From Leishmania martiniquensis (Eukaryota; Euglenozoa; Kinetoplastea; Trypanosomatida; Trypanosomatidae): a DNA stretch of 64,000 bases. Made by a program: the position numbers and the translations under genes. Shown in pieces: positions 1 through 64,000 of this stretch (the first letter of the stretch is position 1; each line of letters begins with the position of its first letter). The notes beneath the pieces were generated by a model that saw nothing but the letters and a program-made list of their open reading frames with translations, was not told where the DNA came from and searched no databases. Location of the stretch: NCBI RefSeq assembly GCF_017916325.1, contig NC_090165.1:682001-746000 (forward strand), read 5' to 3'.

Positions 1-3000
1 GGGGTCTGCCGCCTGGCGGCGCGCCGAGCGATTGCACTGATGCGCGCGTTGGCCTCTGCCTGGCGCCCGTCTCCGCTTCTGAGGGTGCTACAGACATGGG
101 TGCTGAAATGGCTCTCCGAGATGCGCTGCTCGGCAACTTGCCCAACGAAGGGTCCCCACACGGCTTGCAACGCCGCAAGCAAGAGATCCCGCTGCAGGAG
201 ATCTGTTCCATACGTCGCCACTGCTTCGAGAAGCCTCTACCGGTTCTCTTCGATGCGAGGGGCCAATTGGTCAGCGAGGGCAGCGACGATGACACGGCAG
301 CTTGCGGCGATCGTGCGACGCGGCGTATCTCGCAGCGCCGCCATTGTCGCGGTGACACCATGGAGATGAAGCCGAATCTGCAGTGGCGCTACGAGCTGTG
401 GGGGCCTGTCGGTGTTATCTTCACTCTGCAAGGTGGGCGTCGCATGTTCTTGGCCTTCGCATCGGCCCAGCACGTGGAGCAAATAGAAAGACTGCTGATG
501 CGCTTCACCACCGGGGCCGCACTCAATTGCCCACAGCAGCATTGCGGCTTCTCTCAGCCGAGCCTTACTGACGCATCTGCAGCTGCTTCGAAGGTGCCAA
601 GCGCGTCTGCCGGCAGTAGTGTGCCTTCTACTGCATCGGTACATGGGCCGTTGAGCTCTCGGCTCACGCCCACTGTAGTGCAAGGCAGCCCCTCGCAGTG
701 CCGCTCCCCGGCGCGCAAGGCGTCTTGGGGGGCATACGTGCGAGCGACATCGGCCACACGTTTCTCGTCGAGAGCGAACACCGCGTCCCCGATGGTGTGT
801 GCTTTTGCCAGTGACGCGCTCGTAACTTCGACCCCTTTAGAGCCACACCAACAGACGGCATTGTGGGCGAGCGAACGTTTGCCCACGCGGCCCTTTGCTG
901 CCGTCACGGCGCCGCAGACCGTGTGGGCTGCATCCCCCGCTGGCGCACGCCGGGACTCTGGCAAGCCTCCTGGTAGTGGGTACTTGTATTGCCGCCTGTG
1001 GGGAGAGGCATCGCAGTACCGTCGCTACTACTTTAAGCCGTGCACGGCAGCGGGAATGAGCCACGTTGTTCATCTCTCGCGGCACCGGCTACGCCTATGG
1101 CAGCGGCTGCAGCGCTTTTTTGGAAGCGGCAAGCGCTCCGTCTCGCTGGACCTCCGTCTCATTTCTGTTTCCCCAAGCGCCGTGCACGAAAACGTCTTGT
1201 GCCTGACTTGTCCGGTGGTGAGTTCGGCGGAGAGCAGGTCCCTGGAGTCGCCTGGAAGGGGCGTGGCGCTTGCCGGCCGGGTGACCGAGTCCGTTGCCCC
1301 GCGTGGCGCGCGCCGTCGAGAGCTAGAACTGCCCACTGCTTGCCGCGTTCACCTCGAAGCGCTTGCTAGGTCACCTGAGGAGAGGACCATGTGGCTTGCG
1401 TGGTTTCGCAGTCGTGGCGTTACGGTTCAGCCACCTGTCGACGGTGCCCAGGTTGGGGACGAGGCTGGCGGCGAACGGGCGCTCGAGATCTCGGCGACAC
1501 TCGAGCCATTCCGCAGTGCAAAGCCTCTACCCACTTCACCTGTGAGCGGACCTGGGCAAGAGACAGTGCATTCTAACCCTGTCGATCTGTCGGTGGAGGT
1601 CGTTGTGACACCCCTCTGTAGCGAACCGTCCCCTTCGCTGAAGCCACTCGCCATCAGCTCGCCATACCTGCCGCTAAAGGAGCAGCTCGAGGGGCGCCGA
1701 GTCGAGACTCCAGTGACATTGAAGATGGCAGCGGTGCCTGGGCGGAGCTCCCCTTGGGCCCTGAATCCAAGCAAAGGCTCTCCCTCGCTCTCCAAACCTC
1801 TTTCCACAGCCGGCAAGGGCGTCGGGAAGGAGCCTCACATGGCGTGGTCGCCAGCTGTGGCCTCTGGTCAGGACGACAGGGAGGAAGAGGAGGAGCTTAC
1901 AGTTGTCGTTGATGACGATGCTTCTGTCAGCTCCACGCAGAGGTCCGAGGCGGTGGAGCTGCACTCACCGCTTCTCATGGTGCGCAGCGATCCGTCAAAG
2001 CCGGCTCGAGCGGAAACTCCGCCGTGTCACACGCAAGCCTCGCCTCTACTGACGGAGGCTGCGCGGCGGCAAGGGAGCCGCGGGGGAGGAGCTGCCGAGG
2101 CACCGAATCTCTTCGCCTCTGCAGAAGAAGTGTTGACGATTGACCACGCTGTCGCCCGTACGGGGCGTACGTTGGCGGCACCGATCGCAGCCCCAATGTA
2201 CCTGGAAGACACCACGTCTTCTCGAGCATCGGGCCTTGAAAGGTCGAATGAGATGCAGTCGCCCGTGATGACCGTGAACTCGCCGCAGGCATTTTCACAC
2301 TCCGCGATGGCACCCACTTCATGGGGCGGCATACGCGGTCATGGGCCATCCCAGGAAGGCAAGGCGCCGCTAGCCACCGGTGAAGCACCACTGTGCCGCA
2401 CCGCGGTTGCGCAGCAGGCGATCGGTATGCCGCTTCCTGAAACGGAGGGGAAGTCCTCCGAACCGGATGCGCTGGAAGCAACAACAGACGGCGATGTGGC
2501 GTCAGCGGCTCTCAAGGCTTCGCGTACTGCTGTAAGGTTAGCGTGTGCCTCTACTGCCCCAAAGGTAGACAGGTCGAGCTCTTCGAACAGCATTGGCACG
2601 CCGCCTCGAACTGCTGAACCCGAGACGGCGGCTGCCCAGTCCGTGGCGCTGGAGCCCCTGGTTGCCGTGCCCTCGCAGCAGATATGGCCGGCGCCGGGCA
2701 TAAAAGTGTGCCCCCCACTCGGGACCCCGCCGAAGAGGATGCAGGGCATGACGGGTAGCCGCGTGTGCGGTGGGGATCCGGCAAGCGGCGTGCATTACGA
2801 GGTGCACGCCATACGTGAAGCCTCCGCATTGTCTTCTCCAGCATCATCGTCACCGGAGAAGCCAGACAAGGTGGACGGAGGGACAGATGATGCGCAGTTC
2901 TCTGACGCGTCTTTATCGCTTTCCGTCCGGGACAGCGGCTTGCTGACGTCATGGCGCTCGGCGGTGGACCCGCGACTCATGCAGTTCCTCGAGCCTTACG

Positions 3001-3143
3001 TTGATGAGACGGGTGGCGACCAGGCAAGTAACCGCTGCGACAGTGGCCACAGAGTTGGTGATTCGCCGATGGAGGCAGCGTCAACTCCGTTCGATCTTCA
3101 TGTGGTGCCCTCAAGAGATTACCATGACGTTTGCGCTACATGA
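1..3143 (+). CDS. Conserved hypothetical protein, 5' end outside the window
   Basis: The reading frame is open without a stop from base 3 to the TGA at 3141-3143. The first in-frame ATG is at 96, but the 31 codons before it also read as protein, so the true start probably lies upstream and this is a 5'-partial gene of at least 1,015 residues. Counting from the ATG at 96, two more ordered patches stand out: about residues 90-140 (a QWRYELWGPVGVIF-like stretch rich in aromatic and hydrophobic residues) and about 290-370 (GYLYCRLWGEASQYRRYYF and following). From about 480 onward the protein is Ser/Pro/Ala/Glu-rich and probably disordered, with an acidic run near 590. I see no catalytic motif, signal peptide or membrane segment and do not recognise a family. 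Its codon composition matches the neighbouring genes. Confidence 0.75.
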   Translation, partial: GLPPGGAPSDCTDARVGLCLAPVSASEGATDMGAEMALRDALLGNLPNEGSPHGLQRRKQEIPLQEICSIRRHCFEKPLPVLFDARGQLVSEGSDDDTAACGDRATRRISQRRHCRGDTMEMKPNLQWRYELWGPVGVIFTLQGGRRMFLAFASAQHVEQIERLLMRFTTGAALNCPQQHCGFSQPSLTDASAAASKVPSASAGSSVPSTASVHGPLSSRLTPTVVQGSPSQCRSPARKASWGAYVRATSATRFSSRANTASPMVCAFASDALVTSTPLEPHQQTALWASERLPTRPFAAVTAPQTVWAASPAGARRDSGKPPGSGYLYCRLWGEASQYRRYYFKPCTAAGMSHVVHLSRHRLRLWQRLQRFFGSGKRSVSLDLRLISVSPSAVHENVLCLTCPVVSSAESRSLESPGRGVALAGRVTESVAPRGARRRELELPTACRVHLEALARSPEERTMWLAWFRSRGVTVQPPVDGAQVGDEAGGERALEISATLEPFRSAKPLPTSPVSGPGQETVHSNPVDLSVEVVVTPLCSEPSPSLKPLAISSPYLPLKEQLEGRRVETPVTLKMAAVPGRSSPWALNPSKGSPSLSKPLSTAGKGVGKEPHMAWSPAVASGQDDREEEEELTVVVDDDASVSSTQRSEAVELHSPLLMVRSDPSKPARAETPPCHTQASPLLTEAARRQGSRGGGAAEAPNLFASAEEVLTIDHAVARTGRTLAAPIAAPMYLEDTTSSRASGLERSNEMQSPVMTVNSPQAFSHSAMAPTSWGGIRGHGPSQEGKAPLATGEAPLCRTAVAQQAIGMPLPETEGKSSEPDALEATTDGDVASAALKASRTAVRLACASTAPKVDRSSSSNSIGTPPRTAEPETAAAQSVALEPLVAVPSQQIWPAPGIKVCPPLGTPPKRMQGMTGSRVCGGDPASGVHYEVHAIREASALSSPASSSPEKPDKVDGGTDDAQFSDASLSLSVRDSGLLTSWRSAVDPRLMQFLEPYVDETGGDQASNRCDSGHRVGDSPMEAASTPFDLHVVPSRDYHDVCAT

Positions 3144-4369
3144 CTACCTGCGTCGGGTCAAGTGCGTGGAGTTCGACCGAGCACCGCGAAGATTGAGCGC
3201 GCCACCCGCTTTTATCTGAAATGTAACCCGGCAGCAGCGGAGCGTAGACTGCCCGGCAGCTTGTGGGATTGCTGGGTGGATGCGCTTGCCTTTTTTGCAG
3301 CTCCAGTCATTCGGCTGTCTTCGACGCGGAGACAGCGATAGCGCGAGCGCTTCTTCCGAAGCTCGCTAATTCTCCAGCTGGTCTGAATGGGGGGGGCGAC
3401 TTCAGTGCATCCTAGAGCAATGCCGCGCCGTTTTGGGGAGCATCGCGCAGTGACCGGCTCTGTTGAGTTGGGCAGAGGAGTCGGGGGGAGGGTGCGAAAT
3501 CGCGCTACCAATGAGCTCCCGAGTGGCCTCCTCTCGGATGAACACACGTATCTATGGGCAGGTCGCAAGTTCTCTTCGACTTCTCCAGGGGTCGATGAGT
3601 GGGACGCTGGGGTCTCTCTCTGTGTTACCCTGCACGACGACGTGCTGCGAGCTCCTTCCTCCTCCTCTCTTCTCACCGCCAGCTACACCCCGCCTCTGCC
3701 GGTTATACTCAGCCCCCCCTCCTCCTCCCCCCTCCCCCTCTTCCCTTCTCCTCTGCTTCCATCCGACGGCCGCCGATTCCCTATTTATACACGGAAGAAG
3801 CATGCGGATAGGTGCCGTGCCATCGGGTGTCAGATATTGTGAAACTATGCGAACCCACGCAACTTTGACACGAAGTGTGAGACGGCGTCTTTGTACGGAG
3901 AGAGCGGGTGTCCAGGTCTCCGTAGGCGCAGTGTAAATGTGTGTGTGTGTGTGTCTGCGTGCAAGTGTGTAGGGGTAAAGCGGAACACACATGCGCATGG
4001 GAGCTACGCAGGAGGAAACGCTTGGCAGCGATGCTGCCGTTCACAGCCTCCAGAGGGGATGAAACCAAACAAGCGCAAGCCGTTTCATGCCGAGTGCACG
4101 TGGCGACCGCCTCTAGGCGCTTCGTTCCTCATTGAACGGCGCACGAAATGCTCTCGGCAACTTTCTCACCTCTATACGCATCCACCGCACCTTGGCCTTT
4201 CCTTTCGGCATCGTCTCGCGGCCCCTATAGCGGTGCCGATCCGCATCCCCTTCTCCCGACACAGCGTGAGGGCAAGAGGGAATTACAGGGTTGGGGGTGG
4301 TGCTCGTGTAGACGGTCTCTGCGCGAGTCCATCGTTGTGCACTCGTCCTTGTTCACCGCTCTACCGTGA
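3144..4369. other. Intergenic region: 3' UTR and trans-splicing signals
   Basis: No convincing gene. A strong C/T tract at about 3640-3770 is followed by AG at 3796-3797, a plausible splice acceptor for the pseudouridine synthase downstream. A GT dinucleotide run lies at about 3939-3954. Overlapping short ORFs here are pyrimidine-tract translations with no coding character. Confidence 0.6.
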
Positions 4370-5926
4370 ATGCCCCGCGAGCTGCGCTACTGCCGTCCAA
4401 GGCACGCCCCGGAAGAACATCTGCTCGCATATCTATCGAAGAAGTTTACCTATCTAGGAGAGGAGGAGTGGCGCCAGCACATCGTGGCTGGCCATGTCAG
4501 CGTCGATGGGGAGACGTGCACGAATGTGTCCTACGCACTTCGGCAGGGCGATGAGCTTTGCTTTGCCCCGCCGCCCTCGTTGGAGCCGCCCGTGGACAGC
4601 GAGCGCATTGAGGTCCTCTACGAAGACTCGACACTGATCGTTGTGGCTAAAAATGGGAGCCTGCCGGTCTCTGAGGGTGGGCGGTACTGCGAGAACACGC
4701 TGGTGGGGACTCTGCGACGGCGCGGCAGTGCCGCGTTTCACACAGCTTCCACCCTTGTCGGGTCTGCGACGGCACCTGTGCACAAGGCGAACGTGTCTGA
4801 CGCCCTCACGAATCCCGCGCGAACCACTGAGGTCGCAGCCTTCGCTGAGGGCTTGGCCCCGGCAGGCGCGAGTCGCGAGGCGGCTAAACTCGATAGTTCC
4901 CCTCTCTCCCGACGGCGGCTGGAGGCTGAACCGCACCCCACTGCTCCGGCTATTGCACCACCTGACGTTCAGCAAAGCCCACTCACCCTTTTCACGGTCC
5001 AGCGGCTGGATAAGGAAACCTCTGGCGCTGTGGTGCTAGCGAAGAACAGCGCCACCGCAAAAGCATTGGCATCGCAACTAGAGGCGCAGACAAAGAGCTG
5101 CGCGGCTGCAGTGGAGTCGCGACTGCGCGAGCATGGGCGCGCTGTGCCGTTTAGCTCCGACACGTTCGATGAATTGCTTCAGCTCAAGGCGCATGCAGTT
5201 CACAAGACGTACACGGCGGTGCTCCGAGGCGTGGCACCAGAGGGCCACACGTTCGTTGTGGTGAACTATATGGACTGCATGGCGAAGCACCCCACACACG
5301 CATTCGAGGCGCAGCATGCACAGCTGAAGAAGCTGAAGATGTGCTTTGAACCGGTGGTGGTGATGCCCTCGCATGCAGCGCCTTTAACGTCCGCACCGCC
5401 AGCGCAGCAGAAGCCACACTGGGGAAAGCTGGCGGCAACTCGTATTCGTGTCCTGGCGGGCAGCGAGACACTCGGACTGACGTGCGTAGAGGTGGAGCTA
5501 CTCACGGGTAGAAGTCATCAGATTCGCCTGCACTGCGCTGCTGTCGGCTACCCGGTTCTGGGCGACAAGCTATACACGACGATGACACCGGGAAGCGAAG
5601 GCGGTGCCAGCGCAGTGCCCGACGCCGTGTACCTCGAACGAGTTCGGCAAGAAGGCGACCCGTTTCTTCTCATTCACGACAACGTCAGCGGCATCAGAGG
5701 TGCCAGCAGCCGCAGGAGTGTGTGGTGCCGGCGCCACTTGTTGCATGCGACGCGGCTTACCTTTACCCATCCGGACGCTTCCCCGCCACGCTTGATGACA
5801 TGCACGGTGTCGCCAGTGCCCTACTTCGTTTCAGATGTTCGCTGGGAGTCCGAGGCAGATTCCCTTCTATTCGCAGAGTGGCTGTCACATGCCGTCTCGC
5901 GGCCCTCGGCAAGTGAGACGACGTGA
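4370..5926 (+). CDS. RluA-family pseudouridine synthase with N-terminal S4-like domain
   Basis: Predicted to convert uridine to pseudouridine in rRNA, tRNA or another RNA; the target cannot be read from sequence. Residues about 14-67 resemble an S4 RNA-binding fold (an 'AGHVSVDG...L..GD' pattern). The catalytic RluA signature RLDKETSG is at 212-219, with the expected catalytic aspartate D214. The later family motif GRSHQIR is at 380-386, followed by GYPVLGDKLY. At 518 residues it is longer than bacterial RluA because of Ala/Ser-rich inserts at about 120-200 and 300-365, usual for trypanosomatids. The ATG at 4370 is chosen because it precedes the S4-like region directly. I see no clear mitochondrial presequence, so its compartment is open. 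Confidence 0.9.
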   Translation: MPRELRYCRPRHAPEEHLLAYLSKKFTYLGEEEWRQHIVAGHVSVDGETCTNVSYALRQGDELCFAPPPSLEPPVDSERIEVLYEDSTLIVVAKNGSLPVSEGGRYCENTLVGTLRRRGSAAFHTASTLVGSATAPVHKANVSDALTNPARTTEVAAFAEGLAPAGASREAAKLDSSPLSRRRLEAEPHPTAPAIAPPDVQQSPLTLFTVQRLDKETSGAVVLAKNSATAKALASQLEAQTKSCAAAVESRLREHGRAVPFSSDTFDELLQLKAHAVHKTYTAVLRGVAPEGHTFVVVNYMDCMAKHPTHAFEAQHAQLKKLKMCFEPVVVMPSHAAPLTSAPPAQQKPHWGKLAATRIRVLAGSETLGLTCVEVELLTGRSHQIRLHCAAVGYPVLGDKLYTTMTPGSEGGASAVPDAVYLERVRQEGDPFLLIHDNVSGIRGASSRRSVWCRRHLLHATRLTFTHPDASPPRLMTCTVSPVPYFVSDVRWESEADSLLFAEWLSHAVSRPSASETT

Positions 5927-6692
5927 CGGAGCGGCAACGCCGTCCGGTGCTGGTCTCTGGCTGCGCTGCCAGGCACCGCGTCGGTCGTGCCTGTGTGCAC
6001 CTCCGTCTCCCCTTCGAGCCTACCCCACGCCCATGAGTGCTGCTTCTGTAACGGAAACAGGGATCGCGTAAAACTAGCAGGCACCCTGCCTCTCCACACC
6101 TCATACTTGGGTGAGCATCTCGCCCTAATGGTCAGCGTTCTAAAGGCGGCGGTCTACTACCCCCCTCGCGCCCTCCGTGGGGGCCGATTCGAACTCGATT
6201 ACACGACCGCTTGGCTCAGGGCCTTCACATTGTCCGCCTCTCCTCTGCCTTGTGTGCCCGTGTGCTCGTCAAGCAGCTAAGCCAGCGTTTCCAAAAGAGC
6301 ACCTCACGCGGTCTCAAGACTCGGCTATCATCACTGCACTCCTCCTCCCCCGTTTCGCCTCTCCGCGGACATGCCATGCAACTTCTACGATTCCTTCCTC
6401 GCCCCTTGTTTACCTTTTTCGCAGTCGCCCCTCAGACGTCGCCGCCGCACAGGAAACGCAGCTGCTTGAAGGGTGGGCCTGAGTGCTTGTTTGTGCGGCT
6501 CCTTCCCCCTCCTCCTCCCCCCGCTGCGTACGTCGATTCAGCCGGCTGTCGGCGGCAACCCTTTCCGTCTACGCGGCGAGCGATGACATCCGTTTTCACA
6601 GTCGGTCAACATACCTCCCCATCTGCCACCCTTCTCTGGCCAGCGCTTTTTTGATTCGTAGCACAGAACCTCTCTCCTCACCTCATCACATC
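5927..6692. other. Intergenic region
   Basis: 3' UTR of the pseudouridine synthase and 5' leader of the coiled-coil gene. It is pyrimidine-rich after about 6210; the final C/T tract and its AG are listed separately. No gene seen. Confidence 0.6.
6499..6541 (+). promoter_or_regulatory. Polypyrimidine tract and trans-splice acceptor
   Basis: A nearly pure C/T tract at 6499-6526 is followed by the first AG at 6540-6541, giving a 5' UTR of about 151 nt before the ATG at 6693. An in-frame extension upstream to 6483 would begin before the acceptor, which argues for the 6693 start. Confidence 0.5.
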
Positions 6693-8024
6693 ATGCCGGC
6701 AGCGAGTGCGCCGCGCAGTCTGCCGCCGGCAGAGGCGGCATTGCCAGAGACGGACGAGGCGCGACTTATGTTCTACGCAGAAGTCCTCATGGCCAACGTG
6801 CCGTCTCTGATTGCGGACCTCAGCTCCGCTAAGTATGCCTTCCTGAGCTTCTCGGAGAAGACGCGCAACGAGGTGAAGCAAAAATCTGCCCTCATTCAGT
6901 CCATTGGCCGGACTTTCACCTCGCTGAAGAATGCCGAAAAGGCACTCATCGCTGCACAGCACACTCTTCAGGAGTACGAGACGATGCTGGTGCGGGCGTC
7001 GCCGCCAACGTTCGTCACAAGTGCCGAGGCGCTTCACTTGTATGAAGCGAGAGCCGATGGTGGTGCTACCAGCGCTGCTCAGAACGGCAGCGCTTCTCCT
7101 CCATCAGCCGCAGCGGCAGCGCCGGAGTCGCGGAGGCTCCTGACCGCATCCTCCGATAACCTGGTCATCCTCCATGAGGAAGACGTTCGCCGAGTTCGGG
7201 AAGCCGAGGTGGCGTATGAGAAGGAGACGGCAGCGTACACAGGCATTGCGAAGGTGTGCAACACGATGGAAGACGAGTTGGAGCAGGCGCAAGAGCAGTG
7301 CCGCGCCATGACAGAGCACGTACAAGGCCTCAAGTGGAAGTATGACGAGGCCTACAACGGCTGGAAACATGCAGAGCGGGAGCGGCGGATACTGGGCGTC
7401 ATGCGTGATGAGCTCAAGGGCAGGCGAGCGATCATTACGGATGCGCTGCAGGGCGTCAAGACCATTGGGGGCCATTGCCGCGCGCAGGAGTCGAAGATCA
7501 TCGAGGACTCTATCGCTCACGCTCAAGCGGAGGAAGAAGCGCTCAGGACGGAACTCCAGGCAAAGCGCAACCGCAACGAGCTCGAGTTGGCCGCCTACCA
7601 AATCGCATTCAAGGAGCAGCAGGCCGAGGTGGAGTCACTACGCGAGCATTGCAATCTTTTGCGTGTCCACCAACGCGACCTCGAGATACTCGCCAAGAAG
7701 CAGCAGCTGGAAGAGATGGACCGCAACTCGCTGCGCAAGCTAGTGATGGAGACTCTCATGCTCACCGCGCCCAAGCACGGCCACGTGGAGGACCGCCCGC
7801 TGACTGCGGAGCAGCAGGAGCAAGTTCGAAAAGACCATCCACTCGTGTCCCTTTTGGCGGCCCGCATCTCCGCTCTAGAAGAGCAGCGGAAGATAGTTGG
7901 CGGGCTCCTGGTGCAGGCGCGCGGAATGGGTAAAGGCGGGGACGTCAGTGCCACGATTGATCGAATCCGCACGCTGCTCGAGTCGAAAGTTCAGCTTGAT
8001 GAAGATGCCCTAATGGGGGACTAA
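6693..8024 (+). CDS. Coiled-coil protein, conserved hypothetical
   Basis: A 443-residue protein from the first ATG after the predicted splice acceptor. The upstream extension of the frame starts at a non-ATG codon and reads like pyrimidine-rich UTR. It is rich in Glu, Lys, Gln, Arg, Leu and Ala with heptad-like spacing over most of its length, roughly residues 40-115 and 165-370, separated by an Ala/Ser-rich low-complexity linker at about 120-145. No membrane segment, signal peptide or enzyme motif. Such proteins in trypanosomatids are often cytoskeletal or axonemal, but that is inference; I cannot assign an orthologue. Confidence 0.8.
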   Translation: MPAASAPRSLPPAEAALPETDEARLMFYAEVLMANVPSLIADLSSAKYAFLSFSEKTRNEVKQKSALIQSIGRTFTSLKNAEKALIAAQHTLQEYETMLVRASPPTFVTSAEALHLYEARADGGATSAAQNGSASPPSAAAAAPESRRLLTASSDNLVILHEEDVRRVREAEVAYEKETAAYTGIAKVCNTMEDELEQAQEQCRAMTEHVQGLKWKYDEAYNGWKHAERERRILGVMRDELKGRRAIITDALQGVKTIGGHCRAQESKIIEDSIAHAQAEEEALRTELQAKRNRNELELAAYQIAFKEQQAEVESLREHCNLLRVHQRDLEILAKKQQLEEMDRNSLRKLVMETLMLTAPKHGHVEDRPLTAEQQEQVRKDHPLVSLLAARISALEEQRKIVGGLLVQARGMGKGGDVSATIDRIRTLLESKVQLDEDALMGD

Positions 8025-10499
8025 GGCACGAGATTGCTTTCTCATCGTGCATTCCTGCGCCGGTGAGCCATGCTGCTCGGGTTGCATGCAGCCGGGCTAT
8101 TTGAACTTCAATTCTATAAAAATATATTTATTCGTGCCGGGGTAACTTCTCATGCGTTTTCTTTGGCTTGGTTTGCGTCAGCGTGTGGTCCTCTTTCCAT
8201 TTCGCTTTTGGGCGCATCGCTGCTCTCCAGTCTCGCCGCGTGTCTGTGGGGATATTGGGTGTAGGAAGCGGCCATGCTGGTATGCGTTGTCTTCTCACAC
8301 CCCCTTTTTCCCCCTCACTGTGCCATGACTGTTTTCTTCTGTCCAGACTTCTGCCTGTGAGCTCTCACCTTCTCGGTAGTCTCTTTCGCTGTGCGTAGAT
8401 GCACGTTAGCGATCGAACACTGCCGTTTAGCCCCAACCTCACCCCTTACACGTTGACGAACCTCTGCAGGTAAAGGCCTTCTACGAGAGACGTACTTTCA
8501 GAAAGGGTGAGGGACGGTGAATGGCGGGTGTGAATGCACAAGCGGGGCATTTCTCCTTTAAATGTTCGCCGAGAAGCGCCTTGCGCACGATGGCGTGAGT
8601 CTGTGCACGTCGGTGGAGGAGGGGGAAGGCTGAGGCTCCACCCCGGCTCGTAAGGGTTCCCTTGCCGCCTGTGGCCATGTCTCGTCTCCTTGAATACCGC
8701 TCCCGCCCTTGGCGGCGCGCGCCTTTACCGTTGCTGAGAGAATCGTCCGCGTGCCGCCCTTTGCAGGCGCTCCAACGTCACTCCAGCGTCAGCGGACATG
8801 CCTATGATATCTTCCTGACGTCACTCGTTCGCCATCTCCGCCCTCCGCTCTCTTACGTCTCTCTCTTCCCTCTCTCTTCCCTTCACGGGCATCGGTGCAC
8901 CTACGCACTCGGCAGCCCCGCCTCCTGTGGAACGCTCAACTTTCTCGTTACTGTGTCGGTGCAAGTGACCGGGGTGCATTGGAGGCGTCCATCGCGTGGA
9001 CCTCCAACGCCACAGCGGAAAAAAGAGAAGAGACGGCAAAGCCGCCCTCGGTGGCTAAAACAGGGCCGCAGCGGTCGCACCACAGTAGGAAAGGGGACGA
9101 AGGAGGGGTCAGCGGTTCTTGTCACGAATCTTTCTCATTAGCGTTCATTTCCTTCGTGTGTCTGTGTCTGCGCGTGTGGGTCGGTGTGTGGAAGGAGAGG
9201 GACTCGTTTCCGGTTCTCCACAGCGAGTCGCCGCGTCACCGGAGGGTGGGAGTGTGTGTTACAGAGATGTTGCTTCAGCGGCGCCAGGCCGCCCACCTCT
9301 CTCCCGCACTTTTTTAGCTGCTGCCTCGCGTAGCCGATGAGGTCGTGCTGCTCCTGCTTCCTCCCCTCTTGTTTTCCCCGTTCCACCACCAGGGCGTCAT
9401 CCACTTTCTTTGCTCCTGTTGCACCAGAGCGCCTCCTCCCTCACCTTTCTGCGTCGCGCTGGTGAGTCGCGCCTCCTGGATTCGATCGGTGCCGCGCCTC
9501 CCTCCCGTTTTCTTTGCCCCCTCCACTCTCATCCCACTGCCGTGCGTCCCTTCCTTCGTCGGTTACCCTCCCCCACGTCGATCCGGTGACTCACTTCTGC
9601 TCCGAGTCGTTTCCTGTACCACAGCGTCACAACCCCCCGACTGCTCTCCTCTCCTCTTCTTTCATCGTATCGCCACTCCCCCCTGCCTGCCGTCGGCGGC
9701 AGCCCCCCTCTTTCCTCCCCCTTTTCTTCCTGCTTTCCGCCACTGTTTCGCGCGCTCTGTAGACATACACGCATAAGCAGTGTTTCCGCATCTTCTGTCT
9801 CCCCAACCTCGCCAGACACCCATACGAGCCGGCGTGCGACAGTGGGAGGAGGGGGAGGGGCGGGCGGCGGCGCTCATTTCACCATTCGCTCCCCTTTCCG
9901 TGTGCTCATCGCCGTCACTCAGAGGGGGAGGAGTGTCTGCGTGTTTTTATGCGAAGGGTTGTCAGCTATCCCGTGTGTTTCCTTAGTCGAAGAGGTTAGC
10001 CGTCGACTGGGTGTTACTACGCTGTTTCGATCCTCGACGCTGCTTTTGTGGCTCCTTGCCACGACTCTACAGAGCCGCAAATCAGCAGAGGGTGAACGCG
10101 AAGAAGGCCTAGACGAAAAGAAGGGAAGAGGGAAAGAGCAGCGGCGAGGCGGGTGCTCTGCTGCCGCTCTCTTTCACCCATCTTACCCTTCTCCCTCTGC
10201 TGCATTTCTTGCGGCCAGCATCTTGAGCTTCTCGAAGAGAGGCACACAGGCGCGAGCGCCATGAAGGCAGACAATTCATTCAGTGGTGCGTTCCACCGTT
10301 TTTTCTTCATAGGGCGGTGCCCATCGCGGCGAAGTGTTTCGCTTGACGGCGTTATTTTTTTTTCTGTTCCCGTTAACGTCTCCAGTCGGCTTTTTTCTCG
10401 TCCTTGGGAGAAGTGACCTGCGCGTCTGGGTCTCGTTCGCCTGGCCCCTTTTCCTCTTCCGCGTCCTGCACAGACCGTGTGCCTGCTCACCACGGCTCA
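8025..10499. other. Long intergenic region (about 2.5 kb)
   Basis: No supported gene. It contains a short AT-rich stretch at about 8108-8132, pyrimidine-rich blocks at about 8830-8890 and 9340-9760, and a terminal T-rich tract. Overlapping ORFs up to about 160 codons in several frames have compositions dictated by CT runs. It is interpreted as the coiled-coil gene's 3' UTR plus a long leader region. Confidence 0.55.
10352..10385 (+). promoter_or_regulatory. Polypyrimidine tract and trans-splice acceptor
   Basis: A T-rich tract at 10352-10383 ends at AG 10384-10385, which predicts a 5' UTR of about 114 nt before the ATG at 10500. This supports the 10500 start over the non-ATG extension back to 10404. 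Confidence 0.5.
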
Positions 10500-11702
10500 A
10501 TGGAGTTCCCTGTGTTTGTGGCCTCGGACGTACATGGAGAGAAGGTAAACCTCGCGCTTCGCTATAATCCACGCACCACCACGCTGGACTATTTCCTTCG
10601 GGCCGCGTCTCGCTGCTTCGATGACGTCTCGGACGTAATGCAGGAAGGCCTTCTTCTGCCCTTCTCTGCAGCGTACATCTACAGCGATGTCAGGTGTCAG
10701 TGGGACGTCCTGCAGGATCGTGCGCAGCTTTCGCCCTGCTGCCAGGTCTACGTTTTCCGTCAGCTGTACAAGGAGGCTGTGGCAGTGATTCCTGACCCTT
10801 TGGACTCCTCGGGGCTACTCGCGCTCCAGAGGGGAATGGCTGCGACGGCCTTTCGCGTAACAGGCACATCGTCTCTACCCCCACACTCCCCGGTGCACAC
10901 CCCCGCATCTACCTTGCCGCTGCGTCTTGCTAGCAACCATCAGGCACCTTCGCAAATCTCTCAACCGCCAGCAACGTTGAGGCCTCGCTTTGGGGTGCTG
11001 TCGCTGCGGGTGCCGTGCGAGGGCAGTGCTCCGCTGTTGCGTTTGGCTGATCGGAAGACGTCGGACAAGGCGACTCATACGAATACCGATGCGGGCGGCT
11101 TTCGTTATACGCGCTCGATCGTCGCGCCCATGGCATTCGGCCCCGTGCGGTCGCATCGCTTTCGGTTGCAGATCCTCTCCCCTGCGGTGGAGACGCGGAT
11201 AGATCGCCGAGAGGCAGCTTTCCCTCCAGCAAGCGCATCTGCGTCCTCGCCAGATTTGCCTGCATCTGCGCTGCAGGCTGTGCATAGCGAATCGGCACGG
11301 CGCTACTCGCTCGACGCGTACACTTCTCGCTCCGCGTCACTCCCCCGCACAGGAGAGGTGGCCATTCCGCGGAGATGGTACGACCCTTCTAGACGCTCTT
11401 GTCGCAGCGCTGCACCGCGGCCGCGCGGATCATGGCAGTGCTCACTGCCTTCCTCGCCTGTGTTGTGGGACAGCGGTCGGCCAAGGCCTTCGATACAGGC
11501 TGATGAATACGACCCGATGCTGTTCTCGCACACAGAACGACGCCGGGGGCACGGTATCAGCATTCTGCGCGAGGAGCGTGAGCGCGTCGCGGCGCAAACA
11601 TGCATGGGTGTAGATGAGCTGCGTTCATGTGTGCGGCAGGAGACTCAGCAACTGGCGCAGACTCTGAATGGGGCTCACTGCACCTTCACCCTTCGTCGCT
11701 GA
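10500..11702 (+). CDS. Protein with BILBO1-like N-terminal domain
   Basis: A 400-residue protein. Residues about 1-88 match the pattern of the BILBO1 N-terminal ubiquitin-like fold: an 'EKVNLAL' strand near 14-20, a helical segment, then 'WDVLQDRAQLSPCCQVYVF' near 68-86, comparable with the corresponding end of the BILBO1 domain. BILBO1 is the founding protein of the trypanosome flagellar pocket collar, and its N-terminal domain docks partner proteins. Residues about 105-345 are Ser/Pro/Arg-rich and probably disordered; about 350-395 form a short charged helix-rich end. It lacks the EF-hands and long coiled coil of BILBO1, so it is not BILBO1 itself. A role at the flagellar pocket or cytoskeleton is inference. 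Confidence 0.72.
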   Translation: MEFPVFVASDVHGEKVNLALRYNPRTTTLDYFLRAASRCFDDVSDVMQEGLLLPFSAAYIYSDVRCQWDVLQDRAQLSPCCQVYVFRQLYKEAVAVIPDPLDSSGLLALQRGMAATAFRVTGTSSLPPHSPVHTPASTLPLRLASNHQAPSQISQPPATLRPRFGVLSLRVPCEGSAPLLRLADRKTSDKATHTNTDAGGFRYTRSIVAPMAFGPVRSHRFRLQILSPAVETRIDRREAAFPPASASASSPDLPASALQAVHSESARRYSLDAYTSRSASLPRTGEVAIPRRWYDPSRRSCRSAAPRPRGSWQCSLPSSPVLWDSGRPRPSIQADEYDPMLFSHTERRRGHGISILREERERVAAQTCMGVDELRSCVRQETQQLAQTLNGAHCTFTLRR

Positions 11703-12458
11703 ATCAACTATATCGGGAGAGAGGACGCTGCGCCGCCAGCAAGTTGATGTGTGCGCTGTGATGCTCAGGTGGCTCGCGTTGCACACAGCCTCTCTCTCTT
11801 GACAACAGCGCTGCTCTCTCTGTGTTTTCTTCCTCTATCGATCGTATCTTTGTTGTCCCGTGGCGTTTGCCGAAGCGCACGTGACGGATGCACGTGTGTG
11901 GTTGCGTCTTTCACGTCGGCCGTACCGAAGCATGGCGTCGCACATCTTCTTGGCGGTGCTCTCAGCGATAATGCCCTGCTGACGCTGTGCCTGTCGGAGG
12001 CAGTAGTGCCATGAGGCCACTGCGCGCTTACCGATGGGAAGGGACCTATCTTCATGTGCGTGCCGGTGCGAGCATGCCGCTCCCATGGCGAGTACCAAGC
12101 GGCCAGCCCATCCACCTGTACTCGCCATTCGATCCCCCTTTTCCCGCCCTCATTCATTTCCCTCGACCTCGCTCCTCTCGGGCATGCACACGCGCCATGA
12201 GTGGCCGCAGCGGCCATCGCCGTCGAAGCAGCCCCTCTCCCCACCTTTCCTCCTCTCCCCCCCATTGCCTTGCGTACGAGCTGCTTTTCGTATCACCTGC
12301 CGGGAGTCGGCACGAATTCGCTTCCACCGCACTGCCCTCACCGCACCGGAGGACCTCTCGCGTATGGTGTGAGCGGTTCTTTTCGCTGTTTGTCTGTTTT
12401 TCTCCCCTTTTTTGCTCGCGGGTGCATTCGCCGCGCATCTCTGCTGATAGCGCTCTCC
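11703..12458. other. Intergenic region
   Basis: 3' UTR of the BILBO1-like gene and leader of the zinc-finger gene. It is pyrimidine-rich from about 12120 to 12420. No gene seen. Confidence 0.6.
12376..12450 (+). promoter_or_regulatory. Polypyrimidine tract and trans-splice acceptor
   Basis: A T/C-rich tract at 12376-12414 is followed by the first AG at 12449-12450, only 8 nt before the ATG at 12459. If used, the 5' UTR is unusually short; an AG upstream of the tract could be used instead. Confidence 0.4.
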
Positions 12459-13466
12459 ATGGCGGCGGGCCTCAGAGAGTCGTGCAAGAAAATATTGCAC
12501 CGTCTGCAGCAGAAGGATTTGGAAGAGTACTGCTGCGTCCTGTGCGGCGAACGCGTCCGAGGCCAAGACGCGCTGATGCAGCACCTCATCACGGAGCACC
12601 AAATACACTGCCTTCACTTCGACAATGTGATCGACCTCCCTCAACTGCTGGAACACCTCTCGACACTCCTGCACAGACGCGCTGCTTCTCCCGCAGAGTG
12701 GGTGTGCCCGGTATGCGGTGAGGAGATGGCGTCAGAGAAGGTGGAGGGGCTGGTGGCACACATGACGCAAAGAGGGCACCAGTACTGGAACCTGCGCACG
12801 ATTCCCACGATGGCGCCGTGGTGCGTGGAGGGCTCCTCATCGCCAAGCGGGCCCGCAGAAGAAAGAGCCGCGGGGACAGCTGCGTCAGCCACGTGCGGGC
12901 TTTTCTCTTCTGCGCCGCGAGCAGTGGCGCGAGATGGCGCTGAGGAAGAGGACGGTGACGATTCGGAATGGAGCGCGATGGCGGACGAGGAGGTTGATGA
13001 GGACGAGGACTGGAACTCTGAGTGCCTCTGCCTTTACTGCACCTACAGCGGTGAGGACATCCTCCAGCATCTTAAGAGCAGCCACGATTTCGATTTTCGC
13101 GCAAGTGTGCAGCAGCGCCCTGACTTGAAGGACGAGTACGATTTGATTCGCGTAGTGAACATGGTGCGACGCGCGGTGTGCAGCGATCGTTGCCCGTACG
13201 GAGACGAGTGCGACGTCGACGGCAAGCGGAACGATGGTGCAGCGCTAGAGGCGCATCTCCTACAGCAGAAGAGCCACCGCTTGCCTCAGCGCGTTTCCAC
13301 GAGCGACACCGATCTGATCCCGATCCTGCCAGGGGACGCCTTCATCTCCATGCTTGTAGCAAGCGGTGCAGGCTTCCTCCAGACGGAGGAGGCGGAAGAC
13401 CCAGACTTCCCGATGGTGCCGACCGTGCATGAGCTGGCCGCCGCGGCGTCGCGCGCTTCGCGTTAG
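12459..13466 (+). CDS. ZNF277-type C2H2 zinc-finger protein
   Basis: A 335-residue protein with a chain of C2H2 fingers in the arrangement of animal ZNF277. Finger 1 uses C26, C29, H42, H47. Finger 2 uses C83, C86, H101, H107 and is followed by the 'NLRTIP' segment. An acidic linker (about 160-187) leads to a third finger with C191, C194, H204, H209. The characteristic 'DEYDLIRVVNMVRR' stretch then precedes a last Cys-rich finger ending in 'KSHRLP'. In animals ZNF277 binds ribosomal protein uS5 (RPS2); PRMT3 carries a related zinc finger. A role in ribosome assembly or uS5 chaperoning is therefore a reasonable inference here. The start is the first ATG after the splice acceptor; the earlier in-frame codons start with GTG and look like UTR. 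Confidence 0.8.
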   Translation: MAAGLRESCKKILHRLQQKDLEEYCCVLCGERVRGQDALMQHLITEHQIHCLHFDNVIDLPQLLEHLSTLLHRRAASPAEWVCPVCGEEMASEKVEGLVAHMTQRGHQYWNLRTIPTMAPWCVEGSSSPSGPAEERAAGTAASATCGLFSSAPRAVARDGAEEEDGDDSEWSAMADEEVDEDEDWNSECLCLYCTYSGEDILQHLKSSHDFDFRASVQQRPDLKDEYDLIRVVNMVRRAVCSDRCPYGDECDVDGKRNDGAALEAHLLQQKSHRLPQRVSTSDTDLIPILPGDAFISMLVASGAGFLQTEEAEDPDFPMVPTVHELAAAASRASR

Positions 13467-13682
13467 AAGAGATGGCGTTTGCGGTTCTCGTACCAGAGCA
13501 ACGCCTGCATCCTCGGTGAGGTGCTTGTGTCTCGCTTCGAGTGGTCTGTTTGGTGGAGCTTCGCCCTCTCTACCGCACGTACGGGCCCTCTTTCCTTTCT
13601 GCCCGTCCGTGCGACTGCATCGCTGCTGCTGCTGTTGTCGTCGGCCACCTTGACTTCGTCAAGAAATGCGCACCCACACATG

Positions 13683-13708
13683 CATACATATATATATATA
13701 TATGTATG
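13683..13708. repeat. AT-rich perfect palindrome
   Basis: 26 nt, self-complementary throughout (13-nt arms, core of alternating TA with a CATAC/GTATG edge). It lies about 220 nt after the zinc-finger gene's stop codon. Confidence 0.8.
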
Positions 13709-13765
13709 GTAAGTAACTCTGCCTCGACTCACGATGCGGAAACAGTGAGCGAGCGTAATACATAA

Positions 13766-13799
13766 ATACACACATATATATGTATATATATGTGTGTAT
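13766..13799. repeat. AT-rich palindrome with 16-bp arms
   Basis: Arms 13766-13781 and 13784-13799 are exact reverse complements around a 2-nt centre, made of alternating CA/TG and TA steps. It lies 57 nt after a similar palindrome and could form a hairpin in the 3' UTR RNA or a cruciform in DNA. Confidence 0.8.
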
Positions 13800-14534
13800 A
13801 GAAAACGAATGGAGCCAGAGCGGTGTGTGTGACGTCTGTAAGCACCCATGCGAAACGTACGTATCTTCTGCCGGCTATCTGCTTGCCGTTATGCTGTTGG
13901 CGTCTCGTTGAAGTAAAGAGCAATCCTGAGCGAAAGCGGCTTGAGAAGAATCAAGGACTGAATGCGAGGCGGCGCACCGAGTGGGTGATGGAGAGGCGAG
14001 GTGTGTGTGTGTATGCGTGACGCCATCAACGCGGGCACAATCTCCGTTTCATGCCGCTCTGCTTCATGCAAAGGAGCCCGCTGAGCGCACGCGCGCGGTT
14101 AAGTCGATTCCGACTGTGCTGTATCCTTCCACATGGCGTCCGGCGCACCTGCGCGCCCCTGAAAGGGGCAGTGAAGAGGTTTTGCCCCGCGGAGTGGATG
14201 ATGCCCTTGGGGTGCGAGGGCGAGAGGATGCTGCCGCACCTTTGGCAGAGTTCTCCGGATCTGTCCTACTCTCCGCCTTCTCCCTCTCTTTTAATCTTCG
14301 CCCGAGCGCATTTGCGCCTCTTCCTCCGTGGAGGACGGTAGGTTGACGGGGAACTGCGCGTGGCCGAGGAAGCGCAACAGAGCCAGACAAACTAGCGCAC
14401 GCACAGAGGGGCGCGACAGTCGCGTACCTCAGCTGATGCTGGCGGTTTCAGCTGCCTGTCAGCTTTTACTTTTTCTCTTGCATACGTTCGCATGCCACGG
14501 GCGTTGACGGCTCTCTGCTCTATTGGGTGGCGCT

Positions 14535-15536
14535 ATGCAGCAATGCCACAGGCGCGCGGACAAGCTCCTTCTTACTCCACGTCTGCGTCGTCTGTTCGCT
14601 CGTGCGCACGAGCGTCAGCAGCTGTGCGATCACCACTCGTTCTTAGGCAGCCACCGGCGCGGTGAGCCTTTGCCGTGGTTTCGCGCTGCATCGCAACCCA
14701 CACGCGCACTGGATTACCTGGGCGCACGAGAGCGTGGCACGTTACCCCTGGCCTGGGCACCGGCCGCCTTCGCCGAGGAGGATGTCGCTGCTTCTTCGCA
14801 AGGAGTGCGAGGGGGCCGGTCAAGTGCGCCCGCCCGACCACCCCTCGCCTACACGCGCGGCGCCCCCCTCCCTTGGGCGCCTGACGCATGTCCTCCCTTA
14901 TCGTTTGTCATGAATGCCGCTTTTCTTCATGAAACGTGCCTTTTTCTTCTGCTTCTGCGTCACCCACTGCCGAGCAGCTCGTTGGCTGGGCTCGGCTCCT
15001 TGTCGGAGCGGGAGCCTCTGCAGGCAGACGGTAGGGGCGCTGCAGAAGCGGAGACAGTGCAGTACATTCTCAAGGATAGCCGCTGGCAGTCTTGCTTACC
15101 GGACGACGTCGAGGCAACGTGGCTTAGGGCTGCCATTCCAGCGATCGACGTTCAAATGAAGCACAGCGCCCTCGCTGACCCCACCACCGGGCAAGTTCAA
15201 GCGCCTGCTGATAACTTGGGCGATCGCGGCTACTCTCGTGAGGCAGCAATAGCGCGTCTTTGCAGCAAAGATTACCTCGAGCATCTCATCTGGCCAACAC
15301 ATGAGGCGGGCGCGGTGAGGCCTGAACTTGTCGCTGACTGCGCGTGGGTGGATGTAGCGAGTGTGCACTCGCACGGCCTTCATCACTACCATGATGCCTT
15401 CTGGGTGCCTTACAGTTCAAGTCACAGCTTCGCTGCGTGGCATCGCGCGTCCCTGTGTGCCGCGAGAAACGGCGAATCTGCTACTGGCGATGTGGAGACG
15501 CGGAGGTGGGTAGGCGATCTGTACATGTGCACCTGA
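14535..15536 (+). CDS. Hypothetical protein with repeated PLPW-like motif
   Basis: A 333-residue protein from the first ATG of the frame (a TTG four codons upstream is not a credible start). Three copies of a short motif, G-x-PLPW or a close variant, occur at residues about 43-48 (GEPLPW), 68-74 (GTLPLAW) and 109-114 (GAPLPW), each preceded by basic residues. A hydrophobic stretch at about 130-145 (FLHETCLFLLLL) could be a membrane or buried helix. The C-terminal third is rich in His, Tyr and Trp (HSHGLHHYHDAFW) and looks ordered. No family recognised. It sits between the zinc-finger gene and APC1 on the same strand and has coding-like codon use. Confidence 0.65.
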   Translation: MQQCHRRADKLLLTPRLRRLFARAHERQQLCDHHSFLGSHRRGEPLPWFRAASQPTRALDYLGARERGTLPLAWAPAAFAEEDVAASSQGVRGGRSSAPARPPLAYTRGAPLPWAPDACPPLSFVMNAAFLHETCLFLLLLRHPLPSSSLAGLGSLSEREPLQADGRGAAEAETVQYILKDSRWQSCLPDDVEATWLRAAIPAIDVQMKHSALADPTTGQVQAPADNLGDRGYSREAAIARLCSKDYLEHLIWPTHEAGAVRPELVADCAWVDVASVHSHGLHHYHDAFWVPYSSSHSFAAWHRASLCAARNGESATGDVETRRWVGDLYMCT

Positions 15537-16599
15537 TTGCTGCAGAAAAAAAAGCGCGATGCATGGAGCTGCAGCATGGGGTCGGAGTCGAGCTCTGTGC
15601 ACATGTCACTCCGCCTCTTCGCCCCAAGCTTGTCCTTTGACGAAGCGCCGTTATCTGGTGGAGTGCTACTACCTGTGTGGCCTCTCCCAGTGGCCGTCTG
15701 CCCGCATCGACATATTTTCTACGTTCCATCGTGCCGTCTGACTCCCCTCCCCCGTCCCTCGTCGCCCCTTTCGATTCCACTGCCTCCCCCCTTTTCGTGT
15801 GTGACGGTGTGCGTGTGCGTACCCCCTCTCTCTCTCTCCCTGCTGACGTGTCTTCCCCGCTATTCTCTGCTATGCACTCTCCAATGAGCATCTCATCTCA
15901 TGCCGTCACCTCCCCTGAGGGTCAGCGAGACGTGGCGCGCTCTCTACCTCCCTCTTTTCTGTTTTCGTTCGGGCATTCGGGCAGGCAACGCTTACCGCCC
16001 CCGCCTCCCCACGCCCTCCGGTGCTCCACCGCCAACCAAAACCTGTGGCTGCTCAAGTGCGTCTTGTTCTCAGAGGACGTGCAAGGGAAGGTAGCCCTAG
16101 ACGGTCGCGTGGTGGCTTCGGTGTTGCTTGGATGGAGGCCACCATCGCTGCGGTGATCGGGCTGAGCAGCCTCCCCTTCGCCTTCTGTTGCACACGAGCA
16201 GCGTCTCCCTTCTGCTGCCTGGCACACACACACACATACACACAGCTTCTCCCCCCCCGCCTCGTCACTCTCTTTCATTTCGGGCGGCTCACACGACGAG
16301 GACAGCGGTGCGCGTGTCCACGTAACCAAGCTCGCATGTAGGCGCACGAAAACTTGTGGAGGCTGATAAGGGTGGCGGCGTCCACTGCTGCCCCCTCCCC
16401 ATTTCCCCGGCTCCTCTCACTCTCACTCTCTCTCACTCTTTGTTTTCCGCCGTCAACAACATCCCGGCACGTGTCGTCTCCGGCTCAGACTGGTGTCAGG
16501 AATATCGTGACACGTCATCCACTGCCTCCGATTTCAATCGTCTTGTCTATCGTTTTGCTCATAAATATCTGTCTGCCACGAGGGCACTGGTAGCGAACC
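15537..16599. other. Intergenic region
   Basis: 3' UTR and leader sequence, pyrimidine-rich at about 15735-15850 and 16375-16460, with a CA repeat at about 16221-16241. No gene seen. Confidence 0.6.
16383..16488 (+). promoter_or_regulatory. Polypyrimidine tract and trans-splice acceptor of APC1
   Basis: A long C/T tract at about 16383-16457 is followed by the first AG at 16487-16488, predicting a leader of about 111 nt before the ATG at 16600. Confidence 0.55.
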
Positions 16600-19500
16600 A
16601 TGCCACTCAGCCCGTACACGATCGATGTGGGCCCTCGCCAGGCAGACGGGAGGCGAGACGTCTTTCTTCAGTGGCATCAGCGGCCGTGCTTCAGTACGAC
16701 GCATCGTGGCATCACGCGGGTATGCCTTGCGAAGTGGCCGGCGCGCTCGAGAGGCGGCCATGCATGGGAGGAAGGTGACGTGGATGAGAACGAGGCACTT
16801 AGAGCCCAGCGAACGGAGCAGGTGTACCAGACCTTGCTCGAGTTCGGCCAGCCGCAAGGCCCACCTGCGTTGCCGAAGCTGATGTGTTCAGACAACGATG
16901 CATCCGGCGACGACCCTGATGCGAGGTGCCCTCTGGAGCAGTACCTGTGCGTTTTTCACCGCGAAGAACTGGCCGATCAGTATGGTCGCTACACCTTTGT
17001 TCAGCCTCAAACTATCTGCACCGCGTACCGCATTGCGGACTCCACCGCGCTTGAGCTGGTGCTGCATAACGTGACGCCAACGGACATTTCTGCTGCCTCG
17101 ACCGGTGTGTTTGTTCGCGGCCATCGTCAATCACAGAAGGGGCTCTCGTCGAGCACTCCGATAGAGTACCGAGGCATTCAGTACAAACCGGCGTCAAATC
17201 TTTGGTGGATGGGGGCGCCCTTGTCGCTGAAGCCAGTGTACGTCGCCATGCCCCTTGGCTCGGAGGTGAATACCATTGGTGGGGCACTCAAGGGCCATGC
17301 GGACGGCATCGCGGCCTTCGACTCCCAGCACAATGACAAAGCTACTGGAGACTCCGTTTCGCGACTGGTGATGTCTCCCATATCCGTCGGCGGAGGCGAC
17401 GCGGCAGCGCAGCGGTACACAGATGACAAGACGCGCAGCCCACTTCCTGAGGGACTCGAGGGCCGCACGGCGCAAGGGCAGTTCAATTTTCGGCACTCCC
17501 CCTCCTCGAGTCCCAACATTTGTTTCCCGCGCCAGAACGCCGCTCTCTCGGTGGATGGGCAACACTCCCAGGCGTCTGCCGCCGCCGCCGCCTCACCGTT
17601 GCCGAGCGCTTCGCTTCTGTCAGCCAGCCATCTGCAAGCGCGATATGTCGCCGTGGAGGCAACCGTGCTGACGCAGCTGGACCTCTTTGACTCCGCCACG
17701 GGTAGCAGCAGATCTGAAAGCTCACTCGCCGTCGTGCGAACGGGTGGCGACGAGCTCGGCCTGGCCACGACGACACCGCAGTACGCGCTGGATTGTATGC
17801 TGTGGCAGTGGTGGCCGCATCGTGTCCGGATTCCGGGGCTTACCCCCGGCAACGCTGCCTTGTCGGTGGTGGCGTCACCGCACGCATCGCTCGATCGATA
17901 CGCCCTTTTCGTGTACGATGCACATCAAAGCCGTCTCTTCGTGTTGCGCACGCCGCATCTGCGCAACGGCAGCGGTGCCTTCGAGCTACTGTTTTATTTC
18001 CCATGCGGCAGCCTGCCATTCGTCTTGCCTTGCTTGCGAGCGCCGCACCCGGCACCCATCGCCGTGTGCAACTACCCACGCCCCAACTGTATATCCGTAT
18101 ACGACGTTGTGGCGCTGCTGGATACTCCGGCAGCGACCACGGTGGCCATGGAGCTCGACTTGGAGGTGTACCAGGCGCACCACCCAGATCTCTTCGGAAA
18201 GGTATGCGCATCTTCCTGCGGCGACGACAGCGTAGTGTGCGGCGGAGCGGGTGTCTTGTGGGGTAGCGGGAGCCCGGCGAGTGAGGGCTTGCCAGCACAC
18301 ACCCTGCCTTCTCAAGATGTCGACGCCGCCGTGGCGCGGTCCGTCACAGCGGCGTCGTGGAGGGCTGATGCCCTGAACGGCGTGCACCACCCCATCCGCG
18401 GCATTTTGTATCACTTTGAGAATCGCCTCGTCGTGCAGTACGCATGGCCCAGCGGCTCTGCGCAGCCGGCAGTGACGGAGGGCTTAGATGACACTGTTGG
18501 CAAGTTTGCGCCGGCTTGCAGCAGCGGCGAGGATGGCGGAAAGGGCGGCCAGGGTGTGGAGAGTCGCTACCGGCGCCGGCGCCGCTGCGAAGGCACTGTT
18601 TCATGCACCATCGAGTTCCCCGAGATCACGCTCGAGAGGGACCCGCTGCTTGTGTTCATGCTCCAGACACTGAGCGCCGCCATGGACCCTCGCGCTGTGG
18701 CGGCCCTCGAGTATGCCCTGTTCACGGAATTGTGGCGCCGCCAGTGCAGCGCCTCCGTTGCCGTCGATGCGTTCGACCTATGCGCCGGGCTGCTGCGGAG
18801 AATTTTCAGGTGCGAATACGGTGACACTGATTCAGCGCACAGCTCCGCAAGCGAGCTGGGGCACCTACAGCGAGCAGAAGAAGGCGCTGGGACGGCAGCG
18901 CCGCAAGTCTTCGTGGATCCGTCGACCTTGACACTCCAGCACATTTGTCGAACCATCCCGCCGTGCCGCATCGCAGACGCGGCGTGGTGCTGCCGAAGAG
19001 AAGACGAGGAGAAATGTACCAACAGTGGCGCCAACACCGCCGCGTCGGCTCGCCAAGGCGCGATGAGTGGGTGTGCGTGGACAAGAGAAGAACGCGGCTT
19101 GGCTTTGGTGGCACTGCATCTGCTCTTTGAAGCATGCCGCGCACAGGAGCATTTATGGTCACTGCTGCCGCGTTTGGCGTCTCTGAACCGGGGCCTGAGC
19201 AACGCTTTGCAGTGGCCTTCCTACGTTGAATATTATGAGGCGACAGCTTTGGAAGGCGTTGCAGCTTCTTCACCTGTGCCGCCGACGTCCCCAGCGCAGA
19301 GCTTTTCGGACAGCCTCCCCGCAAGTGTATTGCGATGCCGCTTCGATGCGCTGGACCAGCTGGGCGACGCCGCTGAGCTGCGGGTGAGTGGCGATGCGCG
19401 AGTGGGATTCTCTGACTCCGAGTTCGTCTGCGGCGAGGCACCATCTCTTTTTTCGACGCTTTCCCTCATAGCAATGCGCAGCGCCGCCCCTGCGGCCGTC

Positions 19501-22500
19501 GCGGCTTCCTATGGCACATGGCCGCTGCTAAAGAACGTGCCGGACACACATCCCATCGCACTCGCAAATCGCGTGGTGGTTCTCTACCGCGACATCTTCG
19601 GCGCCTTGACGGGCTCGCTGTCTGCCACGCCAGGGAGTAGCGCGGACAGCAGCGCCGGAAGCTCTCGTGCCGACGCGCATATCGACGCGGCTTGGTGGCA
19701 GCGCATCTGCAGCCTCATATTGCAGCGGCGCATTTCTTCGAGTGTGGTTCGGCAAACGCTGAACGCCGCCGCGGCGTACCCGCTTTTGGAGGCGTTGACA
19801 AAAGGGCGTGAGTGCGCCGATTCCACGTGGCCGACGGCACTCCTCGAACTGGTAGGTCGTCGCGACCGGTGCCCGCCGACCTCGCACATTGAGCACATCT
19901 TGAGCGCCGGGCAGCACGTTGTGGAGACCGCGGAGGAGAACGCAGTGGCGCGCCAGTTCCGCGTGGCTTTGTCGGAGGACGACGGCGTCTCTGTGCGGCC
20001 GGACTTCCGCAAGACCTGGAGGGACTCCCGCCTCGACATGGTGCAGAATCTATTCAACACCGTCGCGCCTATTTCTCTCGCCGGGTTTGAGGATCGGCCG
20101 GAGGAACTCACCAGAGCGCTTGAGCTGCTCTCTTGCCGCGCGCAAGCGATGCCACTCGGTCGCGGCATGCTGACCATGTGCACACAGAGCTTCAAGGTGC
20201 AGGATAGTATCCCCATCGCGCCACTCAACCTCAACGGGCGCACGAACGACGGGATCAACGTTGTGAGCAAGCCGACGGACGACCTGATGTGGCCCCTTTT
20301 TCACAATGGGTGCGCCGCCGGTCTTCGGTTCCTGCCGCTGCCGCCAGTCTTCTGCTCCGGGTCAGAGGATATGCCATTCGTAACCAGGGACGCTTTCGGT
20401 GGCGCGGATAGAAAGGGGGGACCTGCAATATCTGCTGGAAGCGTGACACCGAGCATCACCAAGCAGTGGGTCATGTACCAGACAAAGAACATCGGCAACC
20501 CTGCCTCGAGAGCCGGACTGCTGCTTGCGACGGGTATACTCGGCCACCTCACGGTGCTGCAGCGCACGGATATTTTTTACCTCCTGATCTCTCGGCAGGA
20601 GCAGTACATCTGGCGAGAGGCCACGACGATGGCCGTGATGCTAGGCCTGAGCTGCAGCTTCTGTGGCACCGGAAACGAGGCGGTGTTCCGCTGCCTTTCG
20701 GTGCATGTGCAGTCATTGAACCCAAGTGCTGAGGATATTGAGGTGTCGCTGGACGTGCAGACGGCAGCGCTTGTGTCCATGGGGCTGCTTTGTCAACGGA
20801 CACCGTCAAACTCTTTTCTTGTGGAGGTCTTTCTCGCAGAGCTGTCGCGCATGCCAACAGACGAACACTGCACGAAGCGCGAGGGCTACGCGCTCGGCGC
20901 CGGCTTTGGCCTTGGCCAGCTGCTGCTTGGTGTAGGCCAGTCGCACGAGGTGCGGCGTGTAGAGGATCGCCTGCTGGCCATCATGAGGGGCGCGCGGCGC
21001 GGCGCTGCTATGTGGACCCGCGAAGGTCTCGAACACTTCGAAGAGACGATGGGCCGAGGGGAGGCCGGGCATTTCCTCGCCCGTGCGCTGCTGTCGCAGG
21101 GTGAGCGAGAGGCTGCCTTCAACGCGTGCGCGAGCGTCTACGAGGGTGACTACTACAACGTGTTTGTGTCCGGCCCAGCCGCTGCGATGGCGCTTGGCAT
21201 GATGTACCTGAAAACCGACAACACATTTATCGCCTCACGGATGGCGCCGCCAAACCGTCGTGCTGCCATGCAGAAGCTGATGCCGCTGATGTGCCACCTG
21301 CGCAGCATGATGGCCTCGCTGATCGGCTGGAGCGCAATCGAGCCAACAAGGCTGTGGCTCTACAAGCAGGTGCCCTCATCCCTGTTGGAGCTGACACGAG
21401 CATCACTGCCGGGCCTTGCCACGCAGCAGAGGAACTACTTGCTGATGAACCTGGCTCACTGTATTGCCGGGCATGTGATGGCACTCGGGTTGCGGTTTGC
21501 CGGGACGATGGACCGCACAGCAAGTGACCTCATCATCGCAGAGCTGCAGGGCTTCATCGCCAGTCAGATCGGCTCCACAAAAACGACGATTCCTGCCGTA
21601 CAGCGCGCGACAGGCGCGTATGAGACATGCCTACTGGCGTGTGCGAATGCTCTGAGTCTTGTCATGGCGGGCACGGGCGACTTGCGGGCACTCGCGTTGT
21701 TTCAGCAACTGCACCGACGCACGAATGTGCAGTACGGCTCGCACATGGCCATATCTATGAGCATCGGCTTGCTGTTCCTGGGGAGTGGCCGGTTGACCCT
21801 CAGCAACAACATCACCGCGGTGGCGGCGCTGCTCATGTCGTTTTATCCGGTCTGGCCGAAGGATGCAGAAGACAACACGTTCCACTTGCAGGCGCTGCGA
21901 CACATGTATGGGCTGGCTGTGGTACCACGGATCATGGAGGCAGTGGATGCCGTTAGCCACCAACCTGTCTCCGTCCCTGTGCGCATTGTTCTTCGTAAGA
22001 GGGCCTCTGCAGAGATGGAGGAAGGGGTGGAACCTCAACAGTCGACCTCGAGGGCTTCTGGTTGTGCCCCTGTGGAGCACGCAGACCAGGCCGAGCCGGC
22101 TATTCACACCGTTACGCCGTGCCTCTATCCACCAGTAGAGATGATCGAGCGGGTGGAAGTGCGCGGCACCCAATACTACCCACTGCTCTTCTACTCCTTC
22201 AGCAAGGAGCTGACGCAATCCGCGAGTATGCGGTTTCGCGTCATGGCGAAAGAGGGCGCCTCTTCCCCGGCCTACGGTCAAGGTGTCGGACGGGTGCGCC
22301 CTACCCGGACTGCGATCGAATCCAAACTGCTCGGTTGGCTGCACCGACTTTTTCGCCAGAGCTCGACAACGATAGCTGTGGCACTCACTATCATTGACAG
22401 CGTGAAGTTGGTACTGCGGGTGCAACGGCCACTCCTCTCGTGCACAAACGGAGGAAGTGAGCTCCTGCTCTCCGGCGACTTCGGCGAGGCCATGGCAGAG

Positions 22501-23025
22501 GCCATGGAGCGACGGTACGCGTTCATCTTCCTCCATGGCAGCCCGCTGACCGTCGAAGACGCGTCGAACCTTCCTCATCATCCCCTTCGCCAGCTGATCG
22601 TCGAGGGCAAGTCACGCGCTGAAGTATTGCAGTCGATAGCTCGCTATCCTCATGGCACAGCGGTATTCCCATGCGACTTCACAGCTTTGGCCGTTAGCTC
22701 CACCTCTCCGGTGACTTACGGGGGCGAGACCGTGGCGGCGCCGATTGGGCCGGCAAGAGAGGGCATATGCACTGCCATTGACACGAGCGCATTGGCGCGC
22801 TGGATGACAGAGGCGTTGCGCTACTACGGTATAGGTCAGCGCGAGATTGTGCTGCTACGGCAAACCTTCGCGTCTCTTTGTGGACCTGCTGCCGCGAACC
22901 CAATTGCGACCGGTTCTTTGGGCTCGTCTACGGTGCAGCGACTCACAGCCCTTCTGCGACTGCAGTCTACGACACTGCTGCCTCTCGCAACCCTCAAAAA
23001 GATTTGGTTATGCTGCGCCGACTGA
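16600..23025 (+). CDS. APC1: Anaphase-promoting complex subunit 1 (APC1)
   Basis: APC1 is the largest scaffold of the APC/C, the nuclear ubiquitin ligase that drives metaphase-anaphase and mitotic exit. The 2,141-residue protein is close to the usual family size of about 1,900-2,000. The diagnostic part is the proteasome/cyclosome (PC) repeat toroid, about residues 1,300-1,660: 'RAGLLLATGILGHL' near 1,305 with the next repeat 'TMAVMLGLSCSFCGTG', then 'VQTAALVSMGLLCQ' and 'GAGFGLGQLLLGVG' near 1,432. These follow the APC1 order (AGLLLGLGLxGHL, VQTAALLGIGLL, LAAGLALGMVCLG in animals). The N-terminal half would be the WD40-like region, interrupted by Ser/Ala-rich inserts (about 300-360). RPN1 and RPN2 also have PC repeats, but length, repeat wording and the long C-terminal region fit APC1 better. 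The ATG is supported by the splice acceptor at 16487-16488. Confidence 0.88.
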   Translation: MPLSPYTIDVGPRQADGRRDVFLQWHQRPCFSTTHRGITRVCLAKWPARSRGGHAWEEGDVDENEALRAQRTEQVYQTLLEFGQPQGPPALPKLMCSDNDASGDDPDARCPLEQYLCVFHREELADQYGRYTFVQPQTICTAYRIADSTALELVLHNVTPTDISAASTGVFVRGHRQSQKGLSSSTPIEYRGIQYKPASNLWWMGAPLSLKPVYVAMPLGSEVNTIGGALKGHADGIAAFDSQHNDKATGDSVSRLVMSPISVGGGDAAAQRYTDDKTRSPLPEGLEGRTAQGQFNFRHSPSSSPNICFPRQNAALSVDGQHSQASAAAAASPLPSASLLSASHLQARYVAVEATVLTQLDLFDSATGSSRSESSLAVVRTGGDELGLATTTPQYALDCMLWQWWPHRVRIPGLTPGNAALSVVASPHASLDRYALFVYDAHQSRLFVLRTPHLRNGSGAFELLFYFPCGSLPFVLPCLRAPHPAPIAVCNYPRPNCISVYDVVALLDTPAATTVAMELDLEVYQAHHPDLFGKVCASSCGDDSVVCGGAGVLWGSGSPASEGLPAHTLPSQDVDAAVARSVTAASWRADALNGVHHPIRGILYHFENRLVVQYAWPSGSAQPAVTEGLDDTVGKFAPACSSGEDGGKGGQGVESRYRRRRRCEGTVSCTIEFPEITLERDPLLVFMLQTLSAAMDPRAVAALEYALFTELWRRQCSASVAVDAFDLCAGLLRRIFRCEYGDTDSAHSSASELGHLQRAEEGAGTAAPQVFVDPSTLTLQHICRTIPPCRIADAAWCCRREDEEKCTNSGANTAASARQGAMSGCAWTREERGLALVALHLLFEACRAQEHLWSLLPRLASLNRGLSNALQWPSYVEYYEATALEGVAASSPVPPTSPAQSFSDSLPASVLRCRFDALDQLGDAAELRVSGDARVGFSDSEFVCGEAPSLFSTLSLIAMRSAAPAAVAASYGTWPLLKNVPDTHPIALANRVVVLYRDIFGALTGSLSATPGSSADSSAGSSRADAHIDAAWWQRICSLILQRRISSSVVRQTLNAAAAYPLLEALTKGRECADSTWPTALLELVGRRDRCPPTSHIEHILSAGQHVVETAEENAVARQFRVALSEDDGVSVRPDFRKTWRDSRLDMVQNLFNTVAPISLAGFEDRPEELTRALELLSCRAQAMPLGRGMLTMCTQSFKVQDSIPIAPLNLNGRTNDGINVVSKPTDDLMWPLFHNGCAAGLRFLPLPPVFCSGSEDMPFVTRDAFGGADRKGGPAISAGSVTPSITKQWVMYQTKNIGNPASRAGLLLATGILGHLTVLQRTDIFYLLISRQEQYIWREATTMAVMLGLSCSFCGTGNEAVFRCLSVHVQSLNPSAEDIEVSLDVQTAALVSMGLLCQRTPSNSFLVEVFLAELSRMPTDEHCTKREGYALGAGFGLGQLLLGVGQSHEVRRVEDRLLAIMRGARRGAAMWTREGLEHFEETMGRGEAGHFLARALLSQGEREAAFNACASVYEGDYYNVFVSGPAAAMALGMMYLKTDNTFIASRMAPPNRRAAMQKLMPLMCHLRSMMASLIGWSAIEPTRLWLYKQVPSSLLELTRASLPGLATQQRNYLLMNLAHCIAGHVMALGLRFAGTMDRTASDLIIAELQGFIASQIGSTKTTIPAVQRATGAYETCLLACANALSLVMAGTGDLRALALFQQLHRRTNVQYGSHMAISMSIGLLFLGSGRLTLSNNITAVAALLMSFYPVWPKDAEDNTFHLQALRHMYGLAVVPRIMEAVDAVSHQPVSVPVRIVLRKRASAEMEEGVEPQQSTSRASGCAPVEHADQAEPAIHTVTPCLYPPVEMIERVEVRGTQYYPLLFYSFSKELTQSASMRFRVMAKEGASSPAYGQGVGRVRPTRTAIESKLLGWLHRLFRQSSTTIAVALTIIDSVKLVLRVQRPLLSCTNGGSELLLSGDFGEAMAEAMERRYAFIFLHGSPLTVEDASNLPHHPLRQLIVEGKSRAEVLQSIARYPHGTAVFPCDFTALAVSSTSPVTYGGETVAAPIGPAREGICTAIDTSALARWMTEALRYYGIGQREIVLLRQTFASLCGPAAANPIATGSLGSSTVQRLTALLRLQSTTLLPLATLKKIWLCCAD

Positions 23026-24006
23026 GGCGCGCTTGAGCCGAGGGATGAGCCATGGTCGTGGCCAAATGCGAGAGAGACACGTACACACACACACTTAAAC
23101 AAGCAGGCACAGAAGGGGGATGCTGGAGGGTGTGATTCGGAAGGAAACCGGATGATGCGAGTGCACCTAGCACCTTGAAAGGGACGGCCTGCGCGCATTC
23201 CCCACTGCTACTGTAGCGTTGGTTGCCGAACAGCGAAGGGGGTTCGTGAAGGGAGCAGAAAACAATGCTCGATGCGCGGCAGCTCTGCCTGGGTGCCCGA
23301 GTACGCGCCGTCACCCTATAGATCACAGCTGATCAGCGGTAGCGGACAGGGTGGACAGTGAGAAGAAAAGAGCATTGGCTGAAAGGGCTGGACACCCCCT
23401 ACTCCCTCAACGATTCGTCGCGCAAATCAATGGCCAGTAGCGCATGACGACAGATTTCAGTCGCTCTGCTGCCATTCTGTGTACCTTGCTTCCCTCTCCG
23501 GCTCAGCGGAACCGTGGTTTCGGTCCTTTCTGGCGCACCTCCGCGCCATATGTGTGGCGTGGCAGTCAAGGCGCTTGTCTCGCTCTCCCGCTCTTTGAGC
23601 AGCCTTCGCTTTAGCCCTCACCCTCTTCCTACGCATACCAACACTCCACGGCATGCCTGCATGCCCAGACATTTGTCGCTGTCTCTTCATCTCTCTTCGT
23701 CGCTTCTGTTCTTCATTTCATTGTGCTGCATCGCCTTTTTCTCTGTGTGTGTGAGCGATCTCGCACTGGGATAGGCGCCACATATGCGCTCCGCTGTAAC
23801 GTCAACACGTTGCTCACCTGCATGCTTCTTCGCTGTCACTGAGGCCCTTATTTCGTCGAGCGTTTAGCGTTTCACCTCTTCTCCCATCTCTCTCCCTTTA
23901 ACGCTCCTTTACACACAGTCACGTGTGTAGGGCGCACCTTTCTTGCAGCGCTACACGCATCAAGCGCTCCTGAGGTTTCCTCCAGGCGTGGGGAGAGGGG
24001 GGCACC
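23026..24006. other. Intergenic region
   Basis: 3' UTR of APC1 and leader of IFT20; pyrimidine-rich from about 23575 onward. No gene seen. Confidence 0.6.
23873..23918 (+). promoter_or_regulatory. Polypyrimidine tract and trans-splice acceptor of IFT20
   Basis: C/T tract at 23873-23910, then ACACACAG ending at AG 23917-23918, leaving a leader of about 88 nt before the ATG at 24007. Confidence 0.55.
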
Positions 24007-24396
24007 ATGGACGAGGATAGGCTCCTCATGTTCGATAGCCATGGCGCTATTCGAATGTACGATCCTGAGAAGTATGACGAGCTTGTGAGGACGGTGGAGG
24101 TGGAGCGGCGCTACGTGGAGAAGATGGACGAGTTCCGCGCGCTCGTCCAGCGCACCATGGCCATTGTGCAGAGCCTCGGCGAAGCAATCGAGGTGGAGAA
24201 GCTGAAGGCCATTGGTTTCCGAAACATCGTCGAAAGCGAGCCCGAGGAACGTTTTCGCGCGGTTCAGGAGGCCCAGATACGATTGCGCGAGAAGCAGATG
24301 GAGCTAGACCGCTACGTCGCGGAGTACGACTCCCTGAAGCTTGTAGAGCAGGAGCAGCAGACCTTCTTCCAGCATCTCAGCCAGGCCAAGGATTAA
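24007..24396 (+). CDS. IFT20: Intraflagellar transport protein 20
   Basis: IFT20 is the small coiled-coil subunit of IFT complex B. It pairs with IFT54 and links Golgi-derived membrane traffic to flagellum assembly. The 129-residue length is almost that of animal IFT20 (about 132). The family's hallmark central segment is visible at about 58-72 (an 'EVEKLKAIGFRN' run, compare 'ENEKMKAIGARN' in animals), followed by 'KQMELDRYVAEYDSL..VEQEQQ' at about 96-118, equivalent to the conserved '[22 protein letters not shown]'. Nearly all of the protein is predicted helix. The ATG has a good context and a nearby splice acceptor. Confidence 0.93.
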   Translation: MDEDRLLMFDSHGAIRMYDPEKYDELVRTVEVERRYVEKMDEFRALVQRTMAIVQSLGEAIEVEKLKAIGFRNIVESEPEERFRAVQEAQIRLREKQMELDRYVAEYDSLKLVEQEQQTFFQHLSQAKD

Positions 24397-26667
24397 AGTT
24401 GTGAGCTGCAGGACTGGATGCGAGAGACGAATCTGTCTCAATAAGGAGTGAGAGGCGGGGGACCGCTACAACTCTGCTCGACGAGTGAAGAGGTGGTGGC
24501 GGGGAAAGGCCTTGTGTATGGCACCTGAGACGGAGGCGGTTCAGTTATGCATGCAGCCTGCATGTGCGCGCGCGTAGATAGCCCTATCTCTTTCTCGACA
24601 TCTCCGTTTAGCGTTCTCTTCGGCATATAGACGCGTGTTGCTTGTCTGCTGGTGCTGTGCGCAAGGCGTGTTTGGCCGTGCGCGAGTGCTGGCAAGTTCT
24701 TGTGCTGTCTTGAAGCGACCATGTATTTAAGCCACGCTTCACGTACAGATTGCCATTCGTGTCATGGCTGTTTCTCTTCGTCTCCCCGCTCTCCGCACGA
24801 ACAGACACAGCCTTGTAGTGCACCTTCTCGTGATGGCGCATCCGTCAAGCCTACCTGTGATCCCCCGAGGCTGCGAGGGCAGCGCGGGGGGCGGAGACAT
24901 GTATGCACCCTGTTAGAGCATCGAACGCGTTAAACCGGTGTGCAGACGTGGCAAGCGGGCGCTCAAACGAGTTTGGCGGCCTAGTTCCTTTGAAATCGCC
25001 CCTTCACTGCCCTATGGACGCGCCTTTCTCAAGTGACTTTCACCACTCGGGCTTTCTTCGCACGCGTTAGCAGGCGAAGTCCAGACACAAGGGACGCGCA
25101 GAGACAAGTTGCTTGTGTTAGTCGAAAGGAACTCGAACCAGCATAGATGTGAGGGTGAGTCGAGACAGGAGCGTCTGACTGTCGATGATGTTCTCGTGTA
25201 CTGCTATCGACGTGCGCTTCTGTGACGCTACTCTTCCTCTTCCGGGACGCCACGCGGCACTTTCTAGCCACCTGCGTAGGCGAGGGGGGCACCTCGCTCA
25301 TCGAAAATCGGTTGGCCGCACCAGCCCTCAAGATGCGTGCTTGTGCACCTCATTTTTACCGCCCCTGTGACCCCCGCTCCCTCTCTTCATCGTATCGTCT
25401 ACCGCGCCACCTTCCCCCCTTTCATCCCCACGTCACTCCCCGGGTTGTGCGGCAGTTAGCCTGCGTCGTCTCGCTTTTGATGGGCACAGCTGTCGGCCTC
25501 ACAGCCACAAACATCTCTCAACGACTCACTCGAGGGCGCGCGCCCATATCGCCCCTCACCCAGCATTTACATATATATTTTTTTCTGCCTCTCTAGCGAG
25601 CGACGCGAAAGCGCGTGCGGTCGGCCTTCGCTCCCGCTTTTTCTATTTCACTTACGCATCCCCCCTCTCTATTCTTGCTGCTCTCTGCACGGCCATTTTT
25701 TCCTGCTCGCTTGACTCTCTGTCCGTCTGTCTATCAGTCATGGGCCGACGCGCTCGTCATAGGTAAACTTCTAGGTCTCTCGTCATTCACTTCCCACCTC
25801 GTCCGGCGTATCACACTCACATACGTACCAGCTCACTGTAAAAGCTCGGTAAGCGACATTACGCTCATTGGGTGCCGTTGATCGTGGCTCGCAGGTGCCG
25901 CTGTCGTGCATGCACACGGGTAGCATCTTTCGCCGGTGACGTCTCTTGATGTGTGCGATTGACAATCATCTAATCGTTGCTGACCCCGCTCGACTACCCG
26001 CTTGCCCTGCCCCCCCCCCCACACACCAAACTTCTGGCTGCGTCCGTCTTGCTCTCTTGCTTTCCCTTTCCTTGCCGATTCCGAGACACAGTAGCCGTTG
26101 CTTTCACTGAGGCCCTCTTTCCTCTCCCTCTGTGCTTGTCGGAGAGCGTTTTTGTCTTCGTTTTCTGTGTTTTCTGGGCACCGCTTTCCCTCTCTGTGTG
26201 TGGAGGAAAGGGAGGAGGGTAGCGATATACTCTACATACTGCGTATATATATATATTGGCTACGTTGATGTGCGGACGGGCATGTCTGTGCGATAGTGTT
26301 GCGGTTCTTTCCTGTTGCACTCGGTGGCTTTCATTCGCTGCTACCGCCGTTGCCCAGGCCGTGCGGGCTGCATCCTGGCAGCCGGTAGCGACCGCGTTCT
26401 CTTCCCAGCCACGGTATGTTCTCTCCGCTCTTCTTCGAGTTTTGTGCCCAAGCCCATCTTCGACACTGCATCGCTTGTATATATATATATATTTTCAGCG
26501 CGTGGGCTCCTTCGTAGGCCCTATTGGACTGCTGCGTCAGCGCTAAACGGGCACACGCCTTTATCTGTGGAGGAGAGCCTTCATCTCGCGCTCTTTGTGC
26601 TCTCCGCTCTCTTCCCGCGTGTTTTTTTTCCCGTGCGGCCTCTGAGCGAAGGCGTATCGAGCATCAA
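24397..26667. other. Long intergenic region (about 2.3 kb)
   Basis: No supported gene. Pyrimidine-rich blocks lie at about 25360-25470, 25560-25735 and 25985-26200, with (TA)n runs at about 26243-26257 and 26477-26492. The second run directly precedes TTTTCAG, so AG 26497-26498 is one candidate acceptor for the next gene. A second T/C tract at about 26606-26639 leads to AG near 26644. Confidence 0.55.
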
Positions 26668-29600
26668 ATGTCCGCGCCAGGGCTCAGCCACGGGGGACCA
26701 CGCCAGGGGCCTAGGCCACACCAGCGCCTGGCGCGACAGCGCCCCTGTGACGCAGCTTCGCTTTTGACGGACCGGCGTGTGCACGCGCCGCGCTACAGCT
26801 TTGACCCCGGCGCACTTCTGGCGCACTCCATTCAGGAGCAGGTGGACCGTTTTTATCGGGATCCGAAATTCGACACCGGGCCATGCCAACCGTCACTCAC
26901 TGCGTTTCGGCTCAACCGCAAAGGATGGCGGAGAGGCGACCCATTCGTACGCCGTAATTCACTGCGGCCAACCGCGGCAGAGTGGAGGCCGGCAGCACCG
27001 CGCCGCCAGTCTTCGATTCTCTCATCAGCACCGTCATCGTCTCAGTCTGCATATATTTTATCGTCACTGCCGGCCACGCAGCGGCAGCGCCTGCACCGGG
27101 TAGCTGCGGCCGCCACTCCGCGCCTGGCCTCCACTCTCGCTGCACCGTCAAAGTCGACGGCATGGAGTGAGCAGCGCCGCAAAGAGGGCATGGTCGAAAG
27201 TGGACTGGAGTCGGTGCAGAACCTCATTGGACTCGGCAGCTACTTCGCTCAGCACCTGGACGTTACGTACCGCTTGCTTTCTGTGAGTAGTGGTGGGGCA
27301 AGAGCCTCTGCTGCAGGCCCGTGCAGCGGTGAGCAGGTAAACGCCGCGGGTAGCCGCTGCGGTACTCGAGGGACGCCTCAGGTGCCTTACCCATTCAGTG
27401 CGCCGGTGCCCGGCTTCCCATACACCTCGAGCGTTCGCCGCCCTGAGGTCCCGTCTGGTGGTCACCCGAGCTCCACCGTGCGCGCGCGTTGTGCTCAGTC
27501 TCCTGGTCAATCAGAGCTGCTCCAATGCGCTGGCAGTCGTACGCAGGCAGCGCTCTACACTTGCGCAGTCAACGACACGGCATCACTGTCCAGTCCCGCA
27601 GCAGCTGATGCATATGGAGACGAGGTCTCACCGAGCGTCGGTGGCAGCGCATCCACCTTTTCCCTTGAAGGCAGGGACCTTCTCTTTGGCGAGGATCCAC
27701 TAGTGACGGAGCTGCTACAAGCACCAGAGACGGCGGCATGTACTGCGGAAACGCACAGAGGCGCCTACATGCAGGCAGCGCGAGGGCATGCGACGGCCTT
27801 CGAGCAGGCGGCATCGAACGCACGGGTCGTGCCTTCGCCGGCAGCGCTGGCAACGGCGAGCTTCTCCCGCTTCTCCTTCTCCTCCGCATACGACGCCCTG
27901 GTGCCGCGCGCATCGCAGTCATTGGCAAACCATGAGGCTGCCTTGAACTTGTGCGTCGGAGGTGTGGCATCGTCAGCGGATGCGAGGAAGCCTGCCGCGG
28001 CATTGGCGACAGAGTCACCTTGCACGAGAGAAACTATTGACCTCAAGCGATCGCGCGGTCTGTGGCGCCACTATCGCGCCGTGAACGACTTGTTTCAGCA
28101 GCTTCTGCGTCTTCGTGTCCACCATGAGCACGCGATGTGTCAGGGGCCTTGCCCGTGCGGTGTGTGCGACGATCGTTTCCTGGCGTCGCCGCCCCATGGA
28201 CCCCGAAGAGCTTCCAGCTCACGAGCAGGGCACCCCCTGTCTTCTGATAGAGTGGCGGCGAGGGTGCCCACGCACGACCGAGTTAGCCGTACAAATTCGA
28301 GTGGTAGGCGGCTACACGCCCGACCAGCCGTGGATCATTACCACGGTAGCGCACATTGCAACGATCACGGGCCATCTGCACCACCCCTCCGCTGCGACGT
28401 TCACCTTGGCAAACGAGGTGCGAATACTGACGCTCGTTTGCTTAGCGGACACTCGCGCTGCGATTCCTCGATATTACACGACGCGTTTGTGCCGACGCCG
28501 CCCCCAGCTCCACGCGATGGCGCCTCGTCGGCGCTGCGTCGGGGTCCTTTGCGGCCATCTTCAGCGGCGCAACCGCGAGAGCGCTCGTCGCGTACGTCCA
28601 AGTCATCTGCGGCACCCAGGGCGGCCCCACCATACTGCGTCCCGTATCGGGGCCGAGAGGCTGAGTATGGTCGGCCCTTCTCGTCTGCTACTGAGGGAAG
28701 AGCGGACGTCGGCCGGGAGAGGGGGAACGACGCTGGTGCACCGAGGGAGCGCGATGAGGATGCTCACGACGACCGCTCTCTCACTGAGCACCTGCGCGGT
28801 GTTGCGAGGGGCATTCGGGCGGGCAGAAAGGGATCGAGCACGTCATTCGTGAAGGATGCAGCCAGCGACCCCGATTCTGGCGCAGCGCATCTCAGCGCCG
28901 TTGCCTTGCCGGAAGCGTTGCGTGAGGAGGCGCACCCGGACGATGGAGCCTACTCGGAGTTGGTGCGCGTACCTAAAGCTGCTGGCCGCGCGATACCGGA
29001 GGCAATAGCCGTAGAAGAGACGGAAGCAGCGGCGGTGGCGCGCACAGCGATGATACCCTCCCAGGACATTCTGCAGCTTCCGCTTGCGCTGCAGCCGCCT
29101 CATGTCTTGGGGCGCAGCGGTGTGGCGGTGGAGACGGTGGCATCTTCAACCTCGCTGCATGAGCTGCGCGGGGATACCAATCCAGCGCTCCTTAGAACAC
29201 CCAGTGCGGCACTGCCTGCGAACGAAGACACTTTGCCGTGGGGACCTGCTGCTGTGCCTGAACCCCTCCCCACCAGCGAGACGGTGCCCAGTTCCTCATG
29301 CTCCTCGTCAGTTTCGAGCATTGCGCTGAGCAGTGACAGCAGCAGCAGTCTCGATTCCCCTGTTTTCGCGTTGCTTGGGGACACGAACGCCTCTGCGGCT
29401 GCGCCGGTAGCGGACTCACACCCCATCGCTGTCAAAACTCCTGCGCATTCGAACGTCACATTCGAGAGTGTCTTGCGCAGCACTGTTGTGAGGGTACAGC
29501 TGCGCGTGCTCAGCGAGCAAGAGGGTGCCCTGCGGGAGCGTCTCGGAGTCGATGAAGAGGACGCGCGGTGGGGGGTGTATTGCGAGAGAACGGTTGAGGG

Positions 29601-30402
29601 GGAAGCGCTGCGGCGCCGGGCACTCGCCTTGGAAGAAGCGGTGGAGAGGCGGGACCTCGCACGTCAGTGCGATTGGGTGCGTAGTCGCATTTTAGTCGCC
29701 GAGGACGCGCTGAAACAGTCGCAGGTGGCACGGAAGGAAGAGGACGACGCGTGGGAGTGCTCAGGAGAGGACGCGGGCCTGGCGGCGGTGGCGGTGGCGG
29801 CGAAGTCTGCGGTCACTGGGGCACTACAAGTAGGCATGGACAAACTTTCTACGGCGGAGGAGATGCTTCGTCGTGGCACTGTGATGAGGGAGCGTGCAGT
29901 ACGCCTGGATCTGCGGGTGAAAATGTGTCGTGATGTCGAGGTTTGTGCCAGGGGAGACCTTGAGTTTGCCGAGTGTTTTGGGCGGCTGGGCTTGACGCGG
30001 GCGTACGTAGTGTGCTGCCCGGCGCACACCAGAGCAATCAGTGATGCGGCGTCGACAAGAGTGGAAGAGGGTGCGGAGGGGGGTGGCATTGAGGGCCCGA
30101 CACCCGTTTCAGCCTCCGCTGGCGAGTCATCCGTGGCTCTACGAGCGCATACCCCGGCGCATGCCGGCATGGCTAGCGAGGCTGCTGAGCCAGTTGCGCC
30201 GCTTCCACCGTATAACCTGTACGTCAATGAGCACCTCGTCGATGCTTCAGCGCCGCCAGCTGACGTCGAAACCGTTTTTGGCGAGCACGCTCACGGCGAA
30301 GAGGGAATACCTCCGCGGCCGCACTTTGCTCTCCACGTCAGCGGCAGTACGTCCACGATCACGCCACCAAAGCTCATCTCGCCGTCTGTTTGTGCATCGT
30401 GA
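26668..30402 (+). CDS. Large hypothetical protein, possibly C-terminally truncated
   Basis: A 1,244-residue protein starting at the first ATG of a frame that is open further upstream only from a non-ATG codon. Most is Ser/Ala/Pro/Arg-rich and probably disordered. Ordered patches are about 60-100 (the 'ALLAHSIQEQVDRFYRDPKF' area, aromatic and charged), about 455-505 (WRHYRAVNDLFQQLLRLRVHH followed by a Cys cluster CQGPCPCGVC), and a helix-rich acidic/basic coiled-coil-like region at about 935-1,095. No enzyme motif or membrane segment; family not recognised. Immediately after the TGA at 30400-30402 the same frame stays open for 67 more codons, and coding-like sequence continues in shifted frames to 31510. 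The annotated C-terminus may therefore be a recent truncation. A second open frame overlaps it at 28124-28852. Confidence 0.7.
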   Translation: MSAPGLSHGGPRQGPRPHQRLARQRPCDAASLLTDRRVHAPRYSFDPGALLAHSIQEQVDRFYRDPKFDTGPCQPSLTAFRLNRKGWRRGDPFVRRNSLRPTAAEWRPAAPRRQSSILSSAPSSSQSAYILSSLPATQRQRLHRVAAAATPRLASTLAAPSKSTAWSEQRRKEGMVESGLESVQNLIGLGSYFAQHLDVTYRLLSVSSGGARASAAGPCSGEQVNAAGSRCGTRGTPQVPYPFSAPVPGFPYTSSVRRPEVPSGGHPSSTVRARCAQSPGQSELLQCAGSRTQAALYTCAVNDTASLSSPAAADAYGDEVSPSVGGSASTFSLEGRDLLFGEDPLVTELLQAPETAACTAETHRGAYMQAARGHATAFEQAASNARVVPSPAALATASFSRFSFSSAYDALVPRASQSLANHEAALNLCVGGVASSADARKPAAALATESPCTRETIDLKRSRGLWRHYRAVNDLFQQLLRLRVHHEHAMCQGPCPCGVCDDRFLASPPHGPRRASSSRAGHPLSSDRVAARVPTHDRVSRTNSSGRRLHARPAVDHYHGSAHCNDHGPSAPPLRCDVHLGKRGANTDARLLSGHSRCDSSILHDAFVPTPPPAPRDGASSALRRGPLRPSSAAQPRERSSRTSKSSAAPRAAPPYCVPYRGREAEYGRPFSSATEGRADVGRERGNDAGAPRERDEDAHDDRSLTEHLRGVARGIRAGRKGSSTSFVKDAASDPDSGAAHLSAVALPEALREEAHPDDGAYSELVRVPKAAGRAIPEAIAVEETEAAAVARTAMIPSQDILQLPLALQPPHVLGRSGVAVETVASSTSLHELRGDTNPALLRTPSAALPANEDTLPWGPAAVPEPLPTSETVPSSSCSSSVSSIALSSDSSSSLDSPVFALLGDTNASAAAPVADSHPIAVKTPAHSNVTFESVLRSTVVRVQLRVLSEQEGALRERLGVDEEDARWGVYCERTVEGEALRRRALALEEAVERRDLARQCDWVRSRILVAEDALKQSQVARKEEDDAWECSGEDAGLAAVAVAAKSAVTGALQVGMDKLSTAEEMLRRGTVMRERAVRLDLRVKMCRDVEVCARGDLEFAECFGRLGLTRAYVVCCPAHTRAISDAASTRVEEGAEGGGIEGPTPVSASAGESSVALRAHTPAHAGMASEAAEPVAPLPPYNLYVNEHLVDASAPPADVETVFGEHAHGEEGIPPRPHFALHVSGSTSTITPPKLISPSVCAS

Positions 30403-31510
30403 GCGCGACCAGAGCGGCTCTTCGCCGATGCCAGTGAGGCAACCGAACTGCATAAATCGTCAGCGAGGCGCAAGCCACAGACCTGTGCGCGGCGCAGGGA
30501 TGCGGTGCCGATGGTGCCAGAGGATTTGAAAGGCGTCCTTTTTTTCGCGGAGGCTGGGCGAGGGGCAGCTCCGCAGTGGCCACCGCTTCACAAGCAGACG
30601 TGGTGAGATTGCCGATAGAGGCTTCTCTTCAGCTGCGAAAGCACTTCGACTGTTGCGTAGTGTGGTGTGCAGCCCCATTCTACGGCACTTGACCCACTGC
30701 CTTACTCTGTGCTGAGCACGCATGAAGTGCCGACGCCTGTGGTGAAGCTTTCCCCCCTTTTGAAGCCGGCAGAGGCGGTGTGAGTAGCTTCCGCTGAACA
30801 CGCGGCTAAGAAAGCCTCCGCTGGGTGAGGGTCCTACGGCTGAAGCGCGGACGGAACTGCATGGCACAGCCACCCCTTCCCTCCCCCCGGCGGCTCTTGA
30901 TGCCACTCAGATGCCATTTCCCCCCCTCGCGGTTACCTGACGGTGCCGCTACAGAGACCCTCCCTTCTGCGTACTCTCAGACGAGGGCGCTCTAGGCCGC
31001 TTCCTCTTCTGGCAAACTCCGCGAACGGAGCTGCCGTTCCTTCTCTGGGGCACTTCCGCAGAGCACGAGCAGACTCTTGGTACGGTGGTGGACGTCGCAG
31101 TGAGGCAGAAGTTGCAGAGGAAGTCTGCCGCCGCTGCGGCGGACGCGGAGGGGTCTCTGATGCTTTATCGGCTCTCCTGGCGAAGTAGAAAGTGGTGCGT
31201 CCTTGAGGGAATCGCCATGCATTTCACGTCCTTGAAGATGGCAAAGCGCGCCTGAGACTCGTTGCCCTTACTGCTCTGGGAGCAGACCACTACCACTGCC
31301 GCCGTCGTGGTATTTCAGGCGGAGCATTCGGTCGAGGAGCTGACCTCTAGCATGCGCTTACGGAGCGTCCTGCGCCCGGCTCAGCGTGTTCAGAAGCTAG
31401 CCCCGGAAATAGCGGCCGGCTCACCGCTGTGGCATAAAGGTATCGGTTCGTCTCTGCCTCCTGGGAGAGGGTGCGCGGGGCGTCGACAGCAGTGCTCCGT
31501 AATATTCTAG
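30403..31510 (+). pseudogene. Decayed coding sequence with a PH-like domain remnant
   Basis: No intact ORF, but coding-like translation runs through the region with frame changes. (1) 30403-30603 continues the upstream gene's frame. (2) About 30576-30684 reads well in a second frame up to a TGA. (3) About 30685-30780 returns to the first frame. (4) 30788-31510 lies in a third frame, interrupted only by TGA at 30938-30940 and 31253-31255 and ended by TAG at 31508-31510. In part 4 third codon positions are mostly G or C, as in real genes here. The stretch 31150-31375 resembles a pleckstrin-homology domain: 'RKWCVLEG.AMHFTSL' before the in-frame TGA, and 'VVVFQAEHSVEEL' plus a helix after it. 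No usable ATG begins part 4. It is either a pseudogene or the broken C-terminal end of the preceding gene; sequencing error is possible. Confidence 0.6.
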
Positions 31511-33380
31511 CGGACCAAACATTCGAGTCCCATCTCCATATCCGAAGGCGCCGCAGCGCAGCGGCGGGCTCACAGCCCCTCCCACTCGCCTAGTTGCGCT
31601 CGCCCCACCCGAGGCGACGAAAATGGCAGGCGATGAGCGGCACGCAAACCGAACGAGTCGAGGGAAGTGAGGAATGCTTCGGAGACATCCCTGCCTTTGT
31701 ATGGACGCAGCCGAGCGCTGCTCCGTCGTGCTGGCTCAGGGCACTGTGCACCCACATCGACGGAAAAGCCGAAGTCAAATGCATGACGCTCAGGTAGCTC
31801 CAGGCCGGGCCTCTTCTTCCCCCCTTAGGGGGGTTGGCGTTGGCGACCATCAGAGGGGCAAGAGGGAGCGCTTGTCTTGATAGCAACCCTCTGCTCTCTT
31901 CCTTGCACAACGTCTGCTGCCGCATTCCCGTGTCGCACCGGCAGCGTGCGTCAGCGCTGGCATCGATTCCTCTCCATCCGAGGTAAGGGGTGCGTGGCTG
32001 CTGCACGTGCTTGGTGGATGGGTTCTTGGGATAGGGAAACGTTTCCATGACCCGAACGTGTCTGTGTTTGTGTCTCTTTCCCTTTTATTATTTCTCTCTG
32101 CTGCTGCCGCGGCCTGCTGATCCATCGCGTATCCTGACAAGAAGGCGCTCCTTTCGCTTCTCTTTACGTTGTCTCATCCTGTCCCTCCCCTCATTCCTCT
32201 CTTTTCTCCCCCTCGCTACCCGTAGGTGGAGCGAACCATAGACAGCCCGTTGTCTGACGCCTTCGACACTCGTGTTGCCGTTCCTCTTTGTATTCCTGTG
32301 CGTTCCCCCCTTGTCCGTTTTTGTGGTCTCTGTCGCCGACCCCTTGGGGCCCTCCCTCGCCCCTCTCTTTATTTCTCTCTATCCTTTTTTGCGATGTCTT
32401 TTGCGGGTGGCGCCGCCTCTCCATCATCGCTCGTCGCGTTCGCGTTATTGTCCGTTTCCTCTGAGACCCGCTTTGCCAAAGTGCCGCCTGCTCGATGTAC
32501 ACGTATGCGCGTTTCCGCCGCACCACACTCCCTTCCTCCCATTGATGGAGTGTCTGCGCCACTTCCAGCCTTGTGCGTGTCCACGTGCTTCTGTCTCCCT
32601 TTCGTTTTTTTTTCTCTCTCTGTTTTTTTTTGTTTCCGGCCTTCAGTGTCGCGGTCTGCGCTCGTATAGATGTCTCCGTGTGTACGTTTGTTAGGTAGTG
32701 AGGGGTGAGGTTCCCCCTCCCCCCTTCCCCTGGCAGAGCCCTGAGACGGTGAAGGGTGTGGCTATGGTGTATCTATGATGGCCTTGCGCAGCCTCTGCGG
32801 GAGAGCACGCACACGCAGAACCACGCAGAGAGGCTCGCTGCCACCAGGAGCCCAGCATCGTCCACCACCATGTAGAAATTCTCAGTAGGAAAGAAGAAGA
32901 AAAAAGGGGACAGCGAAGTCCCCGCGTCGCCTACGGGCCACAGTTTGCATGCCAGCAACAAAAAAGGATTGTCATAAGTTGCTATGCACCATCGGTCACC
33001 GATTTGTGTGACCGCATCGTACTGCACACGGCGCTTCTGACTCTCCGCTGCAAGGCGACGTCAGGAAAGCAAAAATAAATGAAGATCGCTTGACCCCAGC
33101 TGGCGTGCAGAAAATGCATCATGTATGCGCAGGATTTGCGTGCATGGCTGATGAACCACGACTCCACGTCTACTGAATTGCTCAGGCGCGCCTTTCCGGA
33201 AGAGACGCCTTCGCCATCTTTTCTGCCGCCCTGCGAGACTATGAGCTCATGCTGCCTGCCGAGCTGCTTGCCGCGCGACTTCATCTCGAAATGTTTCCCC
33301 TTCTCTCCGTCGGCGCACATCTGCTTGTGTGCGGGGCCATGTGGCACCCCTTATTAGGGATGCGCCGTGCGTGTGACGAT

Positions 33381-33473
33381 TGGCAAGCGCTCTTTTGTGT
33401 TCGGCTCCCTCTCTCACTCCCTCCATCTCTCTCGTTCTGTGTCTGGAAGAGCCCAACACAAAAGAGCGCTTGC
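33381..33473. repeat. 27-bp inverted repeat with pyrimidine-rich loop
   Basis: Arm 33381-33407 and arm 33447-33473 are reverse complements except for one C/C mismatch (33402/33452). The outer 21 nt (starting TGGCAAGCGC) and inner 5 nt pair perfectly. The 39-nt spacer is mostly C/T. Transcribed rightward it forms a long stable stem-loop about 1.1 kb upstream of GPI14. Confidence 0.9.
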
Positions 33474-34520
33474 CACGAGGGTACCGGGGACGTAGAAGGC
33501 TCGAAGCACGACAAGAAAAAGGGAGTGGCGTGGAGGAGAGGGGGGAAAGCGGGGCAGATTGCACGACAGCTTGTTTGCTTTTCTGCTCCGTCGGCCCCTT
33601 TTCTTCGGTCGTTGCCGCCCGCTCCTCCGCGCTCGACTCGCTTGCCCTCCTTGCCCATCCCCGACTCGAGGCGTAGGGCCTCACGTGTCTCGCCACTACT
33701 CTTGTATTTCACATCCGGTATCTACGCCCCCTCTTCGTCACTCGCTGCGCCGGTCTCTCCTTCTCCCACGGCCCCCTCTTCTCGATCTGACGTGGTGCTC
33801 CACTTTTTTCCCCTTGATTTCTTCAATTTGCGTCAGCCGCATCACCATTGGGTACCACCCTCCCCCATATCGGCTCCTTTTTCTGCGGGTGTGTCTCGAC
33901 GTATTGCGCGGGCTCCGTCCATCACGTGCCACGGAGAGAGAAGCACTTCCCCCCCCTCTGCCATCAGCACACAAAGCCAAGCGATCGCCACACCTGCGCT
34001 ACGGGAGCTCCCTCTACTCTCTTCCTCGTTGTGAGTCCCTCACCCACACACATTGGAAGATTCTGAGCTGTCGTCGCATCCACCTTCACTGTAGGGGTGC
34101 ACGACACCCCTCCCTCCCTCCCTCCCCCCACAAGAAACAAACGTTGCTGAGATTCCCTTTGCCCACATCTCTCTATCTCTCTCCATGTCCCGCATTGCGC
34201 TGTTCATCGGATGAGTGCGCCTTTTCCCCTTGCGTGGACGATTGATGCTCGCTGCTCTGCGCCGTGTTTCGCCTTCCGTCCCTTTTTGTATATAATTTCT
34301 TTCTACTCCGTATCGCCGCCCTTTTTCTTCGCCTGTTCGCGGCCATCTCGGACAGTGCACGCGCCACCTCCCCTCCCCTCCCCTTGGTACCAGCAGGCAC
34401 GCGAACCGAGCCGCTGAGGGCCGGGAGCGCGCATGCACAACCTCTTACGCCATTCCCATCGATCTCTCTCTCTCTGGGGCTTCTTTTTTTTATTTTCCTT
34501 CGGGATCTGGCCATCTATCT

Positions 34521-34553
34521 GGTCCTCCTTCCCCTCTTCTCCGCATTGCCCAG
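34521..34553 (+). promoter_or_regulatory. Polypyrimidine tract and trans-splice acceptor of GPI14
   Basis: C/T-rich tract at 34521-34549, then GCCCAG with AG at 34552-34553, 56 nt before the ATG at 34610. Further CT and T runs at 34455-34500 strengthen the signal. Confidence 0.55.
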
Positions 34554-34609
34554 ACGCCCTCTTCCCCTTTCCATAAACGCACCTGTCATACTCGCGCTCA
34601 CTTCACACC

Positions 34610-35908
34610 ATGAAGAACGTAACGTGGATGGACCGACAGAGCATTCGCGCACTTCTCCTCTACGGAGGGCTCGTGCGGCTCGTGCTGCTTATTTACGCCG
34701 GTTTTCATGACTGCCATTTTCGAGTCAAATATACAGATATCGACTACACGATCGTGGTGGATGGCGCAAGGGAGGTACTAAATGGTGGAACACCGTTTGA
34801 TCGCACGACGTACCGGTACACGCCGCTCCTCGCTGTGCTGGTACTCCCTGCCGTGCTCATCGCACACCCGCTGGGGAAGGTCCTCTTCACGCTGAGCGAC
34901 CTTGGCGCAGCTTACTACTGCTTTCGCATTCTCCTGCGCTTTTCGACGGAGCGGAGTGCGAAGTGGATGGTGGCAATCTTTATCCTCTGGAACCCTGTTG
35001 TGCTGAACGTGTCGACGCGTGGGAACAGCGACATGCTCATCTGTTTCCTGAGCATGGGGGTGCTGGCAAAGTTTGTCGAGGGCCGCTATTTCGTGGCCGC
35101 CGCAATCCTCGGCTTTGCAGTACACGTCAAGATCTACCCAGTCATCTATGCTCTTCCCCTGGTGCTCGGCGTGTGGGAGGGCGCGAAGTCTTGTCGCTTC
35201 TGGAGTCGTCTCGCCCACACCGCCCATGTGGTGGTCGGCTGTGGCTTCTGGTTCACGGCCGCCTTCGCTGTCCCGACGTATGCGTGCTACGTGGTTTATG
35301 GCCAGCAGTACCTTGACGAGGCCTTCCTCTACCACATCCACCGCGAGGACCACCGACACAACTTCTCTCCTTACTGGCTGCTCATGTATCTGAACATGGG
35401 CCGCCGCAACCTTGGCGTCGGCAGGGATCACTCCGCTGGGCTGTTCGCTTTTCTCCCGCAGCTCGCCGTGTTGGGCTACGCTTCGTGGAAGCTGCGTACG
35501 AACGTTGCGCACGCCTTCTGCATTGAGACGATCCTCTTTGTGGCATTTAACAAGGTCTGCACGGTGCAGTACTTTGTGTGGTTCCTCCCCTTCCTGGGGT
35601 TCGTCTTCTGCGAGCCGGCGCCGCGAACACGGCTGGCGCGTACCCCCGTCTCCCCCAAGCCAAAGGGGCTCCCGCTCCTCTGGTCCGTTGCCCCCGTACT
35701 CCTTTGGAGCCTCACCATTCCGCTGTGGGTGTGCGCAGCCTATCCGCTCGAGTTTGGGGGAGAGAACCACTACGGCCGCCTGTGGATCGTATCCTGCCTC
35801 TTCTACCTGGCCACTGTGGGCCTCGCCGCATGGCTAGGGCGGCTGTGCTGCCGAAACAGCATGAGCTTTGCCATGAAGGATGTCAGCTTGGCGCGCAAGG
35901 CGTTTTAG
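34610..35908 (+). CDS. GPI14: GPI mannosyltransferase I (PIG-M / GPI14)
   Basis: Adds the first alpha-1,4 mannose to GlcN-PI in GPI-anchor synthesis, in the ER lumen with dolichol-phosphate-mannose as donor. In trypanosomatids this pathway feeds the anchors of abundant surface proteins and glycolipids. The 432-residue length matches PIG-M (about 420). The family signature is clear near the N-terminus: 'YTDIDY' with the catalytic DxD as D43-I44-D45, then 'DGAREVLNGGTPFDRTTYRYTP' at about 51-72. Many hydrophobic helices follow (for example about 75-90, 190-230, 330-350, 365-405). 'GNSDML' near 143 and 'HFKVYP'-like 'HVKIYPVIYALP' near 171-182 are also typical. Start fixed by the splice acceptor at 34552-34553. 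Confidence 0.92.
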   Translation: MKNVTWMDRQSIRALLLYGGLVRLVLLIYAGFHDCHFRVKYTDIDYTIVVDGAREVLNGGTPFDRTTYRYTPLLAVLVLPAVLIAHPLGKVLFTLSDLGAAYYCFRILLRFSTERSAKWMVAIFILWNPVVLNVSTRGNSDMLICFLSMGVLAKFVEGRYFVAAAILGFAVHVKIYPVIYALPLVLGVWEGAKSCRFWSRLAHTAHVVVGCGFWFTAAFAVPTYACYVVYGQQYLDEAFLYHIHREDHRHNFSPYWLLMYLNMGRRNLGVGRDHSAGLFAFLPQLAVLGYASWKLRTNVAHAFCIETILFVAFNKVCTVQYFVWFLPFLGFVFCEPAPRTRLARTPVSPKPKGLPLLWSVAPVLLWSLTIPLWVCAAYPLEFGGENHYGRLWIVSCLFYLATVGLAAWLGRLCCRNSMSFAMKDVSLARKAF

Positions 35909-38124
35909 CTGCTTAGCAGCGCCTCTTATTGTTCACGCTGGTCCTGCTCTCACGCGGTGGAGGTGGTGGGCTATGCAGAGCACGGCGGCGGTGCACACCA
36001 GATTTCACGCTGGCGGTGCGCTGTGCGTGTGTACATGGGGGTGGGGTGGGTGGGTGGAGGGAAAGCTGCGCGAGGGCATGAAACTATCGTTGCCCTGTCA
36101 CACAGTCCTTCCTCTCTTTATCCAGCTCGTCCGGTAGGGCGGCGCATGCCCTTCGATAGTACGTCGGCGGAACTGCTTGCCTCGCATGAAGGCGGTGATG
36201 AGGGGTGAAAAGGGTTTCGACGAGAGAGAGTTTTGCATGCATAGAGCAGCGCGAGAAATGGGGCAGAGGCAGGGGGACGGGGCAGAGGCCGAGGGATGCA
36301 AAAGTAGCTAACATCGAATCCTTCGTGGGCCTCGGCGGCCCGCGCCGCTGCGCAACCCCTTATTCCCTGTCTCCCTCGCTTCACCCTTCTCTTTCTCTCT
36401 CCCTCTGCTGCTTGTTTTTTTTGCTGTGCGGCGAGATGCTGCGCAGCGCCCAAACCAGCCGGAGAGTCGGGGAAGCTGCAGCCGTGCGTACAGAAGCAGC
36501 AGCAGCAGCTCTGTGCGTTTTTTGAGCGCGAGAGAGCGAAATGAGATCTCGTGCATCTGGCTGCGCTCGCCATCATACTGTATCAAATAGGAGTGACGGT
36601 CATAGCTGGATGGCGCTGAGTAGCGACGTCGGTCTTGACTACGCCGTCGCCTGCATCAACACGCCTTACGGGTACTTGAATCGGGATGCGTCGCGTGCGA
36701 ATCACCCTCTTGCCGGACTCCCTCTCCTCCGCCTTTGCGGTGAGCTGTTCCTTGGGCTTCCTTGCTCCACATGCGCCTTCCTTCCCTGTCCACGCATCAG
36801 CGCACATCTTCGCTCCCTTTCTTGGCCCCGTTCCGCGCACGCAGACACTCTTAGACTCACCAGCGTACGAGGGCCTTTTTATTATTATTCTGTCCTATCG
36901 TCCTTCGCCGTGCGAATGAAGTGGTCCTCACCTCTCCGCCACAGGCACACGCACACACACGCACCCTTTTCTGTTCTCCGTTCTCTTTACTGCTCTTTGC
37001 AGCATGCGAAAGACGGGGAGGCCCAAGCCGTGTGCCGCCTCTCCCCCCCTCAGTGCCTCCCTGCACACTCGCAGCTGCCCTCACATAGGACATGGGTGCA
37101 CCTGCACGCACACTGTCTGACACCCCGACAAGAGACCAGCGGTATTCCCGTTTGTGTCTTCTCCCTCCATGTGGCCCCTTTCTTTTTAAAACTACTCCCC
37201 AATGCTCAATGACGAAGGGAGGAGGAGGTGGCGGATACTCACGTAACGTGCGTGACATTGCCCGGGAGGTGGGTCCCGCGACCACCTCCCTCTCGCTCTC
37301 CGTGCGGTGAATTCAGGCACTCCCCTCATGCGGTCTGCCAATGCTGATTCACCTCTGGCCGTGACACAGGGTCCAGTGCCTGCGGCGCACCACGCGCTCG
37401 GTAATGTGGTGGGGCCGGGGGGGCGAGTAGCGCGGAGCTCAGCGCATGCGTGTGTGCTGCATGGCGAAGGAAGAGGTAAGTTCACTGGCGATTCTTCGCT
37501 GGTGTCATTGTCTTTGCTTCTGCGCGGTTCTTGCATCTGATATTCTCCATGAGTATTCAAAAGTGAGGCTGCCATCTTGTCGAGGGTGTTGGCGGGGCTG
37601 AGAGGGCTTCTCTTACCCGTGTGAGTGGAGGGTTGCAGCACAATGTTGATCCCCATGGCTTCCTGCCAATGTCGCTTTTTTTTGTGTCTGCGACTGTGCC
37701 GATCGCATCGATGTGACTCGAAGGAATCCGTGAAGTGAACCTTCTGCCTTTGCGCGTGTCGGTGTGCGCGCGGGGCTGCATCCTGGTCGAGGCGACGCAC
37801 GCAAGCCAACAACACCAGCATTGCATCTTTGTATCATCCTCAGAAGCTCACGTATGACGCCGACGCGGCTCTTTGACATGCATCTATGTGGTCTTTGCGC
37901 TGATGGTGCGCCTCGCCTCTCTTTCGTGTGCTCAGGCGCGCGCTGCGCTCTATCCGCTTTTCCACGGTGCCGCTTTTCGCTTCATGATCGCCTTTCTCTA
38001 CGCACATGCGTGCCACACGCCTAATGCAACGCAGAGCGCGCGAAGGTCATCATCGGTGTCGCTTCTTTGCCGCCTTCACGAAGCGCTTTCTCTTCATCCG
38101 CGTGTCTTTCTGCCCACGCTGAAG
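35909..38124. other. Long intergenic region (about 2.2 kb)
   Basis: 3' UTR of GPI14 and leader of the calpain-like gene. Pyrimidine-rich stretches lie at about 36355-36420 and 36720-36790. A 223-codon ORF at 36541-37212 begins plausibly but becomes pyrimidine-tract translation and is not supported. No gene called. Confidence 0.5.
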
Positions 38125-41100
38125 ATGTCGTACTACATCGGCTACTCGCAGCGTGAGATTTATAAGAAGCGCTGCAGCGAGCTGGGCTGTGCGTGCAACT
38201 CCGCGGTCGTGCAACTGCTCTCCGATGTCCCAGACGACGCTGCCAGCCTGACCTCGCTGGACCTCTCCCGCAACTTTCTTGGCAGAAAAGGCATTATTCC
38301 GCTCTTGGACGTTATCGAGAGTGCTGAGCACCTACGCAGTCTCGACCTACGCGACCAGCAACTCGGAAATGATGTGTTAGAGCTGATTTGCGCGCGCCTC
38401 CGGCGGCACCCCTCTCTGCTGAAGCTGAATCTGTCCAATAATCCAATCACCCTCGCTGTCTCCTCAGCGCTGCTCGATCTGGCGAAGGAGAACTCTGTGC
38501 TGCAGTATATTCTTCTGGAGAAGACGCTCGTGCGCTCCTCCATGGTTACAGCCATTGAGGTACAGCTTGAGAAGAATCGTGCACTCGCCCGGGCCGCGTC
38601 GACGGCGTTACCGTTGCCCGACGCCCCCTCCACTCGACTTTCCATCACTACCTCTCCAACAGCGGCGGGCTCTGCGCCCGATAGCGAGTCTTCTACTCTG
38701 AGAAAAGGGCGGGTGGGACCATCTTTACCCGCCGGCAGCGGCACTTCCGCTGCCGCGTCGCTCCTCTCGCTGGCCAATTCAGCGCCCGCTGCACCGAGGG
38801 GCACTGGACTACGCCAGCGCAGCCCCGCGCACGAACTGCAGCACGTGTTCCGCTGCTACACGCATACGGTAGCCGACGTTCTCTTCGACGCCGATCCAAC
38901 GAAGGATATTTGGGCGTGGTGTGAGGCACGACAGTACGTGTTCGACGACGCCCAGTTCAGCTCACACAACGATCATCTGCACAAAATTGCGCGGAACACC
39001 TACGGCGTCGCGAGCTGGCGGCGCATCGGCGAGCTCTACCCTGATGCCACACTCTTTGGGTGGGAAGGTACAACAACGCCTAGCAACGCCACGGCACAGC
39101 AGGGCGTACCCGGGGTTGGCGGCTGTCGTACTCAACAGAGCTGTGGCGATTCGGGGGAAAGCGCGAAAAGCGCCGCTGCGGCAGCTGTGGATGGGAGCTG
39201 TGGCAGCAGCGGGGCGGCGTATTCGCCTGCCACCTCACTCTTTGAACAGCTCCCTACAAATGTCCCCGAAGGCTTCACCTGGACCTTCACCGCGATGATG
39301 GCGAGCGTGAAGGAGATGGAGTCGCTGTACGCCCTCTTCTGCACATCCGCTACAGAACTTATAGATGGCCGAATGCGGGTGCAGCGCGGCACGGACTGTC
39401 CTGGTATCTACACGATGCGCATCTTTGTTGAGGGGCAATGGCGCTACCTTGTGGGAGATGATTTCTTGCCGGTAGACAAGTATGGCCGATTGATCTTCAC
39501 AAAGCCATCCATGGACGGTAAGGCGTTCTGGCCGTGCATCTTGGAGAAGATGCTGGCGAAACTGTACGGCGGCTACCATGCCTTGGACTCGGACTTCGAC
39601 CAGCATTACGCCGGCGTCGATGGCCCCAAAATACGCAGACCAGTTGCCGAGCTGTTGGGTAGCAACGAGAGCCTCCGGCGGACGACCACCAGCGGTGAAG
39701 GTGGAAGCGGTGACGCTGATGCCGATGCCGTGGCAGAGGGCTCGCTCATCTGCGAGGAGGTGCTGCAGAACTGCGGCCGTGCCATGTCTCGCCTCACGGG
39801 TGGCCTCTACGATAGCTATCCGCTGCACTCGGTGGAGGCAGCGCCAACAGCGCAGGTCTTTGAGGTACTGCACGGGTCTCTCGGGTTGCCGCCGCGCCAC
39901 GCTGACGGGGGTGGGGAGGGCAACACCGCACGTTTCAGTCGACGAACAGCGCTGGTGAAGCGGCCGTTTCTCGGTGGCCGCAGCATCTCCGTGGATGCCG
40001 CAGTCGGCGCGTCAGCTGTGCCTTCGTGCCGGACCGCCGCCGTTTCTTTTAGTAGAGAAGCTGCGCGAACGTGCAGCGGCATTCGACCGCACTGCGCTTA
40101 CCAGGTTGTGCGCGTGTGCCGCGCTGGTGAGGTGCGTCTACTGCAGCTAAGTAATCCATGGTGCGACAGAGTGCAGTGGACCGGTGACTGGGCAGATGAT
40201 TCACCACTGTGGGTGAAGCATCCTGAAGTGGCTGAGATGGTGTCGACGCCCGCTCGCAGTGGCCCACGCTCGCGAAGCGTCGGCAGCTGCCTCTTGCAGC
40301 GCTCTGATATGGCATTGTCGGTGGTCTCCTTGCCGTTAGGGCGCTCGCTGCTGACGGCCTTGAGTGAGGCAGGAGAGTCGCTGAAGGAAGCGTCGCTGTC
40401 GGAGGGGCAGGGCCCCTCGACGTGCACCACCGGAAATGCTGCCACGGCGCGACCGCACTTGCAGAAGTCTACGTTTTGGATCGCCTTTCGTGATTTTGTG
40501 CAGAACTTTGAGTGGGTACACACGTGCCGCGTGTTTGGTGACGAATTTCAGCGGCAGGACGTGCACGGCAAGTGGACTCGCAGGTCGGCCGGTGGCAGCG
40601 CACGCGAGCCGTCGTGGCACATCAACCCACACTATCGGCTCTCGTTCCCCTACCGGTCGACTGTCCATGTGCAGCTAACGCGGCGTGATCCGCGTCTCCG
40701 TCAGACTCGCAGCGCCGTGCCTGAGCACGACGACGGGAGTGGTGGTGTTGGGCTGCAGCTTTTGCGTGACACTCACTACCCACTGCACTGTCCTCCGAGA
40801 CGTCGAGAATCCGCGGCACTTAGCGCCATCGCTTGCATGCCCACTGGGTTCGTGGAGGACGTCGCCGAGGGCTCTCGGAGAGATGGCAGCAACACAGGCG
40901 AGGCTCTCGGTAGCAGTCCTCTGGCCTCCACCAACAGCAGCGGCGGCTGTGCCTTTACTTCTGTTCTCTTCTCCGATCTCCGTCAAAGTGGCGATCACCT
41001 GTCGCTGGCAGTTGTGCTGGAAGCTGGCGCGCAGTACTGGATTGTGCCAACCACATATGCCCCGAGGGTGCTGGACGAGTTCGATTTCATCGTCATCTCG

Positions 41101-42192
41101 ACTTCGACGTTCATGATGCAGGAGGCACAGGAGCTCGACTACTGGGATCAGCGAACGGTGCCGTCAGAGCTGCTCTATTCCGTTTCCTCGAACTTGCAAG
41201 AGTCCGGGCAGGGCGAGGGTGAGGTGGCCATCATCTTCGACTCCAAAACCTGCATCTCGAGTGATGAGAACCTCCTGCTAAACGGGAGGCAGCAGCGCAA
41301 TCGACACTTGATGCACGACGCCGTCCAATCTTCAATCGAATCCGCCTCAGTTACGCTATCGAGTCGCGCGTGTCGGGTTGTTGTCGCTGCCACCATGGAC
41401 CTCACGGCGTCCTACGGGGAGCGGGGGAACAGCGATGCGGACGAGGCGTACGAGGAGCTTTCAGGGCTGGCGGAAGGCATGAACGACACGCCAACGCTGC
41501 AGCTTGCTGTTGTGCCTGGCGAGGTGGACGCTGAAGGCCGCCCCACTCGCACGATCGGCGACATCGATCCTCACATGGCTCACTCGTACCAGCTCGACCA
41601 TCACACCGTTCTTGAGACAGTCATTCTTTCTGCTTATCCCGGTAGTGTGGAGTACTGCACCGTCATCGGCTTCCTTCTCCCGGCGGGGTCGTGGGCACAC
41701 GTGCGCTATCAGGTCTGGTGCTCCGCGCCTCTTCTTGAAGTAACGAGTCTGCCGGCATGGTCGAAAGAGGAGGTGGAGCTGTGCTGGGATGATGAGAAGG
41801 GAAGTGGAGGCTACCACGAAGGAAACGGGCACCCGCAGGTGGAGCTGTCGAAGTTGCGGCCGTTTCAGCGATTTGCCGTATCGCTGCAGGTGGTCGAATA
41901 CGACGCCATCGAGCCGGCCATCATGTTCACCGTAGTCCAAAGTGATGAACAGCGAGGGGAACCGGTGAAGGGGCGGCTGGCGCAGAAAGACGTGTGGTCT
42001 CAGTCCGCGTACATCAAGGGTACCTTTCTGCAATCGGGCTTCGACCTCGATGAGCACCCGCCAGCGTCGCTGATCGTCATCCCGTGCCTGCAGCCGACCG
42101 GCTCCAAAGGGAGGTGCCTTCTTACCATTTCGTCCGACTTCGCCGATTACCAATTCTACCCGTTGCGCACGAGCGCCGCTGCCGTTCCCTAG
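38125..42192 (+). CDS. LRR calpain-like protein (family C2), predicted inactive
   Basis: A 1,355-residue protein. Residues about 1-150 contain leucine-rich repeats ('LTSLDLSRNFLG', 'LRSLDLRDQQLG', 'LLKLNLSNNPIT'). A calpain-type domain spans about 255-715. The catalytic Cys site reads GFTW at 383-386, so T385 stands where active calpains have Cys. The His site reads H656-C657-A658-Y659, placing C657 at the expected His position. The Asn site is kept (N677 in SNPW) and is followed by the usual 'VQWTGDWADDSPLW' segment. About 790-1,355 carries beta-rich calpain domain-III/C2-like segments. Proteolysis is therefore unlikely; trypanosomatids have many such catalytically dead calpain-like proteins, often cytoskeletal. 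The ATG at 38125 is preferred because the protein becomes protein-like there (MSYYIGYS); in-frame ATGs also exist at 37903 and 37984. Confidence 0.85.
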   Translation: MSYYIGYSQREIYKKRCSELGCACNSAVVQLLSDVPDDAASLTSLDLSRNFLGRKGIIPLLDVIESAEHLRSLDLRDQQLGNDVLELICARLRRHPSLLKLNLSNNPITLAVSSALLDLAKENSVLQYILLEKTLVRSSMVTAIEVQLEKNRALARAASTALPLPDAPSTRLSITTSPTAAGSAPDSESSTLRKGRVGPSLPAGSGTSAAASLLSLANSAPAAPRGTGLRQRSPAHELQHVFRCYTHTVADVLFDADPTKDIWAWCEARQYVFDDAQFSSHNDHLHKIARNTYGVASWRRIGELYPDATLFGWEGTTTPSNATAQQGVPGVGGCRTQQSCGDSGESAKSAAAAAVDGSCGSSGAAYSPATSLFEQLPTNVPEGFTWTFTAMMASVKEMESLYALFCTSATELIDGRMRVQRGTDCPGIYTMRIFVEGQWRYLVGDDFLPVDKYGRLIFTKPSMDGKAFWPCILEKMLAKLYGGYHALDSDFDQHYAGVDGPKIRRPVAELLGSNESLRRTTTSGEGGSGDADADAVAEGSLICEEVLQNCGRAMSRLTGGLYDSYPLHSVEAAPTAQVFEVLHGSLGLPPRHADGGGEGNTARFSRRTALVKRPFLGGRSISVDAAVGASAVPSCRTAAVSFSREAARTCSGIRPHCAYQVVRVCRAGEVRLLQLSNPWCDRVQWTGDWADDSPLWVKHPEVAEMVSTPARSGPRSRSVGSCLLQRSDMALSVVSLPLGRSLLTALSEAGESLKEASLSEGQGPSTCTTGNAATARPHLQKSTFWIAFRDFVQNFEWVHTCRVFGDEFQRQDVHGKWTRRSAGGSAREPSWHINPHYRLSFPYRSTVHVQLTRRDPRLRQTRSAVPEHDDGSGGVGLQLLRDTHYPLHCPPRRRESAALSAIACMPTGFVEDVAEGSRRDGSNTGEALGSSPLASTNSSGGCAFTSVLFSDLRQSGDHLSLAVVLEAGAQYWIVPTTYAPRVLDEFDFIVISTSTFMMQEAQELDYWDQRTVPSELLYSVSSNLQESGQGEGEVAIIFDSKTCISSDENLLLNGRQQRNRHLMHDAVQSSIESASVTLSSRACRVVVAATMDLTASYGERGNSDADEAYEELSGLAEGMNDTPTLQLAVVPGEVDAEGRPTRTIGDIDPHMAHSYQLDHHTVLETVILSAYPGSVEYCTVIGFLLPAGSWAHVRYQVWCSAPLLEVTSLPAWSKEEVELCWDDEKGSGGYHEGNGHPQVELSKLRPFQRFAVSLQVVEYDAIEPAIMFTVVQSDEQRGEPVKGRLAQKDVWSQSAYIKGTFLQSGFDLDEHPPASLIVIPCLQPTGSKGRCLLTISSDFADYQFYPLRTSAAAVP

Positions 42193-44060
42193 GTATCGAG
42201 GCCGCCTCGTCTCTCCTCCCTGCCCCTGCTCCCTACGCACCCAGACGTATACATATACGGGTAAGCTGGAGAGGACAGCTCCACCACTCGAAGTGCCATA
42301 CAAGCGCACACCTGCAGAGCCATTGCGGCTCATTTCTTTTTCGACCTCTTTGCGCGCTCGTCTGTTACAACGCGGTAAGCGCTTCCATGAAAATACACGC
42401 CGACACATACGCACGCACGCGGGTACGTGGCGCACCCTCGTAGCCTTCATGCAGCGCCTACGCGCTCTCTATTCTGCGCCTCTTGTGCGCGCACGTGCGT
42501 GTGTGTGGCGGTGGCGGAGACAATGATGTACGCTGATGTGTAAGTGTGCTGTGTTTCGTTTTCTGACTCAACGCGTTGGTCCTCAAAGGCATCTTCGATG
42601 CCTACGAAAAACCTATCGCACACTCATCTGAAAAGTGTAGAGGCGACGGCGGAGCGACAGGGCGAAAAGGCTGTGCTCGGGGCGACGAGAGATACGAATG
42701 AGGTGGATGAGGGTGAGGCGTGCGCACATGCGTCATTGAGCCGCTGCGTTCATGCTCTGTTGGATGCAGAAGCGTCAGCTGCTGTGCGCTCCACTGGCCA
42801 TGTCGCCCTCCTGCTCTGACGTGGGGCTTCTTTCACCAACCTCACTCTCTTCGCCCTGTGCGTCTGTGCACCCACGCACCCTTCCCCGAGAACCTGCTCC
42901 GCCGCTACTGAGGAATTCGTGAGGGGCACCGTTTCTATTCTTCTGTCTCTCTTTGTGTGATTGCTTCTTCTCGCTTGCTTGGAACCCAGTCGAATGCTGC
43001 TCACCATCCCTCACCTCTGGCTTGCCGGTTGGATGGCCGTGGTGGAACTATTCACTGAAAGGCTCGGCGACAGGGGGAGAGAGAGGGGTGGGAGAGCGGA
43101 GGAGGCGAGGCAACAGATGTACCCTCCCCCTCTCTTTTTTTTCTGGCTGCTCATCTCTCCTTTTCCCTGTCCCATCTTTGCTGTTCAATACATGTATGCT
43201 CACGGCCTGTATCCACTCGTGCGCCCTCTTCCCCCTGTCTGTCTGTCTCTCTCTCTCTCGGTCATTCTCGATCACTTCCCCAACTCTGTGCACCAGTGCT
43301 TTGCGCCACGGTGGTACACGAAGGCGGTTGGGAAGAAGAGGTGTCGACCAAAGTGGCTTCGTTTTTTTTCGCGCTCTTCCGCGCCTCTGTATGGGCGGTG
43401 ACGGCTCTCTTTCTCTCTGCGTCGTTTCCTCACGCTTTGGAATCGTTCCCCCCTCTGTGATTTCGCCCCCGACGCTGTATGATTGCTGCGGCAAAGTCAT
43501 CTCAAAATTCTTCAGAGAGAGATCGTGCCATCTCAGGATTGCTGTTTGTGGACTTGATCAAGGAGTACACATGCTTACTGCGACTCCGATGTTTCTTTTC
43601 ACGCGCGGCGACCGTTGCTGCTCCTCGTCCTGCCACATTTGTTGCACCACTTGCACTGGAGCGAGCGCCTCCATCATACAAGTTGATGTCGCGTCACCCC
43701 TGCCCTCCCCAGCCCGCCATCCCTTTGCAACACATGTAAGGGTTTCTCACCTCCTTTTTTCATCTCGCATGTGTCCACCTGTTCCTCTCTCCGTCGTATA
43801 TCCGTCCTTCGCCGGCCAAACGTACGTCTACATGTGCGCTGGCCATGGCCGACTCCACGTGCCGCCTTCAGGTCGCCCCCCTCCCCCTCTCGCAAAATTT
43901 GTTCGCATATTTTTGGTCCGACGACAGAGTTCTCACCCGACCCCCCGCCCGCATAAGCCCAACACAGCCGCTCTTTTGATGATGAGCTGAAGCGTCATTG
44001 TGCGCATTACGTCGCCCAACCGCTTTTTTTTCTGCCGTTGAATATTTGCCCCTTTTCCAC
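42193..44060. other. Long intergenic region (about 1.9 kb)
   Basis: Pyrimidine-rich and GT/CT-repeat sequence (for example 43115-43160, 43225-43270, 43750-43800). A long frame at 42953-43990 has no credible start and is Ser/Leu/Cys/Phe-rich because of CT tracts. No gene called. The last T tract (about 44022-44058) has no AG before the b561 ATG, so the acceptor probably lies upstream, for example near 43868. Confidence 0.55.
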
Positions 44061-44771
44061 ATGACCACCACTGGAAAAGATGCGGCTGCACTACCCACTA
44101 CCGACGACAACCCTTTGTCTCGGGAGGAGGTGATAAGTCGATGCCGCCAGCTTGCTGCCATCAGCATAATTGTGCTTGTGTCTATGCAGATATTTCACAA
44201 GTCCGGCACCTACACGGACGTCTTCCAATACCACCCCATTTTCATGCTGCAGGCCTTTGTTATGGTGATGCCGGACGTTGTGAGTAGCATCAAGCGACTA
44301 CGAAAGGCACATCACCGGTCTGCGTGCAAGACTGATGGTGTCGCACAACCACTTGAAGGCCAGCTTCCGCGCAGCGAAATAATCATGCGTCACCAGCTGA
44401 CCTCTTTTGTGATGGAGGTCGCCGCTGCAGGCGGCTTCGCTGCGGTGGAGTACACGAAAATTACGAACAACTACCCACACCTCAAGTCTCCACACGGCAT
44501 CGTGGGCGCCCTCTGTGGTGTGGCAATCGTGTGCCAGATGGTGCTCGGCTCCACTCTCCGCTACCTTCTGACGCCAGCGGACCCGCGGCGTCCCATAGTG
44601 CGGACGGCGCACAAATACACGGGCGCCTTCATCGCCATCACGGCAATGATGGCAATGGCCGGCGGCTTTCTCAGTACTGAGTACGCAGAGAAGGTCGTAC
44701 CATCCTCGATGATGCGGACAGTGATTGCTTTCGCTTCGGTGGCGACATCAGTTGCGGGCTTCGTTCTATAA
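44061..44771 (+). CDS. Cytochrome b561 family transmembrane protein
   Basis: A 236-residue di-haem membrane protein that would pass electrons across a membrane, in relatives from ascorbate to a ferric-chelate or semidehydroascorbate acceptor. Hydrophobic helices lie at about 30-45, 57-72, 113-132, 146-168, 183-204 and 219-235. Four histidines at helix ends, H58 (YHPIFML), H111 (MRHQL), H145 (SPHGIVG) and H184 (AHKYTG), match the haem-ligand pattern of eukaryotic b561 proteins. No DOMON domain is attached, as in the CYB561D1/D2 type. The substrate and membrane are not determinable; iron reduction is a reasonable guess for a parasite. The ATG at 44061 is the first in frame. Confidence 0.85.
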   Translation: MTTTGKDAAALPTTDDNPLSREEVISRCRQLAAISIIVLVSMQIFHKSGTYTDVFQYHPIFMLQAFVMVMPDVVSSIKRLRKAHHRSACKTDGVAQPLEGQLPRSEIIMRHQLTSFVMEVAAAGGFAAVEYTKITNNYPHLKSPHGIVGALCGVAIVCQMVLGSTLRYLLTPADPRRPIVRTAHKYTGAFIAITAMMAMAGGFLSTEYAEKVVPSSMMRTVIAFASVATSVAGFVL

Positions 44772-47422
44772 AAAGCTGTGGGAACCTCCTCCCACGTGTT
44801 CGACACCAGCACGTAGTCGAAGAGGCCCGCTACCGAGGCTGGGAACGTAGAGCCACCTGTGACGGTGCGCTCCATCATCAATGCTACGAGCATCGGCATC
44901 ATCAATGCACACCATCTCGCGTAGTTTTGTACCACCTGGCCTGTGACTGAGGTAGCCAGAGCAACGGGGCGCGCGATTCGAAAGAAGTGCGGCTGGGTAT
45001 ACTACGAGGCATGAAGATGAGAATCCGGTGCCACAGACAACGCACGGCTGATGAAAGCCGAGCGCGGGTAAGCGGCGTCGTGGGCGGTGAAGAGGAGGAG
45101 GACGTCTTTCTGCGTCGTAGAGCTCCACAGGAACACTTCGTGAAGAAAGGTGTGCGGTGGTGGTGGACGTCTTTGCCACTCATCCGCGCTGTGCCTGTAT
45201 ACAGTGAATGTTTGAGACACGGAATGCCGCGAGAAAGGACAAAGGAGCTGCTCAATGTACCTATCTCATCCAGTGAATCTGATCGAGCTAGGTATACGCA
45301 GCGCATTGAACGTTGCAGGCGGCCCCCATCGGCTTCGTCCCGGCATAGCTTATGTGGGCGACTAGGGTCGCATGGACGCGGCGAAAAGGTCTGTAGAAGA
45401 GGAGGCCTTTCTCAGGGACCGATACGAGTCAGCGTGGCGGCGCCCGCTGACGATGCAGCGGCGGTGCTGTCGGCACCCCACCAAAGCAAGCAGGCGTTAG
45501 AGATGGACGTCGACATTTCCTAATCTGTGGGCTGGATGTCCCCGGCAGTGCTGGTGTGTGAGGCGTAGCGGTTCAGCTCCTTGCAGTACTCGGCATCCCG
45601 CAGCCTTCAGGGCGTCGATTTTGTCAGGAAGCGCTCATGCAGCTCGTACGACGGTGGCCTGGTGGAATGGAGTCGAGTAACCTGTCCAGAAAGTAGGCTC
45701 TGCCAGTCGCGCTATCGTCTCGCTATGGCTGGGCGCCTCCCAAGGCGTTCAGCCCCCCTCCTCCTTCCCCCTCTGCAGGCGGCGGGGGTGCTGAGCAGCC
45801 CTCGAAAATGGAAGGTACGGCTAGCACTGACAGCAGTGGCTACCGGCCTGCTTTCGCTATGTGCCCCAGTTCTGGTGTTACTGGGCGCTCTCGGTGCCTT
45901 TGCGCGACAAGTTCTTTGGGGTCTTTTCCCTTTTGTTTTCCTCCGTTAAGCCGGCATCTGCTCCCGCACATGAAGGCAACTGTGGAAAGAGGTGCGTGAT
46001 GCACAGTGACGCGCACACGTTAATACACATATACGGACTGTTGCTGCGCGTCGAGCGACTTTTTTAGCCGGGAAACGGCCCGAAATCACTTCTGCAGGCA
46101 TCTCCGGCGGCCTTGACAAGGCAGACGACCCATCAGCGGCTCCACTCCTTCTGCCTTTCTCTTGACACTTCTGTGCCTCTACGTCTTCTCAGTGTGAGCA
46201 GCTGTGAACGACACTGAATGCATTCCGCCTTCTGTGACTCAGGAGGGGTATTACTGTGGATGTGCCCGTGAGAGCCATCACGGTGGGACAGAGTACCACT
46301 TCGCTAGCGATGCTGCTGCATGTATTCGATCCGGCCCTCCGCATTGCTTTCACCACACCGTGCCCGCCTTTACCATTGACTCCCTCCTCCTGGCCCTCCT
46401 TCTTCTCTAACGCATGCACATATGCACCCGATCACGCACTCATGTCTGCCGATGAAAGCACATCACCAGAGGCGGAAGCTCAACTGCGCGCTACCAGACC
46501 TTCACTTGCTCTCTCTCAGTCCCTTTTTCGCCATCTGTCCCACCTCCTCCGTCTCCCCCCTGGTTGCAGGCACACTGGTACCGTCTCGCCGTGGTGCACA
46601 TTCGATGGCAAGCATCGGAGACGGCAGCGGAAGGGCGCGGCGGTAGAAAAAAAAGTTCCGGAGAGCACCCGCAGCGGGAAGGGTGGAGGCGCGTCGGTGC
46701 CTTTTGTTCCCGGACTCAAGAACGGCCCCACTGCACACCGAAGACAGAGAAAAGGCACTCGTGGGGGATATGCGCCCCTCGTGTTGCCTTTTTGCGTCTT
46801 CCGTGGCCACTTGCTGTCTTCTTTTTTTTTAAGTCTTTGACGTTCTGGTGTGAATTTTATTGTACCCTTTTTTCTCTCACCTGTGCGTGTGCGTGTGTGT
46901 GTAGTGGTCGGGGTTGGTAGCAAGGGGCACCGGCGGGGCTCTTGTCCTTTCCATCTCGATAGGCGGAGTTCTAGTACCAAGCGGAGGTGCTACCTTCACC
47001 TTCCCTGCACTGCCCTTTGGCGGTGTCGAGAAGGAGGGGGGAGGGGCAAGCACAAGTTGAGGGGGGGAGACGCTGCCGTGGACTGCGTCAGTCTCGTGTA
47101 CCGTTCACGGGCATTTCTCGCTTCCAGCAAACAAGTGAAGTCCTCCGTTTTACCGGGTGGCTTCGTTTCTGAGGTGACGGGACGGGAAAGGGGGCCCATA
47201 TCCCTCTTTTTCGCCCCACACACCGGCGGTGCAAGGCGCGAGAGGGACGGCCACAATCATCCGTCTCGACGTTCTCCTGCCCCCCTCCCCCCTCCCAGCG
47301 CACCATCGCTTTCGTGCGGCAGGACCAGCCGCGGATCTCTCGTTCGGCGGTTTCCACCGCGCTCGTTGCGCGCGCTGCTCGAGCGCCCTTGGGTATCCCC
47401 ACACCGCCCTCTCCCACCACGG
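44772..47422. other. Long intergenic region (about 2.65 kb) with possible gene remnants
   Basis: 44772-45950 lacks the usual pyrimidine tracts and translates into protein-like fragments in more than one frame on both strands, including an ORF from the ATG at 45011 to 45523 (170 codons) with only moderate GC at third positions. I could not assemble a convincing gene and call none. From about 46380 it becomes leader-like, with a T tract at about 46811-46830 followed by AG near 46831-46832, and C-rich tracts at 47277-47300, before the next gene. Confidence 0.45.
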
Positions 47423-50400
47423 ATGGCGAGCTTTCCGGCGGCGCCCTCTCTGGATCTCCTACCGAAGTCGCTATCGGGCGTAGAGGAGGAGCTGCAGAAG
47501 ACGCACACGGCTCTTTTGGATGACATCAAAGATGAGCTTCTGTGCGTTGTATGCGGGTGTATCTTCATAGACCCCCGTGTACTGGAGTGCCAGCACTGCT
47601 TCTGCCTGCGATGTCTTTACGCTACCGTGTCGCGCGACCGAACTTCGCACATCGAGGTGCCCTGTGCCTATCGATGCGCGGCCGTCACATTGACGAGAGG
47701 TGATATTCGTACGCTTCCCAAGAACCACTTTCTCGCTAACACATGCTTGCTTCTGCGGCAGCACCTCGTGCGCCAAGCACGCTTGCTCGAGCGCAAACTG
47801 TCTCTGAGCGCCATGGCGGATCAAGAAGCTCCGACTTCCACTGAGGAGCCGAAGGGTATTGCGGCTGCCCCACCAGTGACGGCCGAGGCCGCAACGCCTT
47901 TGACTGCAGCAGCTACTGTGTCGCCAACGGCGCTGTGCGCATCAAGTCACACTTTGGTGAATAAAGAGATCGATGCGTTGAAGGAACTGCATGAATGCGA
48001 ATGGTGCTCCTGTGCGTCACCCACGTGTGAGGTGTGCCCATACTGTTGGAGTCGCATCTGTGCTGAATGCCGCGGGCAATTTTCGGATCACCAGTACCTT
48101 TGCCTGGAGCTGCACGAGCCAGGACGTCGACCGGCGGAGGGGTGGTTGCCTGGCGCGAGCACACCCACGGTGGCCGACTCGGATGACGGCGCTGCTGCCG
48201 GCCACGAGAGAGGGGCCCTAGAGACGGAGGTGACGGGCGGCGCCTTGGAGATTGGAGTGGCGGCGCAGACGCCTGACCAGGCGTCTCCGTTCCCGTTCTT
48301 CATCATCCCCTTCGCTGTGCCTGTCTTGGTGAAGGAGTGCCTTGTGAAGAAGCATCGCGCGATCCTGCAGCTGAGCGAGATAGACGTGAGATCCTTGACG
48401 GCGGTGCGGCTAGCAGTGCCGGAGGTGGAGGTACAGTGCCAGCACCATACCACCGGCTTCGGCTTCGACTTCCGTGTTCACCCTTCCTTCAAGACGGCGG
48501 AAGGGGTGGAGGTGGACTTGACAATGCCGCACTGGGCTGACGGTAGTGGAAAGCCCACCACTGCCCTGTCTTTCCTCGCCAACACCGCCCGCCTCGGAGA
48601 GATCGTTTTGCAGGATCTTCGACGGCTCAGTACGGTGATGAGCAAGGTGGTACTGGAGCTGTCGAGCGCCGCTAATCAGGCGTACGTGCGTCGCAACAAG
48701 GGGCTGCACATGTACGCCGTACACGTGTGGTTGCTGGTGCGGTCACAATGCATGATTGCCCGCGACGCGCTGCTGCCCCATCTCGAGCGCTCTCGCTTGC
48801 TGGAGAACATCATGGGCGACTTGGTTGTGTACCAGTTTCAGCAGATGGCGAATCATGCGTCGGCGCCTCAAAAGCATGCCATCCGTGACAAGTGCATAGC
48901 CTTCATGAAAGTGGAGGTGCAGCTGAGCCGGCAGCTGGACCAAGTGATGGAGGGCGTTGCCGCCGTGTGCCGTGGCATTCAGACGCTGCTGGCCCGCATG
49001 TACACAGGAATGAAGGAGCTCGCGCAGCCGAAGGTGCATCGAGGCGAGGAGCACAGGCGTTCACGGCAGAGTCGTATCCGGTTTAGCGCACGGCTGTTTC
49101 AATCACGCCAGCAGGAGCACCAAGACTCACGCGAGCGCAAACCTCAGGACTCTGCATCTGCGCCAGTCGATCGCATGACGCCGTTGCCGCGCACTGGCGC
49201 GGGAATAATCCGTTCGCTTTCACAAAGACCACCACGCACTAGCGCGTTGTTGGTCGAGGCCGCTGCAGCGTTTCCACCGCTTCCTCAGAACGTCACGGAC
49301 GCCGTTCCCAGCCTTCTCAGCAATAATCCGAGAGAACGGGACTGCAGTTTTCGTGGGCAAGTAGCAGAGCATGGTGCGATGACGGGCGTCCTTACGGAGT
49401 CCATGCTTTCCATCCTCCGTTGCTTCATGCAGGCGCGCGTGTGGGAGTGGTCGCTGAGCAACACGTGTATTCGGGAGTGCGGCCTTAGTGAATCAAACCG
49501 GCGCGCGCTGCTAGCAGCTGAAGAGGAACTGCAAGTCATCACGGACGACCTTGTGCACAGCATATGGTCATCCTCTCGCATGACCTATATCCTTGAAGTG
49601 GAGCAGGACGCCGCTGGTCGAGCGTCGTCGCTGGACATCCTGGTGGACGCGGAGACCCTTGAGCTGCTGAGAGGTGCACTGGAGTCCCCCATGTATGATC
49701 ACAGTGAGGTCTGCGAGTCGCTAAAGGCGCTCTCTCAGCTGCGCGCACAGTTTGTCGCCTCTAGCGCTGCGATCACCCTCGCGGCACGCCATCCAGACAC
49801 ACAACAGGAGCTTCTGAGCATGATGAGCTCTGTCTTGAGCACCACCATGACGCATCAGACCACGGTGCTGCGTCCCGTCGTCCAGGCGGCCACCTCCCTG
49901 AACGAGAACTACGCCGCCTACCTGCGTACACGTCAGATGAACCCCGCTGTCGGCGAACGGCCGTCCCCGAACGAGGACACGCTGTTGGCGGTGGATGTAC
50001 TGAAACTCTTGCAGCGCCAGGGCGGCGAGAAGCTGGTCGACTACCTCGCCGCTGTGTCGAAGGCAGGGGGCCGCCACGACAGCGCCGCAAGAGAAGCTCA
50101 CGCTCCGCGAGGCGTAGCTGGAGCGCCCGTCTCGGCGGCAGCGCAGGGAGAACGTATGCCTGGTGCGCCGAGCGCCGCTGCTAGGAAGGGTGCCACGCCA
50201 CCCCTGACTTGCCCGTTTCTCACCGACTTTTCGCTACGTGACACAGCGTTGTCTTCGTGCCAAGCCTATGGTGAGGCTCTCGTGCGCGTGGCACACGGGG
50301 CGCATCTGCAGTCCGGATCCGCTCCCGAGGGCCAACAGCGAGGGCAGTCGCCCGAGGAGCAGGCGAGCGCTGCGGCGGTTGGCATGGAGGTAGGTGCCGA

Positions 50401-51031
50401 GGTGCCTTTTCCGGTGGCGGGGGCATTGGAGCGTTTCACTGAGTCGGTGGAGAGAACCTTCGCCGCTCGAATCGAGGAAATGGAACCACGGATATTGTGG
50501 CCGTCAACTGACACCTTGCGCACGGCCGACGCTAGCGTGCAGCGCAGTGCTTCGGTGGTAGACACGGTAACCGCCGAAGCTGTGTCCCTCACAGCCAGCG
50601 AGGAGAGTAGCTCTGCCCACGACGACGACACCCCACATCGTGAGCCACTGTTTGCGGCAGACATGAACGCGTCCGTTGTGGCCTTGAAGCATGTCTCACC
50701 ATCTGCCACAGATGGCGACGGCATTCGAAAGGCGACGAAGCTCTTCGCGGCTTCTTTTCAGCTGCCAGCGACCACCACCGTGGTGGGGCAGCGGCGGCTC
50801 ATGTTGCTGCCCTTCTACCGCGGTGAGTGTGTGTACAAGGGGCGGGCGACCCTCTTCTACGTGGACGCACAGACGGGCACCGTGTACATGGACCCCAGAA
50901 CGCTCTCCGTCGCAAGTATGCACCAGCGCGCGCTTGTGGTGCTGAGCTCGCCGCTCTTCTTTATTCTGTTGAACGCGACTCTACGCATCTTTCTGCATCG
51001 GCCGTACCGGCTGGAGGTCATGTACCAGTAA
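47423..51031 (+). CDS. RING-finger and B-box-like (TRIM-related) protein
   Basis: A 1,202-residue protein from the first ATG of the frame. A RING-type zinc finger spans about 41-85: C41-x2-C44, then C56-x-H58-x2-C61-x2-C64, and C81/C85. This suggests ubiquitin E3 ligase activity. A second Cys/His cluster at about 192-225 (CEWCSC...CEVCPYC...CAEC...DH) looks like a B-box. The order RING then B-box recalls TRIM proteins. Helix-rich segments follow (about 380-530 and 640-830), with a proline/serine-rich linker at about 545-625. The C-terminal about 80 residues are compact and hydrophobic (FYVDAQTGTVYMDPRTL, then a nonpolar run). I do not recognise a named orthologue. The frame continues upstream to 46850 but without ATG and with pyrimidine-tract composition. 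Confidence 0.78.
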   Translation: MASFPAAPSLDLLPKSLSGVEEELQKTHTALLDDIKDELLCVVCGCIFIDPRVLECQHCFCLRCLYATVSRDRTSHIEVPCAYRCAAVTLTRGDIRTLPKNHFLANTCLLLRQHLVRQARLLERKLSLSAMADQEAPTSTEEPKGIAAAPPVTAEAATPLTAAATVSPTALCASSHTLVNKEIDALKELHECEWCSCASPTCEVCPYCWSRICAECRGQFSDHQYLCLELHEPGRRPAEGWLPGASTPTVADSDDGAAAGHERGALETEVTGGALEIGVAAQTPDQASPFPFFIIPFAVPVLVKECLVKKHRAILQLSEIDVRSLTAVRLAVPEVEVQCQHHTTGFGFDFRVHPSFKTAEGVEVDLTMPHWADGSGKPTTALSFLANTARLGEIVLQDLRRLSTVMSKVVLELSSAANQAYVRRNKGLHMYAVHVWLLVRSQCMIARDALLPHLERSRLLENIMGDLVVYQFQQMANHASAPQKHAIRDKCIAFMKVEVQLSRQLDQVMEGVAAVCRGIQTLLARMYTGMKELAQPKVHRGEEHRRSRQSRIRFSARLFQSRQQEHQDSRERKPQDSASAPVDRMTPLPRTGAGIIRSLSQRPPRTSALLVEAAAAFPPLPQNVTDAVPSLLSNNPRERDCSFRGQVAEHGAMTGVLTESMLSILRCFMQARVWEWSLSNTCIRECGLSESNRRALLAAEEELQVITDDLVHSIWSSSRMTYILEVEQDAAGRASSLDILVDAETLELLRGALESPMYDHSEVCESLKALSQLRAQFVASSAAITLAARHPDTQQELLSMMSSVLSTTMTHQTTVLRPVVQAATSLNENYAAYLRTRQMNPAVGERPSPNEDTLLAVDVLKLLQRQGGEKLVDYLAAVSKAGGRHDSAAREAHAPRGVAGAPVSAAAQGERMPGAPSAAARKGATPPLTCPFLTDFSLRDTALSSCQAYGEALVRVAHGAHLQSGSAPEGQQRGQSPEEQASAAAVGMEVGAEVPFPVAGALERFTESVERTFAARIEEMEPRILWPSTDTLRTADASVQRSASVVDTVTAEAVSLTASEESSSAHDDDTPHREPLFAADMNASVVALKHVSPSATDGDGIRKATKLFAASFQLPATTTVVGQRRLMLLPFYRGECVYKGRATLFYVDAQTGTVYMDPRTLSVASMHQRALVVLSSPLFFILLNATLRIFLHRPYRLEVMYQ

Positions 51032-52233
51032 CTCTTTCTTCAGGGCGTACGGAAAGATGGCGCGGATGGGGGGCCACGAGGGCGGAGGGGAGAAGCGCAT
51101 TGAAGTGGGTGCAGCGCTGAGACGTCTCACGTGGGCGCTGCAGATGCTGGGCTCTGGTGTCATCGACGCGTCCAGACGGTGGCGATGGCGTCGAGTTTCC
51201 CTCTCAGTAGTGCGAAGGCGCTGCTGGTCGCCGCTGCGCCCCCTTCTTCTGTGTCCATCGCGGCTGCCATTCTCCCTCAGCACAGAAGGTGATTTGCCCT
51301 GGAGAAGGAGCACAGCCGCAGTTGCCTTCGCGAAGAGTTGTGCATATCAGTCCCCCATCCTCTCTCCTTTCCCCTCATGGTGCGGCCACAGTTCCTCACA
51401 TGGCCACCTCCACTCCCCTTCCGCATCCCCCTCAGCGATTCTAAAAAAAGGCGCGATTAGGGATGTTCACGCACACGACGGGGCAAACACAGCGAACAAC
51501 AAAAAAAGGAAAGAGAAGAGCGCAAAAAAAAACGTGAACGATTCCGTTTCTGCTTTCGCGCATCATAGCGCGACAGCTTTTCCGATGGGAAAGGCGTGTG
51601 GCCTTGTGATGCATACATTACGTTCGCTGATGCTCTCTTTCACGATTTCTTCACAACAGACGCGGGCAGAAAACGTTGAGCGAAGGCCTTTCGGCGTACC
51701 CGACAGGGACAACGACAGCGAAGACGACTCACGCATCTTGCTGCACGCACGGCGGCGGGTCTTACTCACCTCGTGGGGGCTTGGATTCACTACTCCATCT
51801 TTTCGCCTACACCAACGCCTCTCTTCATCTCTTCCATGCTCGGTCTCTCTGATGAATGCGTCCACTCATGACGCATGCTAATGCCCCTCTGCCCTTCCAC
51901 AAAAACAAACAACGCGCTCGTCGACCGCTCGGGTACGGCTGATGGTTCTATTACGGGCCCGCCAACTCTTCTCGCTTACCCTCTCTAACACGTGGCGCTT
52001 CAGTGAACTGGGGAGCGAACACGCGCAGCAAACGAGGCCGAAGCGCAAGGTGGCTGCGTTCGCGCCCCTCTGTTAGCGCTGCATTCATCCAACTTTTTGT
52101 TCGCTACGTCGACGTGCTTTAGTGGCCGCTGCTCAACCTGCGCTTCCTTGATCCGCACGAGGAGAGCGTTGTCCTCGTTTGATTAGTGTCTTTATCACTG
52201 CCAGCTCCCCTTCATGATCCGCTGCCTCCCATC
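51032..52233. other. Intergenic region
   Basis: 3' UTR of the RING gene and leader of the next gene. An ORF at 51057-51881 starts 26 nt after the stop but has A-rich and CT-rich low-complexity composition and is rejected. A-rich runs lie at 51490-51535. TCACTGCCAG at about 52194-52203 may be the acceptor for the next gene. Confidence 0.55.
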
Positions 52234-53184
52234 ATGAAGTTTACGCATCGAGAGATTGAAGAGGACCGAAAGAAGCCTGTTGGCTCTCTTTTCATGCACC
52301 TCATAGACAGAGACTCAATGCCTTCACGCAGTCATCGCAATGTGGCGGCGCGGCTGCTGAACGCACATAGCCTTCCAAACACGCCGCTGTCTTTCTATGT
52401 GGACGAAGTTCCCCAACGCTCGTCCACGCCGCTGCGGGGTCGGCGCCACTTTCCCAAGAAAACCCGCCACGTGGACTGCAGCGCGGAGGGCCCCCTGCCC
52501 CTCAGGGGCGTGCGACGTGCCGCCACTCCGCACGGTAGTATTGACCACATTTGCAGCAACATGACTCCACGAGCCTCGGCGGAGGCATCGGCGCTGCGGC
52601 AGCGGCGCTTCATACCGCCGCCATCTCGATCCTCTCCTCATCGCCCTTTCTGGTTAGGAGATGATGAGATCAACGCCTCCTCGCACCGGGGCCTCGGCAG
52701 CGCCGGTGGTGCAAGGCGTTCGAACTCGATAGACGGTCAAACGTTTTTACGCAACAGAAGCACTGAAAGCCACTTGACCGTTGGCTCGTTGATACCCTTT
52801 CCCGAAAAAGCAATTGAGAAGCCCGTTCCGCCGCGGCTTCAGCGGCAGCCGCGGCGGAAGGGTATTCGCATGTTTCCTCAGCAGCGGTCACGTAGCGCTG
52901 ATGACGTGCGCCGGGGCATCCGGATGGTGCAGCCGCCGCCGCACTGGCGCTCTGCCGCAGATCGGCAGTTGGACTTTCTCGAACTCGGCATCTCTCACCG
53001 CGAGACGCCGGCACTGCTTTACCGCAATGAAAGCCATGTCGACGTGGGCGGCCCGATTGTTGCCACGGAGGCGTCCCCAGCAACATCGACAGCCATACAG
53101 CGGTGGCGCGGTGGTCGGCGATACGGCCTCACTCCGTTCCGCCGCACCTTCGATATCATCACCGGTAGGCCGCTGGTGCACTGA
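52234..53184 (+). CDS. Basic hypothetical protein
   Basis: A 316-residue protein from the first ATG of the frame. It is rich in Arg, Pro and Ser and probably largely disordered. The N-terminus (MKFTHREIEEDRKKPVGS) and the C-terminus (YGLTPFRRTFDIITGRP) look conserved-like, with short ordered pieces such as 'SFYVDEVP' near 65. Arg/Pro clusters at about 195-215 (PPRLQRQPRRKG) coincide with a 13-bp DNA inverted repeat. No domain, membrane span or targeting signal is evident. High basicity would suit microtubule or nucleic-acid binding, but this is a guess. Confidence 0.65.
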   Translation: MKFTHREIEEDRKKPVGSLFMHLIDRDSMPSRSHRNVAARLLNAHSLPNTPLSFYVDEVPQRSSTPLRGRRHFPKKTRHVDCSAEGPLPLRGVRRAATPHGSIDHICSNMTPRASAEASALRQRRFIPPPSRSSPHRPFWLGDDEINASSHRGLGSAGGARRSNSIDGQTFLRNRSTESHLTVGSLIPFPEKAIEKPVPPRLQRQPRRKGIRMFPQQRSRSADDVRRGIRMVQPPPHWRSAADRQLDFLELGISHRETPALLYRNESHVDVGGPIVATEASPATSTAIQRWRGGRRYGLTPFRRTFDIITGRPLVH

Positions 53185-54478
53185 GGGTCGCCATGAGGGT
53201 GGGCGAGGTGGTCTTTTCCGCGCTGCACGCTACGGTGACCTGCGACCTACGGTGACAAGATGGTGCAGTCCGCCACCTTTTTTTTCCTCACGCTACTTCT
53301 ATCCTCCCTCTTCCTCTCTCATGGGCCCGACGCGTTTGCGCGCTACTGGCATAGAGTCGAGACGAGACCCTCGGCGCCTGATACTCTGTCCATCTCTCTC
53401 TGTCGCACCCCTCCTCCTCCTTCTCCTCGTCGCGTTTATTTTTTTTTGTAGTGTTCGCTTGCGTCTTCTGTGCATCCGTTGCGTCTGACCGTTGTGCCGG
53501 TCTTTTCGTATTTCTGTACGTGTGCGGGGCGTCTGTGTCGCTGATTTTCTCCGATTGCACGGCTTCAACGAAAAAAAGACTACGGGCAGCGTCACCGTCC
53601 TTCTTACTATTCAGATGCATGTCTGTGGGAGTGTCTGAGAGAACGCGTGCGCTGCGCGTCTGAGCGAAGACGTGGTGCTCGTTGTACGAAAGGGTGCGTG
53701 CAGCATCGGCGCGTCTTCATGGCATCTGACGAGGTGTTCTCGTCACCTCACTCATAAATACTAGATGGTCAACAGCGTTCCTAGATTCCTCTAAAACACC
53801 CATCACGCCACGTTCAAGCGGTCTGTACTCCCCCTACCACCGCCACCACCATACCCGCTATGTCTCTCTCTCTCTCACCCACTGCCCTACACACAGGTGA
53901 GTGGGCTTGTGCCTCGGTGCTTCTGACGTCGAGTCAAAGGGGTGCTGCACGGACGCGTTCGGGCATCCGATGTAATACAGGAGGCGCACCATAGCGACAT
54001 GTATGTGCCTCTCCGTCTCTCCACCGGTGCGAGAGATGCCCTCCCCCTTCTCTTACCTCTTTCTTCCAGTATTGTCCGTACCCCCTCTCCATCCCTCCAC
54101 CCCCACCGCCTATCACAATCGCTCCACCCCCCGTCCACCCTTTCTCCACCCCTCTCCGCACAAGCCGGCGTCTGCGTCGCTACATTACTGTGCTTCTCCA
54201 CGCTTCTTTGCTTCACAGTGCCGCCACATCGACCGCCGATCCGCACGCGGCACAACGAAACGTCTATCCTGCATCTTGGCACCTCTACCTCCGTATGTGT
54301 TCACCGCAGCGGACGCGTTTGTTGTCTTTGGTCAGCCCCCTCCACACAATTCGCCCCCCTCCCCCTTCATCGTCTCATCTCATCTCACGTCTCACCGTCT
54401 CTTCCGGACACACGCACGATCTCTTACTGCCCTCCCCTCCCCAACCCAGCCAAAACAAAAGAGGCGGAGGCGGAGCCA
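53185..54478. other. Intergenic region
   Basis: Pyrimidine-rich leader sequence (about 53830-53880 and 54040-54160) and 3' UTR. A long upstream extension of the following gene's frame (to 53942) has no real start codon and reads as CT-tract translation. No gene seen. Confidence 0.6.
54420..54449 (+). promoter_or_regulatory. Polypyrimidine tract and trans-splice acceptor
   Basis: C/T-rich tract ending in CCAACCCAG, AG at 54448-54449, 29 nt before the ATG at 54479. It supports the 54479 start of the CCDC25-like gene. Confidence 0.55.
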
Positions 54479-55105
54479 ATGGTCTTTTACTTCACGCTGA
54501 CGTCGGACCCGTCCGTCTTGTGCTACATGGGCCGTGACAAATATGAGAACGAGGAGCTCATCAAGTTTGGGTGGCCAGAGGACCTTTGGTTCCACGTTGA
54601 CAAGCACAGTAGCGCACACGTCTACGTGCGTCTGCCGCCTGGTAAGGGTATGGACGACTTAACCCCAGAGATTATTGAGGAGTGCTGCCAGCTCGTCAAG
54701 GAGAACAGCATCGAGGGGTGCAAGCTGAACGACGTCCGCGTCGTCTATACTCCGTGGAGCAACCTCAAGAAGACCGGCGACATGGCTGTTGGCCAGGTCG
54801 GCTTTCACAAGGAGCAGCTGCGGCGCTACCACGCCGTCGCCAGCAAGAACCGGGAAATGCTGAAGGCGCTCGAAAAGACCCGCGTGGAGAAGAACGACGT
54901 GGACTTTCGTAAGCTGCGCGAGGACCGCGACATGGAGGAGCGCCGCAAGGAGCGCGCCGAAAAGGCCGCGCAGGACCAGAAAGAAAGGCAGGAGTTGGAG
55001 GAGAGGAAGCGCCAGGAGGATCTGCGGGCGTACAAGGGTGTAATGGAGGACAGAAACATGCGCCTCAACACCGGCGAGGTGCCGGACGAGGACGACTTTA
55101 TGTAA
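54479..55105 (+). CDS. CCDC25-like protein (NFACT-R / DUF814 domain)
   Basis: 208 residues, the same length as human CCDC25. The NFACT-R domain covers about 1-120: 'MVFYFTL...YMGRDKYENEELIKFGWPEDLWFHVDK.SSAHVY' at the start, with the family's 'DLWFHV' and 'SSAHVYVRLP' wording, then 'VVYTPWSNLKKTGDM.VGQVGFH' at about 90-112. A charged coiled coil of Glu/Lys/Arg runs from about 115 to 195. In bacteria and Rqc2/NEMF this domain belongs to ribosome quality control proteins; human CCDC25 has also been reported as a DNA-binding membrane protein. The trypanosomatid function is unknown, and an RNA or ribosome-linked role is inference. Confidence 0.9.
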   Translation: MVFYFTLTSDPSVLCYMGRDKYENEELIKFGWPEDLWFHVDKHSSAHVYVRLPPGKGMDDLTPEIIEECCQLVKENSIEGCKLNDVRVVYTPWSNLKKTGDMAVGQVGFHKEQLRRYHAVASKNREMLKALEKTRVEKNDVDFRKLREDRDMEERRKERAEKAAQDQKERQELEERKRQEDLRAYKGVMEDRNMRLNTGEVPDEDDFM

Positions 55106-55729
55106 GGAGCTGAGGCTGCCGCGTGAAAAAAAAAGGATTGCGCGAACGGCACGCAACACGGAAAACAACAACAACGGAATCTTCCATGCAGAGCGGGTCG
55201 ATGGGCAAGTACCTGTACGCGCACGCTCACGCATGTATACAGAGGTAGAGGGGTGGGGGCGATTCGGCCCAATCCTTCTCGAAGGCCTTGCTTTCGTGCG
55301 CATCGTGATACAAGCACTCTTTCATGTGTGCGTGTGTGTGTGTGTATGTGGTTGTCTGCTTGCCTGTTTACGTCTCCAGCCCATCGTCACGGGTCGCGCT
55401 GCTCCTCGCTTCATCACTTTGTGCACGGTTCTAGCTAGTTCTGCGATCTTACATCACAGTGAATCCAGTCATGCGCAGGCCGTCGCGCAGGAAGCCGGAC
55501 GCTTTTCACGACTGGGATCGCACCGTCGCCTTTTCAGGGCGGGACCAGGTCATGCATGGCTGGCGCACGAGTGCCTTCTTCCCAGCCCGTGCGTGCTTCT
55601 CGTACTCCGTGAGAGTCGGCGTGCCTCCCACTTCCTTTTTCTCCTACGTGACACACCCGCACGCATGCGTGCGATATCTGTAACCCGAATCCCTTCGTGC
55701 GCGCACTCCTACGTGCACCGTTTGTGAGG
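55106..55729. other. Intergenic region
   Basis: 3' UTR of the CCDC25-like gene with a GT repeat at about 55323-55345. A weak C/T tract at about 55628-55646 is the only splice-type signal before the next gene. No gene seen. Confidence 0.6.
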
Positions 55730-57577
55730 ATGCGGCTGTTGTTCTGGTCGGCCACTAGTGAACTTGGCCGCGCCCCTCACCGGCGTGCCTTCTTCACCTC
55801 TCTTGTTGCCCTCTATCTTTTGGTTTTCTTGGTTTCCGACGGAGTGGCAGTCAGCAGCGAAATGAGGGGTGTAGCCATGCGCCGTGCGGGCACCACAGCC
55901 GTGTTGTACTTGTTTTTCCCGCTGCCTTTATCGTCATTGGCGTCAGGGAGCCGCTTCCTGCGCACCAAGGTCGGTGCCAACACGAATGAGCGCCTTCGCG
56001 CTGCCGAGCGGGACGAGTCAGCTTCCACCTCCGCACGGCCGCCGCCATCGGCGATGGACCTCTCCTACATTACGGCCAAGATGCCCGATCTCCTTCCAGG
56101 GTGCCAGACAGAGGACGCAGTGTGGTCTGCAGCGACATTTCGGTCGGCTTGGAGCACGCTGCACAAGGCCTATGCATCCTTCCTGGCATCGGACCCAGCG
56201 CGCGCAGCCGAGCTGCTGGAGAAAGACTGGCAGGGCCTTGCCCTGTATAACTCGTACGCGGAGACGCTGCATCTCATGTCCCTCCTCGCCCCCTCCCTTC
56301 GGATTGCCATCACGGAGCATCCATCTTTCGACTACGCCGAAGTGGAGGAGCTCTTCGTGCACTTGGGCCAGGACGTCGAGGTGCGTGGCAGTGGCGGGTG
56401 GGTCATTCAGCTACCGCCCCCGACGGTGACGGAGTTGCAGTTTCTCTTGAAGCACATTGGCCGCTTCGGCGCTGACGGCCGCGGTTGTGTGGCGAACACA
56501 GCACACCGCGCTTCCGTGTGGCGCGGCCGCCACGGTGAGGCGCTCGGCGTGACGCTGCGCGTGGGCCGCTATGTGCCAGGGGCGGCTCGAGCGCTTCTGC
56601 CGCTCGCACGGCGCGGCAGCCTGCTAATTCTATCCAAGGCTGGAATGGGCAAGACGACGCTCTTGCGTGACCTTGCCGCCGGGCTGGCGCATGATCCGCG
56701 CACGCCGCGCGTCACGGTTGTCGACACATCCAACGAGATCGGCGGTGATGGCCCCATTCCCCTGCCTTACCTTGGACGATGCCGTCGCATCCAGGTTGCA
56801 CGGCGCGAGGACCAGAGCCGCGTCATGATCGAAGTGATTCAGAATCACACGCCTGATTACCTCATTGTGGACGAAATCGCGACGGAGGAGGAGGCGGAGG
56901 CTGCCTGGTCCATCTCACAACGCGGTGTTCTGATGATCGGCACGTGCCACGGCGAGCACCTCGAGGGACTTCTGCAGAACCGCGCGCTGAACCTCCTCGT
57001 CGGCGGTGCCGCGCACGCGTTCCTGAGCAACGAGGAGCGGCGGCTCCGCAACAAGAAAAAGAAGACGGTGCTGGAGCGGCCGTACAGCTCACCCTTTTCG
57101 TTTGTCATGGAGCTGCAGGCGCGGAACCGAGGTCACCTCTACGTGGACGTCAACAAGGCTGTGGATCTGGCGCTCGATGAGCAGCCCGCTCAGTTGGACG
57201 CAGCCGTCGGCGCGGCCGTCGAGCTGAATGCACTCCTTCCGAGCCGAGTGGAAAGGCTGCTGCGGTCGCAAGATGAGCGGAAGCGAAGGCTCAAGCGCGC
57301 TTCAGGCCTGGACGGAAACGACGTCGAGGTCGGCGAAGACGAAGACGATACGATGAGCTTTTCAAGCGCGTCGCGCGACACGGTGGACAGGAGTGGTGAT
57401 ACCCAACTGGCTGGCAACGGCTCAGGTCAACAAAGTAGTAGCGGCACCGTCTCCTCGACATGCTCGGCGTTGAACAATGCAGGGCGTCATCGGCGACACT
57501 CTCAGGACGAAAAGCAACGACGGCGAGCACGCAAGACGGACGAGCAGCTCTACAAGGAGCTGCAGGGCTTCTTTTGA
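55730..57577 (+). CDS. SpoIIIAA/Ycf45-like P-loop ATPase
   Basis: A 615-residue protein if the first ATG is used. The ATPase core spans about 260-480. The Walker A loop is KAGMGKTT at 303-310 (K308, T309) and Walker B is 'YLIVDEI' with D381-E382. In between lies 'VVDTSNEIGGDGP', typical of the SpoIIIAA/Ycf45 family (bacterial sporulation ATPase, plastid-encoded Ycf45 and plant nuclear homologues). After the core come 'GTCHGEHLEGLLQNRALNLLVGG' and 'ERPYSSPFSFVMEL', also family-like. The C-terminal about 130 residues are charged and low-complexity. The first AG after the only nearby pyrimidine tract falls at 55727-55728, 1 nt before this ATG, so translation may start at 55862. That would leave an Arg-rich, hydrophobic N-terminus like a mitochondrial presequence. 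Function unknown. Confidence 0.82.
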   Translation: MRLLFWSATSELGRAPHRRAFFTSLVALYLLVFLVSDGVAVSSEMRGVAMRRAGTTAVLYLFFPLPLSSLASGSRFLRTKVGANTNERLRAAERDESASTSARPPPSAMDLSYITAKMPDLLPGCQTEDAVWSAATFRSAWSTLHKAYASFLASDPARAAELLEKDWQGLALYNSYAETLHLMSLLAPSLRIAITEHPSFDYAEVEELFVHLGQDVEVRGSGGWVIQLPPPTVTELQFLLKHIGRFGADGRGCVANTAHRASVWRGRHGEALGVTLRVGRYVPGAARALLPLARRGSLLILSKAGMGKTTLLRDLAAGLAHDPRTPRVTVVDTSNEIGGDGPIPLPYLGRCRRIQVARREDQSRVMIEVIQNHTPDYLIVDEIATEEEAEAAWSISQRGVLMIGTCHGEHLEGLLQNRALNLLVGGAAHAFLSNEERRLRNKKKKTVLERPYSSPFSFVMELQARNRGHLYVDVNKAVDLALDEQPAQLDAAVGAAVELNALLPSRVERLLRSQDERKRRLKRASGLDGNDVEVGEDEDDTMSFSSASRDTVDRSGDTQLAGNGSGQQSSSGTVSSTCSALNNAGRHRRHSQDEKQRRRARKTDEQLYKELQGFF

Positions 57578-58739
57578 GTTGCCCAGATCTTTAGCTGCGA
57601 GGGCTTCCCGGCAAGCGCACGCGCGCCGCGTGTCACAAGATCAGCAGATGCTTCGCTGCAAACGGCGATGGTGTGACTCGAAGGCTACTTTCTCTTGCTG
57701 CGCAGCAGCGCTGGTAGCCTGTGTCACCTTCTTGGCGCGCCTGCCTGCCGAATACCCCGACATCTCATGATCATCGCTCCTCATCATTTTTGTGTGTGCG
57801 GCTTTCTGCGCTCGCCACACAGCGCCTCGCTCCTCCCTCAGTTGACACATGTGCCGTTCTGCACCGAGGCAGAGGAATCAAACAGTGCTGCTGCTGCTGC
57901 TTCTCCAGCACGAGGGAGAGGCTGTGTGGCTTCGTGGCCACGGCGCACACGTCCTCCTTCCGCTCCCCACCTCCCTTGCTCGACTTGAGTGCCGTATTTC
58001 CTTCTCGCTCCCCCCTCACACGCACACTGACAGCGGGGCACGCCTCATTCGTGGTCGCCGTCGGGGGTACTAGACCGTTTCTGTGAGTCGTGGCCGCTGC
58101 CGAGTCGCTTGGCGTCCGCGGACAGACCGGGGCGGGAGCTGTGCTGCAGCGACGCGTGCCTCTTGATGACGTTTGTCGGTGCTCCCTTTTGGGTGGCGTC
58201 GGTGGTGTCACAGGCAGACGCATCCGCCAACTGTTTTCGTTCGGTATGCCTTCACTGCGTTGCGGTCACGCAGAGCGTAGTCGCGGACTGCCCACATCCC
58301 GCGCTGCGGGCGATGAAATCGAAACGGGCTGAAGGTCCCCCAGCCCTTCTCTGCCAGTTTGCCTCCGCGGCATAACCGCAGTGCAGCGGCGGCGCATGTA
58401 CGGTAGCTGTATGTGTGTGTGTGTTTGTGCATCTGTCGCCCTTGCGTGTCGTGGAAGAACGCGTTGGGATTCTGTAAAGATGTGTCACCATGCTGCATTC
58501 GTGATACTCTGCTCGTTGCGCTCTCCTCTCTGTTCTCGGCGTGAGCTACTATAACCGGTCCCCCTTCTCTTCCCATCTGTCCTTTACCTCTTTCAGCAGC
58601 CTCACCTCAGGGTTTGAGGTACGTTGACTGTTCGCTCAGCTGCCGGTGCAGAGAAAGAGAGAGAGGGCGTGAGGGAAAGCGACGGCGACAGGGCTGATAT
58701 CCCTTCCCCCTCTCTATGTGTACATATATGTTGAGATAG
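57578..58739. other. Intergenic region
   Basis: 3' UTR of the ATPase gene and leader of the next gene; short ORFs in several frames, none convincing. Confidence 0.6.
58560..58596 (+). promoter_or_regulatory. Polypyrimidine tract and trans-splice acceptor
   Basis: A canonical-looking tract of C/T at 58560-58594 ends in TTTCAG with AG at 58595-58596, about 143 nt before the ATG at 58740. Confidence 0.55.
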
Positions 58740-59429
58740 ATGCGCTCCGGCCAAATGTTCGCCTCGCTCGGCCGCCTTCCAGTGTGTGCTCCGCGCCGCT
58801 TGCTGCGTCAGCCAGCACTGGCGTGCAGCACCTCTGTGCGTGCGATGGCGTCGTCGACACGGGTGCTTCGCACACTAAGAAACAGGCACACCGGCGCCAC
58901 TATAGCATCCCCTACTTCCGAAGGCGCCAAACAGACGGATGCGTCCCTTTCACCCACCCCTGGCGCAGGCGGCACCGTCTCTATTGGGCAGCGCTTGTAC
59001 TCCTTGACCCAATGCCACCTGAAAATCCAGGTGAATCCTGCTTGCGACCACGTAGAGAGCGATAGGTTGAGCACAGAGGCCTGGAATCTGCTGCAGTCCA
59101 TCTCGGAGGAAGAGCTGGAGGCGCTGCCTTTACGTGATGTGGTCGAAATTGTCGTCGCGTACAACTACTTTTCAAGCGTATGGGCGAACGGGCTGAATGG
59201 CCCTGCGAGGCCCGTGCGACATGGCAAGTCGTCGGGGAAATCATCGACGCCGTCGTCGCCGCTTTCTGCAGATGAGCAGCCACCGGCTTATCCCATCGTC
59301 GAACGCCCCGATGTAGCGGTGGGCAGGGGCGTGACTACGTTGAACACGACGGCGGGGGCGCCGCTGCTCGCCGATCGCAATGTACCCGTGAAGCGCGCGA
59401 GCCCCCTGGATGAGGTTTTGGACTTCTAA
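58740..59429 (+). CDS. Hypothetical protein, probably mitochondrial
   Basis: 229 residues. The first about 45 residues are rich in Arg, Ala, Ser and Leu and free of acidic residues (MFASLGRLPVCAPRRLLRQP and following), the composition of a mitochondrial presequence. A second start at the ATG at 58755 would keep this signal. Residues about 78-145 look ordered and helical ('LYSLTQCHLKIQVNPACDHV', 'AWNLLQSISEEELEALPLRDVVEIVVAYNYF'). The C-terminal third is Pro/Ser-rich. No known domain recognised. A structural role in the mitochondrion, such as a mitoribosome or respiratory-complex accessory subunit, is possible but unproven. Confidence 0.7.
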   Translation: MRSGQMFASLGRLPVCAPRRLLRQPALACSTSVRAMASSTRVLRTLRNRHTGATIASPTSEGAKQTDASLSPTPGAGGTVSIGQRLYSLTQCHLKIQVNPACDHVESDRLSTEAWNLLQSISEEELEALPLRDVVEIVVAYNYFSSVWANGLNGPARPVRHGKSSGKSSTPSSPLSADEQPPAYPIVERPDVAVGRGVTTLNTTAGAPLLADRNVPVKRASPLDEVLDF

Positions 59430-60293
59430 CCGGTATACCCCCAGCAGCAGGTGCTGAAGGCTGCGATGGCGCATCGCGAAACAAACGAACAAAAAAAGAG
59501 GAGGAGTTGCTGTGCCTCGTCTGTTGATCTCGTTCGAAGTGGTGGACTGTGGCTGTACGCCCTCTGTGTGTGTGTGTATGTGTGTGTGTGTGTGTCAGTG
59601 TCTCCGCCAACGAGGGGAGTGGGAGTGGGCGCCTTGCTCCTCTCAATATGTTTGCCGGTGCGGCGCACAACGCTTGAGGGCAGCGTCGCGGAGGATTGCG
59701 GGGAGGTGGGTGGGGTTCTTTCCGGGCACGTTTTGCCATCGCTGGGAAATGGGCCTTGACGCGCATGGCATCGGTGTTTCACCGTAATTTGTTGCATGCC
59801 ACGAATAAAACATTTATGACCCTGCAGCAGCAGCCACAGGTGGGGGCTTCGTCGAGCGTGCCGATGCACGCCCGCGGTTGCCTTGTACGTTCTGGGTGAG
59901 TCGTGATGTGAAGAGCTGCATCATGGCAGCGTTGCTCCTTCTTCCCTCATCCTTCATGGTGGCCGGAGATATGGGATAAAGGGAGGGTGAAGAGGAGGAC
60001 TGCTCTTACCTGATGCCCCCCCTCCCACCTACATTTATTTATCTGTATACGCGCTCTGTGACTTCCCTCATGTCGTCGTCTCCCCCTCCCTCTCACGCCT
60101 CGTCCTCTGCCTGCATATTAGTCGCCCGATTCGGTACTGCGGGTGCATTCTGTTTAGTTTTGTCATTCGTGCCACTCATCTGTTTCTCTTACGCTCCATC
60201 CGCGAACCAGGCACACGCTTAACTCGACCCACACCCATCAAGTTGTTCTATACACCCCACCTCTTATCGACAGCCTTCATCTCCACTTTCACA
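59430..60293. other. Intergenic region
   Basis: 3' UTR with a TG repeat at about 59565-59598, then a pyrimidine-rich leader (about 60005-60110) before the dehydrogenase gene. No gene seen. Confidence 0.6.
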
Positions 60294-61517
60294 ATGCCAG
60301 TCCCCTTCTATTGGCATGTCATGTGCCGCACGTATCAGCTCGTTTTCTGCGCAGCGAGCTACCTGCTGCGTTGGCGAGCGCCAATCATGACCCAAGGCAT
60401 CGGCTCCTTCTGGGACCTGCCAGATCTCATACGTCGGGCGAAACTGCAGCGCGGACTTCTCGTCACCGATTCCACAATCATGAAGCTCAGCCTCGTCGAG
60501 AGCCTCATCCGCGAACTGAAGAAGCAGGGCAACCAGCTGGTCATCTACAAGGACGTTCTGCCAAATCCGACTATCGAGATGGTAGAGGAGGCCAATGCAC
60601 TGTATAAGGAGAGTAAGTGCAACTACATCATCGCCATCGGCGGAGGCAGCGTCATGGACTGCGCAAAGCTGATCGGCGTGCGCCAGGCGCGCCCCCGCAC
60701 TCCGCTCTCGTGCATGCACGGGCTCTTCCGTGTGGTGTGGCCGCTGCCGCCGCTCATCGCGGTACCCACCACGGCGGGCACCGGGAGCGAGTGCACGATT
60801 GCCGCTGTCGTGAGCGACCACACGAAAAATGAAAAGTTTGCTATCATGGACCCCTTCCTCGTCCCCTCCTACTGCATACTCGACCCGGCGCTGACCGTGA
60901 CGCTGCCTAAGTTTCTGACGGCCACGACTGGCATGGACGCCTTGACGCACGTCGTGGAAGCGTACACGAACATCTTTCACTATCGCAGCGTCGACAAGGC
61001 AGCACTGCGCGCGATGGAGCTGATAGCCAAGTACCTGGCCCGCGCGTACAAGGATGGCAGCAACATGGAGGCACGCGAGAAGATGCTGGAGGCATCGTAT
61101 CTCGCCGGCCTCTCCTTCACACGTGCGGGCGTCGGCTATGTGCATGCGGCAGCGCACGCGGTGGGTGGGCTGTACGATGTGCCGCATGGCTACGCGAACG
61201 CCGTGATTCTGCCGCATGTGCTCGAGATGTACGGCGATGCCGCGCACAAGTCGCTGGCTCGTCTGGCGGAGGCAGCCAATATCGCCGGTGCAAACAACGC
61301 CGAAAAGGCGGCGAACTTCATTGCGTGGGTGCGCGAGATGAATACGCAGATGCAAATACCCACCACGCTGGGCGCCTGCGAGCCGGCGTGGGCCGTTCGG
61401 GAAAAGGACATTCCCTTTCTCGTCAAGAACGCCATCGCTGAGGCAAACCCTCTCTACCCTGTGCCGGTGATCTTCGGCGAGGAGGAAATGACCGAGGTCT
61501 TCCGCCGCATTATGTGA
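60294..61517 (+). CDS. Iron-containing alcohol dehydrogenase
   Basis: A 407-residue member of the group III (iron-dependent) alcohol dehydrogenases, which reduce or oxidise short alcohols, aldehydes or lactaldehyde with NAD(P)H. The nucleotide-binding GGGS motif is at 116-119 with D122. The metal-site residues are all present: D215 and H219 (DALTH), H284 and H298, with the 14-residue spacing seen in bacterial FucO. 'AVPTTAGTGSE' at 157-167 is also diagnostic. The N-terminal about 30 residues (YWHVMCRTYQLVFCAASYLL) are hydrophobic and precede the usual family start near M32; they may be a targeting segment. The C-terminus (RIM) is not a peroxisomal signal. The family is mainly bacterial, so an old lateral acquisition is plausible. 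It is the last gene of the rightward unit. Confidence 0.93.
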   Translation: MPVPFYWHVMCRTYQLVFCAASYLLRWRAPIMTQGIGSFWDLPDLIRRAKLQRGLLVTDSTIMKLSLVESLIRELKKQGNQLVIYKDVLPNPTIEMVEEANALYKESKCNYIIAIGGGSVMDCAKLIGVRQARPRTPLSCMHGLFRVVWPLPPLIAVPTTAGTGSECTIAAVVSDHTKNEKFAIMDPFLVPSYCILDPALTVTLPKFLTATTGMDALTHVVEAYTNIFHYRSVDKAALRAMELIAKYLARAYKDGSNMEAREKMLEASYLAGLSFTRAGVGYVHAAAHAVGGLYDVPHGYANAVILPHVLEMYGDAAHKSLARLAEAANIAGANNAEKAANFIAWVREMNTQMQIPTTLGACEPAWAVREKDIPFLVKNAIAEANPLYPVPVIFGEEEMTEVFRRIM

Positions 61518-61950
61518 GGCTCAGTGCAGCGCGCGGATGTGCACCAAGAGCGAGTTTTGCACCCAAAGCTGCTGGCGCCCGCGACGTGCTTGCTTGTCTT
61601 TTCATTAACAGCATTTTTGTTTCTCCTTCACGTGCATTTGCCTTGCCGTACGCGTAGAGACGCAGCTAACCATCCTAGCGGTTTCCTTCCTCTATCGGTA
61701 CACCCATCCATCGATCAACATGTGCAAGAAAGTATGTATAGGCGCGGCATGCGCCGTTGGTTTGTCGCGTCTTCTTGGCCGGCGCGGGGCCGCCTGGATG
61801 CGCATGGGTGCGCCAAAAACTCCCCCCCCCCCCCCCGAAACCGCCCCGCGGCCTTTGCCGCCGACCCACCGGCAGGGAGCACCAGCCCCCCCCCCGAAGG
61901 GAGGCAGACCACGCCCCACCCCATCCGCCCGGCGGATGGGGAAAACGCTA
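61518..61950. other. Convergent strand-switch region, left part
   Basis: The 3' UTR of the dehydrogenase gene and the zone between converging transcription units. It holds a C15 run at about 61822-61836, further C-rich stretches, and a GC-rich hairpin at 61919-61941. No protein gene seen. Confidence 0.65.
61919..61941. terminator. GC-rich 11-bp hairpin at the convergent strand switch
   Basis: Arms 61919-61929 and 61931-61941 are perfect reverse complements (CCCCATCCGCC / GGCGGATGGGG) around one base. AAAA follows on the + strand at 61942-61945, which is the TTTT Pol III terminator of the leftward tRNA on the other strand. The hairpin itself is certain; a termination role is inference. Confidence 0.5.
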
Positions 61951-62021
61951 GGCCACTGCGAGAATCGAACTCGCGACCCCCACTTTACGAGAGTGGTGCA
62001 CTGCCACTGTGCTAAGCGGCC
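61951..62021 (-). tRNA. tRNA-Thr (anticodon CGU)
   Basis: 71 nt on the - strand folding into a full cloverleaf. The 7-bp acceptor stem is GGCCGCU with AGUGGCC (one G-U), the D stem is GCAC/GUGC, the anticodon stem is CCACU/AGUGG with loop CUCGUAA, giving anticodon CGU (codon ACG, threonine), the variable loop has 5 nt, and the T stem is GCGAG/CUCGC with loop UUCGAUU. Internal Pol III promoter elements are intact: box A TAGCACAGTGG and box B GTTCGATTC. A TTTT terminator follows the 3' end by 5 nt. No intron; CCA is not encoded, as normal in eukaryotes. Confidence 0.95.
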
Positions 62022-62378
62022 GGCGGCACCCTGGGTGAATAGCCTAACTTTGCAGACAGGACCCCACCCTGGGCGTTGGGGTTACGCCGGGCCGCTGTGC
62101 GCCGGCTTCGGGGGCCCATGAGGTGGGGGAAGGTCGAAAAGGAATGGGTGGGTTTTCGCTTCGGTGGCGCCTGGGGGTGTGGGCAAGCAGTCCCTGGCCT
62201 TTGGGGTAAAAGTGTGTGTGTATGTCGGGGGGGGGGCGCTGCTGCCCCCTCCTCTCCCACGGGCGACGGCGTCACCCGCAGAATGTTTCTCGTAAATTTT
62301 CAACCGGTTTTCTATGGTCAGTGGGCTGCGCTCCGCAAGGAGTACAGACATGGTACAGTGTGGTTCTAAGAGATGGAT
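62022..62378. other. Convergent strand-switch region, right part
   Basis: Lies between the tRNA and the stop codon of the leftward gene; contains a GT run at about 62212-62222 and a G10 run at about 62227-62236. It includes the leftward gene's 3' UTR. No protein gene seen. Confidence 0.6.
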
Positions 62379-64000
62379 TTACACGTCACAGTCGGTCTTC
62401 AGGTAGTTGACATCGATGGCCTCCGGCAGTTGCACCTTGCCAGCCTCAGTGGTCACGTGCCGCACTGCTTTGAGCGCCTCCTCAACCGGCTGCAAGAGCG
62501 CAGCGCTGTCGCCAATGCTGACGTTTTCATAGGCTGAGATGTTGACCGGCTCCCAGGCCCCGAACGCGCGCTGTGTGGTCCGCAGCAATGCGACGCAGTT
62601 TGCCGTGTCCATGACGCCGCTGCGATAGGCAACGACCGGCTCGTCGGCGTCTTGTACCACTTCGCTCACAAACTGCACTGTGGCGGCGATGCGGGAGAGG
62701 GAGTCCTGCAGTGCCTGCTGGCTGTGCTCTGCCCTTTGCTGGCACTGCTGCAGCAGACTCGCCTCCAGCGCATCGAGTCGAGTGCGCAGCCGCGTGAAGC
62801 TCTGCGCAATGTCGCTGCGGGCGTGCTCGTGGGTCTGTGAAACGTCTGTTTGCGCTGCCTCGAACAGGTCAAACACACTCTTGATTTCTTGCGAAAAGGT
62901 GATGGCGTTCTGCACCCACCGCTCCAGCCGCGGCGCCTCCCCGCGCGTAGCCTGCTCCATCGGGACGCAGGTCTCTTGCGAGTACCCGTCGTAGTACAGG
63001 CAGTGGCTGCAGAGCAGGCGCTTTTCAGTCGGCGACCAGAACTCCACCGTCTTGTTCGCGTGCACCGCGCACTGCAGATCCTCGCCGTTTCGCGACCGTC
63101 GAGTCGCCAGAGCAAGGGTGCCATTACTGCCCTCGCTGGTGTGTCTCGCCGCAGGCACGGCAGTAGCAAGGGCGGCGGATGACGGGGGCAGCCCTGCCGG
63201 AGCGGGAGGGGCACGCGACGGGCGACCGTTTCCCATCGCCGGCCCGGCGCCACCCAGGCGGCGTGTCACCACGATCGGCTCTAGCACGCTGACAAAAACA
63301 ACGAAGCGAGGCACAACCTGATGCATATGGCACACCGCTACAGCGTTGCGCGACGGGATTTGGAAGGCGTCGAAGCCAGCGTCCTCCAGCATCTCGAGGC
63401 ATTGCTCCATCGAGAAGCGATACAGGTTTGCGTTGAGGTCCTGCGCCTCCTCCTTGGTTACCGTGCGGGCCTTCCCCACCGCCACGTCAAACGCTACGAG
63501 TCCCCACCCCTCGCGGAACAGCTGCTCCATCTCTTGTGCTGGCACGCCGAGCCGGGTCGCCTCCCTGTCGTACAGCACCACCGCGCTCGAGCAGAGTCCA
63601 TCCGTGTCGTCTTGATTGGACAGTCCAAAAGGCGCGCCCGAGACGCACGCCTTCTGCATTTTGCGTAGCGTTGCCGGGCTGCATAGCTTCCACAACAGTT
63701 GCAACTCCATCGCCGGCGGGGCGGTGATGCTGTCACGACGGCTCGTCGTGTGCATGCGCGCGACGCGTTCCAACAGTGGGCCCCACGCCTCCGGTGAAGC
63801 CTCAACAGCAACGATGCCTTCGGTTAGCGACACCTGATACTCCACACCGCTCTGCGCGCCGAGCTTTGTGAGGAGGTACTCTGCCTCCTCCTTCACTTTC
63901 GCCGGCGACCGCCGCGGTGGCGCGAACGCGTTCTCCCGCAATGCGGTGCTCAGTGTGGAGTGGCCCCGTGCTGGCTCAGCTGAATCCGAAGCTGGCAGCG
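62379..64000 (-). CDS. B-box zinc-finger/coiled-coil protein, 5' end outside the window
   Basis: Read leftward, stop at 62379-62381. The frame is open to the right edge with no ATG between 63941 and 64000 (63939-63941 is TTG), so the start is outside the window and the gene is 5'-partial, with at least 540 codons here. Numbering from the TTG at 63941: about 15-65 may be a small alpha/beta domain; 230-285 is a Pro/Ala/Ser linker; a B-box-like zinc finger begins with C291-x2-H294 and C311-x2-C314 (about 63071-62980); and a coiled coil follows at about 345-430 (about 62909-62650). B-box plus coiled coil is the core of TRIM-like proteins, here without a visible RING. Function unknown. It begins the opposite polycistronic unit converging on the tRNA. 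Confidence 0.8.
   Translation of the reverse strand, partial: LPASDSAEPARGHSTLSTALRENAFAPPRRSPAKVKEEAEYLLTKLGAQSGVEYQVSLTEGIVAVEASPEAWGPLLERVARMHTTSRRDSITAPPAMELQLLWKLCSPATLRKMQKACVSGAPFGLSNQDDTDGLCSSAVVLYDREATRLGVPAQEMEQLFREGWGLVAFDVAVGKARTVTKEEAQDLNANLYRFSMEQCLEMLEDAGFDAFQIPSRNAVAVCHMHQVVPRFVVFVSVLEPIVVTRRLGGAGPAMGNGRPSRAPPAPAGLPPSSAALATAVPAARHTSEGSNGTLALATRRSRNGEDLQCAVHANKTVEFWSPTEKRLLCSHCLYYDGYSQETCVPMEQATRGEAPRLERWVQNAITFSQEIKSVFDLFEAAQTDVSQTHEHARSDIAQSFTRLRTRLDALEASLLQQCQQRAEHSQQALQDSLSRIAATVQFVSEVVQDADEPVVAYRSGVMDTANCVALLRTTQRAFGAWEPVNISAYENVSIGDSAALLQPVEEALKAVRHVTTEAGKVQLPEAIDVNYLKTDCDV

What the first reader, a model, noticed from the sequence alone, without database searches (positions are those of the whole stretch)
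30403..31510. Decaying gene with a PH-like domain, broken by in-frame TGA codons
About 1.1 kb directly after the 1,244-residue hypothetical gene translates into protein-like sequence, but in shifting frames. The best part (30788-31510) is a single frame with only two internal TGAs (30938-30940, 31253-31255) and G/C-biased third positions. Around the second TGA the halves fit a pleckstrin-homology domain: RKWCVLEG before, FQAEHSVEEL after. This suggests a recently lost phosphoinositide- or protein-binding module, or an unusual recoded gene.
Basis: partly seen in the sequence, partly recalled or inferred. Interest (0 to 1): 0.75.

Follow-up and report, generated by a model that had tools for sequence, protein, structure and literature searches.

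The report
Decayed tail of a Leishmania gene
Just after a 1,244-residue gene of unknown function in a Leishmania chromosome lies about 1 kb that still carries traces of the codon habits of a protein but is broken by stop codons and a frame change, most likely the eroded end of that gene, which is an ordinary way in which Leishmania species come to differ.

Summary
The codon signal is real: 1 of 1000 dinucleotide shuffles reaches it on the sense strand; the antisense strand and two stretches downstream are unremarkable. Its core is 30980-31429, one frame, across the second TGA. Ties to the 1,244-aa gene: codon signal continues in the gene's own frame past its stop (3rd of 65), pyrimidine density between them is coding-like, and no second copy was found. 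The genome is most likely L. (Mundinia) martiniquensis. Best reading: a degraded C-terminal end, now 3'UTR. The pleckstrin-homology claim fails: no Pfam match, and a profile of this genome's 11 PH matches gives 0.3 bits against 18.5-70.7 for each left out. Recoding would need TGA read-through plus one frame change and a TAG, or two frame changes. Against: a gene-finding HMM does not call the region coding, Markov scores outside the core are weak, and no relative was found, so decay is inferred. Such decay is documented for Leishmania (PMC2696322).

The parts
26668..30402 (+). Intact ORF of 1,244 aa (hypothetical, mostly low-complexity, charged helical-looking stretch at residues about 930-1110); stop TGA 30400-30402
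   Evidence: ORF; coding score positive, 0.047-0.055 bits/base, slightly below the lowest of six other clearly coding window genes scored with each model (0.054-0.155); no Pfam family; no homologue found; helical look judged by eye, the fold was not returned
30403..30603 (+). 67 codons in the gene's own frame after its stop, still coding-like
   Evidence: frame-0 codon score 7.9 bits over 201 nt, 3rd of 65 ORFs' downstream stretches; 0.055 bits/base with the order-2 model, only 0.021 with orders 3 and 4
30661..30780 (+). Further stretch in the gene's frame between stops, weak coding signal
   Evidence: codon profile 30640-30790; 0.005-0.026 bits/base
30788..31507 (+). Frame +1 relative to the gene: 240 codons broken by TGA 30938-30940 and TGA 31253-31255, closed by TAG 31508-31510
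30980..31429 (+). Core of the codon signal, one frame, spans the second TGA
31511..34609 (+). 3'UTR/intergenic stretch up to the PIG-M gene; pyrimidine-rich parts begin between 31.5 and 32 kb; pyrimidine runs of 18 or more at 32194, 32711, 34107, 34367 and 34523. The 261-aa ORF at 33249 lies in it but scores as non-coding

Best explanation
30403-31510 is the degraded 3' end of the gene whose intact part is now 26668-30402. The ancestral gene ran on for roughly 340-370 codons past the present stop, to about 31430-31510. A new stop at 30400 ended the reading frame, constraint on the rest was lost, and further stops and at least one frame change collected there; it is now transcribed, if at all, as 3'UTR of the shortened gene. 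Shown here: codon signal in the gene's frame and then in the next frame; stops and a change of best frame; coding-like pyrimidine density; no second copy found. Inferred: that it was one gene, the order of events, and that it is UTR today. The lost part's fold is unknown.
For: Codon signal 1/1000 against dinucleotide shuffles, sense strand only. Codon signal runs from the gene in its own frame past the stop (3rd of 65), then in the next frame. Maximum pyrimidine fraction per 40 nt in 30403-31500 is 0.70-0.75, as inside coding DNA (median 0.725 of 47 ORFs) and below the 5th percentile (0.79) of 800-nt stretches upstream of 56 ORFs, so no obvious trans-splicing signal starts a second gene there. 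No second copy of the DNA or of the two pieces 30941-31252 and 31256-31507 in the genome search. PMC2696322 (passages read) states that degeneration of existing genes, with in-frame stops and frame shifts, accounts for about 80% of species differences in Leishmania.
Against: No intact relative was found: the two protein searches with the 1,244-aa gene gave only itself, so the longer ancestral protein is hypothetical. A Viterbi gene model does not call the tail coding. 30782-31429 scored whole gives 1.0, -9.7 and -2.6 bits, and 30403-30603 only about 4 bits with orders 3 and 4. Four and two other stretches score higher under orders 3 and 4, the IFT20 gap among them each time. The longest pyrimidine run in 30403-31500 is 14-16, above the 75th percentile inside ORFs (12) and close to the lower quartile of upstream stretches (14.75), so by that measure the region is intermediate.
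Confidence: 0.57

Rival explanations
1. Ordinary long 3'UTR whose base composition happens to imitate codon usage; no ancestral coding.
For: Viterbi model calls it non-coding; near-zero Markov totals over the wider stretch and some other gaps with higher scores; no homologue and no domain.
Against: 1 of 1000 dinucleotide shuffles reaches the score and the antisense strand does not stand out; pyrimidine density is coding-like and changes near 31.5-32 kb. Of the four stretches other than the IFT20 gap that outscore it under order 3 or 4, three have no stops and may be small unlisted genes (not checked); the fourth, 44772-46309, has two stops.
Confidence: 0.22
2. Remnant of a separate small gene downstream of the 1,244-aa gene, not of its end.
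For: The strongest signal (30980-31429) is in another frame from the gene; the longest pyrimidine run, 14-16, is intermediate.
Against: Pyrimidine density between 30403 and 31500 is below the 5th percentile of that upstream of 56 ORFs; codon signal continues in the gene's own frame right after its stop. A vanished gene could have lost its acceptor too.
Confidence: 0.13
3. Assembly or strain error: the gene is longer and intact in the living organism.
For: If the assembly is LSCM1 it is Nanopore-based, polished with short reads (PMC8210701, part 1 of 2 of the text read); homopolymer runs occur in the region (sequence).
Against: Homopolymer length errors do not create several separate in-frame stops; the paper gives 278x coverage and short-read polishing.
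Confidence: 0.05
4. Recoded gene: TGA read through (selenocysteine or tryptophan) with programmed frameshifting to give a C-terminally extended protein.
For: Both stops within 30788-31507 are TGA, as is the gene's own stop.
Against: One frame change is not enough without passing a TAG (30616 and 30658 in frame 0, or 30785 in frame 1); avoiding TAG and TAA needs two frame changes. No SECIS or other Rfam match in 30000-34700; TGA ends 8 of 16 window ORFs counted.
Confidence: 0.03

Closest known systems
Degenerate genes (pseudogenes) of Leishmania species, e.g. PFPI-like genes broken in some species (PMC2696322, passages)
   Same: In-frame stops and frame changes in sequence with coding-type codon use; no second copy found.
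   Different: Here only the 3' part is broken and no intact orthologue was found with these tools.
Pleckstrin-homology domain (Pfam PF00169)
   Different: No profile support; scores at the level of shuffled sequence.
SIDER/DIRE retroposon remnants of Leishmania (recalled, not from a call)
   Same: Recalled as lying often in 3'UTRs or as decayed coding sequence.
   Different: No second copy by DNA or by the two protein pieces searched genome-wide; only weak chance-level matches in 264 kb; no Pfam match of any piece.

Membership tests
Degenerate gene end (pseudogene) | Codon signature of protein-coding DNA beyond chance | tested here: met
   1 of 1000 dinucleotide shuffles; ranks; but one search does not call it coding and the signal is confined mainly to 30980-31429
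Degenerate gene end (pseudogene) | Reading frame broken by stops and frame changes | tested here: met
   stop lists per frame; best frame changes between about 30600 and 30790
Degenerate gene end (pseudogene) | Intact orthologue at the syntenic place in relatives | tested here: inconclusive
   protein searches limited to 684-2177 aa and about 8000 candidates found only the query; the DNA collections offered hold prokaryotes, viruses, plasmids and metagenomes, and none was searched for a relative
Pleckstrin-homology domain PF00169 | Profile match above cut-off | tested here: not met
Pleckstrin-homology domain PF00169 | Seven-strand barrel with C-terminal helix | tested here: inconclusive
   single-sequence model mean pLDDT 34.8, uninformative
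Selenoprotein / recoded UGA | SECIS element in 3'UTR | tested here: not met
   no Rfam family at gathering threshold in 30000-34700
Dispersed retroposon remnant (SIDER/DIRE) | Further copies in the genome | tested here: not met
   own-genome search with the DNA (it skips very common words) and with 2 of the tail's pieces (one weak match, E 0.53); blastn of 30403-33248 and tblastn of 8 pieces against 264 kb gave nothing better than E 0.18 and E 0.043 beyond itself

The most novel reading that the evidence does not exclude
The tail is still translated at low level, by read-through plus frameshifting, giving a rare C-terminally extended form of the 1,244-aa protein.
Probability: 0.03. Interest if true: 0.6.

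Novelty: new member of a known kind. Interest (0 to 1): 0.17.

Why it matters
It is one more likely case of Leishmania gene content changing by decay in place, here apparently of a gene's end rather than a whole gene. It also warns that the 1,244-aa protein may be a shortened form of a longer one in relatives, so domain searches and orthologue tables built on it may mislead.

Tried and rejected
PH domain: Pfam pieces, whole-genome PF00169 scan and an own-genome PH profile give no support. One search was a faulty first version (minus-strand loci not reversed) and is not used.

Paralogue or multi-copy element: none found (for the tail, for the gene, in 264 kb). One weak match of 31256-31507 on C34 (34% identity, E 0.53) is taken as chance.

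Homologues: two searches with the 1,244-aa protein, whole at E<=0.001 and residues 925-1120 at E<=10, found only the query itself. The same database holds proteins of L. enriettii, L. braziliensis, L. tarentolae, Porcisia and others (control with the PIG-M neighbour, best other identity 83%). Both searches scored only about 8000 candidates and only lengths 684-2177, so a fast-evolving or longer orthologue would be missed. No search of that kind remained for the tail itself.

Solved structures: nothing for 30941-31252, one chance match at E 0.46 for 31256-31507, nothing at E<=1 for the gene. RNA families: none. Fold of the tail: uninformative, so no fold search was run. A fold of residues 925-1244 had not finished after seven collecting calls and is not used.

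Literature by guessed identifiers for L. major, L. mexicana, L. infantum, L. braziliensis and L. donovani: no paper in the held library. T. brucei identifiers gave three papers, of which passages of two were read. Searches are search listings; from them passages of PMC12153298, PMC8591177, PMC8421402 and PMC2696322 and part 1 of PMC8210701 were seen; PMC12153298 and PMC8421402 are not relied on.

Full report
Where it is. The window is G000:C30:682001-746000 of an assembly of 32.3 Mb in 41 contigs. Its PIG-M gene (34610-35908) is nearest to L. enriettii (83%) and L. braziliensis (81%) among other sequences. Size and contig number come close to L. (Mundinia) martiniquensis LSCM1 (32.41 Mb, 42 scaffolds; PMC8210701, part 1 of 2 of its text read). 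That identity is therefore likely, not proven.

Neighbourhood. The gene before the 1,244-aa ORF is IFT20 at 24007-24396 (Pfam IFT20, E 6.7e-36), too short for the 200-aa ORF list. The next gene after it with clear coding signal is PIG-M; the 261-aa ORF at 33249 scores as non-coding (-0.054 to -0.065 bits/base). In T. brucei IFT20 is Tb927.6.3290 (PMC1857822, passages) and PIG-M is Tb927.6.3300 (PMC8591177, one passage). Consecutive numbers suggest that no gene of this kind lies between them there; this is an inference from numbering only.

The observation. The open stretch and both TGAs are exactly as given. Codon tables were trained on ORFs of at least 300 aa among 93 picked in a separate 200 kb of the same chromosome. 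With them the best segment in 30403-31510 reaches 27.1 bits against intergenic codons (30980-31429) and 35.0 bits against off-frame codons (30812-31429), and 1 of 1000 dinucleotide shuffles equals each. Controls in the same call: antisense 656 and 127 of 1000; 31511-32600 527 and 161; five other gap stretches between 17 and 971, the lowest being 42193-43195 (78 and 17); IFT20 0 of 300 twice. Among 70 gaps of at least 400 bases it ranks 2nd against intergenic codons (29.3 and 26.1 bits under two stop penalties) and 4th and 3rd against off-frame codons. With Markov models trained on ORFs of at least 250 aa (46 of them) it ranks 2nd, 5th and 3rd of 64 stretches for orders 2, 3 and 4; the 64 are 52 training gaps and 12 window stretches that I chose.

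Results against it. In one search the wider stretch 30782-31429, scored whole with stops at full cost, gives 1.0, -9.7 and -2.6 bits, so the signal sits mainly in 30980-31429 (22.2, 14.2, 21.4 bits). A Viterbi segmentation that charges for stops and state changes calls only the gene, up to 30388, and nothing after it, while it places IFT20 at 24003-24392 nearly exactly. The signal is thus real but weaker than that of an intact gene.

Link to the gene. After the stop at 30400-30402 the gene's own frame stays open for 67 codons. That length is unremarkable (17th of 65), but its codon score, 7.9 bits over 201 nt, is 3rd of 65 (ORFs of at least 250 aa with 600 nt of flank, not filtered for overlap with a following gene). 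The best frame then changes somewhere between about 30600 and 30790. The maximum pyrimidine fraction per 40 nt is 0.70-0.75 in 30403-31500, as inside ORFs (median 0.725 of 47), and below the 5th percentile (0.79) of stretches upstream of 56 ORFs; it rises to 0.93 in 31511-32310. By the longest unbroken pyrimidine run (14-16) the region is intermediate: 75th percentile inside ORFs 12, lower quartile upstream 14.75. On balance the tail looks like coding DNA that belonged to the gene before it, and intergenic DNA starts about 31.5-32 kb.

The PH claim. None of 9 pieces, nor the X-marked read, has a Pfam match at E<=10. The PF00169 scan finds 11 places in this genome, 10 over the cut-off, none in the window. 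A profile from those 11 recovers each left-out member at 18.5-70.7 bits but gives the tail 0.3 bits, below the best of 300 shuffled versions (3.0 bits). The single-sequence fold is uninformative (mean pLDDT 34.8).

What could not be shown. No homologue of the gene was found in two searches, although the database holds proteins of other Leishmania. Words from a low-complexity, possibly fast-changing protein, a cap of about 8000 candidates and the length limits make this a weak negative. Hence the longer ancestral protein, the time of the break and the function of the lost part remain inferred or unknown.

Comparison with the known. PMC2696322 (passages) reports that degeneration of existing genes, with in-frame stops and frame shifts, makes up about 80% of species differences in Leishmania, and lists 97, 41 and 161 pseudogenes for L. 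major, L. infantum and L. braziliensis. This tail fits that kind. Nothing in it calls for a new mechanism; recoding would have to combine TGA read-through with one frame change and passage of a TAG, or with two frame changes (stop lists).

Verdict. A real, ordinary feature: most likely the eroded C-terminal end of a hypothetical gene. Low interest; the missing comparison is a plain syntenic alignment.

Noticed in passing
24007-24396 +: IFT20 (129 aa) lies between the 2,141-aa and the 1,244-aa genes (Pfam E 6.7e-36).
   Followed up: yes
26668-30402 +: The 1,244-aa gene has coding-like codon usage but no detected homologue, even though the same database holds proteins of other Leishmania: fast-evolving, differently long in relatives, or lineage-specific.
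   Followed up: partly
33249-34034 + and 36541-37212 +: These ORFs (261 and 223 aa) score as non-coding by Markov models and are probably not genes.
   Followed up: partly
45428-45682 +: Another coding-like stretch with two in-frame stops, downstream of the cytochrome b561-like gene (22-24 bits), but for its gap 59 and 142 of 1000 shuffles reach the codon score.
   Followed up: partly
G000:C30:520566-520805 (in L018): A 1,058-aa ORF (C30:517389-520565) whose own frame goes on with the highest codon score of 65 after its stop, with a second stop 4 codons on (15.7 bits): a possible second shortened gene.
   Followed up: no
10500-11702 +: BILBO1 N-terminal domain protein (400 aa, Pfam E 5.3e-36), possibly the BILBO2 counterpart: T. 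brucei BILBO2 (271 aa) is Tb927.6.3240 (PMC8360560, passages), near IFT20 there too by numbering.
   Followed up: partly
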